DNA from: Candidatus Leucobacter sulfamidivorax
GTDB taxonomy: Bacteria > Actinomycetota > Actinomycetes > Actinomycetales > Microbacteriaceae
Direction of reading: 5' to 3'
DNA: 64,000 bases
Assembly: GCA_016771945.1 (NCBI GenBank)
Contig: QZLF01000002.1
Coordinates: 558,001 to 622,000, forward strand
Shown piece after piece: positions 1 through 64,000 of the stretch. Position numbers and translations under genes: made by a program. The notes under the pieces were generated by a model. The model did not search any database, was not told the DNA's origin, and was given only the letters and a program-made list of their open reading frames with translations. The stretch's first letter is position 1, and each line of letters starts with the position of its first letter.

Positions 1-1433
1 ACGGTCAGAAGATCCTGCGCACCGCGACCGCGAACGGCGTGGCTCCCAAGGAGTGGGCGGATCGCCTCGTCGAGACCGCCTGGAAGCCGCTGCTCGACAC
101 GATCGACATCTCGAACGACGACTTCATCCGCACGACCGACGCGCGCCACGAGGAGGGCGTCGCGGTGTTCCTGCAGAAGCTCTACGACGAGGGGCACGTC
201 TACGCGGGCGAGTTCGAGGCGCTCTACTGCGTCGGCTGCGAGGAGTTCAAGCCGAAGAGCGAGATCGTCGACGGCACGGGCGCCTTCGAGGGTGAGAAGG
301 TCTGCGCGATCCACTCGAAGCCGCTCGAGCTGCTGCAGGAGAAGAACTACTTCTTCAAGATGAGCGCCTTCCAGGACCGCCTGCTCGCGCTCTACGCCGA
401 GCGTCCCGACTTCGTGCAGCCCGCGAGCGCCCGCAACGAGGTCATCGCCTTCGTGCAGCAGGGACTCGAAGACCTGTCGATCTCGCGCACCTCCTTCGAC
501 TGGGGCATCCCGATCCCGTGGGACGACACGCACGTCACCTACGTCTGGTTCGACGCGCTGCTCAACTACGTCACCGCGATCGGCTACGGCAGCGACGACC
601 CCGCCACCGCGGCCGAGTTCGCGCGCCGCTGGCCGGGCAACCACCTGGTCGGCAAGGACATCCTGCGCTTCCACGCGGTCATCTGGCCGGCCATGCTCAT
701 GGCGGCGGGCCTCGAGGTGCCGGAGCACGTCTTCGCGCACGGCTGGCTGCTCGTCGGCGGCGAGAAGATGTCGAAGTCGAAGCTCACCGGCATCGCGCCG
801 AACGAGATCACCGACACCTTCGGCAGCGACGCGTTCCGCTACTACTTCATGCGCGCGATCTCCTTCGGCCACGACGGCTCGTTCAGCTGGGAGGACCTCT
901 CGGCCCGCTACCAGGCCGAGCTCGCCAACGGCTTCGGCAACCTCGCGAGCCGCGTGCTCGCGATGAACGCGAAGTACTTCGGCGGCGTCGTGCCCGCGGC
1001 CGGCGAGGAGGCCGAGGCGGACCTGGCGATCCGCGAGCTGGCCGCCTCCGTCGCGGCGGCGGCCGATGCGCGCATCGAGACCTTCGCGATCCACGAGGCC
1101 ATCGCCGAGGTGTGGCGGCTCGTCGACGCGCTGAACGGCTACATCACCGAGCAGGAGCCGTGGGTGCTCGCGAAGAGCGAGGCGGATCGCGACCGCCTGG
1201 GCACCGTGCTCGCGACCGCCACCGAGGGCCTGCGCGCGCTCGCCGAGCTGCTGCACCCCGTGATCCCGATCGCGACGGCGAAGCTGTGGGCGGCGCTCGG
1301 CGCCGAGGCGACGCTCGGTGCGCTGGACGCGCAGCCGATCCGCGAGGCCGGACGCTGGGGGCGCCTGCCCGCGGGCGCGCCGCAGCAGCCGCTCGCCGTG
1401 CTGTTCCCCCGGATCGAGGTCGAGACCCAGTGA
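1..1433 (+). CDS. metG: Methionyl-tRNA synthetase, 5' end outside window
   Basis: Charges tRNA-Met with methionine in the cytosol. The frame is open from the first bases of the window (GQKILRTATANG leads into the body), so the N-terminal HIGH region lies upstream. Visible are a zinc-knuckle segment with two Cys pairs (CVGC near 230-241, then CAIH near 304-315), the KMSKS loop (GGEKMSKSKLTG, about 757-792) and the anticodon-binding helical domain ending in a short tail. The TGA at 1431-1433 overlaps the GTG start of the next gene, so metG and tatD are translationally coupled. The identification is secure; only the true start is unknown. Confidence 0.97.
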   Translation, partial: GQKILRTATANGVAPKEWADRLVETAWKPLLDTIDISNDDFIRTTDARHEEGVAVFLQKLYDEGHVYAGEFEALYCVGCEEFKPKSEIVDGTGAFEGEKVCAIHSKPLELLQEKNYFFKMSAFQDRLLALYAERPDFVQPASARNEVIAFVQQGLEDLSISRTSFDWGIPIPWDDTHVTYVWFDALLNYVTAIGYGSDDPATAAEFARRWPGNHLVGKDILRFHAVIWPAMLMAAGLEVPEHVFAHGWLLVGGEKMSKSKLTGIAPNEITDTFGSDAFRYYFMRAISFGHDGSFSWEDLSARYQAELANGFGNLASRVLAMNAKYFGGVVPAAGEEAEADLAIRELAASVAAAADARIETFAIHEAIAEVWRLVDALNGYITEQEPWVLAKSEADRDRLGTVLATATEGLRALAELLHPVIPIATAKLWAALGAEATLGALDAQPIREAGRWGRLPAGAPQQPLAVLFPRIEVETQ

Positions 1434-2386
1434 GCAGTGAGCCGCAGGCCGAGCCTGCCGAGACCGGAGGCGGGCCGACCGGTGGGCTGCGCAAGCGCTC
1501 GTCGTCGGCGGCCGGGAACGGCGGATCGCGCGACCTGACCCGGCCCCCGGCCCCCGAGCCGCTGCCCGTCCCGGTCTACGACAACCACACGCACCTCGAG
1601 TTCGAGGACGGGCTCGACGTGCTCGACCCGCTCGACTCGCTCGCGCGAGCCGAGGCCGTGGGCGTCGCGGGCGTCGTGCAGGTGGGCACCGACCTCGAGA
1701 CGAGCCGCTGGGGCGCCGAGCTCGCGGCGAGCGACCCGCGCGTGCTCGCCGCGGTGGCGCTGCACCCGAACGAGGCGCCGAAGCTCTTCGCCGCGGGGAG
1801 GCTGTGCGAGCAGCTCAGCGAGATCGCCCGCCTCGCCGCGCAGCCGCGCGTGCGCGCGGTGGGGGAGACGGGGCTCGACTTCTTCCGCACCGGAGAGGAC
1901 GGCCGCGACGCGCAGATCGAGTCGTTCGAGGCGCACATCGACATTGCGAAGGCGAACGGCATCGCCCTGCAGATCCACGACCGCGACGCGCACGAGGCCG
2001 TCGTCGCGACGCTGAAGCGCGTGGGCGCCCCCGAGCGCACCGTGCTGCACTGCTTCTCGGGCGACGCGGCGCTGGCCCGGGTCTGCGCCGAGCACGGCTG
2101 GTACCTCTCCTTCGCCGGCACCATGACGTTCAAGAACGCGCCGGCGCTGCGCGAGGCGCTCGCCGTGGCCGACCCCTCGCGCGTGCTGGTCGAGACCGAC
2201 GCGCCCTTCCTCACGCCCGAGCCCTTCCGCGGCCGGCCGAACGCGCCCTACCTCATGCCGCACACCGTGCGCCGCATGGCCGAGGTGCTGGACGAGCCGG
2301 TCGAGGAGCTGTGCGCCCGGCTCGCGGCGAACACCGAGCGCGTGTACGGATCTTGGGGCGACGATCTTCCCGGCGAGGCCGCATGA
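1430..2386 (+). CDS. tatD: TatD-family metal-dependent DNase/hydrolase
   Basis: A TIM-barrel metal-dependent hydrolase. Family members act as 3'-5' exonuclease or D-aminoacyl-tRNA deacylase. Metal ligands are visible in YDNHTHLEF (HxH), VGETGLDFF, HCFSG and VETDAPFLTP. The GTG at 1430 overlaps the metG stop by 4 bp, and the gene ends in an ATGA overlap with rsmA. The protein has 318 residues. Its first 40 or so residues are a low-complexity Pro/Gly/Ser extension before the barrel. That extension starts with a tract (1448-1468) closely resembling the REP-like half-site found inside mfd, so it may be repeat-derived. Confidence 0.93.
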   Translation: MSSEPQAEPAETGGGPTGGLRKRSSSAAGNGGSRDLTRPPAPEPLPVPVYDNHTHLEFEDGLDVLDPLDSLARAEAVGVAGVVQVGTDLETSRWGAELAASDPRVLAAVALHPNEAPKLFAAGRLCEQLSEIARLAAQPRVRAVGETGLDFFRTGEDGRDAQIESFEAHIDIAKANGIALQIHDRDAHEAVVATLKRVGAPERTVLHCFSGDAALARVCAEHGWYLSFAGTMTFKNAPALREALAVADPSRVLVETDAPFLTPEPFRGRPNAPYLMPHTVRRMAEVLDEPVEELCARLAANTERVYGSWGDDLPGEAA

Positions 2387-3228
2387 GCCTGCTCGGTCCC
2401 GCCGAAGTACGGGAGCTCGCCGAGCGCCTGGGCGTCTCGCCCACGAAGAAGCTCGGCCAGAACTTCGTGATCGACCCGAACACGGTCCGCAAGATCGTGC
2501 GCCTCGCGGGCGTCGAGCCGGGGGACCGCGCGATCGAGGTGGGGCCGGGCCTCGGGTCCCTCACGCTCGGGCTGCTCGAGGCGGGCGCCGCGGTGACCGC
2601 GATCGAGATCGACCACCGGCTCGCCGCAGAGCTGCCGCACACGGTCGCCGCCATGCAGCCGGAGGCGGTCGCGCGGCTGTCGGTGATCCGCTCCGATGCG
2701 CTCGACGTCACCCCCTCCGACTTCGCGGACACCCCAGAGATCTTGGTCGCGAACCTGCCCTACAACGTGTCGGTGCCGATCCTCATGCACCTGCTCGAGA
2801 TCGTGCCCTCGCTGCGGGCCGGGCTCGTCATGGTGCAGGCCGAGGTCGGGCACCGCATCGCAGCGAGCCCGGGCTCGAAGGAGTACGGGGCGCCGAGCGC
2901 GAAGGCCGCCTGGTACGGGGACTGGCGCCTCGCGGGCACCGTGAGCCGTCGCATCTTCTGGCCCGTGCCGGGCGTCGACTCGGTGCTCGTCGGCTACGCG
3001 CGGCGCGGGACGCCGCTCGGATCGGTCGCGGAGCGATCCGCGACCTTCGACCTCGTGAACGCCGCCTTCGCGCAGCGCCGCAAGATGCTGCGGCAGTCGC
3101 TGCAGCCCGTGCTCGGGCCGCTCGACCGTGCCGTCGCGGCGATGGAGGCCGCGGGGGTCGATCCCGCAGCCCGCGCCGAGCAGCTCGGCATCGAGGACTT
3201 CCTCGCCATCGCGCGGGCGGCCGCCTAG
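2383..3228 (+). CDS. rsmA: 16S rRNA (adenine1518/1519-N6)-dimethyltransferase
   Basis: Dimethylates the two adjacent adenines in helix 45 of 16S rRNA using SAM during 30S maturation. The 281-residue protein carries the KsgA hallmarks: [10 protein letters not shown] near the N-terminus, SAM motif [13 protein letters not shown], and catalytic motif IV NLPYN. The ATG lies inside the tatD stop (ATGA). In many actinobacteria ispE follows directly; here fdhD and a molybdoenzyme gene intervene. A short hairpin (CCGCC 3231-3235 / GGCGG 3243-3247) follows the stop and may be a weak terminator. Confidence 0.97.
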
Positions 3229-3271
3229 CCCCGCCTTGCCCCGGCGGACCCCTCCGTGCTACTCAAGAGGG

Positions 3272-4099
3272 GTGTCCCGCATCACCTCACGCCGCCGCGT
3301 CACCCGCATCACGGTCGGGGAGTCCCCGCGCCGCCTCTCCGACCTCCTCGCCGCCGAGGAGCCGCTCGAGATCCGCGTGCTCGGCCGCTCGCTCGCGGTG
3401 ACGATGCGCACCCCCGGCCACGACTTCGAGCTCGCCGCCGGCTTCCTCGTCTCCGAGGGGGTGATCCATCGCGGCGATCAGCTGATGACCGTCGCCTATT
3501 GCGCCGGGAACGACGGCGAGGGCGGGAACACCTACAACATCCTCGACGTGGTCCTGGCCCCGGGCGTCGATCCGCCCGACCCGAGCCTCGAGCGCAACTT
3601 CACTACGACCAGCTCCTGCGGGCTCTGCGGCAAGGCGAGCATCGACTCGGTGCGCACGCAGTCGCGCTTCACGGTGGCCGTGGATCCCCTGAAGCTGAGC
3701 CCCGAGGCGCTCACGGGCTTCCCCGAGCAGCTGCGGGCGGCCCAGGCGGTGTTCGACCGCACGGGCGGCCTGCACGCCGCCGCGCTCTTCGACGGCGCGA
3801 CCGGCGAGATGCTGGTGCTGCGCGAGGACGTGGGACGGCACAACGCGGTCGACAAGGTCGTGGGGTGGGCGCTGATGAACGGGCGGATCCCGGCCCGCGG
3901 CTGCGTGCTCATGGTCTCGGGTCGGGCGAGCTTCGAGCTCACGCAGAAGGCGCTCATGGCGGGGATCCCGATGCTCGCCGCGGTGTCCGCGCCGTCCTCG
4001 CTCGCGGCCGATCTCGCCGAGGAGGTCGGCATGACGCTCGTCGGCTTCCTGCGCGGGCCCTCGATGGTGGTCTACAGCCGGGCGGATCGCCTGGTGTGA
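3272..4099 (+). CDS. fdhD: Formate dehydrogenase sulfurtransferase FdhD
   Basis: FdhD transfers sulfur from a cysteine desulfurase to the bis-MGD cofactor of formate-dehydrogenase-type enzymes and is needed for their activity. The 275-residue protein shows the family pattern [16 protein letters not shown], the loop [12 protein letters not shown] carrying the sulfur-relay Cys pair, and [12 protein letters not shown]. The GTG at 3272 was chosen because it follows GAGGG and precedes [10 protein letters not shown], the usual basic N-terminus; the upstream continuation overlaps rsmA. The gene is convergent with the YdeP-like molybdoenzyme with a 3-bp gap, which is its likely client. Confidence 0.95.
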
Positions 4100-4102
4100 T
4101 CC

Positions 4103-6427
4103 TCAGACCACGACGGGGCGCCCCACGCCCACCGGCGTGCTCGACGGCTCGAGGCGGATCACGACGGCCTTCGACACCGGGGTGTTGCTCTCGAGGGCCG
4201 TGCTGTCGAGCGGCACGAGCACGTTCGCCTCGGGGAAGTAGGCCGCCGCGCAGCCGCGCGCCGTCGGGAAGGCGACCGCGCGGAAGCCGCGCAGCACCCG
4301 ATCGGGCTGGTCCTTCCACTCGCTGAAGATGTCGACCGTCTGGTCGTCCTCGATGCCGAGCTCCGCGAGATCGTCAGGGTGCACGAAGATCACCGAACGG
4401 CCCTTCTTGATGCCCCGGTAGCGGTCGTTCAGACTGTAGATCGTCGTGTTGAACTGGTCGTGCGAGCGGACGGTCTGCAGCAGCAGCCGCCCCGGCGGGC
4501 ACTCGACGTGCTCGAGCTCGTTGACCGTGATGCGGGCCTTGCCCGTCGCGGTGTCGAAGCGCCGCGCGTCGCGCGGACCGTTCGGCAGCACGAAGCCGTC
4601 GCGCCGCCGCGTCTTCTCGTTGTAGCCCGCGCACCCCGGCACGACCCGCGAGATGTGATCGCGGATCACGTCGTAGTCGTCGATCATGCCGAGCCAGTCG
4701 ATGCCGTGCCGGTCGCCGAGCACGGCGTGCGCCATGCCGGCCACGATCGCGGTCTCCGACCGCATCTGCGACGAGATCGGCTTGATCTGGCCGTGCGACG
4801 CGTGCACGGCGCAGACGGAGTCCTCCACCGTCACGTACTGCGGCCCCGAGGCCTGCATGTCGACCTCGGTGCGCCCGAGCACCGGCAGGATGAGCGCCTC
4901 CTCGCCGGTGATCACGTGCGAGCGGTTGAGCTTCGTCGACAGCTGCACGCTGAGCCGGGTCCTGCGCATCGCCGATTCCGCCAGATTCGTGTCGGAGATC
5001 GCGCCGAGCAGATTGCCGCCGAGGCCGACCCAGACCTTGATGCGCCCCTCGTCGAGCGCGCGGATGCCGTTCACCGCGTCGACGCCGTGGTCCCGCGGCG
5101 GCTCGAAACCGAACTCGCGCCCCAGCGCGTCGAGGAACGAGTCGGGCATCTGCTCCCACACGCCCATCGTGCGATCGCCCTGCACGTTGCTGTGCCCGCG
5201 CACCGGCGAGGCTCCCGCGCCCGGCTTACCGATGTTGCCGCGCAGCAGCAGGAGGTTGATGATCTCCCTGATCGTGTCGACCGCCTTGCGGTGCTGCGTG
5301 ATGCCCATCGCCCAGCAGATGATGGTGCGATCCGACGCGATGTAGCGCTCGGCCAGCTCGTCGATCTCGACCTCGGCGAGACCGGTCGCGAGCGCCACCT
5401 CGCGCTCGTCGAGCCGGTCCATGTGCGCCTCGAAGGCCTCGAAGCCGTCGCAGTACCGCTCGATGAAGTCGCGGTCGAGCACGGTGCCCGGCGCACGCCG
5501 TTCGGCGTCGAGCACGCGCTTCGACAGCGCCTGCAGCAGCGCCATGTCGCCGCCCGAGCGGATCTGCAGGAACTGATCCGCGATCTTGATCGCCTTGCCG
5601 AAGTAGCCGCGCACGCTCTGCGGATCCTTGTACCCGATGAGCCCCGCCTCGGGCAGCGGATTGACCGCGACGATGCGCGCCCCGTTCTCCTTCGCGTGCT
5701 GCAGCGCGGTCAGCATGCGCGGGTGGTTCGTGCCGGGATTCTGCCCCATGATGATGATCAGCTCCGCCTTGGCGAAGTCGTCGTAGGCGACGGTCGACTT
5801 GCCGATGCCGACCGTCTGCAGCATTGCCGTACCGGTGGACTCGTGGCACATGTTCGAGCAGTCGGGCAGATTGTTGGTGCCGAGCACCCGGGCGAAGAGC
5901 TGGTACAGGAACGCCGCCTCGTTGGAGGCGCGCCCGCTCGTGTAGAAGGCGGCCTCGTTCGGGTCGTCGAGCGCGTTCAGGTGCCTGGCGATGATCTGGA
6001 AGGCGCGGTCCCAGCCGACGGGCTCGTAGTGATCCGATCCCGCCGCCTTGTAGACGGGCTCGATGATCCGCCCCTGCATGCCGAGCCAGTACTCGGTCCG
6101 GTCCTCCAGCGAGCTGAGCGAGTGCTCCTCCCAGAACGAGCGCTCGACCTTCAGCGGCGTCGCCTCCCAGGTCACCGCCTTCGCGCCGTTCTCGCAGAAC
6201 TCGGCGACCTTGCGATGATCGGGATCGGGCCAGGCGCAGCTCATGCAGTCGAAGCCGTCCTTGTGGTTGATCTTCAGCATGAGGCGTGCGGTGCGTCCGA
6301 GGCCCATCTGCTTGATCGCGGGCTCCATCGAGTGCAGCACGCCGCCGAAGCCGGCAGCGAACTCCTTCGGCGGGGAGATCTCGATGTCGGCGTCGGAGAA
6401 GTCCTCGCCGGGTGCCTTCGGTGCCAT
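4103..6427 (-). CDS. FdhF/YdeP-family molybdopterin oxidoreductase
   Basis: Predicted bis-MGD oxidoreductase, 774 residues, of the YdeP/FdhF branch related to formate dehydrogenase alpha chains. The N-terminus has CMSC (residues 61-64) in place of the four-Cys 4Fe-4S motif of classical formate dehydrogenases, as in YdeP. A Cys-His pair (C194-H195 in SNMCHESTG) sits where the Mo-ligating Cys/Sec of FdhH lies. Cofactor-binding stretches include IIIMGQNPGTNHPRM and the C-terminal dinucleotide-binding domain. The physiological substrate of this branch is not settled; E. coli YdeP is linked to acid resistance. No signal peptide is seen, so it is cytosolic. Confidence 0.9.
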   Translation of the reverse strand: MAPKAPGEDFSDADIEISPPKEFAAGFGGVLHSMEPAIKQMGLGRTARLMLKINHKDGFDCMSCAWPDPDHRKVAEFCENGAKAVTWEATPLKVERSFWEEHSLSSLEDRTEYWLGMQGRIIEPVYKAAGSDHYEPVGWDRAFQIIARHLNALDDPNEAAFYTSGRASNEAAFLYQLFARVLGTNNLPDCSNMCHESTGTAMLQTVGIGKSTVAYDDFAKAELIIIMGQNPGTNHPRMLTALQHAKENGARIVAVNPLPEAGLIGYKDPQSVRGYFGKAIKIADQFLQIRSGGDMALLQALSKRVLDAERRAPGTVLDRDFIERYCDGFEAFEAHMDRLDEREVALATGLAEVEIDELAERYIASDRTIICWAMGITQHRKAVDTIREIINLLLLRGNIGKPGAGASPVRGHSNVQGDRTMGVWEQMPDSFLDALGREFGFEPPRDHGVDAVNGIRALDEGRIKVWVGLGGNLLGAISDTNLAESAMRRTRLSVQLSTKLNRSHVITGEEALILPVLGRTEVDMQASGPQYVTVEDSVCAVHASHGQIKPISSQMRSETAIVAGMAHAVLGDRHGIDWLGMIDDYDVIRDHISRVVPGCAGYNEKTRRRDGFVLPNGPRDARRFDTATGKARITVNELEHVECPPGRLLLQTVRSHDQFNTTIYSLNDRYRGIKKGRSVIFVHPDDLAELGIEDDQTVDIFSEWKDQPDRVLRGFRAVAFPTARGCAAAYFPEANVLVPLDSTALESNTPVSKAVVIRLEPSSTPVGVGRPVVV

Positions 6428-6513
6428 GCGCGCCCTCCGTGCGGATCGGGGACCGGGGTACGACCACTCTATCCCCGGCTCGCTCCGCGCGGCGGGTGCA
6501 GTAGCGTTGACCC

Positions 6514-7452
6514 ATGGGCAGTGAGGGGGAGGCGCGGCGGATCACGGTGCGCGCACCCGGCAAGATCAACGTCTGCTTCCGCGTCGGCGCGCTGCAGGAC
6601 GACGGCTACCACGACGTCGCCTCGCTCTACCTCGCGGTCTCCGTGTTCGAGCAGGTGACCGCCGCCCCGGCGGAGGGCTTCTCGGTGGGCTTCACGGGCC
6701 CGATCGACACGAGCGGCCTCGCCGTCGACGAGTCGAACCTCGCGCTGCGGGCGGCACGGCTGCTCGCAGCGCGCGTGGGCCACCCGGGCGGAGTCGCGCT
6801 GACGATCGAGAAGCACGTGCCCATCGCGGGCGGGATGGGGGGCGGATCGGCCGACGCCGCGGCGACACTGCTCGCCTGCGACGAGCTCTGGGGCACCGGG
6901 CTCGGCCGGGCGGGGCTCGCGCCCCTGGCGGCGAGCCTCGGCGCCGACGTGCCCTTCGCGCTCGAGGGCGGCGTCGCCGTGGGCACGGGCCGCGGCGACG
7001 AGCTGAGCCCCGCCCTCGCGCGGGGACCCTTCCACTGGGTGCTCGTGCTCTTCGACGAGGGGCTCTCGACGCCCGTCGTCTACGGCGAGCTCGACCTGCA
7101 CCGGCGGCGGCACGCGGCGGTGCTGCCGCCCGTGCCCGACGCCGTGCGGGTGGACGCCGAGGCGCTGCAGGCGATGCGAGCCGGGGATCCCGTGGCCCTC
7201 GCCGAGGCGCTGCACAACGACCTCCAGGTGTCGGCGCTGCACCTGATGCCCCGACTCGCCGAGGTGCTCGAGCTCGGGGAGTCGAGCGGGGCGCTCGCGG
7301 GCATCGTCTCGGGCTCGGGACCGACGCTCGCCTTCCTCGCCCCCGACGCCGCCGCGGCGGCGGCGCTGCGCGGGGTGCTCGTCCGCGAGGGGCTGCGCGC
7401 GCTGACGGCGACGGGCCCCGTGCCGGGCGCCCGCGTGCTGCGCGCCGCCTGA
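6514..7452 (+). CDS. ispE: 4-diphosphocytidyl-2-C-methyl-D-erythritol kinase
   Basis: GHMP kinase of the MEP isoprenoid pathway that phosphorylates CDP-methylerythritol. The 312 residues include the substrate motif [13 protein letters not shown] at the N-terminus, the glycine-rich ATP loop [17 protein letters not shown], and the C-terminal GSGPTLAFL motif. The ATG at 6514 fits the family start although no strong ribosome site precedes it. It lies divergent from the molybdoenzyme with an 86-bp gap that must hold both promoters. It is the last housekeeping gene of the left block before the accessory region. Confidence 0.95.
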
Positions 7453-7525
7453 CCTCTCGGCATCCTGCCTCGCCGGCATCTTGACCCGCCGGAATAGGGG
7501 AGCGGCGGGCCGCGTTCCACCGAAC

Positions 7526-8254
7526 ATGAGCGAGGAAGCCCAGACGCAGGATCCCTCGGACGATCCGGCGGTCCGCCCGTCGATCCACGTGGAGGTCTGG
7601 TTCGACGTCCGCTGCCCCTGGTGCTACCTCGGCAAGCGCCGTCTCGAACGGGCGATCGAGCTCTTCGCCGCGGACGGAACCGGGGTGCCGGTGACGGTGA
7701 GCCATCGCAGCTTCGAGCTCGCGCCCGGGATGCCCGAGCGCTTCGAGGGCACCGAGGCCGAGTACCTGCTGCGGTACGAGGGCGTCCCGCTCGAGCAGTC
7801 GGCGCGCACGCTGCCCGCGCTGCGCGAGCTCGGCGCGAGCGAGGGAGTCGACCTGCGCTTCGACGAGCTCGTCGAGGTGAACACGCGCCGCGCGCACCGG
7901 GTGTTCCAGCTCGGCCGCGACCGGGGCCTCGGCGAGGAGCTGCTCGAGCGGCTCTTCGCCGCCTACTTCACCGAGTGCAGGGATCTGGCGGATCCCGAGA
8001 CCCTCGCGGCGCTCGCCGCCGAGGCCGGACTCGACCGGGACGAGGCGCTCGCGATCGCCTCGGGCTCGGACCTCGCCGAGGCGGGCCGCTGGGACCGGGT
8101 GGTCGAGAAGGAGGACGTGCGCGCCCGCATGCTGGGCACGGCGGGAGTGCCCTTCGCCCTCGTCAACGCGAAGTACTCGATCTCGGGAGCCCAGCGTCCC
8201 GAGGTCTTCGCCGAGGCGCTGCGCGAGGTCGTGCGGCGCGACTTCTTGTCATAG
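7526..8254 (+). CDS. DsbA-family (FrnE-like) oxidoreductase, 3' end altered by island insertion
   Basis: Cytosolic thioredoxin-fold protein of the FrnE/DsbA family with the CPWC redox motif in WFDVRCPWCYLGKRR near residue 35. No signal peptide is present. The ATG at 7526 gives the usual short leader; an upstream in-frame start at 7481 would add residues without family support. The last residues read RRDF-LS-stop because an IS5-like fragment begins right after the codon for Phe. The duplicate of this 3' end at 13411-13511 continues to RRDF-G-stop, probably the original ending. A paralogue, once its direct neighbour, follows the island at 13577. Confidence 0.9.
   Translation: MSEEAQTQDPSDDPAVRPSIHVEVWFDVRCPWCYLGKRRLERAIELFAADGTGVPVTVSHRSFELAPGMPERFEGTEAEYLLRYEGVPLEQSARTLPALRELGASEGVDLRFDELVEVNTRRAHRVFQLGRDRGLGEELLERLFAAYFTECRDLADPETLAALAAEAGLDRDEALAIASGSDLAEAGRWDRVVEKEDVRARMLGTAGVPFALVNAKYSISGAQRPEVFAEALREVVRRDFLS
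8145..8245 (+). repeat. 101-bp direct repeat, left copy (frnE 3' end)
   Basis: These 101 bases recur at 13411-13511 with a single difference (CAGCGTCCC here, CAGCGCCCC there). Identity begins at GAGTGCCC and ends at CGACTTC. The copies bound a 5.2-kb segment carrying trkA, trkH and nhaA. They look like the edges of an insertion that duplicated the 3' end of frnE, as att sites of integrative elements do, although no integrase gene remains inside. Confidence 0.95.
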
Positions 8255-8455
8255 CGCGTCGTAAGGCCTCGCCATTGCTGCATAAGGTTGAAGGCCCGCT
8301 CGACCACGCTCCGATCCTTGTGCTTCTCGACGTCGAACCCTGGAGGTCTGCCGCCCCGGCTGCCCTTGCATTTGCGTGAGGTGATCTCGGTGATCTTTTC
8401 GGGGATGGCCGCCCCGATACGAGGCCCCGGAGATAGCCGCGGTTCATACTGATCC
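8246..8455 (-). pseudogene. IS5-family transposase remnant
   Basis: Read on the minus strand, about 70 codons match the C-terminal part of IS5-family transposases: AAIPEKITEITSRKCKGSRGGRPP, then a KDRSVVERAFNLMQQWRGLTTRYDK block containing the catalytic Glu region. The intact transposase at 19.8 kb has the parallel stretch VIERGYCRVKQWRGLATRYDK, but the two differ enough to be separate elements. A frameshift separates the NRGYLRG part from the rest. The fragment starts at the frnE junction and stops near a truncated DUF389 gene, so both ends are broken. The right boundary is approximate. Confidence 0.75.
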
Positions 8456-8732
8456 CATCCCGCTGACTGTAGCGACTGTTGCCAGCACTACCGATGCGTT
8501 TCGGATGGGGCAGGTTCAGCAGATCGCCCGAGACTGGGTGCAGGGCACCGAGTGGGAGATGCTCAGTGTGACCGCCGACGCTGATTCCCTCAAAATCAGG
8601 GTGACCGGCCCCGATCCGGCCCCCTCCACCGCGGAACTCGCAGAGAAGCTGGACGACGCCGGTATCGATGCGCGCGCTGTCAAAGTCGAGCTGATCCCGT
8701 CCAGGACAGTGAACTTGAGTTCCATCGACTAG
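8454..8732 (+). pseudogene. 5'-truncated DUF389-type membrane protein, C-terminal tail
   Basis: The open frame reads IPLTVATVASTTDAFRMGQVQQIARDW and continues to SSID-stop. This resembles the soluble C-terminal tail of actinobacterial DUF389 proteins (predicted membrane proteins of unknown function), from my knowledge of that family rather than a search. The expected membrane segments are missing because the IS5 remnant cuts into the 5' side. An ATG at 8505 could give a 75-residue product, but no ribosome site supports it. It converges on trkA. Confidence 0.5.
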
Positions 8733-8761
8733 GGTACCGGGGCAGTAGTATTGGCCGGTGG

Positions 8762-9457
8762 TCAGCGCAGTTGCGCGAACGCTTCGACGCGGATCGTCGG
8801 GCCGACGACGAGCATCGTGTCGCCGGCGTGCAGGATCGTGCCGGCTTCGGCGTTGCGCCAGGGCTCGCCCGGGGTGCGGTAGGCGGCGACGGTGACCTGG
8901 TGGGTCGTGCGTACGCCGGCGTCGCTGAGGGTGATGCCGTGCAGTGCGGTGGGGGCTGCGGTCTTCACCATCGCGTAGCCGGGGTCGATCTCGACGTAGT
9001 CCGCGGCGGCGCCGCGCACGAGGTGGGCGACGCGGCGGCCCATGTCGCGTTCCGGGGAGAGGACGCGGTGCACGCCGAGCTGCTCGAGGATGAGGGCGTG
9101 CTGCTCGTCGTCGGCCTTCGCCCACACGACCGGAACCTTGAGCCGCAGCAGCAGCGAGGCGGTAAGGATCGAGACCTTGATGTCCGAGCCGACGGCCACC
9201 ACGACCCGGTCGAAGCCGCCGATGCCGAGCTCCTCGAGCACGTCGAGTTTCGTCGAATCCGCCCGCACCGCCTGGGTCAGGCGCCCGCTCATGCCCTGCA
9301 CGATCGTATCGTCCAGATCGATGCCGAGCACCTCGGTACCGGTGTCCATAAGCTCGAGCGCGAGAGAGGAACCGAACCTGCCGAGTCCGATGACCGCGAC
9401 GGAATCGGCTTCGGCGATCCGGTGCATCGGGCCGGTGGAAGAGTGTCGCTTGGGCAT
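8762..9457 (-). CDS. trkA: Trk/Ktr potassium uptake regulatory subunit, TrkA family
   Basis: Cytosolic RCK (KTN) subunit that gates the TrkH/KtrB channel in response to nucleotides. The Rossmann motif VIGLGRFGSS near residues 22-31 and the alternating NAD-binding strand ends (GIDLDD, VRADSTK) are clear. The second half is a TrkA_C ligand domain ending VVGPTIRVEAFAQLR. The ATG at 9457 (MPKRHSS) is preferred over TTG 9478 because the purine run GAAAGAAG sits just upstream. It is the second gene of a minus-strand operon with trkH, 28 bp apart. Confidence 0.92.
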   Translation of the reverse strand: MPKRHSSTGPMHRIAEADSVAVIGLGRFGSSLALELMDTGTEVLGIDLDDTIVQGMSGRLTQAVRADSTKLDVLEELGIGGFDRVVVAVGSDIKVSILTASLLLRLKVPVVWAKADDEQHALILEQLGVHRVLSPERDMGRRVAHLVRGAAADYVEIDPGYAMVKTAAPTALHGITLSDAGVRTTHQVTVAAYRTPGEPWRNAEAGTILHAGDTMLVVGPTIRVEAFAQLR

Positions 9458-9485
9458 ACGGGAGTGCTTCTTTCGCAAGGGGAGG

Positions 9486-10886
9486 TTATCCGATGATGGG
9501 GCGCTCGGCCGGATACGCGTAGAGCTCCTGGCGCTGCCGGAGCGCGAGCGCGGAGGCGAGCACGATCGGGCCGACTCTGCCCATGAGCATCAGTGCAGTG
9601 AGAACGTACTTGCCGAACGGGCCGACCTCGGCGGAGATTCCGACCGACAGCCCGCAGGTCGCAAATGCCGAGATCACCTCGAACAGGATCCGGTCGAGCT
9701 TCGCGTCGCTGACAATCGTCAGCAGGGCCGCGGCGACGAACACGAGCGTCGCGCCGAGGAACACGACGCTGATCGCGAGGCGCAGCGTGCCGTCGGGGAG
9801 GCGACGGCCGAGCGTGTTCGTGTGGCGGGTGCCCTTCGCTTCGGCGACGATCGCGAGGAACAGCACCGCGAGCGTGGTGACCTTGATGCCGCCGGCGGTC
9901 GAGGCGGAGCCGCCGCCGACGAACATGAGGGCGTCGCTGAGGAGCATCGTGGTCGCAGTGGACGATTCCATGTCGACGATTGAGAACCCGCCCGAGCGCA
10001 GCATCGTGGACGCGAAGAAGGCGTGGCCGATCTTCTCCCACCACGGTTCGTCGCCGACGGTGCCCGGGTTGTTCCACTCGAACCCCGCCCACGCGGCCGC
10101 GCCGAGCAGGAGCAGCACCGTGGTGGTGATCAGCGTGAGCTTGGTGTGCAGCGTCCATTTGTGCCGCGTCCACCTCACTCGGATCAGGTTGAGGAACACG
10201 GGGAAGCCGAAGCTCCCGACGAACACCCCGACCGCGATCGGAACGAGCACGAACGGATTGCCCGCGAACTGGGCGAGCCCGCCCTCGTGAGGGGTGAAGC
10301 CCGCGTTCCCGAACGCCGAGATCGCGTAGAAGATCCCGTGCCACAGCCCTGGCCAGAACGCCCCCTCGGCAGCGACGAACGCTGGGACTAGAAAGACGGC
10401 CAGCATGCCCTCGATCAGGAATGTCGTCGCGACCACGACCTTTAAGAGCTGTCCGACGCTGCCGATGCCGTTCGCGCCGATGCTCTCCTTCGCGAAGACC
10501 CGGCTGGAGACGCCGAGCTTGCGGGTGACCATCATCGCCAGCAGCAGCGCGATCGTCACCACGCCGAGCGCACCGGTTTGAATCGCGGTGAGGATCACGA
10601 TCTGCCCGAACATCGACCAGTGCTCCGCGGTGTCGACCGTCGTGAGCCCGGTCACCGTGACCGCAGACACGGCCGTGAACAGCGCGTCCGGAAGTGCCGT
10701 CCGGGTGCCGTCGTCCGACGCGATCGGGAGCATGAGCAGGCCCGTGAACACCAGCGTGGCCGCCGCAAAGACTAGGATGGCGATCCTCGCCGGCGCATGA
10801 CCCGCCGCGTACCGGACATGACCACGCAACCGGATGGCGAGATCCCGTGCCCGCTGCAGGACGCTGCTCTCGGAGCTGGTGTTCAT
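9486..10886 (-). CDS. trkH: Trk/Ktr potassium uptake membrane subunit, TrkH family
   Basis: Potassium-translocating membrane subunit partnering with the adjacent TrkA-type protein. Four pore-loop repeats with the selectivity-filter glycines can be picked out: SAVTVTGLTT, SAFGNAGFT, STMLRSGGFS and SAFATCGLSVG. Around eight to ten hydrophobic segments separate them, as expected for the SKT superfamily. The ATG at 10886 (MNTSSESS) follows GAGGGCG; a GTG seven codons upstream is an alternative. The 250-bp region upstream probably holds the promoter of this operon. Confidence 0.93.
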   Translation of the reverse strand: MNTSSESSVLQRARDLAIRLRGHVRYAAGHAPARIAILVFAAATLVFTGLLMLPIASDDGTRTALPDALFTAVSAVTVTGLTTVDTAEHWSMFGQIVILTAIQTGALGVVTIALLLAMMVTRKLGVSSRVFAKESIGANGIGSVGQLLKVVVATTFLIEGMLAVFLVPAFVAAEGAFWPGLWHGIFYAISAFGNAGFTPHEGGLAQFAGNPFVLVPIAVGVFVGSFGFPVFLNLIRVRWTRHKWTLHTKLTLITTTVLLLLGAAAWAGFEWNNPGTVGDEPWWEKIGHAFFASTMLRSGGFSIVDMESSTATTMLLSDALMFVGGGSASTAGGIKVTTLAVLFLAIVAEAKGTRHTNTLGRRLPDGTLRLAISVVFLGATLVFVAAALLTIVSDAKLDRILFEVISAFATCGLSVGISAEVGPFGKYVLTALMLMGRVGPIVLASALALRQRQELYAYPAERPIIG

Positions 10887-11069
10887 CGGGATCGCCCTCG
10901 GTTTCACTGACGCGCCCCGGGTTCGAGACGGCGTATCGACCAGACTTCCCGATGCACCGCACCGATGCTACCCCATCCGAGCGCTGCAGCCCAGAAGAGG
11001 TGTCGACGAAAGCAGGGATCGCCGGAGGATGAGTGCGAGATCCCCTGCAACCGGCATAGGATGGGGACT

Positions 11070-11095
11070 CGTCACGGGGTTCGTCCCCGATGACG
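11070..11095 (+). promoter_or_regulatory. Leader hairpin upstream of the unknown gene at 11161
   Basis: CGTCA-CGGGG-TTCGT-CCCCG-(A)-TGACG forms a 10-bp stem with one bulged base and a 5-nt loop. It lies in the 274-bp gap between the divergent trkH gene and the gene at 11161, about 65 bp before that start. No U-tract follows, so it is not a standard terminator. I could not match the gap to a known riboswitch. The rest of the gap shows nothing I can name. Confidence 0.45.
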
Positions 11096-11160
11096 CATGG
11101 TGTGCCGGGAAGTCTGGTCGGCGAAAGACGAACGAACCAGAACCCGAAAGGCCACTCGCA

Positions 11161-11646
11161 ATGATCGCACCGTTTCTGATACGCGGGGATGCGCTCCCGG
11201 CGCTCTTGGACCTCCCGGAGGCTCCGCGCGAGGATCGTCCGCGCGGCCTGCTCTGGGGCGTGGACCTCACAGGGTGCTCGACACGGAAACAGGCGCGTGC
11301 GACCTGGCACGACGCGATCGCCGAGTTGAAGGCGGAGTTCGACACGGTGCCGGGAATACGACGCGTGTGCGTCGCCTGCATCCGACCGAATAGGTTCCCC
11401 CCGCAGGCGCTCGTCCGCGTGCCCGCCGGGCTCGCTAGTCAACTTCACAATGATCTCGAGCGAGACCGCGCCCGCTATGTGAACACCCTGGTGCTCGATA
11501 TCACCGACTGCGACGATCCCGCGCTGCTCCGCGCACGACTTGACGAGGCGCTCACCGAACCGCCCAAATGGGGTGATCTCACGCTTACATGGGACGATGT
11601 CGTCGACTCGACACTGCACGAAGCCTGGGCCCGCGAATCGCTCTGA
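11161..11646 (+). CDS. Unknown protein, 161 aa, island cargo
   Basis: I do not recognise this family. The 161-residue product looks soluble, begins MIAPFLIRGD, has two Cys (VCVAC) near the middle and ends WARESL. It has no signal peptide, membrane segment or repeats. The ATG follows GAAAGG at a good distance, supporting real translation. It sits between trkH and nhaA in the ion-transport island, 63 bp before nhaA and on the same strand, so co-transcription with nhaA is plausible. Function cannot be assigned from the sequence. Confidence 0.7.
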   Translation: MIAPFLIRGDALPALLDLPEAPREDRPRGLLWGVDLTGCSTRKQARATWHDAIAELKAEFDTVPGIRRVCVACIRPNRFPPQALVRVPAGLASQLHNDLERDRARYVNTLVLDITDCDDPALLRARLDEALTEPPKWGDLTLTWDDVVDSTLHEAWARESL

Positions 11647-11709
11647 CCATCCCATATCTTCCGTCTTGTTCCAAGGCCCGACGGGCCTCATCCCCTCGAG
11701 AAAGCTCGC

Positions 11710-13056
11710 ATGACCGACCCCACCAATCGAACAGCCGTACAGTTCCCACGCTACGGCTCGTTCGCCGAAGCCCGCCGCATCGGCGAGGTCCTCCGCAAGG
11801 AGACCGTCGGCGGCATCCTCCTCGTCATCGCCGCGGCGATCGCGATCGTCTGGGCCAACACCCCGCTCGCCGATTCTTACTTCGCGCTTCGCGACTTCGA
11901 GATCGGTTACGAGCCCTGGCACCTCAGGCTGAGCCTCGGTACCTGGGCGGCCGACGGGCTGCTTGCGATCTTCTTCTTCCTCGTCGGCCTCGAACTCAAG
12001 CGCGAGTTCGTCGCCGGCGACCTCCGCAGATTCAGCACTGCCATCGTGCCGATCGCGGCGGCGGCGGGCGGTGTCGCCGTTCCCGCTCTCATCTACGTGC
12101 TCGTAGTGCGGGGCGAGCCGGATCTCGTGCACGGGTGGGCGATTCCGACTGCAACCGACATCGCCTTCGCGGTGGCGGTGCTCGCGATCATCGGTTCCCG
12201 CCTCCCATCCGCGTTGCGCATCTTCCTGCTCACCCTCGCCGTCGTCGACGACCTCATCGCGATCAGCATCATCGCGATCTTCTACACCGACCACATCGAA
12301 CTCGTCCCTCTCCTCATCGCCTTCGCGGTGATCGCGGTCTACGGACTCATCGCGCAACGCTACCGAGCCTTCTTCGGGCTGCGCCCGCTCGCGGCCTGGC
12401 TGATCCTCCTCCCGATCGGCGTCATCGCGTGGACATTCATGCACGCCTCGGGTATCCACGCCACCATCGCTGGAGTACTGCTCGGCTTCACGATCCCCGT
12501 ACTCCACAAGCAGAGCGCGAGTGATGCGCTGAAAGAGCGCGCGGGCCTCGCCGAGGAGTTCGAGCATCGATTCCGACCGCTCTCGGCAGGCTTCGCGGTG
12601 CCCGTGTTCGCGTTCTTCGCCGCCGGTGTCTCCGTCGGCGGCTGGGAGGGCGTGCAGGCCGCGTTCGCGAACCCGGTGACGCTCGCGATCATCGCCGCGC
12701 TCGTGTTGGGCAAGCCGATCGGCATCACCCTCACGACCTGGCTCGTCACGAAGATCGGACGCATCCGCCTCGACCCCGAACTCCGCTGGATCGACCTCAT
12801 AGGAGTCGGGCTCCTCGCGGGCATCGGGTTCACCGTGTCGCTACTCGTCGCCGAGCTCAGCTTTGCTGCAGGTTCCCCCGAACACGACTATGCGAAGGTC
12901 GCGATCCTCGCCGCATCCATCGTCGCCGCCCTGCTCGCCGCGCTCGTGCTCGGCACCCGCAACCGCAGATACCGCAGAATCCAGGAACGCGAGCAGATCG
13001 ACGCCGACGCAGACGGCATCCCCGACGTCTACCAGGATGAAACCCGCGAAGGATGA
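11710..13056 (+). CDS. nhaA: Na+/H+ antiporter NhaA
   Basis: Electrogenic sodium/proton antiporter of the inner membrane, used for sodium extrusion and pH homeostasis. The 448-residue protein has about twelve hydrophobic segments. The paired Asp of the ion site is seen in [13 protein letters not shown], and the preceding TM contains [17 protein letters not shown]. The C-terminal tail is hydrophilic ([16 protein letters not shown]). The ATG follows GAGAAAG. With trkA-trkH it makes the island a cation-homeostasis module. A 12-bp inverted repeat follows within 14 bp of the stop. Confidence 0.95.
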
Positions 13057-13069
13057 TTCAGAGCTGTCA

Positions 13070-13186
13070 GGAGCGGATAGGCGCTATGTGATGTGCGCAG
13101 CGAGGAGTGCCGCGGCAACGTGGGAAGGCGTTCAGCGTCGGGCGAGGAATGTGTTCAGTCCCGAGTTCGTAGACCCTATCCGCTCC
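13070..13186. repeat. 12-bp inverted repeat in the gap after nhaA (13057-13410)
   Basis: GGAGCGGATAGG at 13070-13081 is exactly complementary to CCTATCCGCTCC at 13175-13186, enclosing 93 bp. The whole 354-bp gap to the right island edge has no convincing gene on either strand. Its last part (about 13340-13410) includes GTTCC-GGT-GGAAC and looks like another decayed insertion edge, but I cannot assign it to an IS family. The inverted repeat may mark a decayed small element or act as a bidirectional transcription stop. Confidence 0.5.
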
Positions 13187-13410
13187 GCGTGACGTGCGCC
13201 ACGATCCCCAACAAGATTCCAGGACCGGCCTGTCTGCGGCTGTGAGGCCACGTTTGTTGTTACACGTACGTCCTGTGCACTGAACCTGGCTGTGGGGCAT
13301 GCTTGCGACCGTCTGATCTACCGTGACAGGGTGAGTAGCAGGCGCTGTGCTGGCTTTGTTCCGGTGGAACGTCTTAGTGTAGCAATCTGCGGCACGTTGA
13401 AGATCAAAGA

Positions 13411-13511
13411 GAGTGCCCTTCGCCCTCGTCAACGCGAAGTACTCGATCTCGGGAGCCCAGCGCCCCGAGGTCTTCGCCGAGGCGCTGCGCGAGGTCGTGC
13501 GGCGCGACTTC
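13411..13511 (+). repeat. 101-bp direct repeat, right copy (frnE 3' end)
   Basis: Second copy of the frnE 3' end, differing from 8145-8245 at one position. It is followed by GGCTGACG, which supplies a natural Gly-stop ending and leads directly into the leader of the second frnE paralogue. Joining the DNA left of 8145 to the DNA right of 13411 restores a complete frnE gene 66 bp from its paralogue, so this side is probably the ancestral downstream junction. Confidence 0.95.
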
Positions 13512-13576
13512 GGCTGACGTTCCCCGATACCCTTGCCCCCAGGAATAGCGAGGCAGCCCCGGAGGTTCTATCGACC

Positions 13577-14254
13577 ATGTCAGAAACAATCAGAGTCGAC
13601 GTGTGGTCGGACATCGCCTGCCCCTGGTGCTACATCGGCAAGCACCGCTTCGCAGAGGGCCTCGAGGCCTTCCGGCGCCAGCACCCCGACGTCGAGGTCG
13701 AGCTCGAGAGCCACAGCTACGAGCTGGCCCCCGACACCCCCGAGAACTACGCGGGGAGCGAGATCGACTTCCTCGTGAAGCACAAGGGGATGCCCGCCGA
13801 GCAGGTCGAGCAGATGCTGGCGCAGATGACCGCCATGGCCGAGGCCGAGGGCATCGTGTTCGACTTCGGCCGGCTGCGGCACGCGAACACGCGGCGCGCC
13901 CACCGGGTGCTGCACCTCGCGAAGGAGCAGGGACTCCAGGCCGAGCTGATGGAGCGGCTCTTCCGGGCGTACTTCGCCGAGGGGCGCGAGGTCTCGGACC
14001 CGGACACGCTCGCCGAGCTCGGCGAGGAGGTGGGACTCGACTCCGACGAGGTCCGGGAGGCCTTCGACGACGAGGCCTACGAGGAGGCGGTGGATCGCGA
14101 CATCACCCGGGCGCGCATGCTCGGCGCGGCAGGCGTTCCTTTCTACCTGTTCGACCAGCAGTACGCGGTGTCGGGCGCGCAGCCCGCGGCGACCTTCGCC
14201 GAGGTGCTGGATCGCGTGCTCGAGCTGCAGCGCGGCGGCGGCTCCGACGCCTGA
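13577..14254 (+). CDS. DsbA-family (FrnE-like) oxidoreductase, second paralogue
   Basis: A 225-residue cytosolic thioredoxin-fold protein with CPWC in WSDIACPWCYIGKHRF. It parallels the copy at 7526 through the ESHSYELAP, RRAHRVLHLA and AGVPFYLFDQQYAVSGAQP blocks. FrnE-type enzymes are proposed disulfide isomerases or oxidoreductases and some act in polyketide tailoring; the role here is unknown. The ATG at 13577 is preceded by GGAGG. Upstream in-frame codons run into the duplicated frnE fragment and are not used. The gene was adjacent to its paralogue before the island came in. Confidence 0.92.
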   Translation: MSETIRVDVWSDIACPWCYIGKHRFAEGLEAFRRQHPDVEVELESHSYELAPDTPENYAGSEIDFLVKHKGMPAEQVEQMLAQMTAMAEAEGIVFDFGRLRHANTRRAHRVLHLAKEQGLQAELMERLFRAYFAEGREVSDPDTLAELGEEVGLDSDEVREAFDDEAYEEAVDRDITRARMLGAAGVPFYLFDQQYAVSGAQPAATFAEVLDRVLELQRGGGSDA

Positions 14255-14287
14255 GCGCCCCCCGGGGCGACTTGTCATAATGGCCTC

Positions 14288-15163
14288 ATGCCCGAACTGC
14301 CGGAGGTGACCGCGCTGGTCGACGATCTGCGGCGCCGTGCGGGCGGCCGGACCGTGGAGCGCTTCGGCGTGTTCGCGTTCGCCGCGCTGAAGACGGTCGG
14401 GATCGGACCGCAGGAGCTCGCCGGCAGGAGGATCGAGGAGGTCGGCCGGCACGGCAAGTTCCTCGACCTGCGGCTGGGCGCCGACCACCTGATCATCCAC
14501 CTGGCGCGGGCCGGGTGGATCACGTGGCGCGACGAGGTGCCGAAGACGCCCGTCAAGCCCGGACGGAGCCCGCTGGCGGCGCGGCTCGTGCTCGCGGGCG
14601 AGGACGGCGGATCCTCCGCCTGTCTCGACATCACCGAGGCGGGGACGAAGAAGAACCTCGCCCTGTACCTCGTGGCGGATTCGGCCGAGGTGCCCGGGAT
14701 CGCCCGGCTCGGGCCCGATCCGCTCGACCAGGCCTTCACCTTCGAGGTGTTCGCGGGCATCCTCGCCGGTGCAGGCAAGGCGCGGATCAAAGGGGTGCTG
14801 CGCAATCAGTCGCTCATCGCGGGGATCGGCAACGCCTACTCCGACGAGATCCTGCACGCGGCGCGCATGTCGCCCTTCAAGCCCGCGGCGATGTCGCACG
14901 ACGAGGCCGTCCGGCTCTACGAGGCCCTGGAATCCACGCTCCGGGTGGCGGTGGATCGGGCCGTGGGGCTCGCCGCCGCCGACCTCAAGCGCGAGAAGAA
15001 GTCGAGCATGCGGGTGCACGGCCGCTTCGGGGAGCCGTGCCCGGTATGCGGCGACACGATCCGGCAGGTGATCTTCAGCGACTCCACGCTGCAGTACTGC
15101 CCGACGTGCCAGACCGGAGGCACGGTGCTCGCCGATCGCGTGCTGTCGCGGCTGCTCAAGTGA
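14288..15163 (+). CDS. Fpg/Nei-family DNA glycosylase/AP lyase
   Basis: Base-excision repair enzyme that removes oxidised bases and cleaves the abasic site. The N-terminus MPELPEV supplies the catalytic Pro and Glu. A conserved Lys lies in GRHGKFLDL. The H2TH region contains GIGNAYSDEILHAA, and the C-terminus has a CxxC-x16-CxxC zinc finger (CPVCG to CPTCQ). The 291-residue length is normal. It could be Fpg (MutM) or an actinobacterial Nei; the sequence alone does not decide. The stop overlaps the convergent DinB-like gene by 8 bp. Confidence 0.9.
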   Translation: MPELPEVTALVDDLRRRAGGRTVERFGVFAFAALKTVGIGPQELAGRRIEEVGRHGKFLDLRLGADHLIIHLARAGWITWRDEVPKTPVKPGRSPLAARLVLAGEDGGSSACLDITEAGTKKNLALYLVADSAEVPGIARLGPDPLDQAFTFEVFAGILAGAGKARIKGVLRNQSLIAGIGNAYSDEILHAARMSPFKPAAMSHDEAVRLYEALESTLRVAVDRAVGLAAADLKREKKSSMRVHGRFGEPCPVCGDTIRQVIFSDSTLQYCPTCQTGGTVLADRVLSRLLK

Positions 15164-15764
15164 CCGCGCCGGCATCCTCCCTGCGCCGATCGAGGTCGTG
15201 CAGGTACAGGTCGCGCAGCAGGCAGACCTCGGAGAGATGGTGGATGAGCTCGCAGTTGATGTGCAGCACCAGCCGCGCCATGGAGCTCTCGGCGTAGGGC
15301 CCCTCGGCCGGCCCGCAGGGCCGCGCGAGCCCGGCCTCGCCGAGCGAGGCGACGCCGGCCTGCCACCATGCGATCTCCTCGTCGAGCTGGGCGAGCGCCT
15401 CGGCCGCGGTCTCGGCGTATCCGTGGGTGAAGTAGTCGACCGGCTCGCGGCCGAAGTGCGAGGCGTTCCGCATCGCGAGGACGCCGACGATGACGTGGCC
15501 GAGCCGCCAGGCGATCGTCGTGACGGGCGCGGGATCGGGCGGCGGCATGGCGAAGTCAATCGTCATCGCCCCCGAGCCGGCCTGCACCGGGGCGGTTCCC
15601 GTCCCCCGGGGCCGCACGTTCCAGCAGTCCGGCACGGGCTCCCAGAAGTACTCGTCGTCCCTCAGCCCGGCGAGGCGCTCGCGGAGCTGATGGTCCCAGT
15701 GCCAGCCGAACTGATCGATCAGCAGCTCGTTCCAGGACTCGATCCTCGCGGTGCGGTCGTTCAT
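15156..15764 (-). CDS. DinB-superfamily protein
   Basis: A 202-residue protein of the DinB/YfiT four-helix-bundle superfamily, whose members bind a metal through three His and include mycothiol- or bacillithiol-dependent transferases. Candidate His ligands are in QFGWHWDHQLRERL, RLGHVIVGVLAMRNASHFG and VLHINCELIHHLSEV. The last, HxxxH spaced, is the classical position. The ATG at 15764 fits the family start. It is convergent with the glycosylase gene. In an actinobacterium a mycothiol-dependent role is plausible but unproven. Confidence 0.8.
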   Translation of the reverse strand: MNDRTARIESWNELLIDQFGWHWDHQLRERLAGLRDDEYFWEPVPDCWNVRPRGTGTAPVQAGSGAMTIDFAMPPPDPAPVTTIAWRLGHVIVGVLAMRNASHFGREPVDYFTHGYAETAAEALAQLDEEIAWWQAGVASLGEAGLARPCGPAEGPYAESSMARLVLHINCELIHHLSEVCLLRDLYLHDLDRRREDAGAVT

Positions 15765-15823
15765 CCCAGCACCCCCTTCGTCCTCTCGCCCCGCTCTCAG
15801 GACTTCCGCCCAGGGTACTCCGC

Positions 15824-15876
15824 GCGAATCCGAGCCCGATAGCGAATCCGAGCCCGATCGCGGATCCGGACCCGAT
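15824..15876. repeat. Three 18-bp-period tandem repeats
   Basis: GCGAATCCGAGCCCGAT occurs at 15824-15840 and again at 15842-15858, with a diverged third copy (GCGGATCCGGACCCGAT) at 15860-15876. The array lies between the DinB-like gene and the Cys-rich microprotein, ending about 35 bp before the latter's start, so it sits in its promoter region. It could be a regulator-binding array or simple expansion. Confidence 0.8.
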
Positions 15877-15910
15877 TACACTGAAGAGAGACACGAGCGA
15901 GGAGCGAGAG

Positions 15911-16111
15911 ATGAGCGACACCGCACGCATCGAGGCAGCAGACATCGAGGCGACGGAGGCCGGGGAGGCCCGGGAGATCGGTGAAGCCGGTGAGGCCGCC
16001 GGTTTCGGCGCCGCCGCGTTCGCCGACGCCGAGACCCGGGAGATCCTGAATCTGCTCGGCGACGAGGCGGCGGGCGGCTCCTGCTGCGGCGGGAGCTGCT
16101 GCAGCGTCTGA
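15911..16111 (+). CDS. Cys-rich 66-aa microprotein, unknown
   Basis: A small acidic protein: an Ala/Glu-rich N-terminal two thirds that should be helical or disordered, a short amphipathic LNLLGDEA stretch, and a C-terminal GGSCCGGSCCSV with two vicinal Cys pairs. AGGAGCGAG sits 5-8 bp before the ATG, a good ribosome site. A leader-plus-Cys-core layout recalls ribosomally made peptides or small metal- or redox-active proteins, but no modifying enzyme gene is next to it. I do not recognise the family. Confidence 0.65.
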   Translation: MSDTARIEAADIEATEAGEAREIGEAGEAAGFGAAAFADAETREILNLLGDEAAGGSCCGGSCCSV

Positions 16112-16170
16112 GGGCCCTCGCTTCGCGCCCGCCGCCGTGCCCGGAAGCATTCCCGTGAGAGAATATGCGG

Positions 16171-17157
16171 ATGGTGACCAGCCGCGACGTCGCCCGCCTG
16201 GCGGGCGTCTCCCAGCCGACGGTCTCCCGCGCGCTGCGCGGCCTCCCGGGCATCGCCCCGGCCACCGTCGAGCGCGTGCGGCAGGTCGCGGCCCAGCTCG
16301 GCTACGTCCCGAGCGAGGCGGGCCGGGCGCTGTCGACGCGGCGCACCCGAGCCATCGGGATCGTCGCTGACGAGCTCACCAACCCCTTCTACCCCGAGCT
16401 CGTCGAGCCGATCCGCGTCTCCCTCGAGCAGAACTCGTATCGGGCGCTGCTGATCCCAGACTCTCCCGACGCGCCCCTGCAGCTCGAGCGCCTCGCCGAC
16501 GGCACGCTCGATGGGGTGATCCTCACGACTGCCGCCCTCTCGTCTTCGCTGCCCGGACTGCTGCGCGAGCGGGGGATCCCGTGCGTGCTCACCAACCGCA
16601 CCGTGCCGGGGGAGGCCTTCGACAGCTGCGCCTTCGACAACGCCGCGGGCGCGCGCCTCGCCGCCGAGCACCTCTTCGCTGCCGGGCATCGCGAGATCGC
16701 CGTCGTGAGCGGCCCGGCCGAGACGAGCACCGGCCGCGAGCGCGAGGAGGCCTTCACCGCGTTCATGGCGGATCAGGGCCGCCCCGTGCGGCCCGAGCAC
16801 GTCGTGCGCGGACCCTTCTCCTTCGAAAGCGGCTATCGCGCGGCGCTCGCGCTGTTCGGGAGTGAGGACGCGCCGACCGCGGTCTTCTGCGGCAACGACG
16901 TCATCGCCCTGGGCGTCTGCAACGCCCTCGCGCACCTGTCGCGCCCGGACATCGCGGTCGTGGGCTTCGACGACATCCTGGCCGCGGCCTGGGACCTCTT
17001 CTCGCTCACGACCGTGCGCTGCGACCGCACTGCGCTCGCGAGGGAGAGCGTCGGACTGCTGCTCGCGCGCATCGAGGATCCCGCCCGCGAGCCCGAGCAG
17101 ATCCGCCTGCCTGTCGATCTCGTCGTCCGGGACTCGTCCCGCATGCGGCTACGCTGA
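16171..17157 (+). CDS. LacI-family transcriptional regulator
   Basis: DNA-binding repressor with an N-terminal LacI helix-turn-helix (SRDVARLAGVSQPTVSRALRG) and hinge helix, followed by a periplasmic-binding-like sugar-sensing domain beginning RAIGIVADELTNPFYPELV. The effector domain has the usual TNRTVPG, GHREIAVVSG and AVVGFDD landmarks. The ATG at 16171 is preferred because GAGAGAA lies about 7 bp upstream; an ATG two codons earlier (16165) is an alternative. No sugar transport genes are adjacent, so its regulon is not evident. The ABC-F gene starts 7 bp after its stop. Confidence 0.9.
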   Translation: MVTSRDVARLAGVSQPTVSRALRGLPGIAPATVERVRQVAAQLGYVPSEAGRALSTRRTRAIGIVADELTNPFYPELVEPIRVSLEQNSYRALLIPDSPDAPLQLERLADGTLDGVILTTAALSSSLPGLLRERGIPCVLTNRTVPGEAFDSCAFDNAAGARLAAEHLFAAGHREIAVVSGPAETSTGREREEAFTAFMADQGRPVRPEHVVRGPFSFESGYRAALALFGSEDAPTAVFCGNDVIALGVCNALAHLSRPDIAVVGFDDILAAAWDLFSLTTVRCDRTALARESVGLLLARIEDPAREPEQIRLPVDLVVRDSSRMRLR

Positions 17158-17164
17158 GAGGGTT

Positions 17165-19012
17165 ATGGCGCATCTGCTGGGGGCCGAGGCCCTGCACCTC
17201 GAGGTTCCGACGAAGGTCGTCTTCGACTCCGTCACGCTCGGCATCGCGGAGGGCGACCGCATCGGCATCGTCGGACGGAACGGCGACGGCAAGTCGTCGC
17301 TGCTCGCCATGCTCGCGGGTCTTCGCGAGCCCGACGGCGGTCAGGTCACCGTGCGCGGCGGCACGACGATCGGGGTGCTCGACCAGGCCGACCGCTTCGA
17401 GCCGGGCGAGACCGTCGGCGGCGCGATCGTCGGCGACACCCCGGAGCACGAGTGGGCCGGCGTGCCGCGGGTGCGCGAGGTGATCGCGGGCCTCGTCGGA
17501 GACCTCGACTGGGCGGCTCCCGTCGACGAGCTGAGCGGCGGGCAGCGCCGCAGGGTCGCGCTCGCACGCCTGCTCGCGGGGGAGTGGGACGTGCTCATGC
17601 TCGACGAGCCGACGAACCACCTCGACGTCGAGGCGATCGCGTGGCTGGCGGATCACCTGGTCAGGCGGTGGCCCGCGAACCAGGGCGCGCTGCTGGTCGT
17701 GACGCACGACCGGTGGTTCCTCGATGCGGTCTGCACGGCGACCTGGGAGGTCCATGACCGCATCGTCGAGCCCTTCGAGGGCGGGTACGCCGCGTACATC
17801 CTGCAGCGGGTCGAGCGCGACCGGCAGGCCGCCGCGATCGAGCAGAAGCGGCAGAACCTCGCGCGCAAGGAGCTCGCCTGGCTGCGCCGCGGCGCCCCCG
17901 CGCGCACCTCGAAGCCGAAGTTCCGCATCGACGCGGCGAACGAGCTGATCGCCGACGTGCCCGAGATCCGCGATCGCGTGGCGCTGCAGTCGCTCGCGGT
18001 CGCCCGTCTCGGCAAGGAGGTCGTGAACCTGCTCGACGCCGGCGTCGCCTACGGAGAGCGCGAGGTGCTGCGCGACGTCGAGTGGCGGCTCGCGCCCGGC
18101 GAGCGCACCGGCATCCTCGGCCCGAACGGCGCGGGCAAGTCGACGCTGCTCGGCCTCATCGCGGGTGACGTGGAGCCGACCGCCGGCCGGGTGAAGCGCG
18201 GCAAGACCGTGAAGGTCGCGACGCTGACGCAGCGCCTCGACGAGCTCGAGGAGCACCTGAACGACCCGGTTCGGATCGTGATCGGGCGGCTGCGCACGAG
18301 CTTCACCGTGGGCAGCGGGTCGAAGGCGCAGGAGCTCACCCCCGGGCAGATGCTCGAGCGCATGGGCTTCACGAGCGCCCAGCTCTCGACCCCGGTGAAG
18401 GATCTCTCGGGCGGGCAGAAGCGGCGCCTGCAGCTGCTGCTGATCCTGCTCGACCAGCCGAACGTGCTGATCCTCGACGAGCCCACCAACGACCTCGACA
18501 CCGACATGCTCGCCGCGATCGAGGATCTGCTCGACTCGTGGCCCGGCACGCTGATCGTCGTGTCGCACGACCGGTACTTCATCGAGCGCGTGACGGATCA
18601 GCAGTACGCGATCCTCGATCGAAAGCTGCGGCATCTGCCGGGCGGAGTGGACGAGTACCTGCGGCTGCGGACGAAGGCCTCGGTCTCGACAAGCTCGACC
18701 GGCGGCCCGTCGTCGACTGGTGGCCCGTCATCGACCGGCGGCCCGTCATCGGTCATCGAGCCTGTCGAGATGACCTCCCCCACCCTTTCGGGCGCCGACC
18801 GCCGCGCCGCCGAGAAGGAGCTCGCCGCGGTCGAGCGCAGGATGGAGCGGCTGCAGGCCGACGCGGCGAGCGCCCGCGACGGCCTCGCCGTACTCGACCA
18901 GACCGACTACACCTTGCTGAACGCGGAGATGACGAAGATCACCGCGATCGAGGACGAGGTCGCCGCGCTCGAGGAGCGATGGCTCGAACTCGGTGAGCAG
19001 CTAGACTCCTAG
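17165..19012 (+). CDS. ABC-F family ATPase with in-frame REP insertion
   Basis: Soluble twin-ABC ATPase of the ABC-F group, acting on ribosomes in translation or antibiotic protection. The 615 residues contain two nucleotide-binding domains: Walker A GRNGDGKSS and GPNGAGKST, signatures LSGGQRRRVALARL and LSGGQKRRLQLL, Walker B plus D-loop LMLDEPTNHLD and LILDEPTNDLD. There are no membrane helices. After the second domain comes a Ser/Thr/Gly/Pro linker made of three STGGPS units and an EPVE motif, encoded by REP-like DNA, then a coiled-coil C-terminus. The TAG stop lies at the edge of an IS insertion but was already present before it. Confidence 0.93.
   Translation: MAHLLGAEALHLEVPTKVVFDSVTLGIAEGDRIGIVGRNGDGKSSLLAMLAGLREPDGGQVTVRGGTTIGVLDQADRFEPGETVGGAIVGDTPEHEWAGVPRVREVIAGLVGDLDWAAPVDELSGGQRRRVALARLLAGEWDVLMLDEPTNHLDVEAIAWLADHLVRRWPANQGALLVVTHDRWFLDAVCTATWEVHDRIVEPFEGGYAAYILQRVERDRQAAAIEQKRQNLARKELAWLRRGAPARTSKPKFRIDAANELIADVPEIRDRVALQSLAVARLGKEVVNLLDAGVAYGEREVLRDVEWRLAPGERTGILGPNGAGKSTLLGLIAGDVEPTAGRVKRGKTVKVATLTQRLDELEEHLNDPVRIVIGRLRTSFTVGSGSKAQELTPGQMLERMGFTSAQLSTPVKDLSGGQKRRLQLLLILLDQPNVLILDEPTNDLDTDMLAAIEDLLDSWPGTLIVVSHDRYFIERVTDQQYAILDRKLRHLPGGVDEYLRLRTKASVSTSSTGGPSSTGGPSSTGGPSSVIEPVEMTSPTLSGADRRAAEKELAAVERRMERLQADAASARDGLAVLDQTDYTLLNAEMTKITAIEDEVAALEERWLELGEQLDS
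18682..18775. repeat. REP-like inverted pair with 18-bp triplication inside the ABC-F gene
   Basis: A GGTCTCGAC-AAGCTCGACC half (18682-18700) faces an inverted partner at 18751-18775 with core ATCGAGCCTGTCGAGAT. Between them an 18-bp unit, TCGACCGGCGGCCCGTCG, is repeated three times (18695-18748) with small changes. The whole element keeps the reading frame and is translated as the STGGPS repeats followed by IEPVEMTS. A related pair lies in mfd at 63401-63457. Confidence 0.85.
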
Positions 19013-19935
19013 GGCGTGTCTGTTTATTGTTTCGTGGGGGTTCTGGGATCGTGGAGGCATGTCTCGATTCCAGCTCCTCTCCGATGACCAATGGGAACTG
19101 ATCGCTGACGTAATGCCCGGCCCGACAGGCAAGAAGGGTCGACCATTCGCTAACGCCCGTCTGATGGTCGAGGCGATCATCTACCGGTATCGGTGCGGGA
19201 TCGCGTGGCGTGACCTCCCGGAAGTATTCGGGCCGTGGCAGACCGTCTGGCAGTGGCACAAGCGGATGGCTAATGACGGCACCTGGGACCAGGTACAGGC
19301 CCGACTGCACGAGCATGCCGATCGTGCCGGGCTGATCGATTGGGACATCTCTGTGGACTCCACGATCGCCAGAGCGCATCAGCATGCCACGAACGTGACG
19401 CGGCTAAAAAAGGGCTTCGTGGAATTACAAGAATCTGCTGGCCGAGCCGCCTGATCACGCGATCGGCCGTTCCAGGGGCGGCCTGTCGACGAAGGCACAT
19501 CAGCTGGTCGATGGCCGCGGCCTGCCGTTGGTGACGATCGTGACGGCGGGGCAGGACGGCGATTCGCCGATGTTCGTCCCGCTGATGGAGCATCTGCGGG
19601 TGGGTCGTCGCACCCGCCCCGATGCCACGTTGGGTGACAAGGCGTACTCATCACGAGGGAATCGCGCCTATCTGCGACGACACGGTATCGAGGCGGTGAT
19701 TCCCGAACCTCGTGATCAGCAGGCGAACCGGAAGCGGCGCGGCTCTCGTGGCGGCAGGCCGCCGAAGTTTGATGCGGTGAAGTATCGCGGCCGGAACGTG
19801 ATCGAGCGCGGCTACTGCCGGGTGAAGCAGTGGCGGGGGCTCGCGACCCGGTACGACAAACTCGCGATCGTGTACCGGGCCGCAGTGGTCCTGAACGGAG
19901 TCATCGCCTGGCTGAACTATTTAACAGACACGCCC
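19012..19935 (+). mobile_element. IS5-family (IS427-like) insertion sequence, complete
   Basis: A 924-bp element with perfect 13-bp terminal inverted repeats, GGGCGTGTCTGTT at 19012-19024 and its complement AACAGACACGCCC at 19923-19935. It is flanked by a TA duplication within CTAG on both sides. It carries a single transposase split into two frames. The element sits between the ABC-F stop codon and the CPBP protease gene without breaking either. Intact ends suggest recent insertion. Confidence 0.92.
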
Positions 19936-19938
19936 TAG
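19059..19938 (+). CDS. IS5-family transposase, two frames joined by frameshift
   Basis: The first frame (19059-19454) encodes the helix-turn-helix and first catalytic Asp (WDISVDSTIARAHQH). The second frame, in the +1 register, runs from about 19415 to the TAG at 19936-19938 and holds GDKAYSSRGN and the VIERGYCRVKQWRG block with the catalytic Glu. The frames overlap at an A6G3 tract (19406-19414), a typical slippage site for programmed frameshifting or transcriptional slippage in IS5 relatives. The ATG is preceded by GGAGG. The last stop codon is completed by flanking target DNA. Confidence 0.88.
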
Positions 19939-19979
19939 CTGCATTGCCGACATCGGTGAGCACGACGAAGGAGCCGGCC

Positions 19980-20906
19980 TTGCGCCCACTGCACACCGAT
20001 CTGCCCGCCCCCGCGGGAGGCATGAACGCCGCCGCTCGCCCGACCGGCATCGTCCTGGGCCTCGTCGTCGCCGTCGTCGCGGTCTTGGCGACGACGCTGG
20101 TGCCGGGCGTCTGGGCGATCTGGAGCGGCTTCGCCACGGGAGTCTTCTCGTCGGACGCGGTGGGGACCGACGGGTTCAGCGGGTTCGTCGTGATGCTCTC
20201 CTTCGCGCTCGGGGCGCTGTGGCTGTGGCTGTGGCTGCGCGCGAAGGAGCGCCGCCCCTTCGCGAGTCTCGGCTTCGAGCGCCAGCGCGGCCGCTCCTGG
20301 CTCGCCCTCGCAGCGCGCGGGCTCGGCGTTGGCATCGTCATGATCGTGGTCTGCGTGCTCGTGCCGGTGGTGCTGGGTCAGGCCCGGCTCGAGTGGGCGA
20401 ACCCGAGCGGCACTGGCGTCGCGCTCATCGCCGGCATGCTGCTCGCGTTCCTCGTGCAGGGCTCGACCGAGGAGATCCTCACCCGCGGCTACCTCACTCA
20501 GGTGGTCGCCCGGCGCTGGGGGCTCGTCATGGCCGTCGTCGTGCAGGGGCTGTTCTTCACGCTGGTGCACGGCATGAGCGCGGGCATCGGCGTGCTGCCG
20601 ATCGTCAATCTGCTGCTCTTCGCGCTCTTCGCGAGCATGTACTCGCTCGCCGAGGGCGGTCTGTGGGGCGTCTGCGCGCTGCACGGCATCTGGAACTGGG
20701 CTCAGGGCAATCTCTTCGGCGTCGCCGTCTCGGGCAACACGGTCGATTCGCTCTTCGCCTATGCGCCTCAGGCGGACGCGTCCGAGCTGCTCACCGGCGG
20801 GGCGTTCGGGATCGAGGGCAGCATCGTCACCACCGTCGTATATGCGGTGGCGGCCTTCGTCGCCTGGCGCGGGTTCCGGGCGAGGCGGCTTCGCGCCGCC
20901 GTGTGA
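19980..20906 (+). CDS. CPBP-family intramembrane metalloprotease
   Basis: Membrane protein with about eight hydrophobic segments and the CPBP (Abi) motifs: the EExxxR-type motif in QGSTEEILTRGYL, FTLVHGMSAG with a catalytic His, and the later HGIWNWAQGNL. CPBP members include prenyl-protein and bacteriocin-immunity proteases; the substrate here is unknown. TTG at 19980 is chosen because GAAGGAG lies 6 bp upstream; GTG 19956 and ATG 20022 are alternatives. The IS ends only 44 bp before this start, so its native promoter may have been displaced. Confidence 0.85.
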   Translation: MRPLHTDLPAPAGGMNAAARPTGIVLGLVVAVVAVLATTLVPGVWAIWSGFATGVFSSDAVGTDGFSGFVVMLSFALGALWLWLWLRAKERRPFASLGFERQRGRSWLALAARGLGVGIVMIVVCVLVPVVLGQARLEWANPSGTGVALIAGMLLAFLVQGSTEEILTRGYLTQVVARRWGLVMAVVVQGLFFTLVHGMSAGIGVLPIVNLLLFALFASMYSLAEGGLWGVCALHGIWNWAQGNLFGVAVSGNTVDSLFAYAPQADASELLTGGAFGIEGSIVTTVVYAVAAFVAWRGFRARRLRAAV

Positions 20907-20958
20907 CGGGCCACTGCAGGCGGGCCCACGGCCGGAAGCGGATCGAAGGCGTGCGTAC

Positions 20959-21894
20959 TCACGTCGAGCGGGTGAAGACGGCGTGGGCGATGCTGAGATC
21001 CTGCCAGGACATCCCGACGCTCTTGAAGACGACGGGGCGATCGCGCGGCGGATCGACGACGCCGTTCACGACCTCCTTCATCGGGATCAGGTCGTCCGCG
21101 CTCAGCACCCCGTCGTGCTGGGCGAGGATCACGTCGCCCGCTTCGCGGAGCGCGGTGGCGCGATCCTCGACGATGACGGAGGAGGGGGCCATCAGCGCGG
21201 TGTCGAGCTCGCGGGCGTCGGGTTCGTGCGAGCCGACCGCGATGACGACGGCGCCGGGGGCGACGGCGGTGCCGGGGAACAGCGGGGTGCGGGCGCTGGT
21301 GGCGCATACGATCACCCCTGCTCCGGCCATCGCGGCGGCAGCCTCGGCGGTGCCCGCGGGAACGATGTCTCCGCGCGCCAGCACGGCCTGCCCGGCGCGC
21401 CCGGGCCGACGGAGCACGAAGGTCGTGGACCCGATGCCGACGGGCGACGCCTCGGCGAGGGCGTCGACGTGTCCGACGGCCTGCGGGCCGGCGCCGAAGA
21501 CCACGAGGTCGGGCGGCTCCGCGAAGCGCCGCAGGATCGGGAGCACCGCCGCGACGGATACCGCAGGGGTGCGCAGCGAGGTCAGTGCCGTGCCGTCGAG
21601 CATCGCCAACAGGGCGAGTGTGCGGGCGTCGTAGAGCAGGTAGCTCGCCTGGATGCGCGGCAGCCCGATCTCGGGATTGCCCGGGGCGACGGCGGCGAGC
21701 TTGATCCCCGCGACCGGGCCGGCCTCGGCCGGCATGAGGAGCAGGTGACCGCTGCCGAGCTGCGCGGAGGTGCGGGGGATGTCGGCGGCAGGATCGAAGC
21801 CGCTGCGCAGGGTGGCCGTGATGGCCTCGACCGCGGCGGCGGGCGGAAGCGCGGCCGCGATGGTCGCGGCATCGATGTACTGCGGAGCGCTCAT
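20959..21894 (-). CDS. Ornithine cyclodeaminase/mu-crystallin family protein
   Basis: NAD(P)-dependent Rossmann protein of 311 residues. The nucleotide loop is VVFGAGPQAVGHVDAL, and the N-terminal substrate domain shows the GIKLAAVAPGNP block with the conserved Lys. Relatives include ornithine cyclodeaminase, alanine dehydrogenase (Ala dh of archaea) and pyrroline-2-carboxylate reductase, so the substrate is uncertain. The ATG at 21894 (MSAPQYIDAATI) fits the family. The adjacent TrxR-like gene upstream is on the same strand 44 bp away, so the two may be co-transcribed. Confidence 0.82.
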   Translation of the reverse strand: MSAPQYIDAATIAAALPPAAAVEAITATLRSGFDPAADIPRTSAQLGSGHLLLMPAEAGPVAGIKLAAVAPGNPEIGLPRIQASYLLYDARTLALLAMLDGTALTSLRTPAVSVAAVLPILRRFAEPPDLVVFGAGPQAVGHVDALAEASPVGIGSTTFVLRRPGRAGQAVLARGDIVPAGTAEAAAAMAGAGVIVCATSARTPLFPGTAVAPGAVVIAVGSHEPDARELDTALMAPSSVIVEDRATALREAGDVILAQHDGVLSADDLIPMKEVVNGVVDPPRDRPVVFKSVGMSWQDLSIAHAVFTRST

Positions 21895-21938
21895 CGCGGC
21901 GGATCCGATCGTCGAACGAAGTACTCTGGTCCCTTCGA

Positions 21939-22892
21939 TTATGGCTGCTCGACGTCCTGTCGCACCGCGGCGTCGAAGTCCCAGCCGGCGAGTGCGCCGG
22001 CCGCGGCGGCTCCGGTCATCGCGCCGGCCCCGATCGACATGGGCACGTTCGCGCCGGGGTTGACCGCGTTCCCGACGGCCCAGATGCGTTCCTCGCTCGT
22101 CCTCCCCGTGGGATCGACGGCGAGGAAGGACCCGAACGGGGTCTCGCTGCGCTCCAGCCCGAGCGGGGCGAGGAAGCCGTCGTGCGGGCGCGGGGCGCCG
22201 GCGGTGAAGATCGCCTCCACCCCCACCTCCCGGCCGTTCCGGAGGCGGACGGCGGAGACGTCGGAGCCCGTCCCGAGGACCTCGGCGACCGGTTCGGGCT
22301 CGAGCTCGACGCCCCGCGCGTGCAGGCGCCGGGCGATCCCGGGATCGAGCGCGCCGAGGAGGCCGGTGAAGACGGTGACCCGGTCGCTCAGCTGTCGGAT
22401 CAGCTCGGCCTGGTGCAGGGCGAGGGGAGTGGTCGCGAGCACGCCGAGCCGCCGGTCGCGCACCTCCCAGCCGTGGCAGAAGGGGCAGTGCAGCACGCTC
22501 GTTCCCCAGCGCTCGGCGAGCCCGGGGATGTCGGGCAGCTCGTCGCTCAGCCCGGTCGCGACGATCAGGGTGCGCGCCCGCAGCACGTCTCCGTCGGCGG
22601 TCGCGATCCGCAGGCCGTCCGCCTCGCGTGCGGCCCGTTCGACCCGCTCGACCGCGCCGCGCCGCAGCTCGACGCCGTAGTCGGCGACCTCGCCCCGGGC
22701 GCGGGCGATGAGCGCGCCGGGGTGCGCCCCCTCCTGCCCGAGCACGCCGTGCATGTGCTCGGCGAAGCGGTTGCGCGGGCTGCCCGCGTCGACGACCAGC
22801 ACGCGGCGGCGCGAGCGGCCGAGCATGAGCGCGGCCGACAGCCCTGCCGGGCCGCCTCCCGCGATGACCGTGTCCCAGATGTTCTGCTGCAT
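21939..22892 (-). CDS. Thioredoxin reductase-like FAD/NAD(P) oxidoreductase
   Basis: Two-dinucleotide-fold flavoprotein resembling TrxB. The FAD motif VIAGGGPAGLSAALMLGR is at the N-terminus, a redox CPFC (HCPFCHGWEV) lies in the middle as in thioredoxin reductase, and the C-terminal FAD contact is RIWAVGNAVNPGANVPMSIGAGA. The NADPH-binding glycine motif is degraded (RLGVLATTPLAL instead of GGGxSA), so it may work without NADPH or with another donor. ATG 22892 is selected; 22913 is possible. It is divergent from an ArsR regulator across a 144-bp AT-rich gap, suggesting regulation by it. Confidence 0.85.
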   Translation of the reverse strand: MQQNIWDTVIAGGGPAGLSAALMLGRSRRRVLVVDAGSPRNRFAEHMHGVLGQEGAHPGALIARARGEVADYGVELRRGAVERVERAAREADGLRIATADGDVLRARTLIVATGLSDELPDIPGLAERWGTSVLHCPFCHGWEVRDRRLGVLATTPLALHQAELIRQLSDRVTVFTGLLGALDPGIARRLHARGVELEPEPVAEVLGTGSDVSAVRLRNGREVGVEAIFTAGAPRPHDGFLAPLGLERSETPFGSFLAVDPTGRTSEERIWAVGNAVNPGANVPMSIGAGAMTGAAAAGALAGWDFDAAVRQDVEQP

Positions 22893-22934
22893 GAGCCCAG
22901 CATGCGCGGACATGGGCCGAAGTCGCAAACGATT

Positions 22935-23022
22935 TTGCCGAATTGGCAATTCATTCAAGTCGCGCGCGCCCGCCGAGACTCGTTCTCAATAAATATTCAT
23001 ATTGCAATCTGTTTATATGTAT
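22935..23022. promoter_or_regulatory. ArsR operator region, two palindromes
   Basis: In the AT-rich gap between the TrxR-like gene and arsR are two inverted repeats: TTGCC-GAATT-GGCAA at 22935-22949, and ATTCATAT (22995-23002) facing ATATGTAT (23015-23022) with a 12-bp spacer. The second has the dimensions of SmtB/ArsR sites and ends 14 bp before the arsR ATG. The base composition contrasts sharply with the surroundings. Confidence 0.6.
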
Positions 23023-23036
23023 GGTTGGCTGAGGCC

Positions 23037-23381
23037 ATGGACGTGGAACCGGGGCTGGCCGAGGCGGCGCAGCTGTTCAAGGTGCTCGGCAACGAGTCGC
23101 GGCTCGGCCTGCTGCGCCTGATCGGCGCGGGGCCCCGCACGGTCGGCGCGCTGACCGAGGCGACGGGCATGTCGCAGCCGCTCGTGTCGCAGCACCTGCG
23201 CACGCTGCGGCAGGCCGGGCTGGTCGCGGCGAACCGCACGGGCAAGGAGATCACCTACCGGCTGGTCGACCTGCACGTGGCGCACGTCGTCGCCGACGCG
23301 CTGGCCCACGTCCGAGAGCCCGCCGCGGTCGAGGCCGCGGACGAGGACCGATCCCACCCCGAACAGAAGGAGACGGCATGA
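23037..23381 (+). CDS. ArsR/SmtB-family metal-sensing repressor
   Basis: A 114-residue winged-helix repressor: LFKVLGNESRLGLLRLIGAG is the start of the ArsR fold, MSQPLVSQHLRTLRQAGLV the recognition helix, TGKEITYRLVD the wing. The alpha-5 stretch DLHVAHVVADALAHVRE has DxH and HxxH spacing as in the zinc site of SmtB/CzrA-type sensors. There is no Cys pair in helix 3, arguing against arsenic sensing. It is followed, with an ATGA overlap, by a His-rich peptide, which supports zinc or a related metal. Confidence 0.88.
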   Translation: MDVEPGLAEAAQLFKVLGNESRLGLLRLIGAGPRTVGALTEATGMSQPLVSQHLRTLRQAGLVAANRTGKEITYRLVDLHVAHVVADALAHVREPAAVEAADEDRSHPEQKETA

Positions 23382-23533
23382 CCACCACGGATCAGCACGC
23401 GGAGCACACGATCGCCGAGCACGAGCACGGCGAGGATTGCGGGCACGAGACGGTGCAGCACGGCGACCACGTCGACTACCTGCACGACGGTCACAAGCAC
23501 GCGGTGCACGAGGACCACTACGACGAGCACTGA
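23378..23533 (+). CDS. His-rich 51-aa metal-binding peptide
   Basis: The product starts MTTTDQHAEHTIAEHEHGED and ends EDHYDEH, with 13 His in 51 residues and one Cys. Clusters HEHGEDCGH and HDGHKH look like zinc- or nickel-binding sites. Its ATG is inside the arsR stop codon, so the two are co-translated. Similar His-rich peptides next to ArsR-type regulators are found in other actinobacteria and are sometimes labelled zinc transport components; a storage or chaperone role is an inference. It is too short for many gene finders. Confidence 0.8.
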   Translation: MTTTDQHAEHTIAEHEHGEDCGHETVQHGDHVDYLHDGHKHAVHEDHYDEH

Positions 23534-23558
23534 CCCGCGGTAGCGCGGGACGGATCCC

Positions 23559-24638
23559 TCACTCCGCCCGGTCGGCGATCGTCGACCAGGCGGGGAAGGG
23601 GTCCGGGAAGCCCCGCCAGGCCGCGGGGCCGGCGGCGAGTTCGTCGTCGTCGAGCACGGCCTCGTCCAGGGCCGCGGTGAGCGCCTGCCGATCGAGGTCG
23701 AGGCCGGTCAGCGCGAGGTCCTGGCCGAATGCGAGCAGCTCGTTCTCCTCGCCGAGCGCCTCGCCGAGTGCCTCATCGAGTGCATCGTCGCCGGCGATGG
23801 GCTCGAGCGAGACCATCCGGCCCACGTGGTCCCAGCGCCCGGTGAGGCGCGGGCGGGTGGCGAGGCGGCAGAAGCCGGCCGAGCGGATCAGCGCGCCGAA
23901 CTCACCGGCCTCGACCCGATCGTTCAGCAGCTGCTCGAACCTGCCGGGATGCAGCGGGCGGACGTTCTCGTAGCGGAACGAGCTCACCCGCGGGTCGGTC
24001 ATGTGCGGATCGTGATCGCCGTTCAGGATCCCGACCCACCCGGGTCGCTCCTGCGCCGCGGTGTACGGCGTTCCGCCGAGCGAGGCCCACCCTTCGTCGC
24101 CGCCCCGTTCGAGTCGCAGGCGCGCGTGCGGGCCGAGGTGGCTGACGAGGGCCATGACGGTCGACAGCTCGGGGGTGGAGAGCGCCTCCCAGTTCACCAG
24201 CACGATCGTCGAGGCGTACTCGATCTGCGTCACGGCCAGCATCGCGTGGGCCGTGTAGCGGTCGGAGATGCCGCGCTGCCAGGGCAGTGCGGGCTGGAAG
24301 GCGTAGCTCTCGCACCTGAGATCCTCGAGCAGGTGCCCGGCGTCGGCCACGCACACGACGCCGCTCAGGCGGATCCCGGATTCCGGATCCACGAGCGCGC
24401 CGATCAGCTCGGTCGTCAGGGTGCGCTGCGGGAACTCCGCCACCGCCCCCTCGGTCCGGTCGGTCCACGGGGCGAGCGAGACCGCCTCGTCGACCGGATC
24501 GGGCGAGACGTTCAGGCGCTGCGCCGGGATCAGCATGCGCGAGGTCTCCGCCGCGAGCCGGGCGGCGAAACGCTGCCGCTCCGGCGCGCAGCTTCCCACC
24601 ACCGCGAGCACGTCGATCTGCTCCACGCCGACCCCCAT
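23559..24638 (-). CDS. CobW-like (COG0523) protein lacking the P-loop
   Basis: A 359-residue protein with COG0523 layout: N-terminal Rossmann-like domain beginning VDVLAVVGS-type sequence, a GVVCVADAGHLLEDL stretch, and a CobW C-terminal domain (FRYENVRPLHPGRFEQLL, GFCRLATRP). Normal members have a GxxGAGKTT P-loop and CxCC metal motif; here the loop position reads VVGSCAPERQRFAARL and no CxCC is seen. GTP hydrolysis is therefore doubtful. It is divergent from the zinc-free L36 gene across a perfect Zur-type palindrome, so it is probably derepressed in zinc limitation. Confidence 0.85.
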   Translation of the reverse strand: MGVGVEQIDVLAVVGSCAPERQRFAARLAAETSRMLIPAQRLNVSPDPVDEAVSLAPWTDRTEGAVAEFPQRTLTTELIGALVDPESGIRLSGVVCVADAGHLLEDLRCESYAFQPALPWQRGISDRYTAHAMLAVTQIEYASTIVLVNWEALSTPELSTVMALVSHLGPHARLRLERGGDEGWASLGGTPYTAAQERPGWVGILNGDHDPHMTDPRVSSFRYENVRPLHPGRFEQLLNDRVEAGEFGALIRSAGFCRLATRPRLTGRWDHVGRMVSLEPIAGDDALDEALGEALGEENELLAFGQDLALTGLDLDRQALTAALDEAVLDDDELAAGPAAWRGFPDPFPAWSTIADRAE

Positions 24639-24670
24639 TCGTCTCTCCGCTCGGACTCCGCTAGTCTAAA

Positions 24671-24685
24671 TGATAACTGTTATCA
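24671..24685. promoter_or_regulatory. Zur-type operator, perfect palindrome
   Basis: TGATAAC-T-GTTATCA is a perfect 7-1-7 palindrome of the Zur/Fur type. It lies in the 61-bp gap between the CobW-like gene (minus) and rpmJ2 (plus), 14 bp before the L36 ATG, so one site can control both directions. Paralogous zinc-free ribosomal proteins and COG0523 proteins are classical Zur targets in actinobacteria. Confidence 0.85.
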
Positions 24686-24699
24686 ATAGGAGATGTGAA

Positions 24700-24822
24700 A
24701 TGAAGGTCAGAGCCTCGCTCAAGTCGTTGAAGAAGCAGCCCGGGGCGCAGGTCGTCCGGCGGCGGGGGAGGGTCTACGTGATCAACAAGCTCAACCCCAG
24801 GTTCAAGGGGCGCCAGGGCTGA
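24700..24822 (+). CDS. rpmJ2: Ribosomal protein L36, zinc-independent (type B)
   Basis: A 40-residue ribosomal protein, [20 protein letters not shown] and on to NPRFKGRQG. It lacks the Cys/His zinc ligands of normal L36, so it is the C-minus (YkgO-type) paralogue that replaces the zinc form when zinc is scarce. AGGAG lies 7 bp before the ATG. The gene is preceded by the Zur palindrome and is too short for the usual ORF cut-off. No L31, L33 or S14 paralogues are visible next to it. Confidence 0.93.
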
Positions 24823-24853
24823 GGCGGGTCGTCCGGCACCACCGCCGTCGGCC

Positions 24854-25579
24854 CTACTCGCGCTCCAGGATCCAGTGGGTGCCGTCTCCGAGCGGGGCGA
24901 GGCGGAGCCCGAGCTCGCCGGCCTCCCGGGCCACCGTGGCCGGGGCGGGGTGCCGGTAGAGGTACTCGGCGGTGTCCTCGGTCAGCACGCGCTCCCCCTC
25001 GAGGCAGAGGTAGGTCACGCGCCATCGCATCAGCTCGGTGTCGATCGGCCAGGCCTCGGCGATTCCGCGATAGCTCAGCCCGCCGATGGCCGCCGCGGTG
25101 AACTCCGCCGGCTCGACGCGGCGCGGGCGCTCGGGGTGCTGCAGATCCAGCAGCGCGCCGCCGCCCGCGGGGAGCCGGGCGGCGAGCTCGGCGAGCACGG
25201 CCGCCCGCTCGCCGGGATCGAAGTGGCCGATCACCCCGGTCAGGATCGCCCCGCCGATGCGCGCGGGCAGCGACGCCGAGAAGAAGTCGTCGGGCAGGAC
25301 GGTGACCCGCTCGTGCCACTCGGGGCGGCCGGCGATGCGGGAGAGGGCGAGCGCGCGCATCGCCCGGCTCGGCTCGAGGGCGAGCACATGCGCATCCGGC
25401 ACCCGCTCCAGTAGTGCGGCGGTGTTCGCCCCGGAGCCGGCGCCGATGTCGAGGATCGGCCCGGCCTCGGGGCGCAGTCGCGGCAGCAGCCGCTCGAGCG
25501 CGGCCTCCTGCGCCGGCCGGTGCGACATCGCGAACAGGTCGTAGGCGCCGGCCGCAGCCTCGTAGGTGTCAGCGTCCAC
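24854..25579 (-). CDS. Class I SAM-dependent methyltransferase
   Basis: A 241-residue methyltransferase. Motif I is ILDIGAGSGANTAALLER, followed by the acidic end of strand 2 (VLALEPSRAM) and GAILTGVIGHFD as post-motif region. The substrate is not predictable. GTG at 25579 is preceded by GGAGGT 6 bp upstream, a strong ribosome site. A Zur-like palindrome lies about 50 bp upstream, so it may belong to the zinc-limitation response together with the CobW-like gene and L36. Confidence 0.85.
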   Translation of the reverse strand: MDADTYEAAAGAYDLFAMSHRPAQEAALERLLPRLRPEAGPILDIGAGSGANTAALLERVPDAHVLALEPSRAMRALALSRIAGRPEWHERVTVLPDDFFSASLPARIGGAILTGVIGHFDPGERAAVLAELAARLPAGGGALLDLQHPERPRRVEPAEFTAAAIGGLSYRGIAEAWPIDTELMRWRVTYLCLEGERVLTEDTAEYLYRHPAPATVAREAGELGLRLAPLGDGTHWILERE

Positions 25580-25628
25580 GGCGGGACCTCCTTCGCACTC
25601 GACCGCCCTGGGCGCGACTTTCTAGTAG

Positions 25629-25643
25629 TGATAATCATTATCG
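25629..25643. promoter_or_regulatory. Second Zur/Fur-type palindrome
   Basis: TGATAAT-C-ATTATCG has 6 of 7 arm bases paired (GATAAT-C-ATTATC is perfect). It sits between the methyltransferase (minus, about 50 bp away) and the HisD-family gene (plus, about 118 bp away). Its similarity to the site at 24671 suggests the same regulator; the closer methyltransferase is the likelier target. Confidence 0.7.
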
Positions 25644-25689
25644 TATAACTTCGAGATCGCCTCGACTCGCGCATCTTGCAATCCGTTTC

Positions 25690-25701
25690 GTATACGTATA
25701 C
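25690..25701. promoter_or_regulatory. GTATAC palindrome upstream of the HisD-family gene
   Basis: GTATACGTATAC is a perfect 12-bp palindrome 59 bp before the chosen ATG at 25761. GntR- and LacI-type catabolic regulators bind sites of this kind. No regulator gene of those families is adjacent, so the cognate protein is unknown. Position fits control of the HisD/SDR operon. Confidence 0.5.
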
Positions 25702-25760
25702 ATTGAGCGGTGACGGCTCTCGCGCCGACCCATCACGAACGCCCCGCACGGAGGTCCCGA

Positions 25761-27107
25761 ATGTCCATGTCAGCCACCGCCACCGCCGAGCCGCTCGCGC
25801 TCAAGACCCCCTCGGGCGACAGCTCGGAGCGCGGCAGCACGGGCAGCGTCCGCGCGACCGTCGAGGCGGTCATCGCCGACATCCGCGAGCGCGGCGACGC
25901 GGCCGTGCGCGAGTACTCGGCGAAGTTCGACGACTACGCGCCCGAGTCGTTCCTGCTCTCGCCGGCCGAGATCGAGGAGATCCTGGCCCGCGTGCCGCAG
26001 CAGGTGATCGACGACATCCGCTTCGTGCAGCAGCAGGTGCGCGCGATGGCCGAGCGCCAGCTCGAGTCCCTCGCCGACTTTGAGATCGAGACGCTGCCCG
26101 GCGTGCTGCTCGGGCAGAAGAACGTGCCGATCCAGGCCGTCGGCGCCTACATCCCGGGCGGCAAGTACCCGCTGCTCGCGAGCGCGCACATGACGATCGT
26201 CACCGCCAAGGTCGCGGGCGTGCCCCGCGTCGCGGCCTGCACGCCGCTCATCAAGGGCGAGGTGCCCGACGCCACGATCGCGGCCATGCACCTCGCGGGC
26301 GCCGACGAGATCTACCTGCTCGGCGGCATCCAGGCCGTGGCCGCGATGGCCGTCGGCACCGAGACCATCGCCCCCGTCGACATGCTCGCCGGCCCGGGCA
26401 ACGCCTTCGTCGCAGAGGCCAAGCGCCAGCTCTTCGGCGAGGTCGGCATCGACCTCTTCGCCGGCCCCACCGAGGTGCTCGTCGTCGCCGACGAGCACGC
26501 CGATCCCTTCGTCGTCGCCGTCGACCTGCTCTCGCAGGCCGAGCACGGCCCCGATTCTCCGGCCGTGCTCATCACGACGAGCGAGGTGCTCGGCCGCGAG
26601 GTGCTCGCGCACATCGACGCGCTGCTCCCCGGCATGCCCACCCGCGACTACGCCGAGCCCGCCTGGCGCGACTGGGGCGGCGTCTACGTCGTCGACACCC
26701 TCGACGCGGCCTACGCGCTCGCCGACGACCACGCCTCCGAGCACGTGCAGATCCTCACCGCCGAGCCGCGCGAGGCCCTCGAGAAGATGAAGCACTACGG
26801 CGCGCTGTTCCTCGGCGAGGGCACCTGCGTCTCCTACGGCGACAAGGTCATCGGCACGAACCACGTGCTGCCCACGCGCGGCGCCGCCCGCTACACCGGC
26901 GGCCTGTGGGTCGGGAAGTACCTGCGCACGGTGACCTACCAGGAGGTCGTGAACACCGAGACGAGCGCCTTCCTCGGCGAGCTCTGCGGCCGGGCCGCCC
27001 GCGTCGAGCGCTTCGAGGGGCACGCCCGCTCGGGCGACGTGCGCGCCGCGAAGTACCGGGGCGGTAGCCTCGAGTGGTCCGACGTGAGCTACGAGGGAGC
27101 GCGATGA
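25761..27107 (+). CDS. HisD-family NAD-dependent alcohol dehydrogenase, probably catabolic
   Basis: A 448-residue protein of the histidinol dehydrogenase family: AYIPGGKYPLLASAHM, PVDMLAGPGNAFVAEAK, FAGPTEVLVVADE and SQAEHGPDSPAVLIT are conserved blocks with Gln/His zinc ligands, and GTNHVLPT supplies the catalytic His. Isolation from his genes and pairing with an SDR in an ATGA overlap argue against histidine biosynthesis. A relative such as HpsN (2,3-dihydroxypropane-1-sulfonate 3-dehydrogenase) is a reasonable model. ATG 25761 follows GGAGGT at 5 bp. Confidence 0.85.
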   Translation: MSMSATATAEPLALKTPSGDSSERGSTGSVRATVEAVIADIRERGDAAVREYSAKFDDYAPESFLLSPAEIEEILARVPQQVIDDIRFVQQQVRAMAERQLESLADFEIETLPGVLLGQKNVPIQAVGAYIPGGKYPLLASAHMTIVTAKVAGVPRVAACTPLIKGEVPDATIAAMHLAGADEIYLLGGIQAVAAMAVGTETIAPVDMLAGPGNAFVAEAKRQLFGEVGIDLFAGPTEVLVVADEHADPFVVAVDLLSQAEHGPDSPAVLITTSEVLGREVLAHIDALLPGMPTRDYAEPAWRDWGGVYVVDTLDAAYALADDHASEHVQILTAEPREALEKMKHYGALFLGEGTCVSYGDKVIGTNHVLPTRGAARYTGGLWVGKYLRTVTYQEVVNTETSAFLGELCGRAARVERFEGHARSGDVRAAKYRGGSLEWSDVSYEGAR

Positions 27108-27862
27108 GCCTTGATTCCGGGTCCGCCCCGTTCGCCGGGAAGGTCGCCCTGGTCACGGGCGCCGGCCGGGGGATCGGCCGGGCCGTCGCCGACCTGCTCC
27201 ATGCCGAAGGGGCGGCCGTCTACGGCACCAGCCGCGACGAGGCCGCGGCGGCCGAGATCGCCGGGCGCTACGGCACTGCGCCGATCCGCATGGAACTGCG
27301 TGACAAGGCCTCGATCGACGCCGGCGTCGCCGCGGTCCTCGCGCACGCCGGCCGCATCGATCTGCTGGTCAACAACGGCGGGGTCAACGCGCCGCGGCTC
27401 GCGATCGACGTGCCGCAGGAGGAGTGGGACCTCGTGCACGAGACCAATGTGCGCGGCACGTTCCTCGTCAGCCAGGCCGTCGCGAAGCACTGGATCGCAG
27501 GCGGCCGCCCGGGCGCGATCGTGTCGGTGGCCTCGCAGGCCGGCATCGTGGCGATCGAGGAGCGCGTGGCGTACGGCTCGAGCAAGGCCGCGATGATCCA
27601 CATCACCAAGCAGCTCGCCATCGAGTGGGGGAAGCACGGCATCCGCGTCAACGCGGTCGCCCCGACCTTCGTCCGCACCGAGCTCACGGCCTCGACCCTC
27701 GCCAGGCCCGACTGGGCCGCCGAGCTCCTCGGCCGTATCCCCGCGGGGCGCTTCGGCGAACCCGAGGAGGTCGCGACCGCGGTCGCGTACCTGCTGGGCG
27801 ACGGCGCCTCGCTGATCACGGGGCACACGCTCGTCGTCGACGGCGGCTACACGATCCGCTGA
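27104..27862 (+). CDS. Short-chain dehydrogenase/reductase
   Basis: Classical SDR of 252 residues. The NAD(P) loop is VALVTGAGRGIGRAV, the structural motif LLVNNGGVN, the catalytic Ser in VSVASQAG, and the YGSSKAAM Tyr-Lys pair. The C-terminal VDGGYTIR is typical. The ATG overlaps the HisD-family stop, so the two enzymes are co-translated and probably oxidise or reduce the same polyol or sulfonated substrate in sequence. A 16-bp palindrome follows the gene. Confidence 0.9.
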   Translation: MSLDSGSAPFAGKVALVTGAGRGIGRAVADLLHAEGAAVYGTSRDEAAAAEIAGRYGTAPIRMELRDKASIDAGVAAVLAHAGRIDLLVNNGGVNAPRLAIDVPQEEWDLVHETNVRGTFLVSQAVAKHWIAGGRPGAIVSVASQAGIVAIEERVAYGSSKAAMIHITKQLAIEWGKHGIRVNAVAPTFVRTELTASTLARPDWAAELLGRIPAGRFGEPEEVATAVAYLLGDGASLITGHTLVVDGGYTIR

Positions 27863-27897
27863 TCGACAGGCGCTCGAGGTCGCCCCTGCGCTGACAG

Positions 27898-27913
27898 CGC
27901 GGTCCGGACCGCG
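27898..27913 (+). terminator. Palindrome after the SDR gene, possible terminator
   Basis: CGCGGTCCGGACCGCG is a perfect 16-bp palindrome 35 bp past the SDR stop, followed by AGATTTG. It could fold into a short GC stem with a 4-nt loop. The U-tract is weak, so terminator function is tentative. Confidence 0.45.
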
Positions 27914-28001
27914 AGATTTGTGTCCTCGGCGCAGTGGTGAAGAGCGGCAGTCTCCGTAGCGTTGGCACGTCACCGACCGTGCGACTCGAAGGAGAGACAG
28001 A

Positions 28002-29156
28002 ATGTCCGCAACCCATCCAACCGCCATCCCCACTGACGAAGAGCTGATCGCGCAGGCCGCGACGATCATCCCTACGCTGCGCGAGAACGCAGACACCACC
28101 GAACAGGATCGTCGGGTCGCCGATGACAGCATCCGGGCACTGCGTTCGGCCGGCCTCGCCCGGATGGCGACGGAGAAGCGATTCGGCGGTTACGAGACCG
28201 ATCTGCTGACTCAGCTGCTCGTGCTCGTCGAGCTCGGAAAGGGGTGCCCGTCCACCGGCTGGGTCGAGGCGATCCTGCTCGCCGGGCGAGAGATGATCAA
28301 GTCTCTCGACGACGAGGCGAAGCAGGAGGTGTTCGGTGACAACCCGGATGCTCATATGTTCACTTCGAATTCTCCGACCGGAACGATCACGAAGACGACC
28401 GACGGCTACGTCGTAGACGGGAAGTGGGGGTTCTGCTCCGGGTCCGATCATGCCGAATGGGGATTCCTCATGTGTCTTGCGAAGGACGAGGCGGGGAATC
28501 CGGCCGGGATGGCGATGGCAGTGGTGCCCAAGGACGAGCTGATCAAGCATGACGTCTGGCATGTCGCGGGCATGTGCGGTACCGGCAGCAACACCTGGGA
28601 GGCGAGGAATGTGCTCGTGCCCGAGCATCGAGCCACCCTCAGTGCCCTGCCGCGTCCAGGATCGACCACTGCCATGTCTCTGACTCTGCTCGCGGTCGTG
28701 CTCGGCGCTGCGCGTGGTGCCCAGGAACTGGTCGTGAATCAGCTCGGTTCGGGACGCGCCGTCACTTACTCCAAGGTCCTCGACGCAGCGGATTCGCCGA
28801 TCGTCCAGGTCTGGCTCGCCGAGGCGGCGGCACTCTTCGATCGTGCCGAGACGGAGCTGCGCGCGGCCGCTGCCACGACGCAGGAATGGATCGATGCCGG
28901 GGCGCCGGTCCCGCCCGCGGACGGAGCGCGAATGAGATACCGCATCGCCGATGCGCTCGAGAGCGTGCGTCTGGGGATGAACAAGCTCCTGGATCTGGGC
29001 GGTGCGAGCAGTTTCGCGCTTTCCAGCCCGCTGCAGCGATTCTGGCGGGATGTGGAGGTCGGCAGCCGGCACGCGCAGCTGAACAACTACATCCCGCGCG
29101 AGGACTACGGCCGGCCCCTCCTCGGAATCACCGATGTGGTCTCGGTGCTCGAGTGA
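28002..29156 (+). CDS. Flavin-dependent monooxygenase, acyl-CoA dehydrogenase fold (HsaA/DszC-like)
   Basis: A 384-residue group D flavoprotein monooxygenase. The N-terminal helices, GYVVDGKWGFCSGSDHAEW (flavin contact) and the C-terminal helical bundle follow the HsaA, DszC and HpaB pattern rather than true acyl-CoA dehydrogenases: the catalytic Glu is absent and RFGGYETDLLTQL replaces the CoA-binding features. It would use reduced flavin supplied by the reductase encoded next, with a stop-start separation of 14 bp. The aromatic or heterocyclic substrate is unknown. GAAGGAGAGAC precedes the ATG. Codon use looks a little less GC-biased than the neighbours. Confidence 0.85.
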   Translation: MSATHPTAIPTDEELIAQAATIIPTLRENADTTEQDRRVADDSIRALRSAGLARMATEKRFGGYETDLLTQLLVLVELGKGCPSTGWVEAILLAGREMIKSLDDEAKQEVFGDNPDAHMFTSNSPTGTITKTTDGYVVDGKWGFCSGSDHAEWGFLMCLAKDEAGNPAGMAMAVVPKDELIKHDVWHVAGMCGTGSNTWEARNVLVPEHRATLSALPRPGSTTAMSLTLLAVVLGAARGAQELVVNQLGSGRAVTYSKVLDAADSPIVQVWLAEAAALFDRAETELRAAAATTQEWIDAGAPVPPADGARMRYRIADALESVRLGMNKLLDLGGASSFALSSPLQRFWRDVEVGSRHAQLNNYIPREDYGRPLLGITDVVSVLE

Positions 29157-29170
29157 TCGGGGACTTCGGC

Positions 29171-29740
29171 ATGAGCGCGACGATCGCGGAGTCCCGAATA
29201 GCCGCTGAAGACTTCCGTTTCGCATTCCGATCCCATCCCGCGGGCGTGGCGATCGTCACGGCGGATACGGGAGACGGCCCGGTCGCGATGACCGTGAGTT
29301 CGGTCGCATCCGTCTCGAGCGATCCGCCGACGCTGATGTTCTCCGCATCGACGAGGTCATCGAGCTCGCCGACTATCCGCCACGCGGAAAGCCTCGTCGT
29401 CCATCTTCTTGCGGCTGACCAGGTCGAACTCGCGAAGCTCGGTGCGCGCAGCGGCGCGGAGCGATTCGGCGAGGGGACTCGATGGGGGCGCCTGCCGACC
29501 GGGGAGCCCTTCTATCCGGACGCGAACTGGTTCCGCGGCAGAGTGGCCCGACGCCTGGATGTCGAAGGTGCGACGATCGTCGTCGTCGAAGTGATCGATG
29601 CGAAGCCCCGGGGGGAGAGCCCGGATCGGGAACCCGCCCCGCTCGTCTACCAGAATCGCCAATGGCACACGCTGACTCAGAGATCCATGCTGCCCCCCGC
29701 GACGCCACCGTTCTGCATCGTCTACGGGCGCGATGAATAG
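29171..29740 (+). CDS. Flavin reductase (HpaC/HsaB-like)
   Basis: Supplies FMNH2 or FADH2 to the upstream monooxygenase. The 189-residue split-barrel protein starts RIAAEDFRFAFRSHPAGVAIVT, has the flavin-binding VAMTVSSVASVSSDPP and ends FCIVYGRDE. ATG 29171 gives the normal family N-terminus; a GTG at 29153 overlaps the previous stop and is possible. The pair plus the PucR gene form a probable catabolic unit. Confidence 0.88.
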   Translation: MSATIAESRIAAEDFRFAFRSHPAGVAIVTADTGDGPVAMTVSSVASVSSDPPTLMFSASTRSSSSPTIRHAESLVVHLLAADQVELAKLGARSGAERFGEGTRWGRLPTGEPFYPDANWFRGRVARRLDVEGATIVVVEVIDAKPRGESPDREPAPLVYQNRQWHTLTQRSMLPPATPPFCIVYGRDE

Positions 29741-29804
29741 CGGTGGCGCCGCGAGAACCCGAAGCTAGGCTCATACGAAAGCTCCGTCTGCGTCGAGGGA
29801 AATC

Positions 29805-31127
29805 ATGGCGAACTCCGATCTGTACCGGCCCTGGATGGCTCTGCTGCGTCCTTCACGGCCGGGGCTGCTGCGCGAATCGGTAGTCGATCCGGAGGTCATC
29901 GCCGAGATCGTTCTTCAGGTAGGAGAGCCGGCCACCGAATGGGCGATCGAGACGGCCTACGAAATGCAGTCGGTGCAGGATGCCGAACGCCTCGGGGGCC
30001 CGCTGCTTCGATCGATCCCGAAGAATGCGGAGACGGAGTTGTTCGGGCTGTGGGCGGTCATGGTGATCAGCGGACGGACCCAGACTGCGACGTCATTGCT
30101 CACTCGTCTCGTCAACGACGTCATCGAGGGTCTTCCGCAGATGCTGTCGTTGGAGCAGTCGCTTCTGGGCCTCCAAACCGCGCACGGCTATTTCCTCGAC
30201 AGGCTTCTCGAGATATGCAGCGCCCAGGACGGCGACGAGTCGGCGCGCGTCGCCATGAAGCAGATCTCGCACGATCTGTATCGAGGACTCCGGTCGTTGA
30301 GTGCGAAGCTGGCTCAACGATTCGAAGCCGAGCGGGGGCGCTGGTTGTCGACCAGGTCGGCGGTGAAGCATGAGACGGTACTCGCGGTACTCGCAGGGGA
30401 GGCGGTCGTCGATATCGATCGTGCGTCCAGCCGGCTCGGGTACGACTTGGGGGCGGAGCATATCGCCCTGATCGCCTGGAGGGTCGATCCGCCGGAGAGA
30501 AGCTCCGAAGCAGCCCTTTCCTCGGTCGCGGGCCGGCTGCTGCACGATCTCGGCTGCCGAGGCGTCCTCGTCCTCCCCGTGGACGGCGATCGTGTCTGGG
30601 CTTGGGGGCGGATCACCACCGAAGACAGGCCAGAGGTGAGCGGGCTGTCGGTGCGAGAGGGGGTGAGAGCAGCAATAGGTCTGCCCGCTCGCGGCATTTC
30701 GGGTTTCAGGTCGAGTCATCTCCAGGCACTCGAGGCTGAACGCATCGCCCGTTCGTTCGCGGGCACTGAAGTCTCAGTCTTCGATTTCGAGGATCTGGAA
30801 CTGTTCGGTCTCCTATCGCTCCGACCGGCGGCTCTGGCGGCTTTCGTGGAGCGTGAGCTCGGTGCACTGGCCCGCCGGGCACCGAGCGAGCAGCTTCTGC
30901 GCGAGACTCTCATCTGCTATCTGGAGAACGATCGGAGTCTCTCCGCGGTTGCATCCCGACTCCACATCGCCAAGAACACGGTTCTCCACCGCGTCCGTCG
31001 GAGCGAGCAGCTCCGAGGCAGAGCCGTTCAGGAGAACAGACTGCGGTTGTTCGTCGCGCTGCATGTCTGCGAGATTCTCGACGCCATGGGAATAGAGCTT
31101 GCGGCCGAGGCCTTCGGCACCCGCTGA
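29805..31127 (+). CDS. PucR-family transcriptional regulator
   Basis: A 440-residue regulator. The C-terminus holds the PucR-type HTH: LLRETLICYLENDRSLSAVASRLHIA and KNTVLHRVRR. The middle is a GGDEF-like CdaR region. Such proteins activate catabolic or purine-use operons. It lies 64 bp after the flavin reductase on the same strand and is likely the regulator of the monooxygenase pair. The ATG at 29805 follows GAGGGAAATC, a moderate ribosome site. Confidence 0.87.
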   Translation: MANSDLYRPWMALLRPSRPGLLRESVVDPEVIAEIVLQVGEPATEWAIETAYEMQSVQDAERLGGPLLRSIPKNAETELFGLWAVMVISGRTQTATSLLTRLVNDVIEGLPQMLSLEQSLLGLQTAHGYFLDRLLEICSAQDGDESARVAMKQISHDLYRGLRSLSAKLAQRFEAERGRWLSTRSAVKHETVLAVLAGEAVVDIDRASSRLGYDLGAEHIALIAWRVDPPERSSEAALSSVAGRLLHDLGCRGVLVLPVDGDRVWAWGRITTEDRPEVSGLSVREGVRAAIGLPARGISGFRSSHLQALEAERIARSFAGTEVSVFDFEDLELFGLLSLRPAALAAFVERELGALARRAPSEQLLRETLICYLENDRSLSAVASRLHIAKNTVLHRVRRSEQLRGRAVQENRLRLFVALHVCEILDAMGIELAAEAFGTR

Positions 31128-31146
31128 GCGGGGATCGCGGACGTCG

Positions 31147-31220
31147 CTGCACACCTGTTCGACCGCCGCACACGAGTTATTGCGCGACAACGCGTGTACA
31201 ACGGTGGAACAGGTGTGCAG
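31147..31220. repeat. Long imperfect hairpin, 14-bp perfect outer arms, in gap 31128-31440
   Basis: CTGCACACCTGTTC (31147-31160) is the exact complement of GAACAGGTGTGCAG (31207-31220). Inside, CCGCCGCACACG and CGTGTACAACGGTGG continue the pairing imperfectly, so the 74 bp can fold into one long stem. It lies 20 bp after the pucR stop. The remaining 220 bp up to the thioredoxin-like gene contain no gene I can support. The hairpin may be a bidirectional terminator, or the remnant of a miniature mobile element. Confidence 0.7.
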
Positions 31221-31440
31221 TGAGCAGCTCAGGGGCGTGCTCAGCCCTGCAGCCAGGCCCGCGTCTCGGCGTGGAACTCGGCGAGCTCGGCCGGGCGATC
31301 CGTTCCCAGCTGATCGTGGTCGAGGGCGAGAGCGACTCGCCCTGGTGAACGACGCGCGATGCGACGTCGCCCCGGAATAGACTGGTGGGCGCCGCCGCGG
31401 TTGTCGCGCGGCCGGTCTTGTCGGAGGAGGTTTCGGCGCG

Positions 31441-32250
31441 ATGGTATCGACTTCACGCGAAGAGGCCGGGAACCGGGCCGGCGATCGGGCTGAGAGCCGG
31501 CAGGAGCTGGCCGACCGCATCCGCCAGGAGCATCTGCGGGGCTCGGGCCGACGACGGGTGCAGGCCATGGTGCTCGTGGTCCTCCTCGTGGTGGCGGCCA
31601 TCGGCCTGCTGCTATGGATGCAGTTCCGCGCCCATCAGGAGTCCGTGGTCACTGCTCCCCAGAACGCGACCGAGGAGTACGGCTTCCTGCTCACCCCGGC
31701 GCTCAAGAACGGCACCGAACCGACCGATGCGACCCCCGTCCGCGTCGTGACCTACGAGGACTTCCTCTGCTCCTCGTGCGGGATCTTCCACACGGAGTCG
31801 AGCCCGTTCCTCGCCGAGCAGGTGGCCGCGGGGGCCATCGAACTCGAGTACCGGCCGATCTCCTTCCTGGTCAACGCGTCCACCGACGAGTACTCGCAGC
31901 GGGCCGCGAACGCGGCGGTGTGCGTCGCCGACCAGGCCGGAGTGGTGGCCTATGCGGCCATGCACGACCTGCTGCTCGCCAATCAGCCGGCAGAGGGAGG
32001 GGCCGGCCTGAGCGACGAGCAGCTGATCGACTTCGCCACTCAGGCGGGGGCGGAGGGTGTCGGCGACTGCGTGACCGAGCGGACCTTCTGGCCGTGGATC
32101 GAGGAGGCGACCGCCGCCGGCCTCGCCGCTGACGTGCACGAGACCCCTACCGTGCGGGTGAACGGGCAGAACGTGGTGCGCAGCGACAACGGCAAGGAGT
32201 CGATGCCCGGTCCGCCCGAGCTGCAGTACGCGATCGAGGCCGTATCGTGA
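31441..32250 (+). CDS. Membrane-anchored DsbA-like thioredoxin protein
   Basis: A 269-residue protein with a charged cytosolic start, one membrane segment (AMVLVVLLVVAAIGLLLWM, residues about 42-60) and an extracytoplasmic DsbA/Thioredoxin_4 domain. The redox motif is CSSC in TYEDFLCSSCGIFH; a cis-Pro region is seen at HETPTVRVNG. It probably oxidises or maintains thiols of exported proteins. GGAGG lies 10 bp before the ATG. It overlaps the next membrane protein gene by 4 bp (GTGA), which may be its redox partner. Confidence 0.87.
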   Translation: MVSTSREEAGNRAGDRAESRQELADRIRQEHLRGSGRRRVQAMVLVVLLVVAAIGLLLWMQFRAHQESVVTAPQNATEEYGFLLTPALKNGTEPTDATPVRVVTYEDFLCSSCGIFHTESSPFLAEQVAAGAIELEYRPISFLVNASTDEYSQRAANAAVCVADQAGVVAYAAMHDLLLANQPAEGGAGLSDEQLIDFATQAGAEGVGDCVTERTFWPWIEEATAAGLAADVHETPTVRVNGQNVVRSDNGKESMPGPPELQYAIEAVS

Positions 32251-32951
32251 CCGGGCAGACGCCGGGGCAACGGCCGGCTCACGCCGACTCGCCGGATCCG
32301 CCCTCGTGGGACGTCGAGCGGGAGCGGGCGCCGCAGCGCCCCGCCTTCTCGTCGAGCCTGCCCGAGGAGATCTACTGGGAGCGGCCCCGGCGGGTGATCG
32401 TCGCCTTCGTACTGGGGATCCTCGTGGTCCTCGGTGCGATCGCCTCGTCGATCGTCCTCGCGATGCACTTCGAGGAGATCCGGGACGCCCTGGTCGCGAG
32501 CCTGCCGGAGGATGTGGTCGTCGACTACGAGGAGGAGGACGTCCAACGGGTCGCGAGCATCATCGTCTGGGCCGCGGAGGGCCTCGGGATCCTGCTCGCC
32601 CTCTTCCAGCTGCTCGCCCTCCGCGGGTTGACCTTCCGGCGCAGTGGCGGGGCCAGGGCGGGCTTCGTGGTGCTGTTCGTGCTGGCGCTGCCGGTGACGT
32701 TCGTCTCGCTGGTTCTGCGCGAGGCGGGGACGGAGCAGCTGCTGATCTCGGGGGCCGCGACGCTGTGCGGCTTCGTCGCGGTCGTGCTGGTCTGCACTTC
32801 CGCGGTCACGCGGTGGCTGCGGCAGAACGAGCGGCGACGGACGATCCCGATGGCGCGGCCGGAGGAGGCCGCTCCCGTGGCGACTGCTCCCGAGGAGACT
32901 ACTCCCGGGGGCTCGTCTGCAGACGCCTCCGCAGGTTCAGCTCGTTCATGA
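32247..32951 (+). CDS. Four-TM membrane protein, unknown
   Basis: A 234-residue protein with a Pro-rich cytosolic N-terminus, four predicted membrane segments (VIVAFVLGILVVLGAIASSIVL; SIIVWAAEGLGILLALFQLLAL; GFVVLFVLALPVTFVSLVL; LISGAATLCGFVAVVLVC) and a Thr/Pro/Ser-rich tail. It contains only two Cys, both in the last TM region, so a VKOR/DsbB function is not evident. GTG start overlaps the thioredoxin-like stop. Its 3' end overlaps the convergent dynamin-like gene by 53 bp. I do not recognise the family. Confidence 0.7.
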   Translation: MTGQTPGQRPAHADSPDPPSWDVERERAPQRPAFSSSLPEEIYWERPRRVIVAFVLGILVVLGAIASSIVLAMHFEEIRDALVASLPEDVVVDYEEEDVQRVASIIVWAAEGLGILLALFQLLALRGLTFRRSGGARAGFVVLFVLALPVTFVSLVLREAGTEQLLISGAATLCGFVAVVLVCTSAVTRWLRQNERRRTIPMARPEEAAPVATAPEETTPGGSSADASAGSARS

Positions 32952-34410
32952 GGCCGGCGATGATGGTCTCGCAGCTCCGCTCCGCGGTCCTGCAGGCCAG
33001 GAAGGTCTCGCGGTCGAGGAACGGGTTGTCGAGCAGCTCCCGCCACCGCCCCAGCTGATCGACCGCGCATTCGAGCAGGGCCTCGGTGTCGGCGTCCGTG
33101 TCGGCCATCCCCAGCCGGACGGCGACATCCGCTCCCCGCCCGCCGACGAGCCGCTCGAGCTCGACGGCGAGCTCCGGGGGCAGCTTCAACCGTCCGCTCG
33201 CGATGCGGCCGACGAGCTGCATCTCCGTGAAGGTGTGCGCGGCGGACATGTGGCTGTCGGCCAGCACCAGGAGGTCCTCGGCTCCCGGCACCGGGTGCCG
33301 CCGCAGCAGCTGGTGCAGCGCGAGCACGATCGAATGCGCCTTGAGGTCCGACTGCCGCTGGGTGAAGTGGACGTCGATGACCCGGCGAAGCTCTTCGAGC
33401 CCGCTGCGCCGGAGCAGCTCCGCCGCCAGCGCGGCCGCATCCTCGATGCCGCCCCGCAGCGACGCCAGCGCGAGTCTGATGCCGTACATGCCGAAGCGGT
33501 CCACGAGGTCGATGCGCGTGCGCTCGTCCGGCAGGGAGTCGTCCTTCGCGGTGATGAAGCGCTCGCCGCTGACGAGGAGCTGCCGGGTCTCCTCGGGATC
33601 GCGCGAGGCCATCGCCGAGAACACCGCGAAGTCGGCCTGGCGCAGCGTCATCGCGCCCATGCCCATGAGGCCCGCGACCGGCACGATCGTCTCGCAGACG
33701 CCCTCGAGCGCGGGGAAGTTGCGCAGCTCCTCGACGGCCTTGTTGATGGAGAGCATCGCGGTGAGGCGGCCCGCGCCGAGCTCGTCCGCCCGTGACAGCA
33801 CGGCGATCGCGCCGATCGCCGCCTTGCCGTGCCGAGTCCGCTCGTGCAGCGCCCGCATGTACTGGATGTCCGACTCGTGCAGGGAGCGGAGCAGGTAGAC
33901 GACGGCGTCGGCGCCCGCGGCCCCGTGCTCGGGAAGGAGGAAGCGGTGCGTCTGGTGGGAGACGTCCTGGGAGATGGAGGCGACGCCGGGGGTGTCGATC
34001 AGGGTGATCCCCCGGATCCCCGGGGCCGGCCAGGTGACGTCCAGCCGATCGACCTCCTCGGGGGAGAGCCCGTCCAGGTCGAGCTCGAGTCGCTCGCGCT
34101 GCCGCCTCGTGGGGAGGGAGGTCACCCTGCCGTCGCCGAGGTGGGCGTGCACCCGCGGCGTCGTCCCGTAGTGGTACCAGGTGACGATGCGGGTGCACTC
34201 GCGCGAGTCGGTCGGGGCGATGCGCTCCCCGAGCAGGCCGTTCAGCAGCGTGGACTTGCCCGCCTTGACCGAGCCGACCAGTGCGACGCGCAGCGGCTGA
34301 TCCAGTCTGCCGTCCAGTTCGTCGATCTCGGCGAGCGCGGCCGGGTGCGAGGCGTACAGTCCGCGCGCGGCCGCGAGGAGTTCTCGGGCCGAGGTCATCG
34401 GATCGTTCAT
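32899..34410 (-). CDS. Dynamin-like GTPase, IniC-type
   Basis: A 503-residue large GTPase. G1 P-loop GSVKAGKST (residues 46-54), a G2 Thr in ECTRIVTWY, G3 DTPGVAS and G4 SRAD are all present. The helical C-terminal half lacks an obvious membrane segment, as in mycobacterial IniC. Its ATG overlaps the stop of the larger dynamin-like gene (ATGA), making a translationally coupled pair like IniA-IniC, which are thought to act together on the inner face of the membrane. Membrane fission or repair under envelope stress is the family role; the specific role here is inferred. Confidence 0.85.
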   Translation of the reverse strand: MNDPMTSARELLAAARGLYASHPAALAEIDELDGRLDQPLRVALVGSVKAGKSTLLNGLLGERIAPTDSRECTRIVTWYHYGTTPRVHAHLGDGRVTSLPTRRQRERLELDLDGLSPEEVDRLDVTWPAPGIRGITLIDTPGVASISQDVSHQTHRFLLPEHGAAGADAVVYLLRSLHESDIQYMRALHERTRHGKAAIGAIAVLSRADELGAGRLTAMLSINKAVEELRNFPALEGVCETIVPVAGLMGMGAMTLRQADFAVFSAMASRDPEETRQLLVSGERFITAKDDSLPDERTRIDLVDRFGMYGIRLALASLRGGIEDAAALAAELLRRSGLEELRRVIDVHFTQRQSDLKAHSIVLALHQLLRRHPVPGAEDLLVLADSHMSAAHTFTEMQLVGRIASGRLKLPPELAVELERLVGGRGADVAVRLGMADTDADTEALLECAVDQLGRWRELLDNPFLDRETFLACRTAERSCETIIAGLMNELNLRRRLQTSPRE

Positions 34411-36251
34411 GAGGCGTGCTGCTCCTGTGGGATCGGGGCGGGGAGCAGGAGGAACTCCCTCGCCCGCGCCTGCAGTGTGCGAATCTCCTGAAGCTCGGCG
34501 GCGGCCTGGGCTGCCCGCTCGTCCCGTTGGGTCGGGGGCAGCGCGGCCCCCTGCTGCGCGACGCGGATCGACTCGGCGAGGGAGCGCTTGACCTCTTCGG
34601 CGGTGGTGACGAAGTGATCGCGCAGGACCCGCCTGATCCGGTTCATCCGATCGCGAGACTCCTTGCCGACCTGGAAGATGGCCTCGTCGATCAGCTTGCG
34701 CACCGCCGTCTTCGCCTCGTTCCGCCGCTGATCGAGGCGCTGCAGCGCGTCCTGGCGGTACGCGAAGCCGCCCACGATGAGTCCCGCGGCCAAGGAGATC
34801 GGGTTCACGAGCGCGAGACCGGCGAGGGTCGTCATCAGGCCGAACATGAGGATGCCGGAATAGGATCCGCGCAGCCCGATCATCACCTTCTGGCCGAGGG
34901 AGAGCTTGCCGGCCTGCACGAACTCCAGGTCGCCGATGGCGCGTAGCGCCTGGTCCGTGCCGTCGAGCGAGAGCGTCGGAATGGCCGCTCGACCGTCGAG
35001 CGAGAAATGCTGGGCCACGACCTCGGCGAGGTGGACGCTGCGCTCGTGCGCCCAGACAAAGTTGTCGGAGACCGCCTGCGTCACCGAGTCCGCGAGCCAG
35101 GCGCCGATGTCCTCCCAGGACTTCCCCGGATCGCTCGCGGCGATGAGCTGCTCGGCCTCCCGGCCGACTTCGCGCAGGCGGTCTCGGAGGTCGAACTCGA
35201 TGTCGGAGATGAGGTCGCCGATGCCGTCGCTGAGGGTCTGCTGCCACCTGGCCGAGCGGCGCGTCAGGTTCTCGGCGGTCTCCTCGGCCTGCTTCAGATC
35301 CCGCACGATCTCCGGGCTGCTGCTCGGGTCGTCGAGCACTCCGATCTCGGCCTGCATCGACATGGCGATCAACTCGCACACGGCATCGATCTCCCGGGCG
35401 ACCGCGCCCTGCCGCTCGTGGATCACCTCGACCTTCACGACGTCCCGCAGATAGCCGGTCAGCGCGTCGATGCGCGATTCCTCCCGCAGCGTCGGATCCC
35501 CGTCCATCAGCGCATACTCGTGGAGCAGGGCCGAGGTGACCATGACCGGAACATCGATGTCGGCGGCGGAGAGGTGCTCGACATCGGCCTGCACGATGCT
35601 GCGCCACTGATGATGCAGATCGATCTTGCTCACGATGCAGGTCACCCGCGAGCAGAGCGCCGCCGACTGCCGGAGGAAGGCGAGCTCGGGATCGGTGAGC
35701 TCCTGGGTGGCATCGGTCACCACGAGCGCCGCATCGGCCTGGGGGAGGAGGGTCAGGTTCGTCGAGACCCGCGCCTGCGCTCGACCCACCCCCGGGGTGT
35801 CCATGAACACGAGGCCCTCGGCCAGGAGCGGGCTCGGAAGTGTCACCTCGGCGTGCAGATTGCCGAAGATGCCGGTGTCGGACGACATCTCGGTGACGTG
35901 CTCGCGCAGTCGTCGCGGATCGATCTCGGCGCGTATGGGCTGGGACTCGCCGGCGAGCTCGGTGATGAGCGCGGCGCTCGTCTGCTCGCCCCAGCGCACG
36001 ACCGTCGGCACGGAGGTCGCGATCACATCGTCCACCGGGCAAACGGGAGCCGAGACGAGGGTGTTGACCAGTGTGCTCTTGCCCTGCTTGAACTGGCCGA
36101 CGACGACGATCTGCACCTCGGCGTCGTCGAGTGCGGCCCGGGCCTCGGCGACGCGGTCGGCGAGATCCTGGCGTCCGCTCCGCAGTGCGATCTGACGCAG
36201 GCGGTCGGCGAGCGCTGCCATGCGTTCGGCGGCGACTGCGTTGCTCGGCAT
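34407..36251 (-). CDS. Dynamin-like GTPase, IniA-type
   Basis: A 614-residue bacterial dynamin-like protein. G1 GQFKQGKST is at residues 52-60, with SVPTVVRWG as G2 region, DTPGVG as G3 and SKID as G4. A hydrophobic paddle-like pair (SGILMFGLMTTLAGLALVNP, LAAGLIVGGFAY) lies in the second half, as in IniA, flanked by long helical stretches. It is the second gene of a minus-strand iniB-iniA-iniC-like operon, 170 bp after the IniB-like gene. Mycobacterial IniA is induced by cell-wall inhibitors and contributes to tolerance; this relation is inferred by layout and domains. Confidence 0.87.
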   Translation of the reverse strand: MPSNAVAAERMAALADRLRQIALRSGRQDLADRVAEARAALDDAEVQIVVVGQFKQGKSTLVNTLVSAPVCPVDDVIATSVPTVVRWGEQTSAALITELAGESQPIRAEIDPRRLREHVTEMSSDTGIFGNLHAEVTLPSPLLAEGLVFMDTPGVGRAQARVSTNLTLLPQADAALVVTDATQELTDPELAFLRQSAALCSRVTCIVSKIDLHHQWRSIVQADVEHLSAADIDVPVMVTSALLHEYALMDGDPTLREESRIDALTGYLRDVVKVEVIHERQGAVAREIDAVCELIAMSMQAEIGVLDDPSSSPEIVRDLKQAEETAENLTRRSARWQQTLSDGIGDLISDIEFDLRDRLREVGREAEQLIAASDPGKSWEDIGAWLADSVTQAVSDNFVWAHERSVHLAEVVAQHFSLDGRAAIPTLSLDGTDQALRAIGDLEFVQAGKLSLGQKVMIGLRGSYSGILMFGLMTTLAGLALVNPISLAAGLIVGGFAYRQDALQRLDQRRNEAKTAVRKLIDEAIFQVGKESRDRMNRIRRVLRDHFVTTAEEVKRSLAESIRVAQQGAALPPTQRDERAAQAAAELQEIRTLQARAREFLLLPAPIPQEQHAS

Positions 36252-36421
36252 GGGGCGGGCCTCCTGGGCATCGGGTGGATCCGACCACGGCGAAACCGCT
36301 GCCCCGGTGACGCGGGATCCCGCCGCCGTTGGTCGGCGGCGGGGCCCTGCGGCACCGGATGCAGCGGCTTCACTGCGGTGCTGTGAGCCTACAGCTCACG
36401 ATACCCGAGTGGGCTGGAGGA

Positions 36422-37861
36422 TCAGAGGACGTCCGCACCTGTGATGTTGTGCGAGTCCGTCGTCGTCGTATTGCCCGACTGGTAATCGCCCCACGACTGC
36501 TCGTTGTAGGTCGAGTTGTCGTCCGACCACGACTGCTGGTTGTAGCTGGCGGTGTCACCGGCGTCGTAGGAGTTGCCGGAAGCGACGTCGCCCACCTGGA
36601 CCGAGTTGTCGGTCCACGTGGCATCGACGGTGGTCGTGTCGCCCGAGACCGTGGTGGTCGAGTTGTCCAGAGCGACATCCACGTCCAGCGTGACATCGCC
36701 CACGGTGACCGACTCGTCGGTGAAGTTGCCGGTGTCCGTGGCGTTGTTCTGGTTGCCGCCGACGGCGTTGCCGGTGTTCTCGGCGTTGTTCTGATTGCCG
36801 CCGATCGAGTTGTCGGTCAGGATCGCGTTGGTGGAGTTGTTCGAGAGATCGACCGCGACGGTGCCCACGTTGATCGAGTCGTCGTCGTTGAGCACGACGG
36901 TGTTGCCCGAGTCGGAGGTGTTGCCCTGGTTGCGGTTGTCGGAGTTGTCGTTGCCGATGCCGCCGACGTTCGAGCCCTCCGCCCAGTAGTCTCCGCCGAC
37001 CGAGTTGTCGATCGAGTTGTCGGAGTTGTCCGAGAGGTCGACGCTGATGTCCCCGACGGTGATCGAGTTGTCGTTCCCGGAGTTCTCGGCGTTGTTCTGA
37101 GCGCCGCCGATGGCGTTGCCCGTGTTCTCGGCGTTGTTCTGGTTGCCGCCGATCGAGTTGTCGATCGAGTTGTCGGAGTTGTCCGAGAGGTCGACGCTGA
37201 TATCGCCGATGGTGGTCGAGGCGTCGGTCGCGTTGCCGGTGTTCTCGGCGTTGTTCTGATTGCCGCCGACGTGGACCGAGTTGTCGTTGCCGGTGTTCGG
37301 GGCCTCGTTGTTGTTGCCGCCGACCTTGTCGCCCTGGGCGAGGGCGTCGCCGCCCGCCACGACCGCATCGTCCTGCGCGACCGTCAGATCGCCGCCGAGG
37401 GCCATGTTGCCGTCGCCGTTGTTCTGGATGATGTCGCGGCCCGCGGCCTGCGCCTCGTCGGTGGCGACGAGGTTGCCGTCGCCGACGATGATGGGATCGT
37501 TCGTGATGAGCGGTCCGCCCACTGCGAAGCCGCCGTCGCCCGCGAAGGCCTGGCGCACGTCGCCCGCGGCCCAGATGTTCTGGATGACGCCGCTGTTGGC
37601 GAAGTTGCTGACCGCGACGTTCTTGATGATGTGGTGGATCATCTCGCCGGCGGTACCGCCCCCGCCGCCGACGATGGCGACGGCGCCGGGCGCAGCGTTC
37701 GCGATGATCGGGGTGAGGGCGTCGACATCGGCGCAGGTGACGCCGGAGAGACCCGCGACCGCCATCGCGGAGTTCGGGTTCTCTGCGAAGGCCTCGGCCT
37801 TCGTGGGGTTCGCCAGCAACTCAAGGATGAATCGCATGAGCTCTGTGGTCGTGACGGGCAT
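36422..37861 (-). CDS. IniB N-terminal-domain protein with Asn/Asp repeat region
   Basis: A 479-residue protein. Residues about 1-60 (TELMRFILELLANPTKAEAF, then NPNSAMAVAGLSGVT) match the IniB N-terminal domain. The rest is built from repeated blocks such as GGNQNNAENTGNA and VGDISVDLSDNSDNSIDNS, occurring several times with variation, extremely rich in Asn, Asp, Ser, Gly and Thr. There is no signal peptide or TM segment. Composition differs strongly from neighbours, and the repeats are visible at DNA level (GTTCTCGGCGTTGTTCTG and similar). Such repeats could form a beta-solenoid. GGGGGAG lies 7 bp before the ATG. It leads the operon with two dynamin-like GTPases. Confidence 0.85.
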   Translation of the reverse strand: MPVTTTELMRFILELLANPTKAEAFAENPNSAMAVAGLSGVTCADVDALTPIIANAAPGAVAIVGGGGGTAGEMIHHIIKNVAVSNFANSGVIQNIWAAGDVRQAFAGDGGFAVGGPLITNDPIIVGDGNLVATDEAQAAGRDIIQNNGDGNMALGGDLTVAQDDAVVAGGDALAQGDKVGGNNNEAPNTGNDNSVHVGGNQNNAENTGNATDASTTIGDISVDLSDNSDNSIDNSIGGNQNNAENTGNAIGGAQNNAENSGNDNSITVGDISVDLSDNSDNSIDNSVGGDYWAEGSNVGGIGNDNSDNRNQGNTSDSGNTVVLNDDDSINVGTVAVDLSNNSTNAILTDNSIGGNQNNAENTGNAVGGNQNNATDTGNFTDESVTVGDVTLDVDVALDNSTTTVSGDTTTVDATWTDNSVQVGDVASGNSYDAGDTASYNQQSWSDDNSTYNEQSWGDYQSGNTTTTDSHNITGADVL

Positions 37862-38192
37862 GGTTGTACTCCCCCTGGGATGGATGCGGCCCCCTTGTTA
37901 TGGGGGGATTGGCGTTTTTCAGAGTATGGTTCGGGGCGTCCGGATCACGACGGGGGAGTTCCCCCCGATCCGCTCCCTACTGCTCCTTCAGGCGACTCGC
38001 GGATGACTGAGGTGGATGAGGGGATGTATTAGGGGATTCGGGAGGTCCGATCGGGTTTCCCTACGGTGTTCTTCGATGCGAGCTGCGGGTATTGTGAGTG
38101 GCGCAGCAACGGTGAGAGTAGGGGACTCCCAGCAGCGACGGCTCCCTCCACAGGAGGCGCAGCCGGTCGACTTCGTGAGTGGAGGACCTGAA
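37862..38192. promoter_or_regulatory. Divergent promoter region between iniB-like and Hsp70-like genes
   Basis: A 331-bp non-coding stretch between divergent genes, so it must contain both promoters. It is rich in G-runs (GGGGGATT, GGGGCG, GGGGATG) and includes GGGGGA-GT-TCCCCC at 37952-37965, a near-perfect palindrome that could bind one of the two LuxR-type regulators nearby. The 3' side has GGAGG just before the Hsp70-like ATG. An upstream-extended Hsp70 frame runs through it but lacks family support. Confidence 0.5.
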
Positions 38193-39377
38193 ATGGTCGG
38201 TATCGAGGTGGGGGCCACCCGGATCACGGTGAGCAGCGGCGAGAGCATCCCGCTCGACCAGGAGCTCATTCCCCCCGACCTGCTCAGGAGGGTCGCGGAC
38301 GATACCCCCTACGTGTGGCTGAACGGCGACGGCCACGGTCTCAGCCCGGCCTGGGACGTCTACGCGGTCGCCATCGCCGACGCGCTGCGCGCCCATCGGC
38401 TCGAGGAGCGCGACGAGTTCCCGATCGGCGTCGCCGTGCCGGGCGGATGGGCGCCGAGGGCGCTCTCACAGGTGAGCGCCGCCCTCGCGGCGCGCGGGAT
38501 CGACGCGGTGCTGCTGAACGACGCGGAGGCGGCCGTCGCCGGGTATCGGACGAGCGGCACGCGCCTCCCCGAGAGCGTCGCGGTGGTGGGCCTGCGGGCC
38601 ACGCAGGTGAGCGTGGTGGTGGTCGGCGGCTGCGACCGGGATCGACCGGTCGCGCTGCCGAGTCCGACCCTCGTGCACGACGAGGGCGCGGAGCGGCTCG
38701 ACGCCGCCGTGCTCCAGCATCTGATCAGGGGGCTCGCGGATCTCGGGGAGCGCGTCGACGTCTCCGATCCCGAGGTCCTCGCGGCGGCGCGGGGCGCGCT
38801 CGAGCAGTGCCGCCGCCTGCGCGAGTCGCTCTCGACGAGCGCCCGCGAGTCCGAGCTGCTGGATCTGCCGGGCGTCGGTCACCGCGTGCTCCTGACGCGC
38901 AGCGAGCTCGAGGAGCTCGCGCGCCCCTGGGCGGACGCCGTCGTCGGCGTGCTGAGCATGACCCTGGAGCAGTGCGTGCGGCCGGTCGGCGCCGTGCTGC
39001 TCACGGGCGGTCCGGCGGCGATGCCGCTCATCAGCCAGCGGGTCTCGGCGGATCTCGCGCTCGAGGTGCACGTGCCCGAGCAGCCGTCCCTCGTCGTCGC
39101 GCGCGGCGCCGCGCGGCTGCTCGCGGAACGACGCCTGCCGGAGAGACGGGCGCGCGGCCTCTGGGACACCGTGAAGCGCCGGGCGCTCGGCTTCTCGCCC
39201 GCACCCGGGCGGCTCGGATCCGTCGCCGGGAGCGGCGCCTTCGACGGCGGAGCGCTCCTCGCGTTCGAGGACGAGCTCGCGGCCGCCCGCGACGTCCCGG
39301 GCCCGGAGGCCGCCCGTCAGGCGAAGCCGGTGCAGCAGACGAAGCCGGTGCAGCAGGGGAAGCTGGTGCACTGGTGA
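38193..39377 (+). CDS. Hsp70-like actin-fold ATPase domain protein
   Basis: A 394-residue protein with only the Hsp70 nucleotide-binding fold. MVGIEVGATRITV is the phosphate-1-like strand, AVVGLRATQVSVVVVGG phosphate-2-like, and VLLTGGPAAMPLI the adenosine motif. The substrate-binding and lid domains of DnaK are missing. The tail contains a short repeat, AKPVQQTKPVQQGKLVHW. ATG 38193 is chosen because GGAGG precedes it and the fold starts there. Divergent to the iniB-like operon and followed by a LuxR-type gene, a sensor or chaperone role for the cluster is likely but unproven. Confidence 0.8.
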   Translation: MVGIEVGATRITVSSGESIPLDQELIPPDLLRRVADDTPYVWLNGDGHGLSPAWDVYAVAIADALRAHRLEERDEFPIGVAVPGGWAPRALSQVSAALAARGIDAVLLNDAEAAVAGYRTSGTRLPESVAVVGLRATQVSVVVVGGCDRDRPVALPSPTLVHDEGAERLDAAVLQHLIRGLADLGERVDVSDPEVLAAARGALEQCRRLRESLSTSARESELLDLPGVGHRVLLTRSELEELARPWADAVVGVLSMTLEQCVRPVGAVLLTGGPAAMPLISQRVSADLALEVHVPEQPSLVVARGAARLLAERRLPERRARGLWDTVKRRALGFSPAPGRLGSVAGSGAFDGGALLAFEDELAAARDVPGPEAARQAKPVQQTKPVQQGKLVHW

Positions 39378-39402
39378 GGGGCCGGGGAAGCGGGGACCGC
39401 TC

Positions 39403-41302
39403 ATGAGCACGCCGCGGCAGCTCGCGACGGATCGCGACTTCGCGCGTCGCACGCTGCTCCTGCACATCGCGGTCACCGCCCCGTACGACGCCGCCGAGCT
39501 CTCCCGCCGCATCTCGCGCCCCCAGCAGGCGATACACGAGGACATCGAGACGCTCATGGACGAGGGCGTCGTGCACCTCTACGACGCGGCCCTGCGGACC
39601 TCTTCCGCAGCTCGGATCATCGCGGAGGCGAGCCGGGAGGAGTTGCGCGACATCCACGGGCAGGCGCTGGCGGATTTCGCGTCGGGCGGCGCGGCGAGGC
39701 CCGCGGTGCTGGTGGCCCTCGCGGAGTCGGGCTGCGACGACGAGGCGCTCATCCACCTGCTCGTCCGAGCCGCCTCGGAGCATCCCGACGATGCCGCCGT
39801 CGCCGGCGCGCTCTCGCTCGTCGCCCGCGTCCGGGGGATGAGCGACGCCGAGCTGCGGCTGATGCGGGCGACGGACGCCGCGGCCCGCGGCAGCCTGGAC
39901 TCGGTCCTGTCGCTGACCGAGACCCTGCTCGCCGACGCCTCGCCCGAGATCCAGGCCCGAGCGGCGCTGCTGGCCGCCGGCGCGCACATCCAGGCGAACC
40001 GGCTGGATCGGGCCGAGGCCCTCTACCGGCATGTCGGACCTGAGCGGATCGGCATCCACGGCGCCTGGGCGGTGGTCGCCGCGGTCGGCAGAGGCGGGCG
40101 GGCGGAGGCGGAGGCCTGGCGTGCGGCCATGGGAGCCGACGGCCTGACGAGCCTGGCCGCCGGTCTCACCGACGCCGCGGACGGCCTGCTGCGCAGCCTG
40201 GACGGCAACGGGGACGGCGCCCTCGACATGCTCGCCCGATCCGTCTCGACGCTCGGGCCGCTGGGGCGGGCCTGACGCTGCCGAGAGCCCCGCGGCGCTC
40301 GCGGCGCTCATCGCGATCGGCCGGGGAGAGCCGGCGACCGCGGAGACGCTGCTGGAACGGGCGATGCGGGCGGACCTCGGAGGGGGCAGCGCGCGGGCGC
40401 GTCACGTGCTGCTCAGCTCGTGGTGCCTGATGGTGCAGGGTCGCGTCGACGCGGCGGAGCGGCGGATCGAGCAGATCGATCCCCGCGCCCTCGACGATCG
40501 CGACGCGCTGCTCTACTGGTCGCTGCAGGCGGGCCTCGCCCGCCGTCGCACCGATCTCTCCGCGATGCGAGCGTGCTGGCGCGAGATCCGGAGCCACACC
40601 TTCGGCCTCCGCATCACCCTGTACGACCTGCTTCCGCTGGGGGAGATGATGGTGGTCGGCGCCCGCCTGAGGGATTCGGCGCGCGTGGAGCACATGGTGA
40701 ACGACGCGATGCGGATCCTCGCCGATCTCGGCGACCCCGTCGCATGGTCGGCCCTGTTCCACTGGCACGGAGTGCAGGCGGCCTTCCAGGCCGAGTCCCC
40801 GGCCGCGCTCATCCCGCATGCGAACGCGCTCGCACATGGCGGGGCCCAGAGCCCCTACGCCGCCACGCTCGCCACGGCCGGACGGACCTGGCTGGACGTG
40901 CTGCGCCGCGAGACCGACTTCGCCTCCGTCGAGAGCAGCGCGCGTGCGCTCGCGAAATGCGGGCACGTCTGGGACTCGGCGAGACTCGCCGGGCAGGCGG
41001 CGCTGCAGCACCCCGACCGGGAGAGCGCGCTGTCGATGATGCAGCTCGCCCGCGAGATCAGCAAGGATCATTCCTGGAGCGCGATGTCGGAGCAGAGCAC
41101 CTCGCTGCTGACCCGCAGGGAGCTCGAGGTGGGGCGTCTCGTGCTCGACGGCCAGGGCTACCGGGCGATCGGGGAGCAGCTGTTCATCTCTCCCAAGACC
41201 GTCGAGCACCATGTCGCGCGCATGCGGAGCCGGCTGGGCGCCTCCAGCCGGAGCGAGCTGCTCGAGAAGCTCCACGACATCGTGGCCGAAGCCGACGAGT
41301 GA
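39403..41302 (+). pseudogene. LuxR-family regulator split by a frameshift
   Basis: Two adjacent frames form one protein. Frame 1 (39403-40275) begins MSTPRQLATDRDFARRTLLL and is a helical-repeat sensor domain ending GPLGRA-stop. Frame 2 continues without a start, DAAESPAALAALIAIGRGEP, to 41302 and ends with a LuxR-type HTH (LTRRELEVGRLVLDGQGYRA, then SPKTVEHHVARMRSRLG). Removing one base near 40273 restores a single 632-residue reading frame. It may be a real pseudogene, a phase-variable gene or an assembly error. It begins 25 bp after the Hsp70-like gene, so it is probably in that operon. Confidence 0.8.
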
Positions 41303-41335
41303 GGGATCCGCGCGCCGCGCCGGCTGCGCGCCGGG

Positions 41336-44155
41336 TCAGGCGTCGGCGCGATCCTCAGCCAGGAGCCGCACGACCTCGCCGCGCGACGACAGGTGCAGCT
41401 TGCGCAGCACGCTGGACACGTGCGAGCGCACGGTCGTGACCGAGACGAGGAGCGACTCGGCGATCTGGTTGTTCGAGCGTCCCTTCGCGAGCTGCCGTGC
41501 GATCTGCAGCTCGCGCGGGGTCAGCGTCGCGAGGCGGGCTCCGATACCGCCGGCGGAGGCCGCGACCGACTCGGCCTCCAGCCCGCGGCGCACCCGTGGC
41601 AGGTATCCGAGGGCGCCGATCTGCTCGAGCGTCTCCACCGCGGACTTCAGGCGCGCGCCGCCCTCCTGTGCTCGGCCGCTGCCGATGAGGAACTCGCCGA
41701 AGTCGGCAAGGGTGAGCCCGAGCGGCAGCGGGAAGGCGCGCTCGCGGATCGCCGCCTCGTAGTGCCACTGCGCCGCGGAGTCGTCGCCCAGCGCCTGCGC
41801 GTGCCTGGCCCGCAGCCAGTCGAGCGTGCCCCAGTACTCGTGCCACCGATCGCCGCGCAGTGACGCGAGGTCGGCGATGAGCGCGCCGGCCTCGTCCGTG
41901 CGCCCGAGATCCAGCAGCGCATGGGCTCGGTAGCCGAGGAAGCCGTGACGGGTGTTCACGAGGCGCTCGACCCACTCGCCGGAGGTCGCCTCGAGCACCG
42001 CGCCGGGGTCTCCCGCGGCCCGGGCGACCTCGCAGTCCGCGAGCACGGTGAGATCCGGCCCGTACCCCTCCCAGGAGAAGGAGCGCTGACGCCGGGCCTG
42101 CTCCGCGTACACGGCCGCGTCGTCCTGGCCGGTGACCGCCGAGACGATGCTGCGCAGCGCCGCCCACGAGCACCTCGTCTCGACGTCGAGCGAGCGATAG
42201 GTGAAGTCGGCCGCGGACTCGACGTACGCGCTCGCCGCGGCGAAGTCGTTCTGCAGGATGAGGCAGTCGGCGAAGATCAGCCGGGCGGTCCCTCCGGCCC
42301 ACGGCTCGCCGACCTGCTCGAGGAGCTCGACGCCCCGCTGCGCCAGGGCGCGGCCCTCGGCGAGCTCGCCGAGGGCGAGCTTGGCCCCGGCGACCGCGAC
42401 GAGGGCGTCGATCTTCAGGGAGGAGGCGGGGAGCGCGTCGATGCGCTGCTGCAGCTCGGGGAGGAGGGCCCTGACCCGATCCCACTCGCCCGCTATCTGA
42501 TGCTGGACCATCTGATAGCCGTCCAGCACGACCAGGCGCGCGTCGCGGGACACCATCCATGCGAGCCGCTGGTCCGAGAGCTCCGCGGCATCCGCGGGAG
42601 CCAGCTCGGTCAGCATCTTGGCGTGCGCGATCATCGGCGGGACCCGCTCGCGGTCCGGGGAGCGCATCGTGAGCAGCACGACCATGAACGCGAAGAACGC
42701 GACGACGGCGCGGTCGTCCGGGGTGTGCGCGGGGGCGGTGAGGAGGCGCTGGACCCGCTCCAGCGGGAGCGGCTGCGCGGCCCGGTGCGCCGAGAGCACG
42801 ATGGACAGGAACTCGTGGAGCACGCTCCGCGGCAGCGATTCGATCTCGTCCAGCAGGTCGAGCATCAGGTACGCGTTCTTCGCCTGGATGTGCAGGAGCG
42901 CGAGGCTCTCCAGCAGCTCCGTGCGGGCCGCCGGATCGTCCACGATGCCGAGGGCGTCGCGGATCACCTCGATGGCGTGGCCCGGGTTCTCCTTCTCGAC
43001 GGCCCCGGTGATGTAGTCGTGCACCTGCGCCCGGAGCCCGTCGTCCCACGAGTCCGCGCCGCGGATCGCGTGGCGGAACGAGCGGTGCCCCGTGGTCGTC
43101 TCGGCGAGGGCGCGGGACACGGAGCGGGCCCGCTCCGCGGGGAGGGCGTCGCGGATCGCGCTCGCGAGCAGCGTGTGCCTCGGCAGGATCGTGGAGCCGA
43201 ATCCCGACTCCGTGAGCACCTTGGCGGCGAGGGCCTCCTCGAGCGCGAGCGGCTCGCCGAGCCTCCGGGCGGCCGCGGCGAGACCCTCGCGGGTGAGCTC
43301 GTGCTCCGCGAGGCAGACCACCTCGCAGGTGCGCTGGGCCTCCGGGCTCAGCCGCTCGAACGCGTGCAGCAGCGGCGCGCCCTCGGAGACGACCATTCTG
43401 ATCGGGGCGTCCCAGGTGAGGTGCAGCTGCTCGATCTCGCGGTAGCTCAGCGCGGAGAGCACGCTGTCGACGCCGAAGAAGGAGCCGCCGGTCGCCTCCA
43501 GGATGCGCTGGGCCGTGTTCGCGGAGATGCCCGCGCCATGGCGCTCGAGCACGAGGGCGGCGATCTCGGCGGTGCTCAGCGGCTCGAGGTGGTGGTGGAC
43601 GTCGCGGGGGTTGCTAAGCGCCACGTCCTTGAGGAACCCGCCGAAGGAGCCCGGGAGGTGCGGGCTGCGCACTCCGAAGGCGAAGAGGGTCCTGCGGCCG
43701 GTGATCCTCGGCAGCAGGTACCGCAGCACGCGCTGCGACTCGCCGTCGACCCACTGGGCGTCATCGACGACGATCACGCGATCCGGCGACTTGCCCCCGC
43801 CGACCATGCGGCGCACGCACTCGCGAGCGACCGCGATCGTGTCGGTCGAGGTGTCCGGGGTGAAGAACCAGTCGGTGATCACCCCGCTCGCGATGAAGCG
43901 TTCGATGAAGCTGTAGGGCTCGTTGCGCTCGATCTCGTCGGCGCGCACGAAGGTCACCTGCCAGCGCGGGTCCTCGCTCGCCGCGTCGATGAGCTCGCGC
44001 AGCAGGAACGTCTTGCCGGTGCCCTCCATGCCGTCGAGCACGAACGCGAGCCCGCCCTGCTGGCCGGCCTTCTGCAGCACCTCCGCCGCAAATCGGCGCC
44101 TCGCTCCGATGGGGGACTGCGGGGGTCTTCGATCGCCGTTGGTTCCCGAGTCCAC
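41336..44155 (-). CDS. LAL-type LuxR transcriptional regulator
   Basis: A large regulator of about 939 residues. It starts with a STAND/AAA ATPase: Walker A GMEGTGKTFLLREL, Walker B RVIVVDDAQW. A long helical repeat region follows, then a LuxR HTH at the C-terminus (LTPRELQIARQLAKGRSNNQ and VTTVRSHVSSVLRKL). GTG 44155 is chosen because it leaves a free promoter gap before the divergent deacetylase; an ATG at 44284 would add 43 residues of unlikely sequence. It converges on the frameshifted LuxR-like gene, 33 bp apart, and may control the Ini-like cluster. Confidence 0.85.
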   Translation of the reverse strand: MDSGTNGDRRPPQSPIGARRRFAAEVLQKAGQQGGLAFVLDGMEGTGKTFLLRELIDAASEDPRWQVTFVRADEIERNEPYSFIERFIASGVITDWFFTPDTSTDTIAVARECVRRMVGGGKSPDRVIVVDDAQWVDGESQRVLRYLLPRITGRRTLFAFGVRSPHLPGSFGGFLKDVALSNPRDVHHHLEPLSTAEIAALVLERHGAGISANTAQRILEATGGSFFGVDSVLSALSYREIEQLHLTWDAPIRMVVSEGAPLLHAFERLSPEAQRTCEVVCLAEHELTREGLAAAARRLGEPLALEEALAAKVLTESGFGSTILPRHTLLASAIRDALPAERARSVSRALAETTTGHRSFRHAIRGADSWDDGLRAQVHDYITGAVEKENPGHAIEVIRDALGIVDDPAARTELLESLALLHIQAKNAYLMLDLLDEIESLPRSVLHEFLSIVLSAHRAAQPLPLERVQRLLTAPAHTPDDRAVVAFFAFMVVLLTMRSPDRERVPPMIAHAKMLTELAPADAAELSDQRLAWMVSRDARLVVLDGYQMVQHQIAGEWDRVRALLPELQQRIDALPASSLKIDALVAVAGAKLALGELAEGRALAQRGVELLEQVGEPWAGGTARLIFADCLILQNDFAAASAYVESAADFTYRSLDVETRCSWAALRSIVSAVTGQDDAAVYAEQARRQRSFSWEGYGPDLTVLADCEVARAAGDPGAVLEATSGEWVERLVNTRHGFLGYRAHALLDLGRTDEAGALIADLASLRGDRWHEYWGTLDWLRARHAQALGDDSAAQWHYEAAIRERAFPLPLGLTLADFGEFLIGSGRAQEGGARLKSAVETLEQIGALGYLPRVRRGLEAESVAASAGGIGARLATLTPRELQIARQLAKGRSNNQIAESLLVSVTTVRSHVSSVLRKLHLSSRGEVVRLLAEDRADA

Positions 44156-44319
44156 AACTACCCCCGGTGTCTTTCTCGTTCGGAATCCCCCTCGCCAATC
44201 ATACGCGAGCGCGGAATCCGGGTTCTGGGTGTGCGCTTTGGAAACTCTCGGCGCGCGCATTGCCGCCGGAGGCGGGCGAGCCATATGATTCAGCTGCGGA
44301 CGGCAGGCAGGGGATGGCT

Positions 44320-45225
44320 ATGGCTGAGGGTTCTGAACGGATCGCGGGCGGCGTCACCGGCCCCATTGCGGGCCCCGTCACCCGCCGCACGGCCCTGGGG
44401 ATCTCGGCGGTCGGGCTCGGGGCCTTCCTCACCGCGTGCGGCTCGCCGCCGGGCTCGGCCTCCGCGCCGGTCGTGCCCGAGGCTCCCGCCGAGCCGACGG
44501 AGCCGGTCGCGCCTCCGGCGGAGTCCGAGCCGGAACCCGAGCCGGAGCCGGAACCGGAGCCGCCCGTCTCACAGGCGCCGGTGCTCGACCGGGTCCCCGC
44601 GCCCGCCGGCCCGTTCTACGGCTTGCCGGGCGAGGGCAACCTGCTCGCCTGGACGGTCGACGACGGTGCCGACTCGGCGGTCGTCGCGGCCTACGCCGCC
44701 TTCGCCGCCGCGACCGGCACCCGGCTGACGCTCTTCGCCACCGGCAGCTACCCGGCATGGGCCGAGAACGCCGAGGCGCTGCGGCCGCTCGTGGAGAGCG
44801 GCCAGGTGCAGATCGGCAACCACACCTGGAGCCATCCGAACCTCACGGCCCTCTCCGACCAGGGCATCATCGACGAGCTGCAGAGCACCCACGACCTCAT
44901 CGCCTCGCTCTACGGCGTCGATGCGAGGCCCTACTACCGGCCTCCCTACGGCTACTTCGACGATCGCGTGCTCGCGGTCGCCGCGAGCATCGGATACACG
45001 GCGCCGACGATGTGGTACGGCTCGCTCTCGGACTCAGGGTACCTGCCGTCGGATCAGATCGTCGCGCTGGCCGACCAGTGGTTCCTGCCGCAGCACATCG
45101 TGATCGGCCATCTGAACTTCCCGCCGGTGACCGAGGTCTTCCCGCAGCTGTCGCAGATCATCGCCGCGCGCGGGCTCACGACCGTCACGCTCAACGACGT
45201 CTTCACGAGCGAGTTCCACCCGTAG
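44320..45225 (+). CDS. Polysaccharide deacetylase, Tat-exported lipoprotein
   Basis: A NodB-type carbohydrate esterase. The N-terminus has a twin-arginine signal (TRRTALGISAVGLGAFLTAC) with an LTAC lipobox, so it should be exported by Tat and lipid-anchored. A Glu/Pro-rich linker follows. The NodB motifs are TVDDG (metal Asp pair), HTWSHP and RPPYG. It probably removes N-acetyl groups from wall glycans. ATG 44320 is preferred since AGGGG is 6 bp upstream; ATG 44314 is two codons earlier. It is divergent from the LAL regulator. Confidence 0.88.
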   Translation: MAEGSERIAGGVTGPIAGPVTRRTALGISAVGLGAFLTACGSPPGSASAPVVPEAPAEPTEPVAPPAESEPEPEPEPEPEPPVSQAPVLDRVPAPAGPFYGLPGEGNLLAWTVDDGADSAVVAAYAAFAAATGTRLTLFATGSYPAWAENAEALRPLVESGQVQIGNHTWSHPNLTALSDQGIIDELQSTHDLIASLYGVDARPYYRPPYGYFDDRVLAVAASIGYTAPTMWYGSLSDSGYLPSDQIVALADQWFLPQHIVIGHLNFPPVTEVFPQLSQIIAARGLTTVTLNDVFTSEFHP

Positions 45226-45306
45226 GCTCTGCGACGGTTGTATCGACCGTGGCCGAGCGAGACCGACCGCGACGGACCGAGACGGACCGCGCCGGCCTGC
45301 GCACCA

Positions 45307-46773
45307 TCACCACGGCGGCGGGCCCGAATCCATGGGCACCGCTCGTGCTCGCGTCACGTTATTCTCGGGATTCCCGGGCGGTGGCCTCCGCTCGGGGAGG
45401 TCCTCGTAGCAGCGACCGGTGGGGGAACGCCAGACGAGCACCCCGTCCGGACGCTGCGCCACGCTCCATCGGATGCCGATCGCGAGGTCCGGGTGCTTCA
45501 GCGCGTGGTGGCGCCGGCACAGATGCGCGAGGTTGCCGACCTCGGTGCGGCCTCCCGCGGCCCACTCGACGGTGTGGTCGACGTCGCAGTGCTCGACGGG
45601 CATGCGGCAGCCCGGGAAACGGCAGTGCTCGTCCCGCGCCTCGAGCACCCGTCGCATCGCCTCGGTCGGCCGATACCTGTCGGTGGCCCGCACCCCGCCG
45701 CTCTCGTCGACGGCGACGCGGTCCCAGCCCGGGGCGACCGCGCTGAGCCGCCGGGCGGTCGTCGCGTCGACGGGCCCGTAGCCGCCGAGCGTCGCGGGAC
45801 CCCGGTCTTCGACCGGGACCGTGATCGTCACCCGTGGCACGATGCCCGCGACCGTTCGTGCTGCCGGAGTCGGATCGGGGGAGATGCCGGTGAGCAGCAG
45901 CTCGCACAGCAGATCGGCCCGCAGCTGGTCGAGCGCGCGCGGATCGGCGGGGGTGTCAGCAGAGATATCGGCGTCCGGCGTATCGGCGTCTCGAGTATCG
46001 GCGCCCGGAATATCGGGGCCCGGGATATCGGCCGCCGGGGCATCCGGCACCGCGGAGCCGGCAGACGCGCGCCGCCGGGCCGCCCGCCCGCCGCGCGTCA
46101 GCCGGTCGTAGATGCCGTGCGCGAGCACCGCGGGCAGCTCGGCGCCCAGCTCGGCCATACCGTCGGGGAGGTCCCGCAGCCAGACGCGGCGATGCTCGGC
46201 CGCCCGGACGTGGCGCTCTTCCTGCGCCTCGGGCTGCAGAGCCTCGGCGATCCGCCGGGCCGTCGGCCGGAGCCGGCTGGCCGTGGTCTCGCAGGCGATC
46301 GCGAGCACCCGCTGCTCGTAGGGCCGGCGGAGCTCGGCGGGAAGTCGCTCGCCCTCCTCCGCGATGACGCGGGCGTGGGCCGGGGCGATCCGCCCGCCCT
46401 CGAGGGCCTCGACCGCCGCCGGATATCCGAAGACGAGCGTGTGGGCCTCGCGCAGGCGCCCGAGGATCGCGCGGTTGCTCGTGCGCGTCACGGCTGCGAG
46501 CTCAGCGGCGTAGGACCGGAGCGCGAGCGCGGGATCCGCGTCCCCCTGCCGCTCGGCGATCTCGACCACCTCCGCGAGGATGCGCGCCTGCCGCGCGTGC
46601 TCGCGGGCCACGGCGGCGTGCGAGTCGCGCCACTGCTCGGTCAGGCGGTCGAGGCGCTGCACCGGCGATTCCGCGCCGGCGCGCTCGAAGCGCACTCGTG
46701 ACGGGCGCCCTGCAGCGGCCTGAGCGACGGGCGGAGCGTCGGCCGGGGCGGCTGCGGAGGGACGGGGGTTCAT
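45307..46773 (-). CDS. DUF222 / HNH endonuclease protein
   Basis: A 488-residue protein of a type that is abundant in multiple copies in Micrococcales. It has an N-terminal DUF222 domain and a C-terminal HNH motif: CRFPGC, CDVDHTVEWAAGG and NLAHLCRRHHALKH. A Pro/Asp-rich spacer made of short repeats (IPGPDIPGADTRDADTPDAD) separates the halves. The biological role of this family is not established; it may be linked to mobile DNA. ATG 46773 begins MNPRPSAAAP. Confidence 0.9.
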   Translation of the reverse strand: MNPRPSAAAPADAPPVAQAAAGRPSRVRFERAGAESPVQRLDRLTEQWRDSHAAVAREHARQARILAEVVEIAERQGDADPALALRSYAAELAAVTRTSNRAILGRLREAHTLVFGYPAAVEALEGGRIAPAHARVIAEEGERLPAELRRPYEQRVLAIACETTASRLRPTARRIAEALQPEAQEERHVRAAEHRRVWLRDLPDGMAELGAELPAVLAHGIYDRLTRGGRAARRRASAGSAVPDAPAADIPGPDIPGADTRDADTPDADISADTPADPRALDQLRADLLCELLLTGISPDPTPAARTVAGIVPRVTITVPVEDRGPATLGGYGPVDATTARRLSAVAPGWDRVAVDESGGVRATDRYRPTEAMRRVLEARDEHCRFPGCRMPVEHCDVDHTVEWAAGGRTEVGNLAHLCRRHHALKHPDLAIGIRWSVAQRPDGVLVWRSPTGRCYEDLPERRPPPGNPENNVTRARAVPMDSGPPPW

Positions 46774-46905
46774 GTCGCTCAGTCAACCAGCGACCACCGA
46801 CGTTGATGCCCCGTCTCGAGGCCGTCCCGATCCAAGGTTCGGGGCGGTTTCCTGTGGAGGCACGACAACGTCCGACAGCGCCCGACGACGAGCCTCCGAC
46901 GGAGC

Positions 46906-48141
46906 TCAGTCGTCGATCGGCGCGAGGCTGCGCAGCTGCGTCACATGGCGCGGCTCGAGCTCTTCGAGCGAGGACACCCCGAGCAGCGCCATGGTGCGCA
47001 CGATCTCGCTGCGCAGGATCGCGATGGCTCGATCCACACCCTCGCGTCCGCCCGCCATCAGCCCGTAGAGATACGCACGGCCGATGAGCGCGAATCTCGC
47101 CCCTAGCGCGACCGAGGCGACGATGTCGGCTCCGTTCATGACGCCCGTGTCGAGCATCACCGTCGCGTCGCGGCCGACCTCGCGGACGACCCGCGGCAGC
47201 AGATGGAACGGCACCGGGGCGCGGTCGAGCTGCCGGCCGCCGTGGTTCGACAGCACGATGCCGTCGACCCCGCGGTCGATGAGTCGCGTCGCGTCGGCGA
47301 CCGTCTGCACGCCCTTCACGACGAGCCGGCCCGGCCACATGTCCCGGATCGTGTCGAGATCCTCGTACGAGATCGTGGGATCCATCGCCGAGGCGATGAA
47401 ATCGCCCACGGTGCCGCCCGTGGCCGAGAGCGAGGCGAACTCGAGCTTCGGCGTCGTGAGGAAGTCGAACCACCACCAGGGGCGGGGGATCGCGTTCAGC
47501 ACGGTGCGCGGTGTCAGCTGCGGCGGGATCGAGAAGCCGTTCCGCGTGTCGCGCAGCCGGGCGCCGGAGATCGGGGTGTCGACCGTGAACATGAGCGTGT
47601 CGAAGCCGGCCCGCGCCGCGCGCTCGACGAGGCCGTACGAGATCTCTCGCTCGCGCATGACGTAGAGCTGGAACCAGTTGCGCCCCTCGGGGTTCGCGAG
47701 CCGCACGTGCTCGATCGAGGTCGTGCCGAAGGTCGAGAGGGTGAAGGGGATGCCGGCGTGGCCCGCGGCGCCCGCGCCCGCGGTCTCCCCCTCGGTCTGC
47801 ATGAGACGGGTGAAACCGGTGGGGGCGATGCCGAACGGCAGTGCGGCGGGACCGCCGAGGATCTCGGTGGAGGTGTCCACGGCGGTCGCGGGCCGGAGGA
47901 TGTCGGGATGGAACTCGATCTCCTCGAAGGCCCGGCGGGCGCGGGCGAGCGAGACCTCGCCCTCGGCCGCGCCGTCGGTGTAGTCGAAGGCCGCCCTCGG
48001 GGTGCGCCGCTTCGCGATGCGGCGCAGGTCGGCGATGGTGAGCGCCGCCTCGAGGCGGCGGCGCCTGCCGTCGAAGTCGGGACGCTTGAAGCGCATGAGC
48101 TCGAAGACCTCCGCCGGGCGGGGGAGTCGGCGCTCCACCAT
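46906..48141 (-). CDS. lldD: FMN-dependent alpha-hydroxy acid (L-lactate) dehydrogenase
   Basis: TIM-barrel flavoenzyme, 411 residues, of the LldD/glycolate oxidase family that oxidises L-lactate or another 2-hydroxy acid to the keto acid. The N-terminal [24 protein letters not shown], and FMN-binding catalytic SNHGGRQLD with the active-site His are seen. The ATG overlaps the TetR stop by 4 bp (ATGA), so regulator and enzyme are co-translated. Exact substrate cannot be fixed from the sequence. Confidence 0.9.
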
Positions 48142-48890
48142 CAGCGCAGCCGATCCTCGACCGCGGCGCCGACCGCGCGCAGCACCTCTTCCGGGCTCGC
48201 GGACGCGTCGAAGGCGGCGATCACGACGCGGGCGGAGCCGCGGGCGGCGTCTGCGCTGCCACGATCGGCACCGCCGCGATCCGCCCCGCCGGTCCCGCGC
48301 TCCCCGAGCCACGGCGAGAAGCGCGAGACGAGCGCGCGCAGCTCGACGTCGAGCAGGCCCGCCGCACGCGGATCGGGATCGCGCAGCCAGCGCCGCAGGG
48401 CGGCATTGTGCACGGCCACGATCGCCGAGGAGAGCGCGATCGGCACCCAGGCGGGGGTGTCGGGCGGCATGGACGCCGCGAGGTAGGCCGCGTACACCCG
48501 CTCGTAGCGGTGGGTGATGACGAGCTCCCGCTCGCGCAGCGCCGGAGTGCGGCGCAGCAGCTGCGAGCGCAGCTGCGCGGCCTCGGGGTCGCGGGTGAGC
48601 AGGTGCAGCACGTCGACCGTGGCGCGCGCGAGCGCCTCCTCGAGGGGCTCGCGAGTCTCACCCAGGAACGCCTCGACCCGCGCAAGGGCGAGGTCGTGGT
48701 CGGCGAAGATCACGTCGTCCTTGCTGCCGAAGCGACGGAAGAAGGTGCTGCGGCTCATGCCCACGGCGTCGGCCAGCTCGCCCGCCGTCGTGGCCTCGAA
48801 GCCGTGCTCGGCGAGGAAGCGGATCGCCACCGCGCCGAGCTCCGCGGGTGCGGCGGGGCGCCGCGGCTTCGCGACTGGCTGATCGGGCAT
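48141..48890 (-). CDS. TetR-family transcriptional regulator
   Basis: A 249-residue repressor. The HTH is [24 protein letters not shown], followed by a ligand domain ending in a Gly/Ala/Arg-rich tail with [12 protein letters not shown] repeats. ATG 48890 ([11 protein letters not shown]) gives the expected short basic leader. It is first in a two-gene operon with lldD. The divergent acyl-CoA dehydrogenase gene lies 233 bp away with a TGAGAC-TGG-GTCTCA palindrome between them, its probable operator. Confidence 0.88.
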
Positions 48891-48997
48891 AGGGCGAACG
48901 TAGCATAAATCCGAGAATGGTACGCGGTTCCAGTGCCTTGAAATGCAATGAACAGAAAAGCGAGTGAAGCGAGTCCGCAAGACATCGCTCTTGTCAT

Positions 48998-49012
48998 TGA
49001 GACTGGGTCTCA
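48998..49012. promoter_or_regulatory. TetR-type operator palindrome
   Basis: TGAGAC-TGG-GTCTCA is a perfect 6-3-6 inverted repeat in the gap between tetR-lldD and the acyl-CoA dehydrogenase gene, 111 bp before the latter's start. This gap is less GC-rich than its flanks. The adjacent TetR is the obvious candidate binder and could control both directions. Confidence 0.6.
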
Positions 49013-49123
49013 TGCATACTCGATCTACAGGCATCGTGCCCGGGAGCCCCCTGGAGCCCGACGCGCCCCGATCGAACAGCCCCGGACAGACGGGCGATGA
49101 AAGAGGAAGAAAGAGGAACCCTC

Positions 49124-50338
49124 ATGAGCCAGCACGTGAGCCTCGGCACCGAAGAGCCCGACTACCAGCTCTGGGAGCCGATCGACCCCGACGTCTCGGG
49201 GGTCTTCAAGGGCATCTCGTCCGACGACCTCGCCTACCGCGATCGCGCCCGCGCCTTCGTGCAGGACGAGCTGCGCCCCGTCATCGCCGGCTACTGGGAT
49301 CGCGCGGAATACCCGCTGCACCTCGCGAAGCGGCTCGGAGAGCTCGACCTGATCCGCGACGGCATCGACGTTCCGGGCTTCCCCGAGCAGAGCCTCCTGG
49401 CCGCGGTGCTCACCACGATGGAGCTCTCGCGCGGCGACGGCTCGATCGCGACCATCGTCGGGGTGCAGGGCGCACTCGCGCTGCGCTCGATCGCCTACTG
49501 CGGCAGCGAGGAGCAGAAGGATCGCTGGCTCGCGCCGCTCGCCCGCGGGGAGGAGCTCGGCGCCTTTGCGCTCACGGAGCCCACCCACGGCAGCGACTCG
49601 GTCAGCCTCGAGACCCGTGCCCGGCAGGACGGCGACGAGTACGTCATCGACGGGCACAAGAAGTGGATCGGCTCGGGCAGCGTCGGCGACGTCGCCGTCG
49701 TGTGGGCCCGCGGCGACGACGGCCAGGTGCAGGGCTTCCTCGTGCCGCAGGACGCGCCCGGCTACACGGGCACGACCATCGAGGGCAAGATGTCGCTGCG
49801 CGCCATCTGGCAGGCGCACATCGAGTTCGCGGGCGTGCGCGTCGGCGCCGACGCGAAGATGCCCGGCGCCCGCAGCTTCAAGGACACCGCGCGCGTGCTG
49901 CAGGCCACCCGCCTCGGCGTCGCCTGGGGTGCGCTCGGCCAGGCGCAGGCCGTCTACGAGACCGCGGTGCACTACTCGAAGCAGCGCCAGCAGTTCGGCC
50001 GCCTGCTCGCGGCCTCGCCCATCGTGCAGAACCGCCTCGCCGAGATGCTGAGCCAGCTCACGACGCTGCAGACCCTGCTGATGCAGCTCACCCGCGCCGA
50101 GGAGGCCGGCGAGCTCTCGGGCGCCGGCGCCTCGCTCGGCAAGTACACCGCCACGCGCACCGCGCGTCAGATGGCGGCGAACGCCCGCGACCTGCTCGGC
50201 GGCAACGGCATCCTGCTCGAGAACCGCGCCGCGCGGCACTTCGCCGACATCGAGGCGCTGCACACCTACGAGGGCACGGAGACCGTGCAGGCGCTCATCA
50301 TCGGGCGGGAGATCACCGGCATCTCCGCCTTCGCGTAG
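49124..50338 (+). CDS. Acyl-CoA dehydrogenase, glutaryl-CoA dehydrogenase-like
   Basis: FAD enzyme of 404 residues. ALTEPTHGSDSVSLETRARQ and YVIDGHKKWIGSG form the flavin site; RQQFGRLLAASPIVQNRLAEM is the dimer/FAD region; the catalytic base is the Glu in TYEGTETVQALIIGREITGI, as in glutaryl-CoA dehydrogenase. Glutaryl-CoA oxidation in lysine or tryptophan breakdown is the best guess. ATG 49124 follows GAGGAA at 5 bp; an in-frame ATG 9 codons earlier is less likely. Its 3' end is partly duplicated downstream. Confidence 0.9.
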   Translation: MSQHVSLGTEEPDYQLWEPIDPDVSGVFKGISSDDLAYRDRARAFVQDELRPVIAGYWDRAEYPLHLAKRLGELDLIRDGIDVPGFPEQSLLAAVLTTMELSRGDGSIATIVGVQGALALRSIAYCGSEEQKDRWLAPLARGEELGAFALTEPTHGSDSVSLETRARQDGDEYVIDGHKKWIGSGSVGDVAVVWARGDDGQVQGFLVPQDAPGYTGTTIEGKMSLRAIWQAHIEFAGVRVGADAKMPGARSFKDTARVLQATRLGVAWGALGQAQAVYETAVHYSKQRQQFGRLLAASPIVQNRLAEMLSQLTTLQTLLMQLTRAEEAGELSGAGASLGKYTATRTARQMAANARDLLGGNGILLENRAARHFADIEALHTYEGTETVQALIIGREITGISAFA

Positions 50339-50456
50339 AGGACACTGTTTGCGGGCTCGGCGGGGCGAGTCGCAGAGCGACCTCGCCGCGCCGGGCGGAG
50401 GGCCAGAAATGGCCCTCCGCTGATCCGGCACGGGCATCTCCGCCTTCGCGTAGAGG
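50318..50456 (+). repeat. Duplicated 3' end of the acyl-CoA dehydrogenase gene
   Basis: 24 identical bases, GGCATCTCCGCCTTCGCGTA and four more, occur at 50318-50341 (gene end) and 50433-50456 (non-coding). The similarity continues for some 20 more bases in weaker form. A third, more diverged version (GGCATCAGCCTTCGCTCAGAG) lies at about 50480-50500 and runs into the stop of the next gene. The unit period is about 115 bp, then about 47 bp. Confidence 0.75.
50395..50420. terminator. Hairpin terminator between convergent genes
   Basis: GCGGAGGGCC-AGAAAT-GGCCCTCCGC has a perfect 10-bp GC-rich stem and a 6-nt loop. It sits between the convergent acyl-CoA dehydrogenase gene and the Tes-like operon and could stop transcription from both sides. 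No U-tract follows, which is usual in high-GC actinobacteria. A smaller stem (GTCGC-AGA-GCGAC) precedes it. Confidence 0.75.
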
Positions 50457-50494
50457 GCGCTGTCAGCGGGCCCGGCGTCGGCATCAGCCTTCGC

Positions 50495-50830
50495 TCAGAG
50501 CCCGCTCAGCAGTCCCATGCATGGCCCGATCACCACGAGCCAACTCGCGGCCGCCGCGATGAGCATGCCGAGACCGATGCGGCGCGCCCGCTCGGAGAGC
50601 GCGACGAACACCCCGACGATCGCGGGGACCAGGAAGTAGAGGATCAGTCCGCCGAACCCTGCGAAGAGGCCCGCGCCGATCAGCGGCAGCATGAGCGCGC
50701 CGAACAGCACGTACGCGCCGCAGCCTATGCCGACGCCGCCCCAGATCGATCCGCCCGGGCGCGGGTCTCGGGGAGTGGGCGCGGTCTGCGGCGCGGCCGG
50801 TTCCTCGGGCGGAGGGGGTGCGTCGCTCAC
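50495..50830 (-). CDS. Small membrane protein, 111 aa, end of Tes-like operon
   Basis: Unknown protein with a Pro-rich cytosolic start (MSDAPPPPEEPAAPQTAPTP) followed by three hydrophobic segments (GVGIGCGAYVLFGALMLPLI; LFAGFGGLILYFLVPAIVGVF; GLGMLIAAAASWLVVIG). It lies 13 bp after the Pro/Gln-rich gene, so it belongs to the same operon. I do not recognise the family. Pro-rich N-termini on two neighbouring small membrane proteins suggest they may interact or be scaffolds. Confidence 0.7.
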   Translation of the reverse strand: MSDAPPPPEEPAAPQTAPTPRDPRPGGSIWGGVGIGCGAYVLFGALMLPLIGAGLFAGFGGLILYFLVPAIVGVFVALSERARRIGLGMLIAAAASWLVVIGPCMGLLSGL

Positions 50831-50843
50831 CGCTGCCCGCGTC

Positions 50844-51305
50844 CTACGAGAACGCGCCGATGCATGCGCCGAAGAGCACGATCACGCCGGCGGCGACGAG
50901 GAGGAAGAACCCCACTGCCACGCTGCCGAGGACGATGCCGACCTTCGCACCCGTGGGCAGGCCCTCCTTCTGCTGCGCGGGAGCCTGTTGCGGGTAAGGC
51001 GGTTGAAAGGAGGGGTACTGCGGAGGCGCCTGGTGGGCCGCATCGGGCTGCCAGCCGGCGTACGGCTGACCGGGGTTCGGCTGGCCTGGCTGCCACTCCG
51101 GCGGCTGCTGCGGCCAGGGTGCGGCCTGCTGAGGCTGCGGCCAGGGTGGTGCGGCCTGCTGCGGGGCCTGCGGCTCCTGCGGCTGCGGCGAGGCCTGCGG
51201 CTGCGGTGGGGCCTGCTGATCCTGCGGCTGCGCGGGCTGATCCTGCGGCCGCTCCGCGTCGGCCGGCCGTCCCTCGTTCGTCGGTTCAGGCGGGCTCTGG
51301 TTCAC
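50844..51305 (-). CDS. Pro/Gln-rich single-TM protein
   Basis: A 153-residue protein. About 110 residues are Pro, Gln, Ala and Trp-rich low-complexity sequence (QPQDQQAPPQPQASPQPQEP). Then comes one membrane helix (VGIVLGSVAVGFFLLVAAGVIVLFG) and a short tail, GACIGAFS. It overlaps the 3' end of the Lgt-like gene by 20 bp. The architecture is like the DUF4190/Pro-rich membrane anchors common in actinobacteria; function unknown. Confidence 0.7.
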   Translation of the reverse strand: MNQSPPEPTNEGRPADAERPQDQPAQPQDQQAPPQPQASPQPQEPQAPQQAAPPWPQPQQAAPWPQQPPEWQPGQPNPGQPYAGWQPDAAHQAPPQYPSFQPPYPQQAPAQQKEGLPTGAKVGIVLGSVAVGFFLLVAAGVIVLFGACIGAFS

Positions 51306-52092
51306 GATGCCTCCTTGCTCCGGTGGGTGTGAGCCTACCCTGCTTCGCGAGCCAGAGGATCCTGGCTGCGAACAGCGGGATCGTCGCGAGCAGGAAGAGC
51401 TGGGGGCGCGTGAGGCCCATCCAGGCGACCTCGTTGCCGCGTACGAACTCGACGAAGAAGCGGAACAGGGCGTACGCGCCGATGTACAGCGTCAGCGTCT
51501 CGCCGGCGCCGAGGCCGAGATGCCTGAGCCAGAACCAGAGCAGCGCGAAGGCGATCGCGTGGAACACGATCTCGTAGACGAAGCTCGGATGCAGGCCCAC
51601 GCCCGCGGGCGAGCCGAGGCGTGCGGCGGTCTCCTCGTCGAGCACGATGCCCCAGCCGCCGCCGGTCGGCGTGCCCGGGCGCTCGGTGAAGAGGCAGCCG
51701 AAGCGTCCGATGAACAGGGCGAGCGCCACGGCCGGCGCGAAGAGGTCGCCCGTGCGCTCCCGGTAGCCGACGATGCGCTTCGTGAGGTGCACCCCGAGCC
51801 AGGCGCCGACGAGCGCGCTGAGGATCGAGGCGTTGCCGCGCAGCATCTGCTCCGCGAAGCCGAGGTTCTGCGAGGGGTCGAGGTGCTGCACCCAGGTGCC
51901 GAGCCGGGCGAAGATCGCGGCGCCCACGAGCGCGCCGAGCACGAGCCAGGGGATGCGCGGATCCCTCACCCGGCGGCGGCGCGCCTCGATCCAGAACACG
52001 AGCCCGCCCGCCATCAGGCCCAGGGCGACGAAGACGCCGTGGGTGTCGAGCGCGGGGCCGAAGCCGAGCAGGTCGTCGAGGTGCGGGAACAT
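51286..52092 (-). CDS. Lgt-like membrane protein (prolipoprotein diacylglyceryl transferase family)
   Basis: A 268-residue, about seven-TM protein of the Lgt family. The signature region reads IGRFGCLFTERPGTPTGGGW, where canonical Lgt has a GRxGNFxNxE-type motif; the Asn is replaced by Cys and the Glu spacing differs, although the Arg is kept. HPSFVYEIVFHAIAF and FFVEFVRGNE match other conserved Lgt blocks. Lgt moves diacylglycerol from phosphatidylglycerol to lipoprotein Cys. The altered signature and the operon with a Tes-like radical SAM enzyme suggest a specialised lipid reaction rather than housekeeping Lgt; this is inference. Confidence 0.8.
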   Translation of the reverse strand: MFPHLDDLLGFGPALDTHGVFVALGLMAGGLVFWIEARRRRVRDPRIPWLVLGALVGAAIFARLGTWVQHLDPSQNLGFAEQMLRGNASILSALVGAWLGVHLTKRIVGYRERTGDLFAPAVALALFIGRFGCLFTERPGTPTGGGWGIVLDEETAARLGSPAGVGLHPSFVYEIVFHAIAFALLWFWLRHLGLGAGETLTLYIGAYALFRFFVEFVRGNEVAWMGLTRPQLFLLATIPLFAARILWLAKQGRLTPTGARRHREPEPA

Positions 52093-52095
52093 CGC

Positions 52096-52509
52096 TCAGC
52101 CGCCGAACACCCAGGGCCAGAGCACTCGGATCCAGAGCATCGCCCAGAGCGGGATCGCCGCCGCGGCCAGCACCGCCACGACCGAGAGGTAGGCGATCAC
52201 GAGGCGGGTGTCGCCGAGCCGGCACTTCGAGCGCATGAGCCCGGCCCGGCGCGCCCGCGCGTAGCCGGCGATCGCGATCACGGCGAAGCCGAGCAGCGCG
52301 ATCGGCCCGAGCACGCAGGCGATGAGCGCCACCGTGGTGTTCACGCAGAGGCGCAGCGGATCGAGACCGGTCGCCCCTGAGGCGTGCGGATCGGTCGGCG
52401 GTGGATCGCCGGCCGACGGATCGGCGGGCCGCGGATCCCCCACTCGCTCGTCCCGCTGCGCGAGCGCGGGCGTCGTCGGCGTCAGGTGCGACAGGGAATC
52501 GCCGGACAC
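52096..52509 (-). CDS. Two-TM protein between radical SAM and Lgt-like genes
   Basis: A 137-residue protein: a Pro/Asp-rich cytosolic start with short repeats (DPRPADPSAGDPPPTDPHAS), then two or three membrane segments (TVALIACVLGPIALLGFAVIAIAG; LVIAYLSVVAVLAAAAIPLWAMLW). It starts 4 bp after the radical SAM stop and ends 3 bp before the Lgt-like start, so it is tightly coupled. I do not recognise it. Relatives in this position would be a test of a conserved lipid-modification unit. Confidence 0.72.
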   Translation of the reverse strand: MSGDSLSHLTPTTPALAQRDERVGDPRPADPSAGDPPPTDPHASGATGLDPLRLCVNTTVALIACVLGPIALLGFAVIAIAGYARARRAGLMRSKCRLGDTRLVIAYLSVVAVLAAAAIPLWAMLWIRVLWPWVFGG

Positions 52510-52513
52510 AGTG

Positions 52514-54202
52514 TCACCGCCTCGACTTCACGGGGATCAGGCGGTCGGGATCGGGGGAGAGCGCGGCACCGTCCGGCTCGGGGGCGAAGGCCGGCGCCCC
52601 CGAGCCGCGCCTGCCGGCGAGGGCGGGCGATCCGGTCGCCGTCGAGAGCCGTCGCCGCGACAGCGGGGCCCAGGCCTGCACGGCGCAGAACGGCGCGCAC
52701 TGGTGCACGGCCTCTCCGGCGGGACCTGGAACCTCGTTCACGGTGGCGACGTGAACGCAGCACTGGGTGAGCCGTTCCTCGATCATCGTGTTGATGTCCA
52801 TGAAGGGCTTCACGGTGATGCGCTTGACGCGCTCTCCGAGGAATCGCCTGAGGCGCCCGTGCTGGCCCGGCAGCGCGGAGGCCGCGAGCTTCGTGAGCGT
52901 GCCGATGCCGAGGTCGCAGCCGACGCAGATGTCCTTCCAGAGCGATGCGATCGAGGGGTGGGAGAGCGAGGACTGCTCGCTGAGCAGGTCGAGCAGCGAT
53001 TGCTTCACGCTCTCCTTGAGCGCCCGATTGACACCGCTGTCGGCGATGCGGTTCGCGATGAGATCGGGGTTGAGGTCGAGGAACTCCTTCAGCTGCTCGT
53101 GCCCGACGAGCGAGGTGAGCGAGTTCCAGGCGCCGGAGTCGTCGCGCAGCAGGTAGCCGACCGAGCAGCAGTGCGGGTGCGAGCAGGGGAGGGCCGTGAG
53201 GTCGCGCCAGGTGACCTCGTCGTCCGTCTGCGGGCCCAGGCGGGCGAGGACCCCGGTGTGGGTGAGGCGATCCTGCGCATCGATGCCGGCCGAGCGCCCC
53301 GAGCCGAACACCGGCTGGATCGTCACCCCTCCCACGTAGGGGGTCTCCATCGCGCGGCGGATCACGTTGCCGATCTCGTGGTCGTTCACGCCGAGCGCGG
53401 CCGTCATCGTGAGGGTCGTGAACACGCCGGCCTCCGAGAGCCGCTCGAGCGCGCGCTGCTTGAAGCGGCGGATGTCGGCCCCGCGATGGTAGCGCGACGA
53501 TTCGGGCTCCTCGCCGTCGTACTGCAGGTAAATCTCGACGCGTTCCCGGTGCTTCTTCAGCACCTCGACGAAGGCGTCGTCGTTCGCGATCCTGAGCCCG
53601 TTCGAGTTGATCAGGATCCGCACGACCGGCCGCGCGACCAGGTGATCGAGCAACTGCTCGAGCCAGGGGTAGAGCGTCGGCTCGCCGCCCGACAGCATGA
53701 GCACGTCGATGCGGTTCCGTTCGCGCGAGAGACGGGCGTCGACCGAGGCGAGCACCTCCTCGAGGGGAGCGACGGCGCTCGCCGCCGGGCTCGACTCGGC
53801 GAAGCAGGTCGGGCAGCGGAGGTTGCAGTGGTCCGTGATGTCCTCGAGCAGGATGCAGGTGTGCTGCGTCTGCATCTCCGGCAGCCCGTCCTCGTAGGCC
53901 TCGGGCACCGGCTTGAAGTTGCCCGCGAGATCGGCGGTGTGGATCTTGGTCGGCGCGGTCCACTGCTCGAGATAGGTCAGGATCTCCGCCGACTCGTCGT
54001 AGAGGGTGCGCTGCAGGCCGTGCACGCGGCAGCCGCGCTCGAGCCAGATCACGCCGTCGCGATCCGCGAGCCAGCCCGAGAGCCGCTGCACCTCGGAGAG
54101 CGGGCGATCCGGATCCTCCTCGTGGCACTCCGGGCAGAAGGCGTTGACATAGCGGTGCACGCGGTAGTCGCGCAGCGGCATTCCGGCGGTCGGCGTTGAC
54201 AT
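52514..54202 (-). CDS. Radical SAM enzyme, tetraether synthase (Tes)/COG1964-like
   Basis: A 562-residue radical SAM protein. An N-terminal rubredoxin-like knuckle has C23xxC26 and C58xxH61. The SAM cluster is CNLRCPTC (C126, C130, C133) after HTCILLEDITD, followed by SGGEPT (171-176), LQYDG and GVNDHEIGNV, which match the archaeal Tes family pattern. Further Cys groups (C340/C345/C346, C426/C429, C481/C482, C502/C506) could bind auxiliary 4Fe-4S clusters. Archaeal Tes joins lipid tails by C-C bonds between unactivated carbons. A bacterial role in lipid or lipoprotein acyl-chain modification is inferred from its Lgt-like neighbour. It leads a five-gene operon. Confidence 0.85.
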   Translation of the reverse strand: MSTPTAGMPLRDYRVHRYVNAFCPECHEEDPDRPLSEVQRLSGWLADRDGVIWLERGCRVHGLQRTLYDESAEILTYLEQWTAPTKIHTADLAGNFKPVPEAYEDGLPEMQTQHTCILLEDITDHCNLRCPTCFAESSPAASAVAPLEEVLASVDARLSRERNRIDVLMLSGGEPTLYPWLEQLLDHLVARPVVRILINSNGLRIANDDAFVEVLKKHRERVEIYLQYDGEEPESSRYHRGADIRRFKQRALERLSEAGVFTTLTMTAALGVNDHEIGNVIRRAMETPYVGGVTIQPVFGSGRSAGIDAQDRLTHTGVLARLGPQTDDEVTWRDLTALPCSHPHCCSVGYLLRDDSGAWNSLTSLVGHEQLKEFLDLNPDLIANRIADSGVNRALKESVKQSLLDLLSEQSSLSHPSIASLWKDICVGCDLGIGTLTKLAASALPGQHGRLRRFLGERVKRITVKPFMDINTMIEERLTQCCVHVATVNEVPGPAGEAVHQCAPFCAVQAWAPLSRRRLSTATGSPALAGRRGSGAPAFAPEPDGAALSPDPDRLIPVKSRR

Positions 54203-54228
54203 GGGCCCAGCCTATTCCTGTTGCGGAC

Positions 54229-54744
54229 TCAGTCCTGCGCCTCCGGGCCGAAGCGGTCCACGCTGATCGCGAGCCGGCGCAGCAGCGTGGCGAGCCGCTC
54301 GCGCTCGGCGCGGGGGACGCCGCCCAGCAGGTGCTCCTCGGCGTCGGTGAGGCGGGTCATGGCCGCGTCGACGAGGGTCTGGCCCTGATCCGTCATCTCG
54401 ACCAGCACGCCGCGGCCGTCGTTCGGATCGGTCAGCCGGTGCACCAGCCCGCGCTCCTCCATGCGGTCGATCCGGTTCGTCATCGTGCCGCTCGAGACCA
54501 TGGTCTGCTTCACGAGCATCTTCGGACTCTGCCGGTAGGGGATGCCCGAGCGGCGCAGCACCGCGAGCACGTCGAACTCCCACGAGGCGAGCCCGCTGCG
54601 CGCGAAGGCCTGCGTGCGCACCCGATCCACATGCTTCGCGATGCGCGTCATGCGCGAGAAGACGGCCAGGGGCGCCAGGTCGAGATCGGGGCGCGCCGCC
54701 GCCCAGTCCTTGACGATCCGATCGACCTCGTCCTGCTCCCTCAT
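54229..54744 (-). CDS. MarR-family transcriptional regulator
   Basis: A 171-residue winged-helix regulator. SGLASWEFDVLAVLRRSGIP is the usual MarR helix pair, MLVKQTMVSSGTMTNRIDRM the recognition helix and GLVHRLTDPNDGRGVLVEMT the wing. ATG 54744 (MREQDEVDRIVKDWAAARP) is chosen by family alignment. It lies 26 bp upstream of the radical SAM start on the same strand and 41 bp after the MFS exporter, so it may govern either, and could form part of the drug-efflux locus. Confidence 0.88.
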   Translation of the reverse strand: MREQDEVDRIVKDWAAARPDLDLAPLAVFSRMTRIAKHVDRVRTQAFARSGLASWEFDVLAVLRRSGIPYRQSPKMLVKQTMVSSGTMTNRIDRMEERGLVHRLTDPNDGRGVLVEMTDQGQTLVDAAMTRLTDAEEHLLGGVPRAERERLATLLRRLAISVDRFGPEAQD

Positions 54745-54785
54745 CGCTCCATTATCCCGCAGCCGATGCCGTGGATGCCGGCGGG

Positions 54786-56288
54786 TCAGGGGCGCGTCGC
54801 AGGCGCCTGCTCCCGATCCGGCGCCTGCCTCTCCGGGCGCGAGCGCCGCAGGAACAGCACGCCGACCAGGCCGAGCAGGAGCACCCCTGCGGGCAGCAGC
54901 ACCGACTCCGCCATCGCCGTGGAGAAGGGGGCGACGATGGGCTCGGGCAGCTGCCCCGTGGAGAAGTCCCCGCCGCCGCCCGCGGCGCCCGGCAGATTGC
55001 TCTCGAGGCGGGCCTGCATGAACGCCGCGATCGCCGCGGAGCCGATCACCGAGCCCACGGTGCGGGTCGTGTTGTAGATGCCGGATCCGGCCCCGGCCTG
55101 CCGCGGTTCGAGGTTGAGCGTGGCGGTCGTGGCGAGCGGCCCCCACATGCCCGCGTTGCCGACGCCCATGAGGGCGGAGGGCAGCAGGTACATCCAGATC
55201 GGGGTGTCCGGGTTCATGAGCGAGGAGTACCAGAGCAGCGAGAGCGCGGTCAGGCCCAGGCCCGGGACGAGCAGGAAGCGGGCGTCCACACGGTCGAGCA
55301 GTCGCCCCGCGAACGGCGACAGCACGCCGGCCGCGATCGCCATGGGGACGAGCAGCAGCGCCGATTCGGTCGGGCTCAGACCGCGGGCGAGCTGCACGAA
55401 GAACATGAGCGGCAGCGACATGCTCGTCACCGCGAAGCCGACGGTGGCGATGCCGAGATTCGACAGCGAGAAGTTGCGGTCGCGGAAGAGGCCGAGCGGC
55501 ACGAGCGGCTCGCTCTTCGTCCTCGCCTGCTGCCAGATGAAGAGGCCGAGCACGACGACGCCGGCGATGATGAGGCCCCAGACCGAGAACGGACCCCAGA
55601 TCGTCCCCCAGTCGTGCTTCTCGCCCTCCTGCAGGCCGAAGACGATGAGGAAGAGCGCGAGGGCGCTCAGCAGCACGCCGCCGATGTCGAAGCGGTGCGG
55701 GTGGGTCGGGAGCTTCGGCACGAGGATCCAGGCGAGCACGAAGCCGATGACGCCGACCGGCACGTTGATGAAGAAGATCCACTCCCAGCCGAGACCGTCG
55801 ACGAGCAGGCCGCCGGCGAGCGGCCCGACGAGCAGGGCGACGCCGGAGGTCGCACCCCACAGGCCCATGGCCGCGCCGCGCTGCCGGGGCGGGAAGGTGC
55901 GCGTGATGACGGCCATCGTCTGCGGGGTGAGCATCGAGGCGCCGACGCCCTGCACCGCGCGCATCGCGATGAGCATCTCGAGCGAGCTCGCGAAGCCGCA
56001 GCCGATCGAGGCGACCGTGAAGACGGCGAGCCCGATCAGGTAGATGGTGCGGGGCCCGAAGCGGTCGCCGAGGCGGCCGGTGATGAGCAGCGGCACGGCG
56101 TAGGCGAGCAGATAGGCGCTCGTGACCCAGACGACGTTGTCGAGATTGTTGGTGTGCGGGTCGAGCGCGGCCTTGATGGCCGGGTTCGCGACCGACACGA
56201 TCGTCGTGTCGACGAGGATCATGAAGAAGCCGATGACCATGGCCCAGAGGGCGGGCCACGGGCTGCGGGGCTGATCGGACGCGTTCAC
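54786..56288 (-). CDS. DHA2-family MFS exporter (EmrB/QacA-type)
   Basis: A 500-residue drug:proton antiporter with 14 predicted TM segments. Motif A is GRLGDRFGPRTIYLIG, the DHA motif near TM1 is LVDTTIVSVANPAI (motif D1), and motif C is WGATSGVALLVGPLAGGLL. It should expel hydrophobic compounds. The GTG at 56288 overlaps the padR stop (GTGA), and it is co-transcribed with padR; an ORF extension upstream is a padR shadow. Confidence 0.9.
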   Translation of the reverse strand: MNASDQPRSPWPALWAMVIGFFMILVDTTIVSVANPAIKAALDPHTNNLDNVVWVTSAYLLAYAVPLLITGRLGDRFGPRTIYLIGLAVFTVASIGCGFASSLEMLIAMRAVQGVGASMLTPQTMAVITRTFPPRQRGAAMGLWGATSGVALLVGPLAGGLLVDGLGWEWIFFINVPVGVIGFVLAWILVPKLPTHPHRFDIGGVLLSALALFLIVFGLQEGEKHDWGTIWGPFSVWGLIIAGVVVLGLFIWQQARTKSEPLVPLGLFRDRNFSLSNLGIATVGFAVTSMSLPLMFFVQLARGLSPTESALLLVPMAIAAGVLSPFAGRLLDRVDARFLLVPGLGLTALSLLWYSSLMNPDTPIWMYLLPSALMGVGNAGMWGPLATTATLNLEPRQAGAGSGIYNTTRTVGSVIGSAAIAAFMQARLESNLPGAAGGGGDFSTGQLPEPIVAPFSTAMAESVLLPAGVLLLGLVGVLFLRRSRPERQAPDREQAPATRP

Positions 56289-56908
56289 TGCGGTGCTGCC
56301 TTTCCTCGGGCCTGGCATTCGTCGGAGTCGGGGGCGTCGTCCTCGCCCCAGGGGAGGTCGGGGGAGGAGATCCGGTCGAGCGTGCGGTCGAGCCAGCGCA
56401 GCTCGGCGTCCAGCATCTCGGCCTGGTGCAGGACCTCGATGAGGTACTGCTCGGGAACCCCGTCGCCGCGGGCCCGCTCGAGGCCGGTGCGGTACTCCTC
56501 GTGCTCGCCCGCGAGCAGTCCGCGGCGGATCGACAGCAGTTCGAGGACCTCGGCGCGGGGGAGATTGTGGGCCTCCACGAGGGCGAGGCGGAAGTGGCCG
56601 GCCGGCCTGAGGCGGGGCAGCTCTGCGCGAACCCACTCGGAGACGGCGCGATGCCCGCTCTCGAGGAGGGTGTAGCTCGTGCGCTCCGGGCGGTTGCCCT
56701 CGCGGTCGACCCCGACCTCGGCGATCAGCCGCTGCTGCTCGAGCCTGGCGACCGTGTGGTAGAGCGCGCCCTTCGTGACCCTGATGATCCGCTCGCGGCG
56801 GCGCTGCAGCAAGAGGCGCAGCATCTCGTACGGGTGCATGTCGCCCTCGCGCAGCAGCGCGAGCACCGTCACGCCGAGCGGCGTGAGCTTCGGGGATGAG
56901 GTCGCCAA
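56285..56908 (-). CDS. PadR-family transcriptional regulator
   Basis: A 207-residue PadR repressor: LTPLGVTVLALLREGDMHPYEM and the wing VTKGALYHTVARLEQQRLIAEV, then a helical C-terminal domain (subfamily 2 like). The only in-frame start before the fold is TTG at 56908. It overlaps the exporter gene. A TAGTCC-GAAT-GGACTA palindrome lies 20 bp upstream and fits autoregulation of the padR-MFS operon, induced by the substrates of the pump. Confidence 0.87.
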   Translation of the reverse strand: MATSSPKLTPLGVTVLALLREGDMHPYEMLRLLLQRRRERIIRVTKGALYHTVARLEQQRLIAEVGVDREGNRPERTSYTLLESGHRAVSEWVRAELPRLRPAGHFRLALVEAHNLPRAEVLELLSIRRGLLAGEHEEYRTGLERARGDGVPEQYLIEVLHQAEMLDAELRWLDRTLDRISSPDLPWGEDDAPDSDECQARGKAAPQ

Positions 56909-56927
56909 GGGAATGGTCCACTTCTAC

Positions 56928-56943
56928 TAGTCCGAATGGACTA
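56928..56943. promoter_or_regulatory. PadR operator
   Basis: TAGTCC-GAAT-GGACTA, a 6-4-6 inverted repeat, lies 20 bp upstream of the padR TTG start within an AT-rich pocket, consistent with overlap of the promoter. It is the typical location for a PadR autoregulatory site. Confidence 0.7.
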
Positions 56944-56984
56944 TAGCACTCATGCGGGGCCCCGTCATCCGGCCGCCGACCGCG

Positions 56985-57042
56985 CCGAAAGAAGGAGAAC
57001 ACACGTTCTCCCGCGGCGAAACCTGCGTTCTCCTTCTCTCGG
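56985..57042. repeat. 16-bp inverted repeat in the padR-tRNA gap
   Basis: CCGAAAGAAGGAGAAC at 56985-57000 pairs with GTTCTCCTTCTCTCGG at 57027-57042 with one mismatch, and an inner GTTCTCC (57005-57011) can also pair with GGAGAAC, giving two competing folds. It occupies the 263-bp gap between padR and tRNA-Gln. No credible gene is present in the gap. It could be an attenuator-like switch or a decayed element. Confidence 0.6.
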
Positions 57043-57171
57043 CGTGCTTCTTGGAGCTGCGGCACTTCGAAAGTGCCGGCGCCTCGACGGCTCTGGGAAG
57101 CGGGGATCCCGCGGGCGCTCGGCGCGACTCGGGCTCCCACTAAACTGGGATCTTGGCTGCGCCGCGGCCGA

Positions 57172-57243
57172 TCCGCCTTGGTGTAATGGCAGCACGACAG
57201 CCTTTGGAGCTGTGAGGTCTAGGTTCGAGTCCTGGAGGCGGAG
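57172..57243 (+). tRNA. tRNA-Gln(TTG)
   Basis: A 72-nt cloverleaf. Acceptor TCCGCCT pairs with AGGCGGA at 57236-57242, discriminator G at 57243. The anticodon stem ACAGC/GCTGT encloses CTTTGGA with anticodon TTG, reading CAA. The T-loop is TTCGAGT. CCA is not encoded. It lies 30 bp before glmU, with a TAAACT box upstream at about 57140. Confidence 0.95.
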
Positions 57244-57272
57244 CGTTCTTCCGTTCGAAGAAAGGAAAACGT

Positions 57273-58742
57273 ATGACCCACCAGCTCGCGGTCGTGATCC
57301 TCGCGGCCGGCCAGGGCACGCGCATGCGATCGGCCACGCCGAAGGTGCTGCACCGCATCGGCGGCCGGTCCCTCATCGCCCATGTCCTCGACACGGCGGC
57401 GGGGCTCTCGCCGCGCACCGTGATCGCGGTCGTCCGCCACGAGCGCGAGCTGGTGTCGCAGGCGATCGTGGATCACGCGCCGCACACCGTGCTCGTCGAG
57501 CAGGACGAGGTGCCCGGCACCGGGCGCGCGGTCGAGCTGGCGCTCGCCGCCCTGCCCGGCGACTTCGACGGATCGATCGTGGTGCTCTCGGGCGACGTGC
57601 CGCTCATCGACGTGCCGACCCTGCAGCGCCTCGTCGAGGGGCACACGCGGGAGGGTCGCGGCATGACGCTGCTCTCCGCCATGTTCGACGACCCGACGGG
57701 CCTCGGACGCATCGTGCGCGACGCCTCGGGGGCGATGCGGGGCATCGTCGAGGAGAAGGACGCCGACGAGGCGCAGCGCCGCATCGCCGAGATCAACGGC
57801 GGGGTCTACGTCTTCGCGCGTCGCGCCCTCGAGGATGCGCTCGCCGTGATCGGCACCGACAACGCGCAGGGGGAGAAGTACCTCACCGATGCCGCGTCGC
57901 GCATCCTCGCGGCCGGGGGAGCGGTCGACGCCGTCGCCACCGACGACACCTGGCTGATCGCGGGCGTGAACGACCGCGCGCAGCTCGCCGAGGTCGGCCG
58001 CGAGCTCAATCGCCGCATCGTGCTCGCGCACCAGCGGGCGGGCGTGACGGTGCAGGATCCTGCGACCACCTGGATCGACGCCGACGTCAGCATCGAGGCC
58101 GACGTCGAGATCCTGCCCGGCACCTTCCTGCACGGCGCCACGAGCATCGCGACCGGCGCCGTGATCGGGCCCGACACGACCCTCGTCGACTGCGAGGTGG
58201 GATCGGGGGCGAGGATCCGCCGCAGCGAGGCGACGCTCGCCGTGTTCTCGGCGGGTGCGACGGTCGGGCCCTACTCCTACATCCGCCCGGGCACGGAGCT
58301 CGGCGAGGGCGGCAAGATCGGGGCCTTCGTCGAGACGAAGAACGCGAAGATCGGCGACGGCAGCAAGGTGCCGCACCTGAGCTACGTCGGGGACGCGGTG
58401 ATCGGCACGGGCAGCAACGTCGGGGCGGGCACGATCGTCGCCAACTACGACGGGGTGCGGAAGCACCAGGCGGTCGTGGGCGACGGCGTCAGGATCGGGT
58501 CGAAGAACGTGCTCGTCTCGCCCGTTACGATTGAGGACGGCGCCTACACGGCGGCGGGCACGGTGGTGCGGAAGAACGTGCCGGCGGGCTCGCTCGCCAT
58601 GAACGTGGCGCCGCAGCGCAACATCGAGGGCTGGGTCGTGGCGAACCGGCCGGGGACCGACAGCGCCGCTGCGGCGCAGCGCGGCGAAGACGAACGCGAA
58701 CAGGGCAGTGCGGAAGCACGGGAAGAGGGAGACCGCGGATGA
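57273..58742 (+). CDS. glmU: Bifunctional UDP-GlcNAc pyrophosphorylase / GlcN-1-P acetyltransferase
   Basis: Makes UDP-GlcNAc for peptidoglycan in two steps. The N-terminal uridyltransferase has LAAGQGTRMRSATPKVLH; the C-terminal half is a left-handed beta-helix of hexapeptides with the acetyl-CoA site (YIRPGTELGEGGKIG, NYDGVRKH). The 489-residue length is normal, with an acidic hydrophilic tail. AAAGGAAAAC precedes the ATG. It ends in an ATGA overlap with prs. Confidence 0.97.
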   Translation: MTHQLAVVILAAGQGTRMRSATPKVLHRIGGRSLIAHVLDTAAGLSPRTVIAVVRHERELVSQAIVDHAPHTVLVEQDEVPGTGRAVELALAALPGDFDGSIVVLSGDVPLIDVPTLQRLVEGHTREGRGMTLLSAMFDDPTGLGRIVRDASGAMRGIVEEKDADEAQRRIAEINGGVYVFARRALEDALAVIGTDNAQGEKYLTDAASRILAAGGAVDAVATDDTWLIAGVNDRAQLAEVGRELNRRIVLAHQRAGVTVQDPATTWIDADVSIEADVEILPGTFLHGATSIATGAVIGPDTTLVDCEVGSGARIRRSEATLAVFSAGATVGPYSYIRPGTELGEGGKIGAFVETKNAKIGDGSKVPHLSYVGDAVIGTGSNVGAGTIVANYDGVRKHQAVVGDGVRIGSKNVLVSPVTIEDGAYTAAGTVVRKNVPAGSLAMNVAPQRNIEGWVVANRPGTDSAAAAQRGEDEREQGSAEAREEGDRG

Positions 58743-59716
58743 GCGCGATCGAGATGGCCGGCCAGAAGAGGCTGGTGCTCATTTCGGGCCGGGCCTACCC
58801 GGAGCTGGCGGAGCGGGTCGCCGCCGAGCTGGGCTCCGAGCTGGTGCCCACCGACGCGCGGACCTTTGCCAACGGCGAGCTGTACGCCCGCTTCGGGGAG
58901 AGCGTGCGCGGCTGCGACGCCTTCGTGATCCAGTCGCACACCCATCCCATCAACGAGTGGCTCATGGAGCAGCTCATCATGGTCGACGCGCTGAAGCGCG
59001 CCTCGGCCAAGCGCATCACCGTGGTGGCGCCGTTCTACCCCTACTCGCGCCAGGACAAGAAGGGCCGCGGCCGCGAGCCCATCTCGGCTCGCCTCGTCGC
59101 CGACCTGTTCAAGGCCGCGGGCGCCGACCGCATCATGTCGGTCGACCTGCACGCGCCCCAGATCCAGGGCTTCTTCGACGGGCCGGTGGATCACCTCTTC
59201 GCGATGCCCGTGCTGCTCGAGCACTTCAAGAAGACGATCGACCGCGACGACATCACCGTGGTCTCGCCCGACATGGGCCGCGTCCGCGTCGCCGACGTGT
59301 GGAGCGACCGGCTCGACGCCCCCCTCGCGATCATCCACAAGCGCCGCGATCCCACCGTCGCGAACCAGGCATCGGTGCACGGCATCGTCGGCGATGTGAA
59401 GGATCGCTGGTGCATCATGGTCGATGACATGATCGACACGGGCGGCACGATCTCGAAGGCCGCGCAGGCGCTCAAGGACAACGGCGCGAAGGGCGTCACG
59501 ATCGCCTGCACGCACGCGATCTTCTCGGGCCAGGCGATCGAGCACCTCTCGCAGGACTTCATCGACCAGGTGGTCGTCACGGACACGCTGCCGATCCCGC
59601 CGGAGAAGCAGTTCGACAAGCTCACGGTGCTCTCGATCGCCCCGCTGCTCGCGCGGGCGATCAACGCGGTCTTCGAGGACGGCTCGGTGACGAGCATGTT
59701 CGACGGAGCCGCGTAG
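58739..59716 (+). CDS. prs: Ribose-phosphate pyrophosphokinase
   Basis: Makes PRPP from ribose-5-phosphate and ATP for nucleotide, histidine and tryptophan synthesis. The 325-residue protein has the flexible loop and ATP region FYPYSRQDKK, VDLHAPQIQGFF, and the PRPP loop VDDMIDTGGT. The start overlaps the glmU stop. A short N-terminal extension (MSAIEMAGQK) precedes the conserved body. Confidence 0.97.
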   Translation: MSAIEMAGQKRLVLISGRAYPELAERVAAELGSELVPTDARTFANGELYARFGESVRGCDAFVIQSHTHPINEWLMEQLIMVDALKRASAKRITVVAPFYPYSRQDKKGRGREPISARLVADLFKAAGADRIMSVDLHAPQIQGFFDGPVDHLFAMPVLLEHFKKTIDRDDITVVSPDMGRVRVADVWSDRLDAPLAIIHKRRDPTVANQASVHGIVGDVKDRWCIMVDDMIDTGGTISKAAQALKDNGAKGVTIACTHAIFSGQAIEHLSQDFIDQVVVTDTLPIPPEKQFDKLTVLSIAPLLARAINAVFEDGSVTSMFDGAA

Positions 59717-59729
59717 GAGCGCCCGACCC

Positions 59730-61424
59730 GTGGCATCGGCGGTCGCGAACGATCGACGCGCGCTGAGGGCTCGCCGCTGGGCGCCGAGTCCCATGGGATC
59801 CCTGCTCGGCCTCGTGCTGGCCGCGCTGTCGGTCACCCCCTCGCTGCTGCCCCGCCCGACTCTCATGCAGGGCGCCCTGGCGGCGGTCTCCTTCGGCGTC
59901 GGGTACCTGATCGGGGTGCTCGTCTGGGCGATCGTCCGTGCGCTGCTGCGCCGCCGCGGCGTACGGCCGGGACCCTGGCGATGGTGGTGGATCGTCTACG
60001 CGGCGCTCTGGCTCGTCGCGCTCGCGGTGCTCTCGGCGCTCGCCCTGCAGTGGCAGAACGAGGTGCGCCGCGCGGTCGAGATGCCGCCGCTCGCGGCGAG
60101 CGACGTCTCGGGCTTCCTGCTCGGCTTCCTGCCGCTCGTGGTGCTGCTGCTCGCGATCGGCAAGGGCGTCGCCGCGATGGCGCGTGCGTTCGGTCGTCGG
60201 ATCGGCCCCTTCGGAGCCGGCCTCGCCTCCGCCGCCATCGTCGTGCTCGTGCTCGGTGGTCTCGTCTTCGGCGCGATGCGCGCGATCGACGGCATCTACC
60301 TGGCGCGCAACGGAGCGCCCGACGCCGAAGTGCAGGAGCCGTCGTCGGCCGCGCGGTCCGCCGGTCCCGATTCGGCGATCGCCTGGGAGACCCTCGGCAG
60401 GCACGGGGCGAACTTCGTGGGCGGCGGCCCGAGCGCCGAGGAGATCGAGGCGCTCACGGGGCGGCCCGCGCTCGAGCCGATCCGCGTGTACGCGGGTCTC
60501 GAGTCCGCCCCCACGATCGAGGAGCGCGCGGCGCTCGTCGTCTCCGAGCTCGAGCGCACGGGCGCCTTCGAGCGCTCCGTGCTCGTCGTGGCCACCGCGA
60601 CCGGATCGGGCTGGCTCGAGCCGCAGACGGTCGACGCGATCGAGTACCTGCGGGGCGGCGACACGGCGATCGCCGCCATGCAGTACGCCTACACGCCGAG
60701 CTGGGTGTCGTTCGTGTTCGATCCCGATGCGCCGGTCGAGGCCGCCAGGGTGCTCTTCGCCGCGATCGAGGAGCGGTGGCTGGAACTGCCAGAGGACTCG
60801 CGACCGCTGCTCGTCTCGTACGGGCTGAGCCTCGGCGCGCACGGCAGCCAGGCGGTCTTCGCCGATCTCGCGAATCTGCGCGACCGCACCGACGGCGCGC
60901 TCTTCGTCGGCAGCCCGAGCGGCTCGGAGCTGTGGCGGACGCTGCAGGCGCGGCGGGATCCCGGCAGCCCGGCCTGGCAGCCCGTGCTCGACGGGGGCCG
61001 CGAGGTGCGGTGGATCTCGCGAGCCGGCGACGAGGACCTGCTCACCGGGCCGTGGGAGGAGCCGCGCGTGCTCTACCTGCAGCACGCCACGGACCCGGTG
61101 ACCTGGCTGTCGGGAGAGCTGGTCTTCCGCTCGCCCGAGTGGCTCGAAGCGGATCAGCGGGGTGACGACATCAGCCCCGCGATGCGCTGGATCCCGGTGG
61201 TGACCGCGCTGCAGGTCACGATCGACATGCTCGGCGGGGAGGCCGTGCCCGCGCGGCACGGTCACAACTTCGGAGACGTCGTGGTCACCGGCTGGCGTCT
61301 CGTCGTCGGGGACGGCGGTACCGGCGGCACCGCCGGTACCGGCGACGGGCTCGACGCCGCGGCGATCGCGCGCATCCAGGCCGAGATCGAGAGCTACGCG
61401 CCGATCGAGCCCTATCAGGAGTAG
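59730..61424 (+). CDS. Membrane-anchored alpha/beta hydrolase (Abhydrolase_9 type)
   Basis: A 564-residue protein: four or five TM segments in the first 190 residues (SLLGLVLAALSVTPSLL; LAAVSFGVGYLIGVLVWAIV; WIVYAALWLVALAVLSALAL; GFLLGFLPLVVLLLAIG; AIVVLVLGGLVFGAMRAI), then a hydrolase domain with nucleophile elbow GLSLGAHGS and a late HGHNFG His. It matches the actinobacterial Abhydrolase_9 N- plus C-terminal domain pair. Substrate is unknown; lipid or ester hydrolysis is likely. GTG 59730 follows AGGAGCG, 13 bp after prs. Confidence 0.85.
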   Translation: MASAVANDRRALRARRWAPSPMGSLLGLVLAALSVTPSLLPRPTLMQGALAAVSFGVGYLIGVLVWAIVRALLRRRGVRPGPWRWWWIVYAALWLVALAVLSALALQWQNEVRRAVEMPPLAASDVSGFLLGFLPLVVLLLAIGKGVAAMARAFGRRIGPFGAGLASAAIVVLVLGGLVFGAMRAIDGIYLARNGAPDAEVQEPSSAARSAGPDSAIAWETLGRHGANFVGGGPSAEEIEALTGRPALEPIRVYAGLESAPTIEERAALVVSELERTGAFERSVLVVATATGSGWLEPQTVDAIEYLRGGDTAIAAMQYAYTPSWVSFVFDPDAPVEAARVLFAAIEERWLELPEDSRPLLVSYGLSLGAHGSQAVFADLANLRDRTDGALFVGSPSGSELWRTLQARRDPGSPAWQPVLDGGREVRWISRAGDEDLLTGPWEEPRVLYLQHATDPVTWLSGELVFRSPEWLEADQRGDDISPAMRWIPVVTALQVTIDMLGGEAVPARHGHNFGDVVVTGWRLVVGDGGTGGTAGTGDGLDAAAIARIQAEIESYAPIEPYQE

Positions 61425-61606
61425 ACGCGCGGCGCCCCGCGCGATGCGCTAAGCTTGTTGGCTGTACTTCGGCGAGGGGCGCGTGCGCCCGTGATCGACG
61501 CGGTGGAGCCTCCTGCGGGCCCTTCTGACGCGCCACTTCGGCGAGACATTCGAGACAGGCGGGCCGGGCCCGCCCCGTTGGGCGCGAGCCCGCAAGGAGA
61601 ACCAAC

Positions 61607-62198
61607 ATGAGCGATCAGTTCCAGCTCGCGGGCGCGCGAGAGCTTCGGCAAGGGCGCGGCCCGCAAGCTCCGCGCCGCCGGTCGGACCCCGGTCGTCGTC
61701 TACGGCCACGGCACCGACCCGGTGCACCTCTCGGTCGACGCCCACGCGCTCGGCCTCATCGTCCGCCACGCCAACGCGCTCATCGAGCTCGAGATCGAGG
61801 GCGAGAAGCAGCTCGTCCTGGTGAAGGACGTGCAGAAGGATCCGGTGCGCCAGATCATCGAGCACGTCGACCTCGTCATCGTGAACCGCGACGAGACCGT
61901 GGACGTCGAGGTGCCGGTCCACGTCGTCGGCGCCCCGTTCGCGGGCACGAACGCGCTGCAGGAGCTCAACGTGCTGCGCCTCAGCGTCCCCGCGACCAAC
62001 ATCCCCGAGTTCGTCGAGGTCAGCGTCGAGGGCCTCGAGGCCGGCAGCCAGATCCTCGCCGGCCAGATCTCGCTCGCGAGCGACGAGACCCTGCTCGACG
62101 ACCCCGAGCACCTCGTCGTGCACATCGTCGCTCCGCGCGGCGGGTCCTCCGCTGAGGAAGGCGTCGAGGAGGCCGGGGCCGAGGGCGAGGCCGAGTAA
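61607..62198 (+). pseudogene. rplY: Ribosomal protein L25/Ctc, apparent N-terminal frameshift
   Basis: Binds 5S rRNA on the 50S subunit. The ATG at 61607 follows AAGGAGA at an ideal distance and starts MSDQFQLAG, but the following L25 sequence (RESFGKGAARKLRAAGRTPV, then YGHGTDPVHLSV) is in another frame from about 61635. That frame has a stop at 61608 and no start in between, so one indel between 61625 and 61640 is required. The C-terminal Ctc domain runs to EEAGAEGEAE-stop. In a conserved ribosomal protein, sequencing error in a GC-rich tract is as likely as real mutation. Confidence 0.88.
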
Positions 62199-62326
62199 TC
62201 TCTCCGATGAACCCCGCCCGGCGGCACGCGCGCTGCTCGGCGGGGTTCGTCGTCGCCGGGAGGGAGTGAATGGTGTTCTGGCGCAGACGCGGACGGATGA
62301 GCGGGACGGATGAGAGGAGCGAGGCG

Positions 62327-62911
62327 ATGAGCGACGCATGGCTGATCGTCGGACTCGGCAACCCCGGCCCGAAGTACGAGACCACGCGGCACAACGTCGG
62401 CCAGATGGCGCTCGACGTGCTGGCCGACCGCCTGGGCGCGCGCTTCGCCTCCCACCGCACGAACTCGCGCGTGGCCGAGGGCTTCCTGCGGCCCGGCGGC
62501 CCCAAGCTGATCCTCGCGAAGTCGAACGGGTACATGAACACCTCGGGCGGCCCCGTCAGCGCGCTCGCCAAGTACTTCGACGTGCCGGCGGATCGCATCG
62601 TCGTGCTGCACGACGAGCTCGACCTGCCCTTCGACTCGGTGAAGCTCAAGCAGGGCGGCGGTCACGGCGGGCACAACGGGCTGCGCGACATCGCGAAGGC
62701 CCTCGGCACGCCCGAGTTCCTCCGCGTACGCATCGGGATCGGCCGCCCGCCGGGGCAGCAGGATCCCGCCGACTTCGTGCTGAGGCCCTTCGGCACGAGC
62801 GAGCGCTCCGAGCTCGGCGTGCTGCTCGAGGACGCGGCCGACGCGGCCGAGTCGCTCGTGAGCGAGGGGCTCACCGCGGCGCAGCAGCGATTCCACGGGC
62901 GGGCGAGATGA
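62327..62911 (+). CDS. pth: Peptidyl-tRNA hydrolase
   Basis: Releases peptides from peptidyl-tRNA to recycle tRNA. The 194-residue protein has LIVGLGNPGPKYETTRHNVG with the catalytic His and Asn region, KSNGYMNTSG, and HDELDLPF and GGGHGGHNGL. ATG 62327 is selected since GAGCGAGGCG precedes it and the fold begins there; an in-frame start at 62270 adds unsupported residues. It lies between rplY and mfd as usual in this lineage. Confidence 0.95.
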   Translation: MSDAWLIVGLGNPGPKYETTRHNVGQMALDVLADRLGARFASHRTNSRVAEGFLRPGGPKLILAKSNGYMNTSGGPVSALAKYFDVPADRIVVLHDELDLPFDSVKLKQGGGHGGHNGLRDIAKALGTPEFLRVRIGIGRPPGQQDPADFVLRPFGTSERSELGVLLEDAADAAESLVSEGLTAAQQRFHGRAR

Positions 62912-62924
62912 GCGGAGCGGCGAG

Positions 62925-64000
62925 ATGAGCCTCGGCGGCATCGACCGCCTGCTCGAGCGCTCGGAATCCTTCGCCCGGGCGCTCGACGCGGCCTCGCTCG
63001 ACACCGACTACTCTGCGGCGGAGGGCTGCGCCCGCCGCTCATCGCCGGCCTGGTGCGCCGCCGCCGACGGGACGGCGACCGGGGCGCCCTGCTGCTCATC
63101 GCCGCGACGAGCCGGGAGGCCGATGCCCTGCGCGGATCCCTCGCCTCCCTCATGCCCGAGGCAGACACGGTCGAGTTCCCCGCCTGGGAGACCCTGCCCC
63201 ACGAGCGGCTGAGCCCCAGCGCCGAGACCGTCGGCCGGCGCGCGGTCGCCCTGCGCATGCTGCGGGAGCACTCGGGGGATCGTCCGCTAATCTTCGTGGC
63301 GTCGGTGCGGGCGGCGCTGCAGCCGGTGTCGCCCCATGCCGCGCTGGCGACGCCGCTCGTGCTGCGCGCGGGTGAGGTGCCGCGGGTCGAGGCGGGGATC
63401 GCTCATCTCGACAGGCTCGATGAGCGGCCGGCCCCGGAGGTCGAGCCTGTCGAGACCGGAGGGAGCGGCCTCGAGGCCGTCGCCCGCGACCTCGTCGCGC
63501 GCGCCTACACCCGCGTCGACATGGTCACGAGGCGCGGCGAGTTCGCCGTGCGCGGCGGGATCCTCGACGTCTTCCCGCCCGAGGCGGCGCACGCCGTGCG
63601 CATCGACTTCTTCGGCGACGAGGTCGACGAGATCCGCCGCTTCTCGGTCTCGGATCAGCGCAGCTCCGGCGATCCGCTGCCCTTCGTGGAGCTGTGGCCG
63701 GCCCGTGAGCTGCTGCTCACGGACGAGGTGCGCGAGCGCGCGGCGGCGCTGCTGCCGCGGTTCCCCGCGCTCGGCGCATTGCTCGAGAAGATGGCGGCCG
63801 GCATCCCGGTCGAGGGAATGGAAAGCCTGCTGCCGCAGCTCGTCCCGGGCCTCGAGCCCGTCACCGCGCTGCTCCCCGACGGCGGAGCGGTGCTCGTGGT
63901 CTCGCCGGAGCGCGTCGCCGGGCGCGCGGTGAGCCTCGCGGAGACCAACCGGGAGTTCCTGGAGGCCGCCTGGCAGGCGGCGACCGCGGGCGCGGATGCG
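62925..64000 (+). pseudogene. mfd: Transcription-repair coupling factor, frameshifted and cut by window end
   Basis: Mfd removes stalled RNA polymerase and recruits UvrA. The ATG at 62925 gives MSLGGIDRLLERSESFARAL and proceeds to SAAEG near 63025, where the frame must move to continue as LRPPLIAGLVRRRRRDGDRG. The second frame stays open to 64000 and contains the Mfd hallmark RRGEFAVRGGILDVFPP. A one-base deletion near 63024 explains it. A REP-like inverted pair at 63401-63457 is translated within the N-terminal domain as HLDRLDERPAPEVEPVETGG. The helicase and RID domains lie beyond the window. Confidence 0.88.
63401..63457. repeat. REP-like inverted pair inside mfd
   Basis: A 25-bp element (63401-63425, arms GCTCATC and GATGAGC around a CTCGACAGG core) is followed 13 bp later by GGTCGAGCCTGTCGAGACC (63439-63457), its inverse. 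The frame is kept through the element. It shares the core CTCGACAGGCTCGA with the element in the ABC-F gene, showing a dispersed family. Confidence 0.85.

Follow-up and report, generated by a model that had tools for sequence, protein, structure and literature searches.

An Lgt paralogue, a radical SAM enzyme of the Tes fold and small membrane proteins carrying a conserved C-terminal cysteine: a candidate lipidation cassette in two bacterial phyla

The five-gene operon

What would a radical SAM (rSAM) enzyme resembling archaeal Tes be doing in a bacterial operon beside an altered paralogue of Lgt and three small membrane proteins? Lipid attachment in bacterial lipoproteins takes place at the N-terminus, following a signal peptide. 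No earlier description of this cassette was found in a literature search. An earlier note on the window, which is the whole stretch of 64,000 nucleotides from Candidatus Leucobacter sulfamidivorax that was analysed, had described the genes as a tightly packed operon. The ORF coordinates and family searches confirm this, with five genes, all on the - strand, at positions 50495-54202, separated by gaps of 4, 3, and 13 bp and one 20 bp overlap. The helix numbers of the small proteins are counts of hydrophobic segments rather than topology predictions.

52514..54202, - strand: rSAM enzyme with the Tes fold, 562 aa (sequence, Pfam/NCBIfam, AF2 model, Foldseek)
54020..54136, - strand: rubredoxin-like knuckle C23xxC26...C58xxH61 of the rSAM enzyme (Zn_ribbon_HMPTM and alignment)
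53804..53827, - strand: CNLRCPTC, the radical SAM cluster motif, C126/C130/C133, residues 126-133 (sequence)
52096..52509, - strand: small membrane protein, 137 aa, actinobacterial partner gene (alignment A9, tblastn)
51286..52092, - strand: Lgt paralogue, here LgtL, 268 aa (PF01790, profile match and Foldseek to 5azb)
51694..51708, - strand: altered Lgt signature G129-R-F-G-C133, E. coli GR143LGN146 (alignment to 5azb)
50844..51305, - strand: Pro/Gln-rich 153-aa protein with one C-terminal hydrophobic segment and the tail G-A-C-IGAFS, candidate substrate
50862..50870, - strand: G-A-C tail motif of the 153-aa protein (sequence)
50495..50830, - strand: 111-aa protein with a Pro-rich N-terminus, three hydrophobic segments and the tail G-P-C-MGLLSGL, candidate substrate
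50519..50527, - strand: G-P-C tail motif of the 111-aa protein (sequence, alignment A8)

Distribution of the cassette

The rSAM and lgtL genes form a conserved unit across Actinomycetota and in Bacteroidota, and LgtL, the Tes-fold rSAM enzyme, and usually one or two tail proteins travel together in the two phyla. The conserved neighbourhood in related genomes for which the earlier note had suggested looking is therefore present: lgtL, or pieces of it, is found in 79 of 80 Bacteroidota loci, these being the best 80 among 513 stretches in which one contig scan detected a relative of the Bacteroidota rSAM, and LgtL is present in 19/19 loci fetched later as a test. The one Bacteroidota exception is a contig that starts 72 bp before the rSAM gene. 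Among the first actinobacterial wide loci, lgtL is present in 19 of 20, the exception being a 3.7 kb contig. Within the genus, the rSAM is encoded in 10 of 54 genomes and LgtL in nine of those, the tenth retaining just a piece of the rSAM gene where a contig ends. Across 34 loci the rSAM and LgtL distances are correlated, with r 0.977 for all loci together and 0.836 and 0.622 inside the two groups, in a calculation that ignores shared ancestry.

For 12 loci of distant actinobacterial rSAM homologues, 3.7-15 kb in length, no Lgt of either type was found with nine other Lgts as queries. The haloarchaeal and Mycolicibacterium rSAM homologues are paired with methyltransferases, and no Lgt gene is beside them within the stretches examined.

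The Lgt paralogue

LgtL scores 90 bits against Pfam LGT PF01790 (cut-off 24.9), and E. coli Lgt (5azb) is both its profile match (E 1.7e-17) and its top Foldseek match (E 1.1e-6), demonstrating an Lgt fold. Against the NCBIfam lgt equivalogs it remains under the cut-offs, the two best models giving 58.1 bits (cut-off 334) and 50.4 bits (cut-off 118.9). The likeness to Lgt lies in this fold and in the counterparts of four residues: R130 and R211, which do not vary among 32 LgtL rows, correspond to Arg143 and Arg239 of E. coli Lgt, both reported to be essential (PMC4728403), and the counterparts of Glu202 and Glu243 are also kept. The differences are that H18 takes the place of Tyr26 and C133 that of Asn146, both invariant in the same 32 rows, and that lgtL adjoins genes for a C-terminal, rather than an N-terminal, lipobox-like Cys. 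In E. coli Lgt, Y26A/F/Q are inactive (PMC4728403). The fold and these replacements support the altered Lgt paralogue of the earlier note.

The host also encodes a separate, ordinary-looking Lgt, and in the tree a 100/100 branch separates the LgtL of both phyla from nine other Lgts. As GRIGC is present in two of these nine, the signature Cys is possibly not unique to LgtL, the GR.G. pattern used in this comparison being one that matches the wrong place in the host's own Lgt.

The radical SAM enzyme

The motifs read from the rSAM in the earlier note (CxxC...CxxH, CNLRCPTC, SGGEPT, LQYDG, GVNDHEIG) are all present, as are the many C-terminal Cys, of which there are nine (340, 345, 346, 426, 429, 481, 482, 502, and 506). 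The enzyme scores 70.6 bits for Radical_SAM and 35.6 bits for Zn_ribbon_HMPTM (cut-off 27). Its only PDB sequence match at E <= 0.01 is 7tol (E 1.2e-32), and for the AF2 model (pLDDT 81.1) the top PDB match in Foldseek is 7tom (E 1.7e-29, TM 0.66/0.74). The likeness to Tes/GDGT-MAS (MJ0619; 7tol/7tom) extends over the overall fold, the N-terminal rubredoxin knuckle, which is C9xxC12...C33xxH36 in Tes (PMC9433317), the CX3CX2C core, and a C-terminal cluster domain with CCxH. C126, C130, and C133 of the core and the three knuckle Cys are unchanged throughout 26 actinobacterial rows and 80 from the Bacteroidota, and the knuckle His61 is invariant in alignments A1 and A7.

Of the archaeal Tes pattern claimed earlier, the fold and the motifs stand, but membership in Tes does not, given the family score, the lost ligands, and the tree. 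Against NCBIfam Tes (NF045702) the enzyme reaches 146.9 bits with a cut-off of 450. In the comparison with the MJ0619 Tes structure that the earlier note had proposed, the fold agrees but the auxiliary cluster ligands differ. The [4Fe-4S]N ligand sites C73, C77, and C80 of Tes (numbered as in PMC9433317) are V99, D105, and P108 in the window rSAM, and Cys is present at these sites in 0/26 actinobacterial rows versus 80/80 Bacteroidota rows. In the alignment to Tes, the cluster ligand Cys438 is replaced by Val, Met439 by K465, and Tyr459 by V485, and there is an extra Cys, Cys502. K465 and V485 are invariant across the 18 rows of alignment A1; in Tes, Met439, which is labile, and Tyr459 are reported to be fully conserved among 1000 archaeal homologues (PMC9433317). 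It is because of these absences and replacements that the enzyme is not filed as Tes. In the Bacteroidota group other C-terminal cluster Cys are lost (80 rows), and with the two groups differing in their auxiliary Cys, they may not catalyse the same reaction. The tree places the actinobacterial group apart from Tes and with the Bacteroidota group, with moderate support (90/70) and long branches.

The best NCBIfam score is for TrsS (NF045646), which exceeds the Tes score but, at 181.9 of 490 bits, is under the cut-off; it is also the best for the Bacteroidota rSAM, again under the cut-off at 327.6 of 490 bits. The partner genes known for TrsS differ from those of this cassette, and partner genes like these are not known from Tes loci.

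Two other possibilities were considered and rejected. TGA codons inside some of the rSAM matches do not indicate selenocysteine; they are at the gene end, since ORFs with the conserved part stop there. PADLOC gave only partial pVip (viperin) matches, through the shared radical SAM core, so that a defence system was also rejected.

The fold bears on the lipids that the earlier note had in mind. The rSAM could couple the ends of acyl chains into membrane-spanning lipids, LgtL dealing with the head group and the small proteins being helpers only. Tes, whose active site holds lipid tails (PMC9433317), is the best fold match by far, and bacterial Tes homologues and Mss have been proposed or reported to make such lipids (PMC8941075, PMC11868695, PMC13274423). 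Set against this, the actinobacterial group lacks [4Fe-4S]N and has other residues in place of Cys438, Met439, and Tyr459, cluster Cys are lost in the Bacteroidota group as well, and a conserved protein tail, described below, would be left unexplained, which together make this improbable. Membrane-spanning or cross-linked lipids are a possible product, one not specifically supported here.

The small membrane proteins and their C-terminal tail

The Pro-rich tails that had been ascribed to the small proteins are not tails: the Pro-rich parts are N-terminal and it is the C-terminus, on which the earlier note did not remark, that is conserved. In the alignment of the 111-aa protein (A8, 12 rows), G102 and C104 are invariant and the tail is constant, while the N-terminal parts vary. 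The tail has the form [hydrophobic helix]-G-x-C-x(3-13)-COOH, and two such proteins are encoded in the window. None of the small proteins has a match above a cut-off in NCBIfam and Pfam. On its own genome, the A8 profile finds the window gene and four weaker matches. Of these four, three fall within longer ORFs of different types and one has E 4.7.

A tail protein is present at 80/80 Bacteroidota loci and, with a looser filter ([GA] or [GAS] at -2, <=24 residues after the Cys) and the truncated contigs L046 and L086 excluded, at 28/30 actinobacterial loci; Gly is at -2 in all 30 actinobacterial tails examined. At two actinobacterial loci, L082 and L083, which encode LgtL, the rSAM, and the 137-aa partner, the part that was read contains no tail protein. 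In the Bacteroidota, the tail is found in 106 of 116 slot ORFs, with 10 lacking it, versus 6 of 325 control ORFs, a control that counts all frames and therefore includes many that are not genes. Among the 19 test loci, with the strict filter (G-x-C, 2-14 residues after the Cys), the tail is present in 19/19, with 0 matches in the other 270.9 kb-strand.

Upstream of the last hydrophobic segment there is K/R in 106/106 Bacteroidota and 30/30 actinobacterial tails, while K/R (or H) is in or after this segment in only 11/106 and 1/30, respectively. By the positive-inside rule, this orients the segment outwards, with its start on the cytoplasmic side and its end at the outer face. The residue before the tail Cys is G/A/S in 3/106 Bacteroidota tails and Ala in 9/30 actinobacterial tails. 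Cleavage by signal peptidase II thus seems unlikely, at least in the Bacteroidota, where a small residue at -1 is rare. The tails differ from the classical lipoprotein pattern, with the Cys near the C-terminus and Gly at -2 instead of -1. They differ also from MYXO-CTERM and similar sorting signals, although a C-terminal Cys beside a membrane helix is common to both. In MYXO-CTERM the order is Cys, helix, and an Arg-rich cytoplasmic end, removed by myxosortase (PMC11980579); in the small proteins of the cassette it is reversed, with a basic loop, a helix, and the Cys at the very end.

The 137-aa partner is of another kind. It has the invariant motifs DPLRLC and S[KR]C-x-L, with two invariant Cys (A9, 10 rows), and is without the G-x-C tail. 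It was found by tblastn in 15/19 test loci; at E 1e-3, none of the 80 Bacteroidota loci gave a match. A protein of this sort, and the absence of a tail protein at L082 and L083, would fit small proteins that are membrane subunits or recruiters, their tail Cys being structural or redox-active, with LgtL and the rSAM acting on another molecule. This seems rather unlikely, as tandem copies and variability outside the tail suit substrates better.

Those same two features could also suit a RiPP-like lipopeptide, in which the tail would be a core peptide modified by LgtL and the rSAM, and a protease encoded elsewhere would free a short lipidated signal or inhibitor. At least two tail ORFs are present in tandem in 26/80 Bacteroidota loci, and the tail is constant beside variable N-terminal parts. 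In two species of Mycobacterium, M. avium and M. branderi, the cassette is plasmid-borne, and its distribution in the actinobacteria is patchy. Lipidated RiPPs are known: the DAG-RiPPs (dyb, ned) likewise combine an iron-dependent modifying enzyme with diacylglyceryl lipidation (PMC12636315). However, nine Bacteroidota loci read by eye share no protease, exporter, or immunity gene, and the tail is almost wholly hydrophobic and seemingly part of the membrane helix, so that a freed peptide of this kind is doubtful.

A candidate C-terminal lipidation cassette

With a C-terminal G-x-C in the small proteins, a protein is a likelier acceptor than free membrane lipids. The best explanation, to which a probability of about 0.5 is given, is of a self-contained cassette in which LgtL lipidates a C-terminal "lipobox" Cys and the rSAM modifies the same lipid or peptide. 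That the tail Cys would be the lipidated residue, or a substrate at all, is suggested by its conservation. The last segment, oriented as described above, has the geometry of a lipoprotein signal peptide, set at the C-terminus. LgtL would transfer diacylglyceryl from phosphatidylglycerol, or a modified donor, to the tail Cys as a thioether, and the tail protein, if not cleaved by signal peptidase II, would keep both its helix and its lipid. Less surely, the rSAM might act by radical chemistry on that same product, at its acyl chains or its tail residues. A more specific version, in which the diacylglyceryl chains of lipidated mini-proteins are altered by the rSAM, for example by end-to-end or trans-bilayer coupling, to give membrane-spanning or tethered lipoproteins, is a long shot. 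In favour of C-terminal lipidation are the close pairing of the rSAM and lgtL genes, the tails at nearly all loci, the orientation of their last segment, the essential Arg kept in LgtL, the grouping of the LgtL of both phyla, and the correlated distances. Points against it are the His at the Tyr26 site of LgtL, the two loci without a tail protein, the 10 slot ORFs that lack the tail, the position of the Gly, unlike that of a classical lipobox, and the differing auxiliary Cys and modestly supported grouping of the two rSAM groups.

For MYXO-CTERM-type C-terminal Cys signals, lipidation by an "Lgt-like" enzyme has been proposed (PMC11980579), which gives the idea presented here a place. If true, a dedicated Lgt paralogue for a C-terminal Cys, together with a Tes-fold rSAM, would be a second, undescribed lipidation route. 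It would also give a concrete function to part of an rSAM family in which the bacterial proteins have been proposed to produce membrane-spanning lipids. With relatives of the Bacteroidota rSAM in 513 stretches from a single contig scan, the cassette may be common.

The operon and its products

The operon consists of five co-directional genes on the minus strand (54202-50495), with gaps of 4, 3, and 13 bp between them and one 20-bp overlap.

52514-54202 (-), first gene, radical SAM protein of 562 aa (rSAM)
52096-52509 (-), small membrane protein of 137 aa (137-aa partner)
51286-52092 (-), third gene, Lgt paralogue of 268 aa (LgtL)
50844-51305 (-), small membrane protein of 153 aa (tail protein)
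50495-50830 (-), small membrane protein of 111 aa (tail protein)

The rSAM has Radical_SAM and Zn_ribbon_HMPTM domains above cut-off, and LgtL is an Lgt homologue (PF01790, 90 bits); none of the three small proteins matches an NCBIfam or Pfam family above cut-off. The sequence motifs quoted in the earlier note are present in these proteins. The Pro-rich tails that it described in the small proteins are misplaced, the Pro-rich parts being at the N-terminus instead. The two tail proteins in the window have the endings GPCMGLLSGL (111 aa) and GACIGAFS (153 aa). Preceding the operon, also on the minus strand (54212-57140), translation read by eye shows a MarR-like regulator and an MFS-type transporter.

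Distribution in the Actinobacteria

The rSAM gene is present in 10 of 54 genomes of the genus, and its clade in 14/248 genomes at the level of the order and 24/394 at that of the class; in the phylum sample 23/396 match, with distant homologues counted in. LgtL-type matches are found in nine of the ten rSAM-bearing genomes of the genus, the tenth having only a fragment of rSAM at a contig end. The one further Lgt of the source genome, on contig C4, has 31% identity over the matched part and is ordinary looking. Conservation of the neighbourhood, a check set beforehand, is borne out, as LgtL is in the same cluster as rSAM in 19 of the first 20 wide loci, the exception being a contig of 3.7 kb. 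Among 12 loci of distant actinobacterial rSAM homologues (stretches of 3.7-15 kb) there is no nearby Lgt gene of either type.

The gene order of the module varies among actinobacterial loci, and it is plasmid-borne in Mycobacterium avium (pS2b) and M. branderi (pJCM12687); it is also present in Nonomuraea gerenzanensis, in an 11.9-Mb record filed as a plasmid. Most, but not all, actinobacterial modules include the 137-aa partner, in which DPLRLC and S[KR]C motifs are invariant; the Bacteroidota loci contain no match to it. In one genome of the genus (G017, L030:9485-10290) lgtL is split across two frames, as is a tail-protein relative, as if through decay of the cassette there, or sequencing error.

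A second recurrent pairing in this enzyme family is of a related radical SAM gene with a methyltransferase gene directly after it, seen in three haloarchaeal plasmids (L187:1426-3704, L188:1486-3649, L189:1474-3584) and a Mycolicibacterium vanbaalenii plasmid (L077:5902-8270).

The cassette in Bacteroidota

On a Persicobacter (Bacteroidota) plasmid, a distant rSAM gene overlaps an Lgt-like gene. A genome_contigs scan with this rSAM returned 513 stretches encoding a relative, of which the best 80, presumably all Bacteroidota from their names (e.g. Flavobacterium, Tenacibaculum, Riemerella, Aequorivita, Winogradskyella, Fulvivirga, Saprospiraceae), were taken as the Bacteroidota set. The lgtL gene or pieces of it are present in 79 of these best 80 loci, and in the remaining one the contig has just 72 bp of sequence ahead of the rSAM gene. 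There is frequently an 11-bp overlap between lgtL and the start of rSAM, with other genes between the two in L118, L142, L145, and L173. A gene-by-gene listing of nine loci shows flanking genes that differ by eye, so that the cassette seems self-contained. In Hyunsoonleella ulvae (L145:16-4250) an lgtL-like stretch (16-483) is near the start of the sequence and short pieces (3956-4250) are away from rSAM, which suggests duplication or rearrangement.

The C-terminal cysteine tail

In the Bacteroidota, rSAM is directly followed by a single protein or a pair, each about 50-80 aa long and containing hydrophobic segments, and in all of the best 80 of 513 loci at least one protein ends in G-x-C plus 3-11 residues. 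Within this slot 116 ORFs are small and hydrophobic, and 106 of them carry the tail; outside the slot, 6 of 325 comparable ORFs in these loci do. The consensus of the tail is [IV]-[GS]-L-G-[IV]-C-G near the C-terminus. The actinobacterial tail proteins are longer, often with a Pro-rich N-terminus and mostly with three hydrophobic segments, and have the same ending, with Gly at -2 from the Cys in the 30 tabulated tails. Leaving out the incomplete contigs L046 and L086, 28 of 30 actinobacterial loci carry a tail. The other two, from more distant actinobacteria (L082:3806-6445 and L083:6161-9007), encode LgtL, rSAM, and the 137-aa partner but lack a tail protein within the sequence examined, and the gene for their substrate may be at another site. 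Beyond the tail, the proteins of the two phyla share only a faint likeness (best blastp E 0.001 between two small sets) and may be of distant common descent.

In 19 further loci from a class-wide search, fetched once the motif was defined, LgtL and the tail are each present in 19/19, with no tail match in the remaining 270.9 kb (counted per strand), although they are relatives of the loci already used, so that the test is not fully independent.

In 106/106 Bacteroidota and 30/30 actinobacterial tails there are basic residues before the last hydrophobic segment; they are within or after it in 11/106 and 1/30 (His counted in the latter set). By the positive-inside rule this would place the tail Cys at the outer face, like that of a prolipoprotein signal peptide. 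At position -1, Gly, Ala, or Ser occurs in only 3/106 Bacteroidota tails, but Ala in 9/30 actinobacterial tails, a pattern that makes cleavage by signal peptidase II appear unlikely in the former and possible in the latter.

LgtL

E. coli Lgt 5azb is the one PDB structure that the AlphaFold model of LgtL (pLDDT 84.3) matches at E <= 0.001 (E 1.1e-6, TM 0.66/0.63), and profile alignment to 5azb gives E 1.7e-17. According to PMC4728403, Arg143 and Arg239 of E. coli Lgt are essential and replacement of Tyr26 by A, F, or Q is inactivating. Both arginines are kept in LgtL (R130, R211), whereas Tyr26 is His and Asn146 is Cys, each invariant in 32 LgtL rows; the Cys in a simple signature pattern is also in 2 of nine comparison Lgts. 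LgtL of both phyla (35 rows) group together against nine other Lgts (100/100). Distances of LgtL and rSAM correlate (r 0.977 over 34 loci, 0.836 over 17 actinobacterial, 0.622 over 17 Bacteroidota) and 0/2000 permutations reach the observed r, but permutation ignores shared ancestry, so the correlation is a sign of co-inheritance more than of coupling.

The radical SAM enzyme

The likeness to archaeal tetraether synthase (Tes) proposed in the earlier note holds for the fold and only in part for the cofactor ligands. A search of PDB sequences gives rSAM a single match at E <= 0.01, to Tes 7tol (E 1.2e-32). The model of rSAM (pLDDT 81.1) aligns along its length with Tes 7tom (E 1.7e-29), as well as with 7tol, with the next-best protein far behind (E 3.2e-8). 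Of the Tes cofactor ligands given in PMC9433317, those of the rubredoxin knuckle and the core cluster are kept. None of 26 actinobacterial rows has the [4Fe-4S]N cysteines and all 80 Bacteroidota rows (the best 80 of 513) have them, the Cys438 position is Val or Ile in all 106, and in the window rSAM K465 and V485 stand in place of Met439 and Tyr459. Eight Cys are invariant in the actinobacterial rSAM (340, 345, 426, 429, 481, 482, 502, 506), at only four of which the Bacteroidota have Cys. Neither group therefore has the C-terminal cluster environment of Tes, and the chemistry may differ between the groups.

A tree of 54 rows, with 16 of the 80 Bacteroidota sequences included, resolves each group as single at 100% bootstrap and places the two as sisters (90/70, with long branches), separate from Tes and from the haloarchaeal and other homologues. 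NCBIfam ranks TrsS, a radical SAM (seleno)protein, above Tes for the window rSAM, with a score below both cut-offs.

Proposed function

No description of the cassette was found in a search of mostly open-access literature, with subscription papers mostly outside it, which does not prove its absence from print. The nearest published systems are Tes and the membrane-spanning lipid synthase Mss (PMC8941075, PMC11868695, PMC13274423), MYXO-CTERM sorting, which is proposed to involve lipidation of a C-terminal Cys by an Lgt-like enzyme (PMC11980579), and the DAG-RiPPs (PMC12636315). The analysis shows which genes make up the cassette, the folds of the two enzymes, the residues that are kept, and the tail motif with its place in the protein, and each step of the chemistry is inferred. 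On the most likely reading, LgtL lipidates the tail Cys; with less confidence, rSAM would act on the resulting lipid or peptide.
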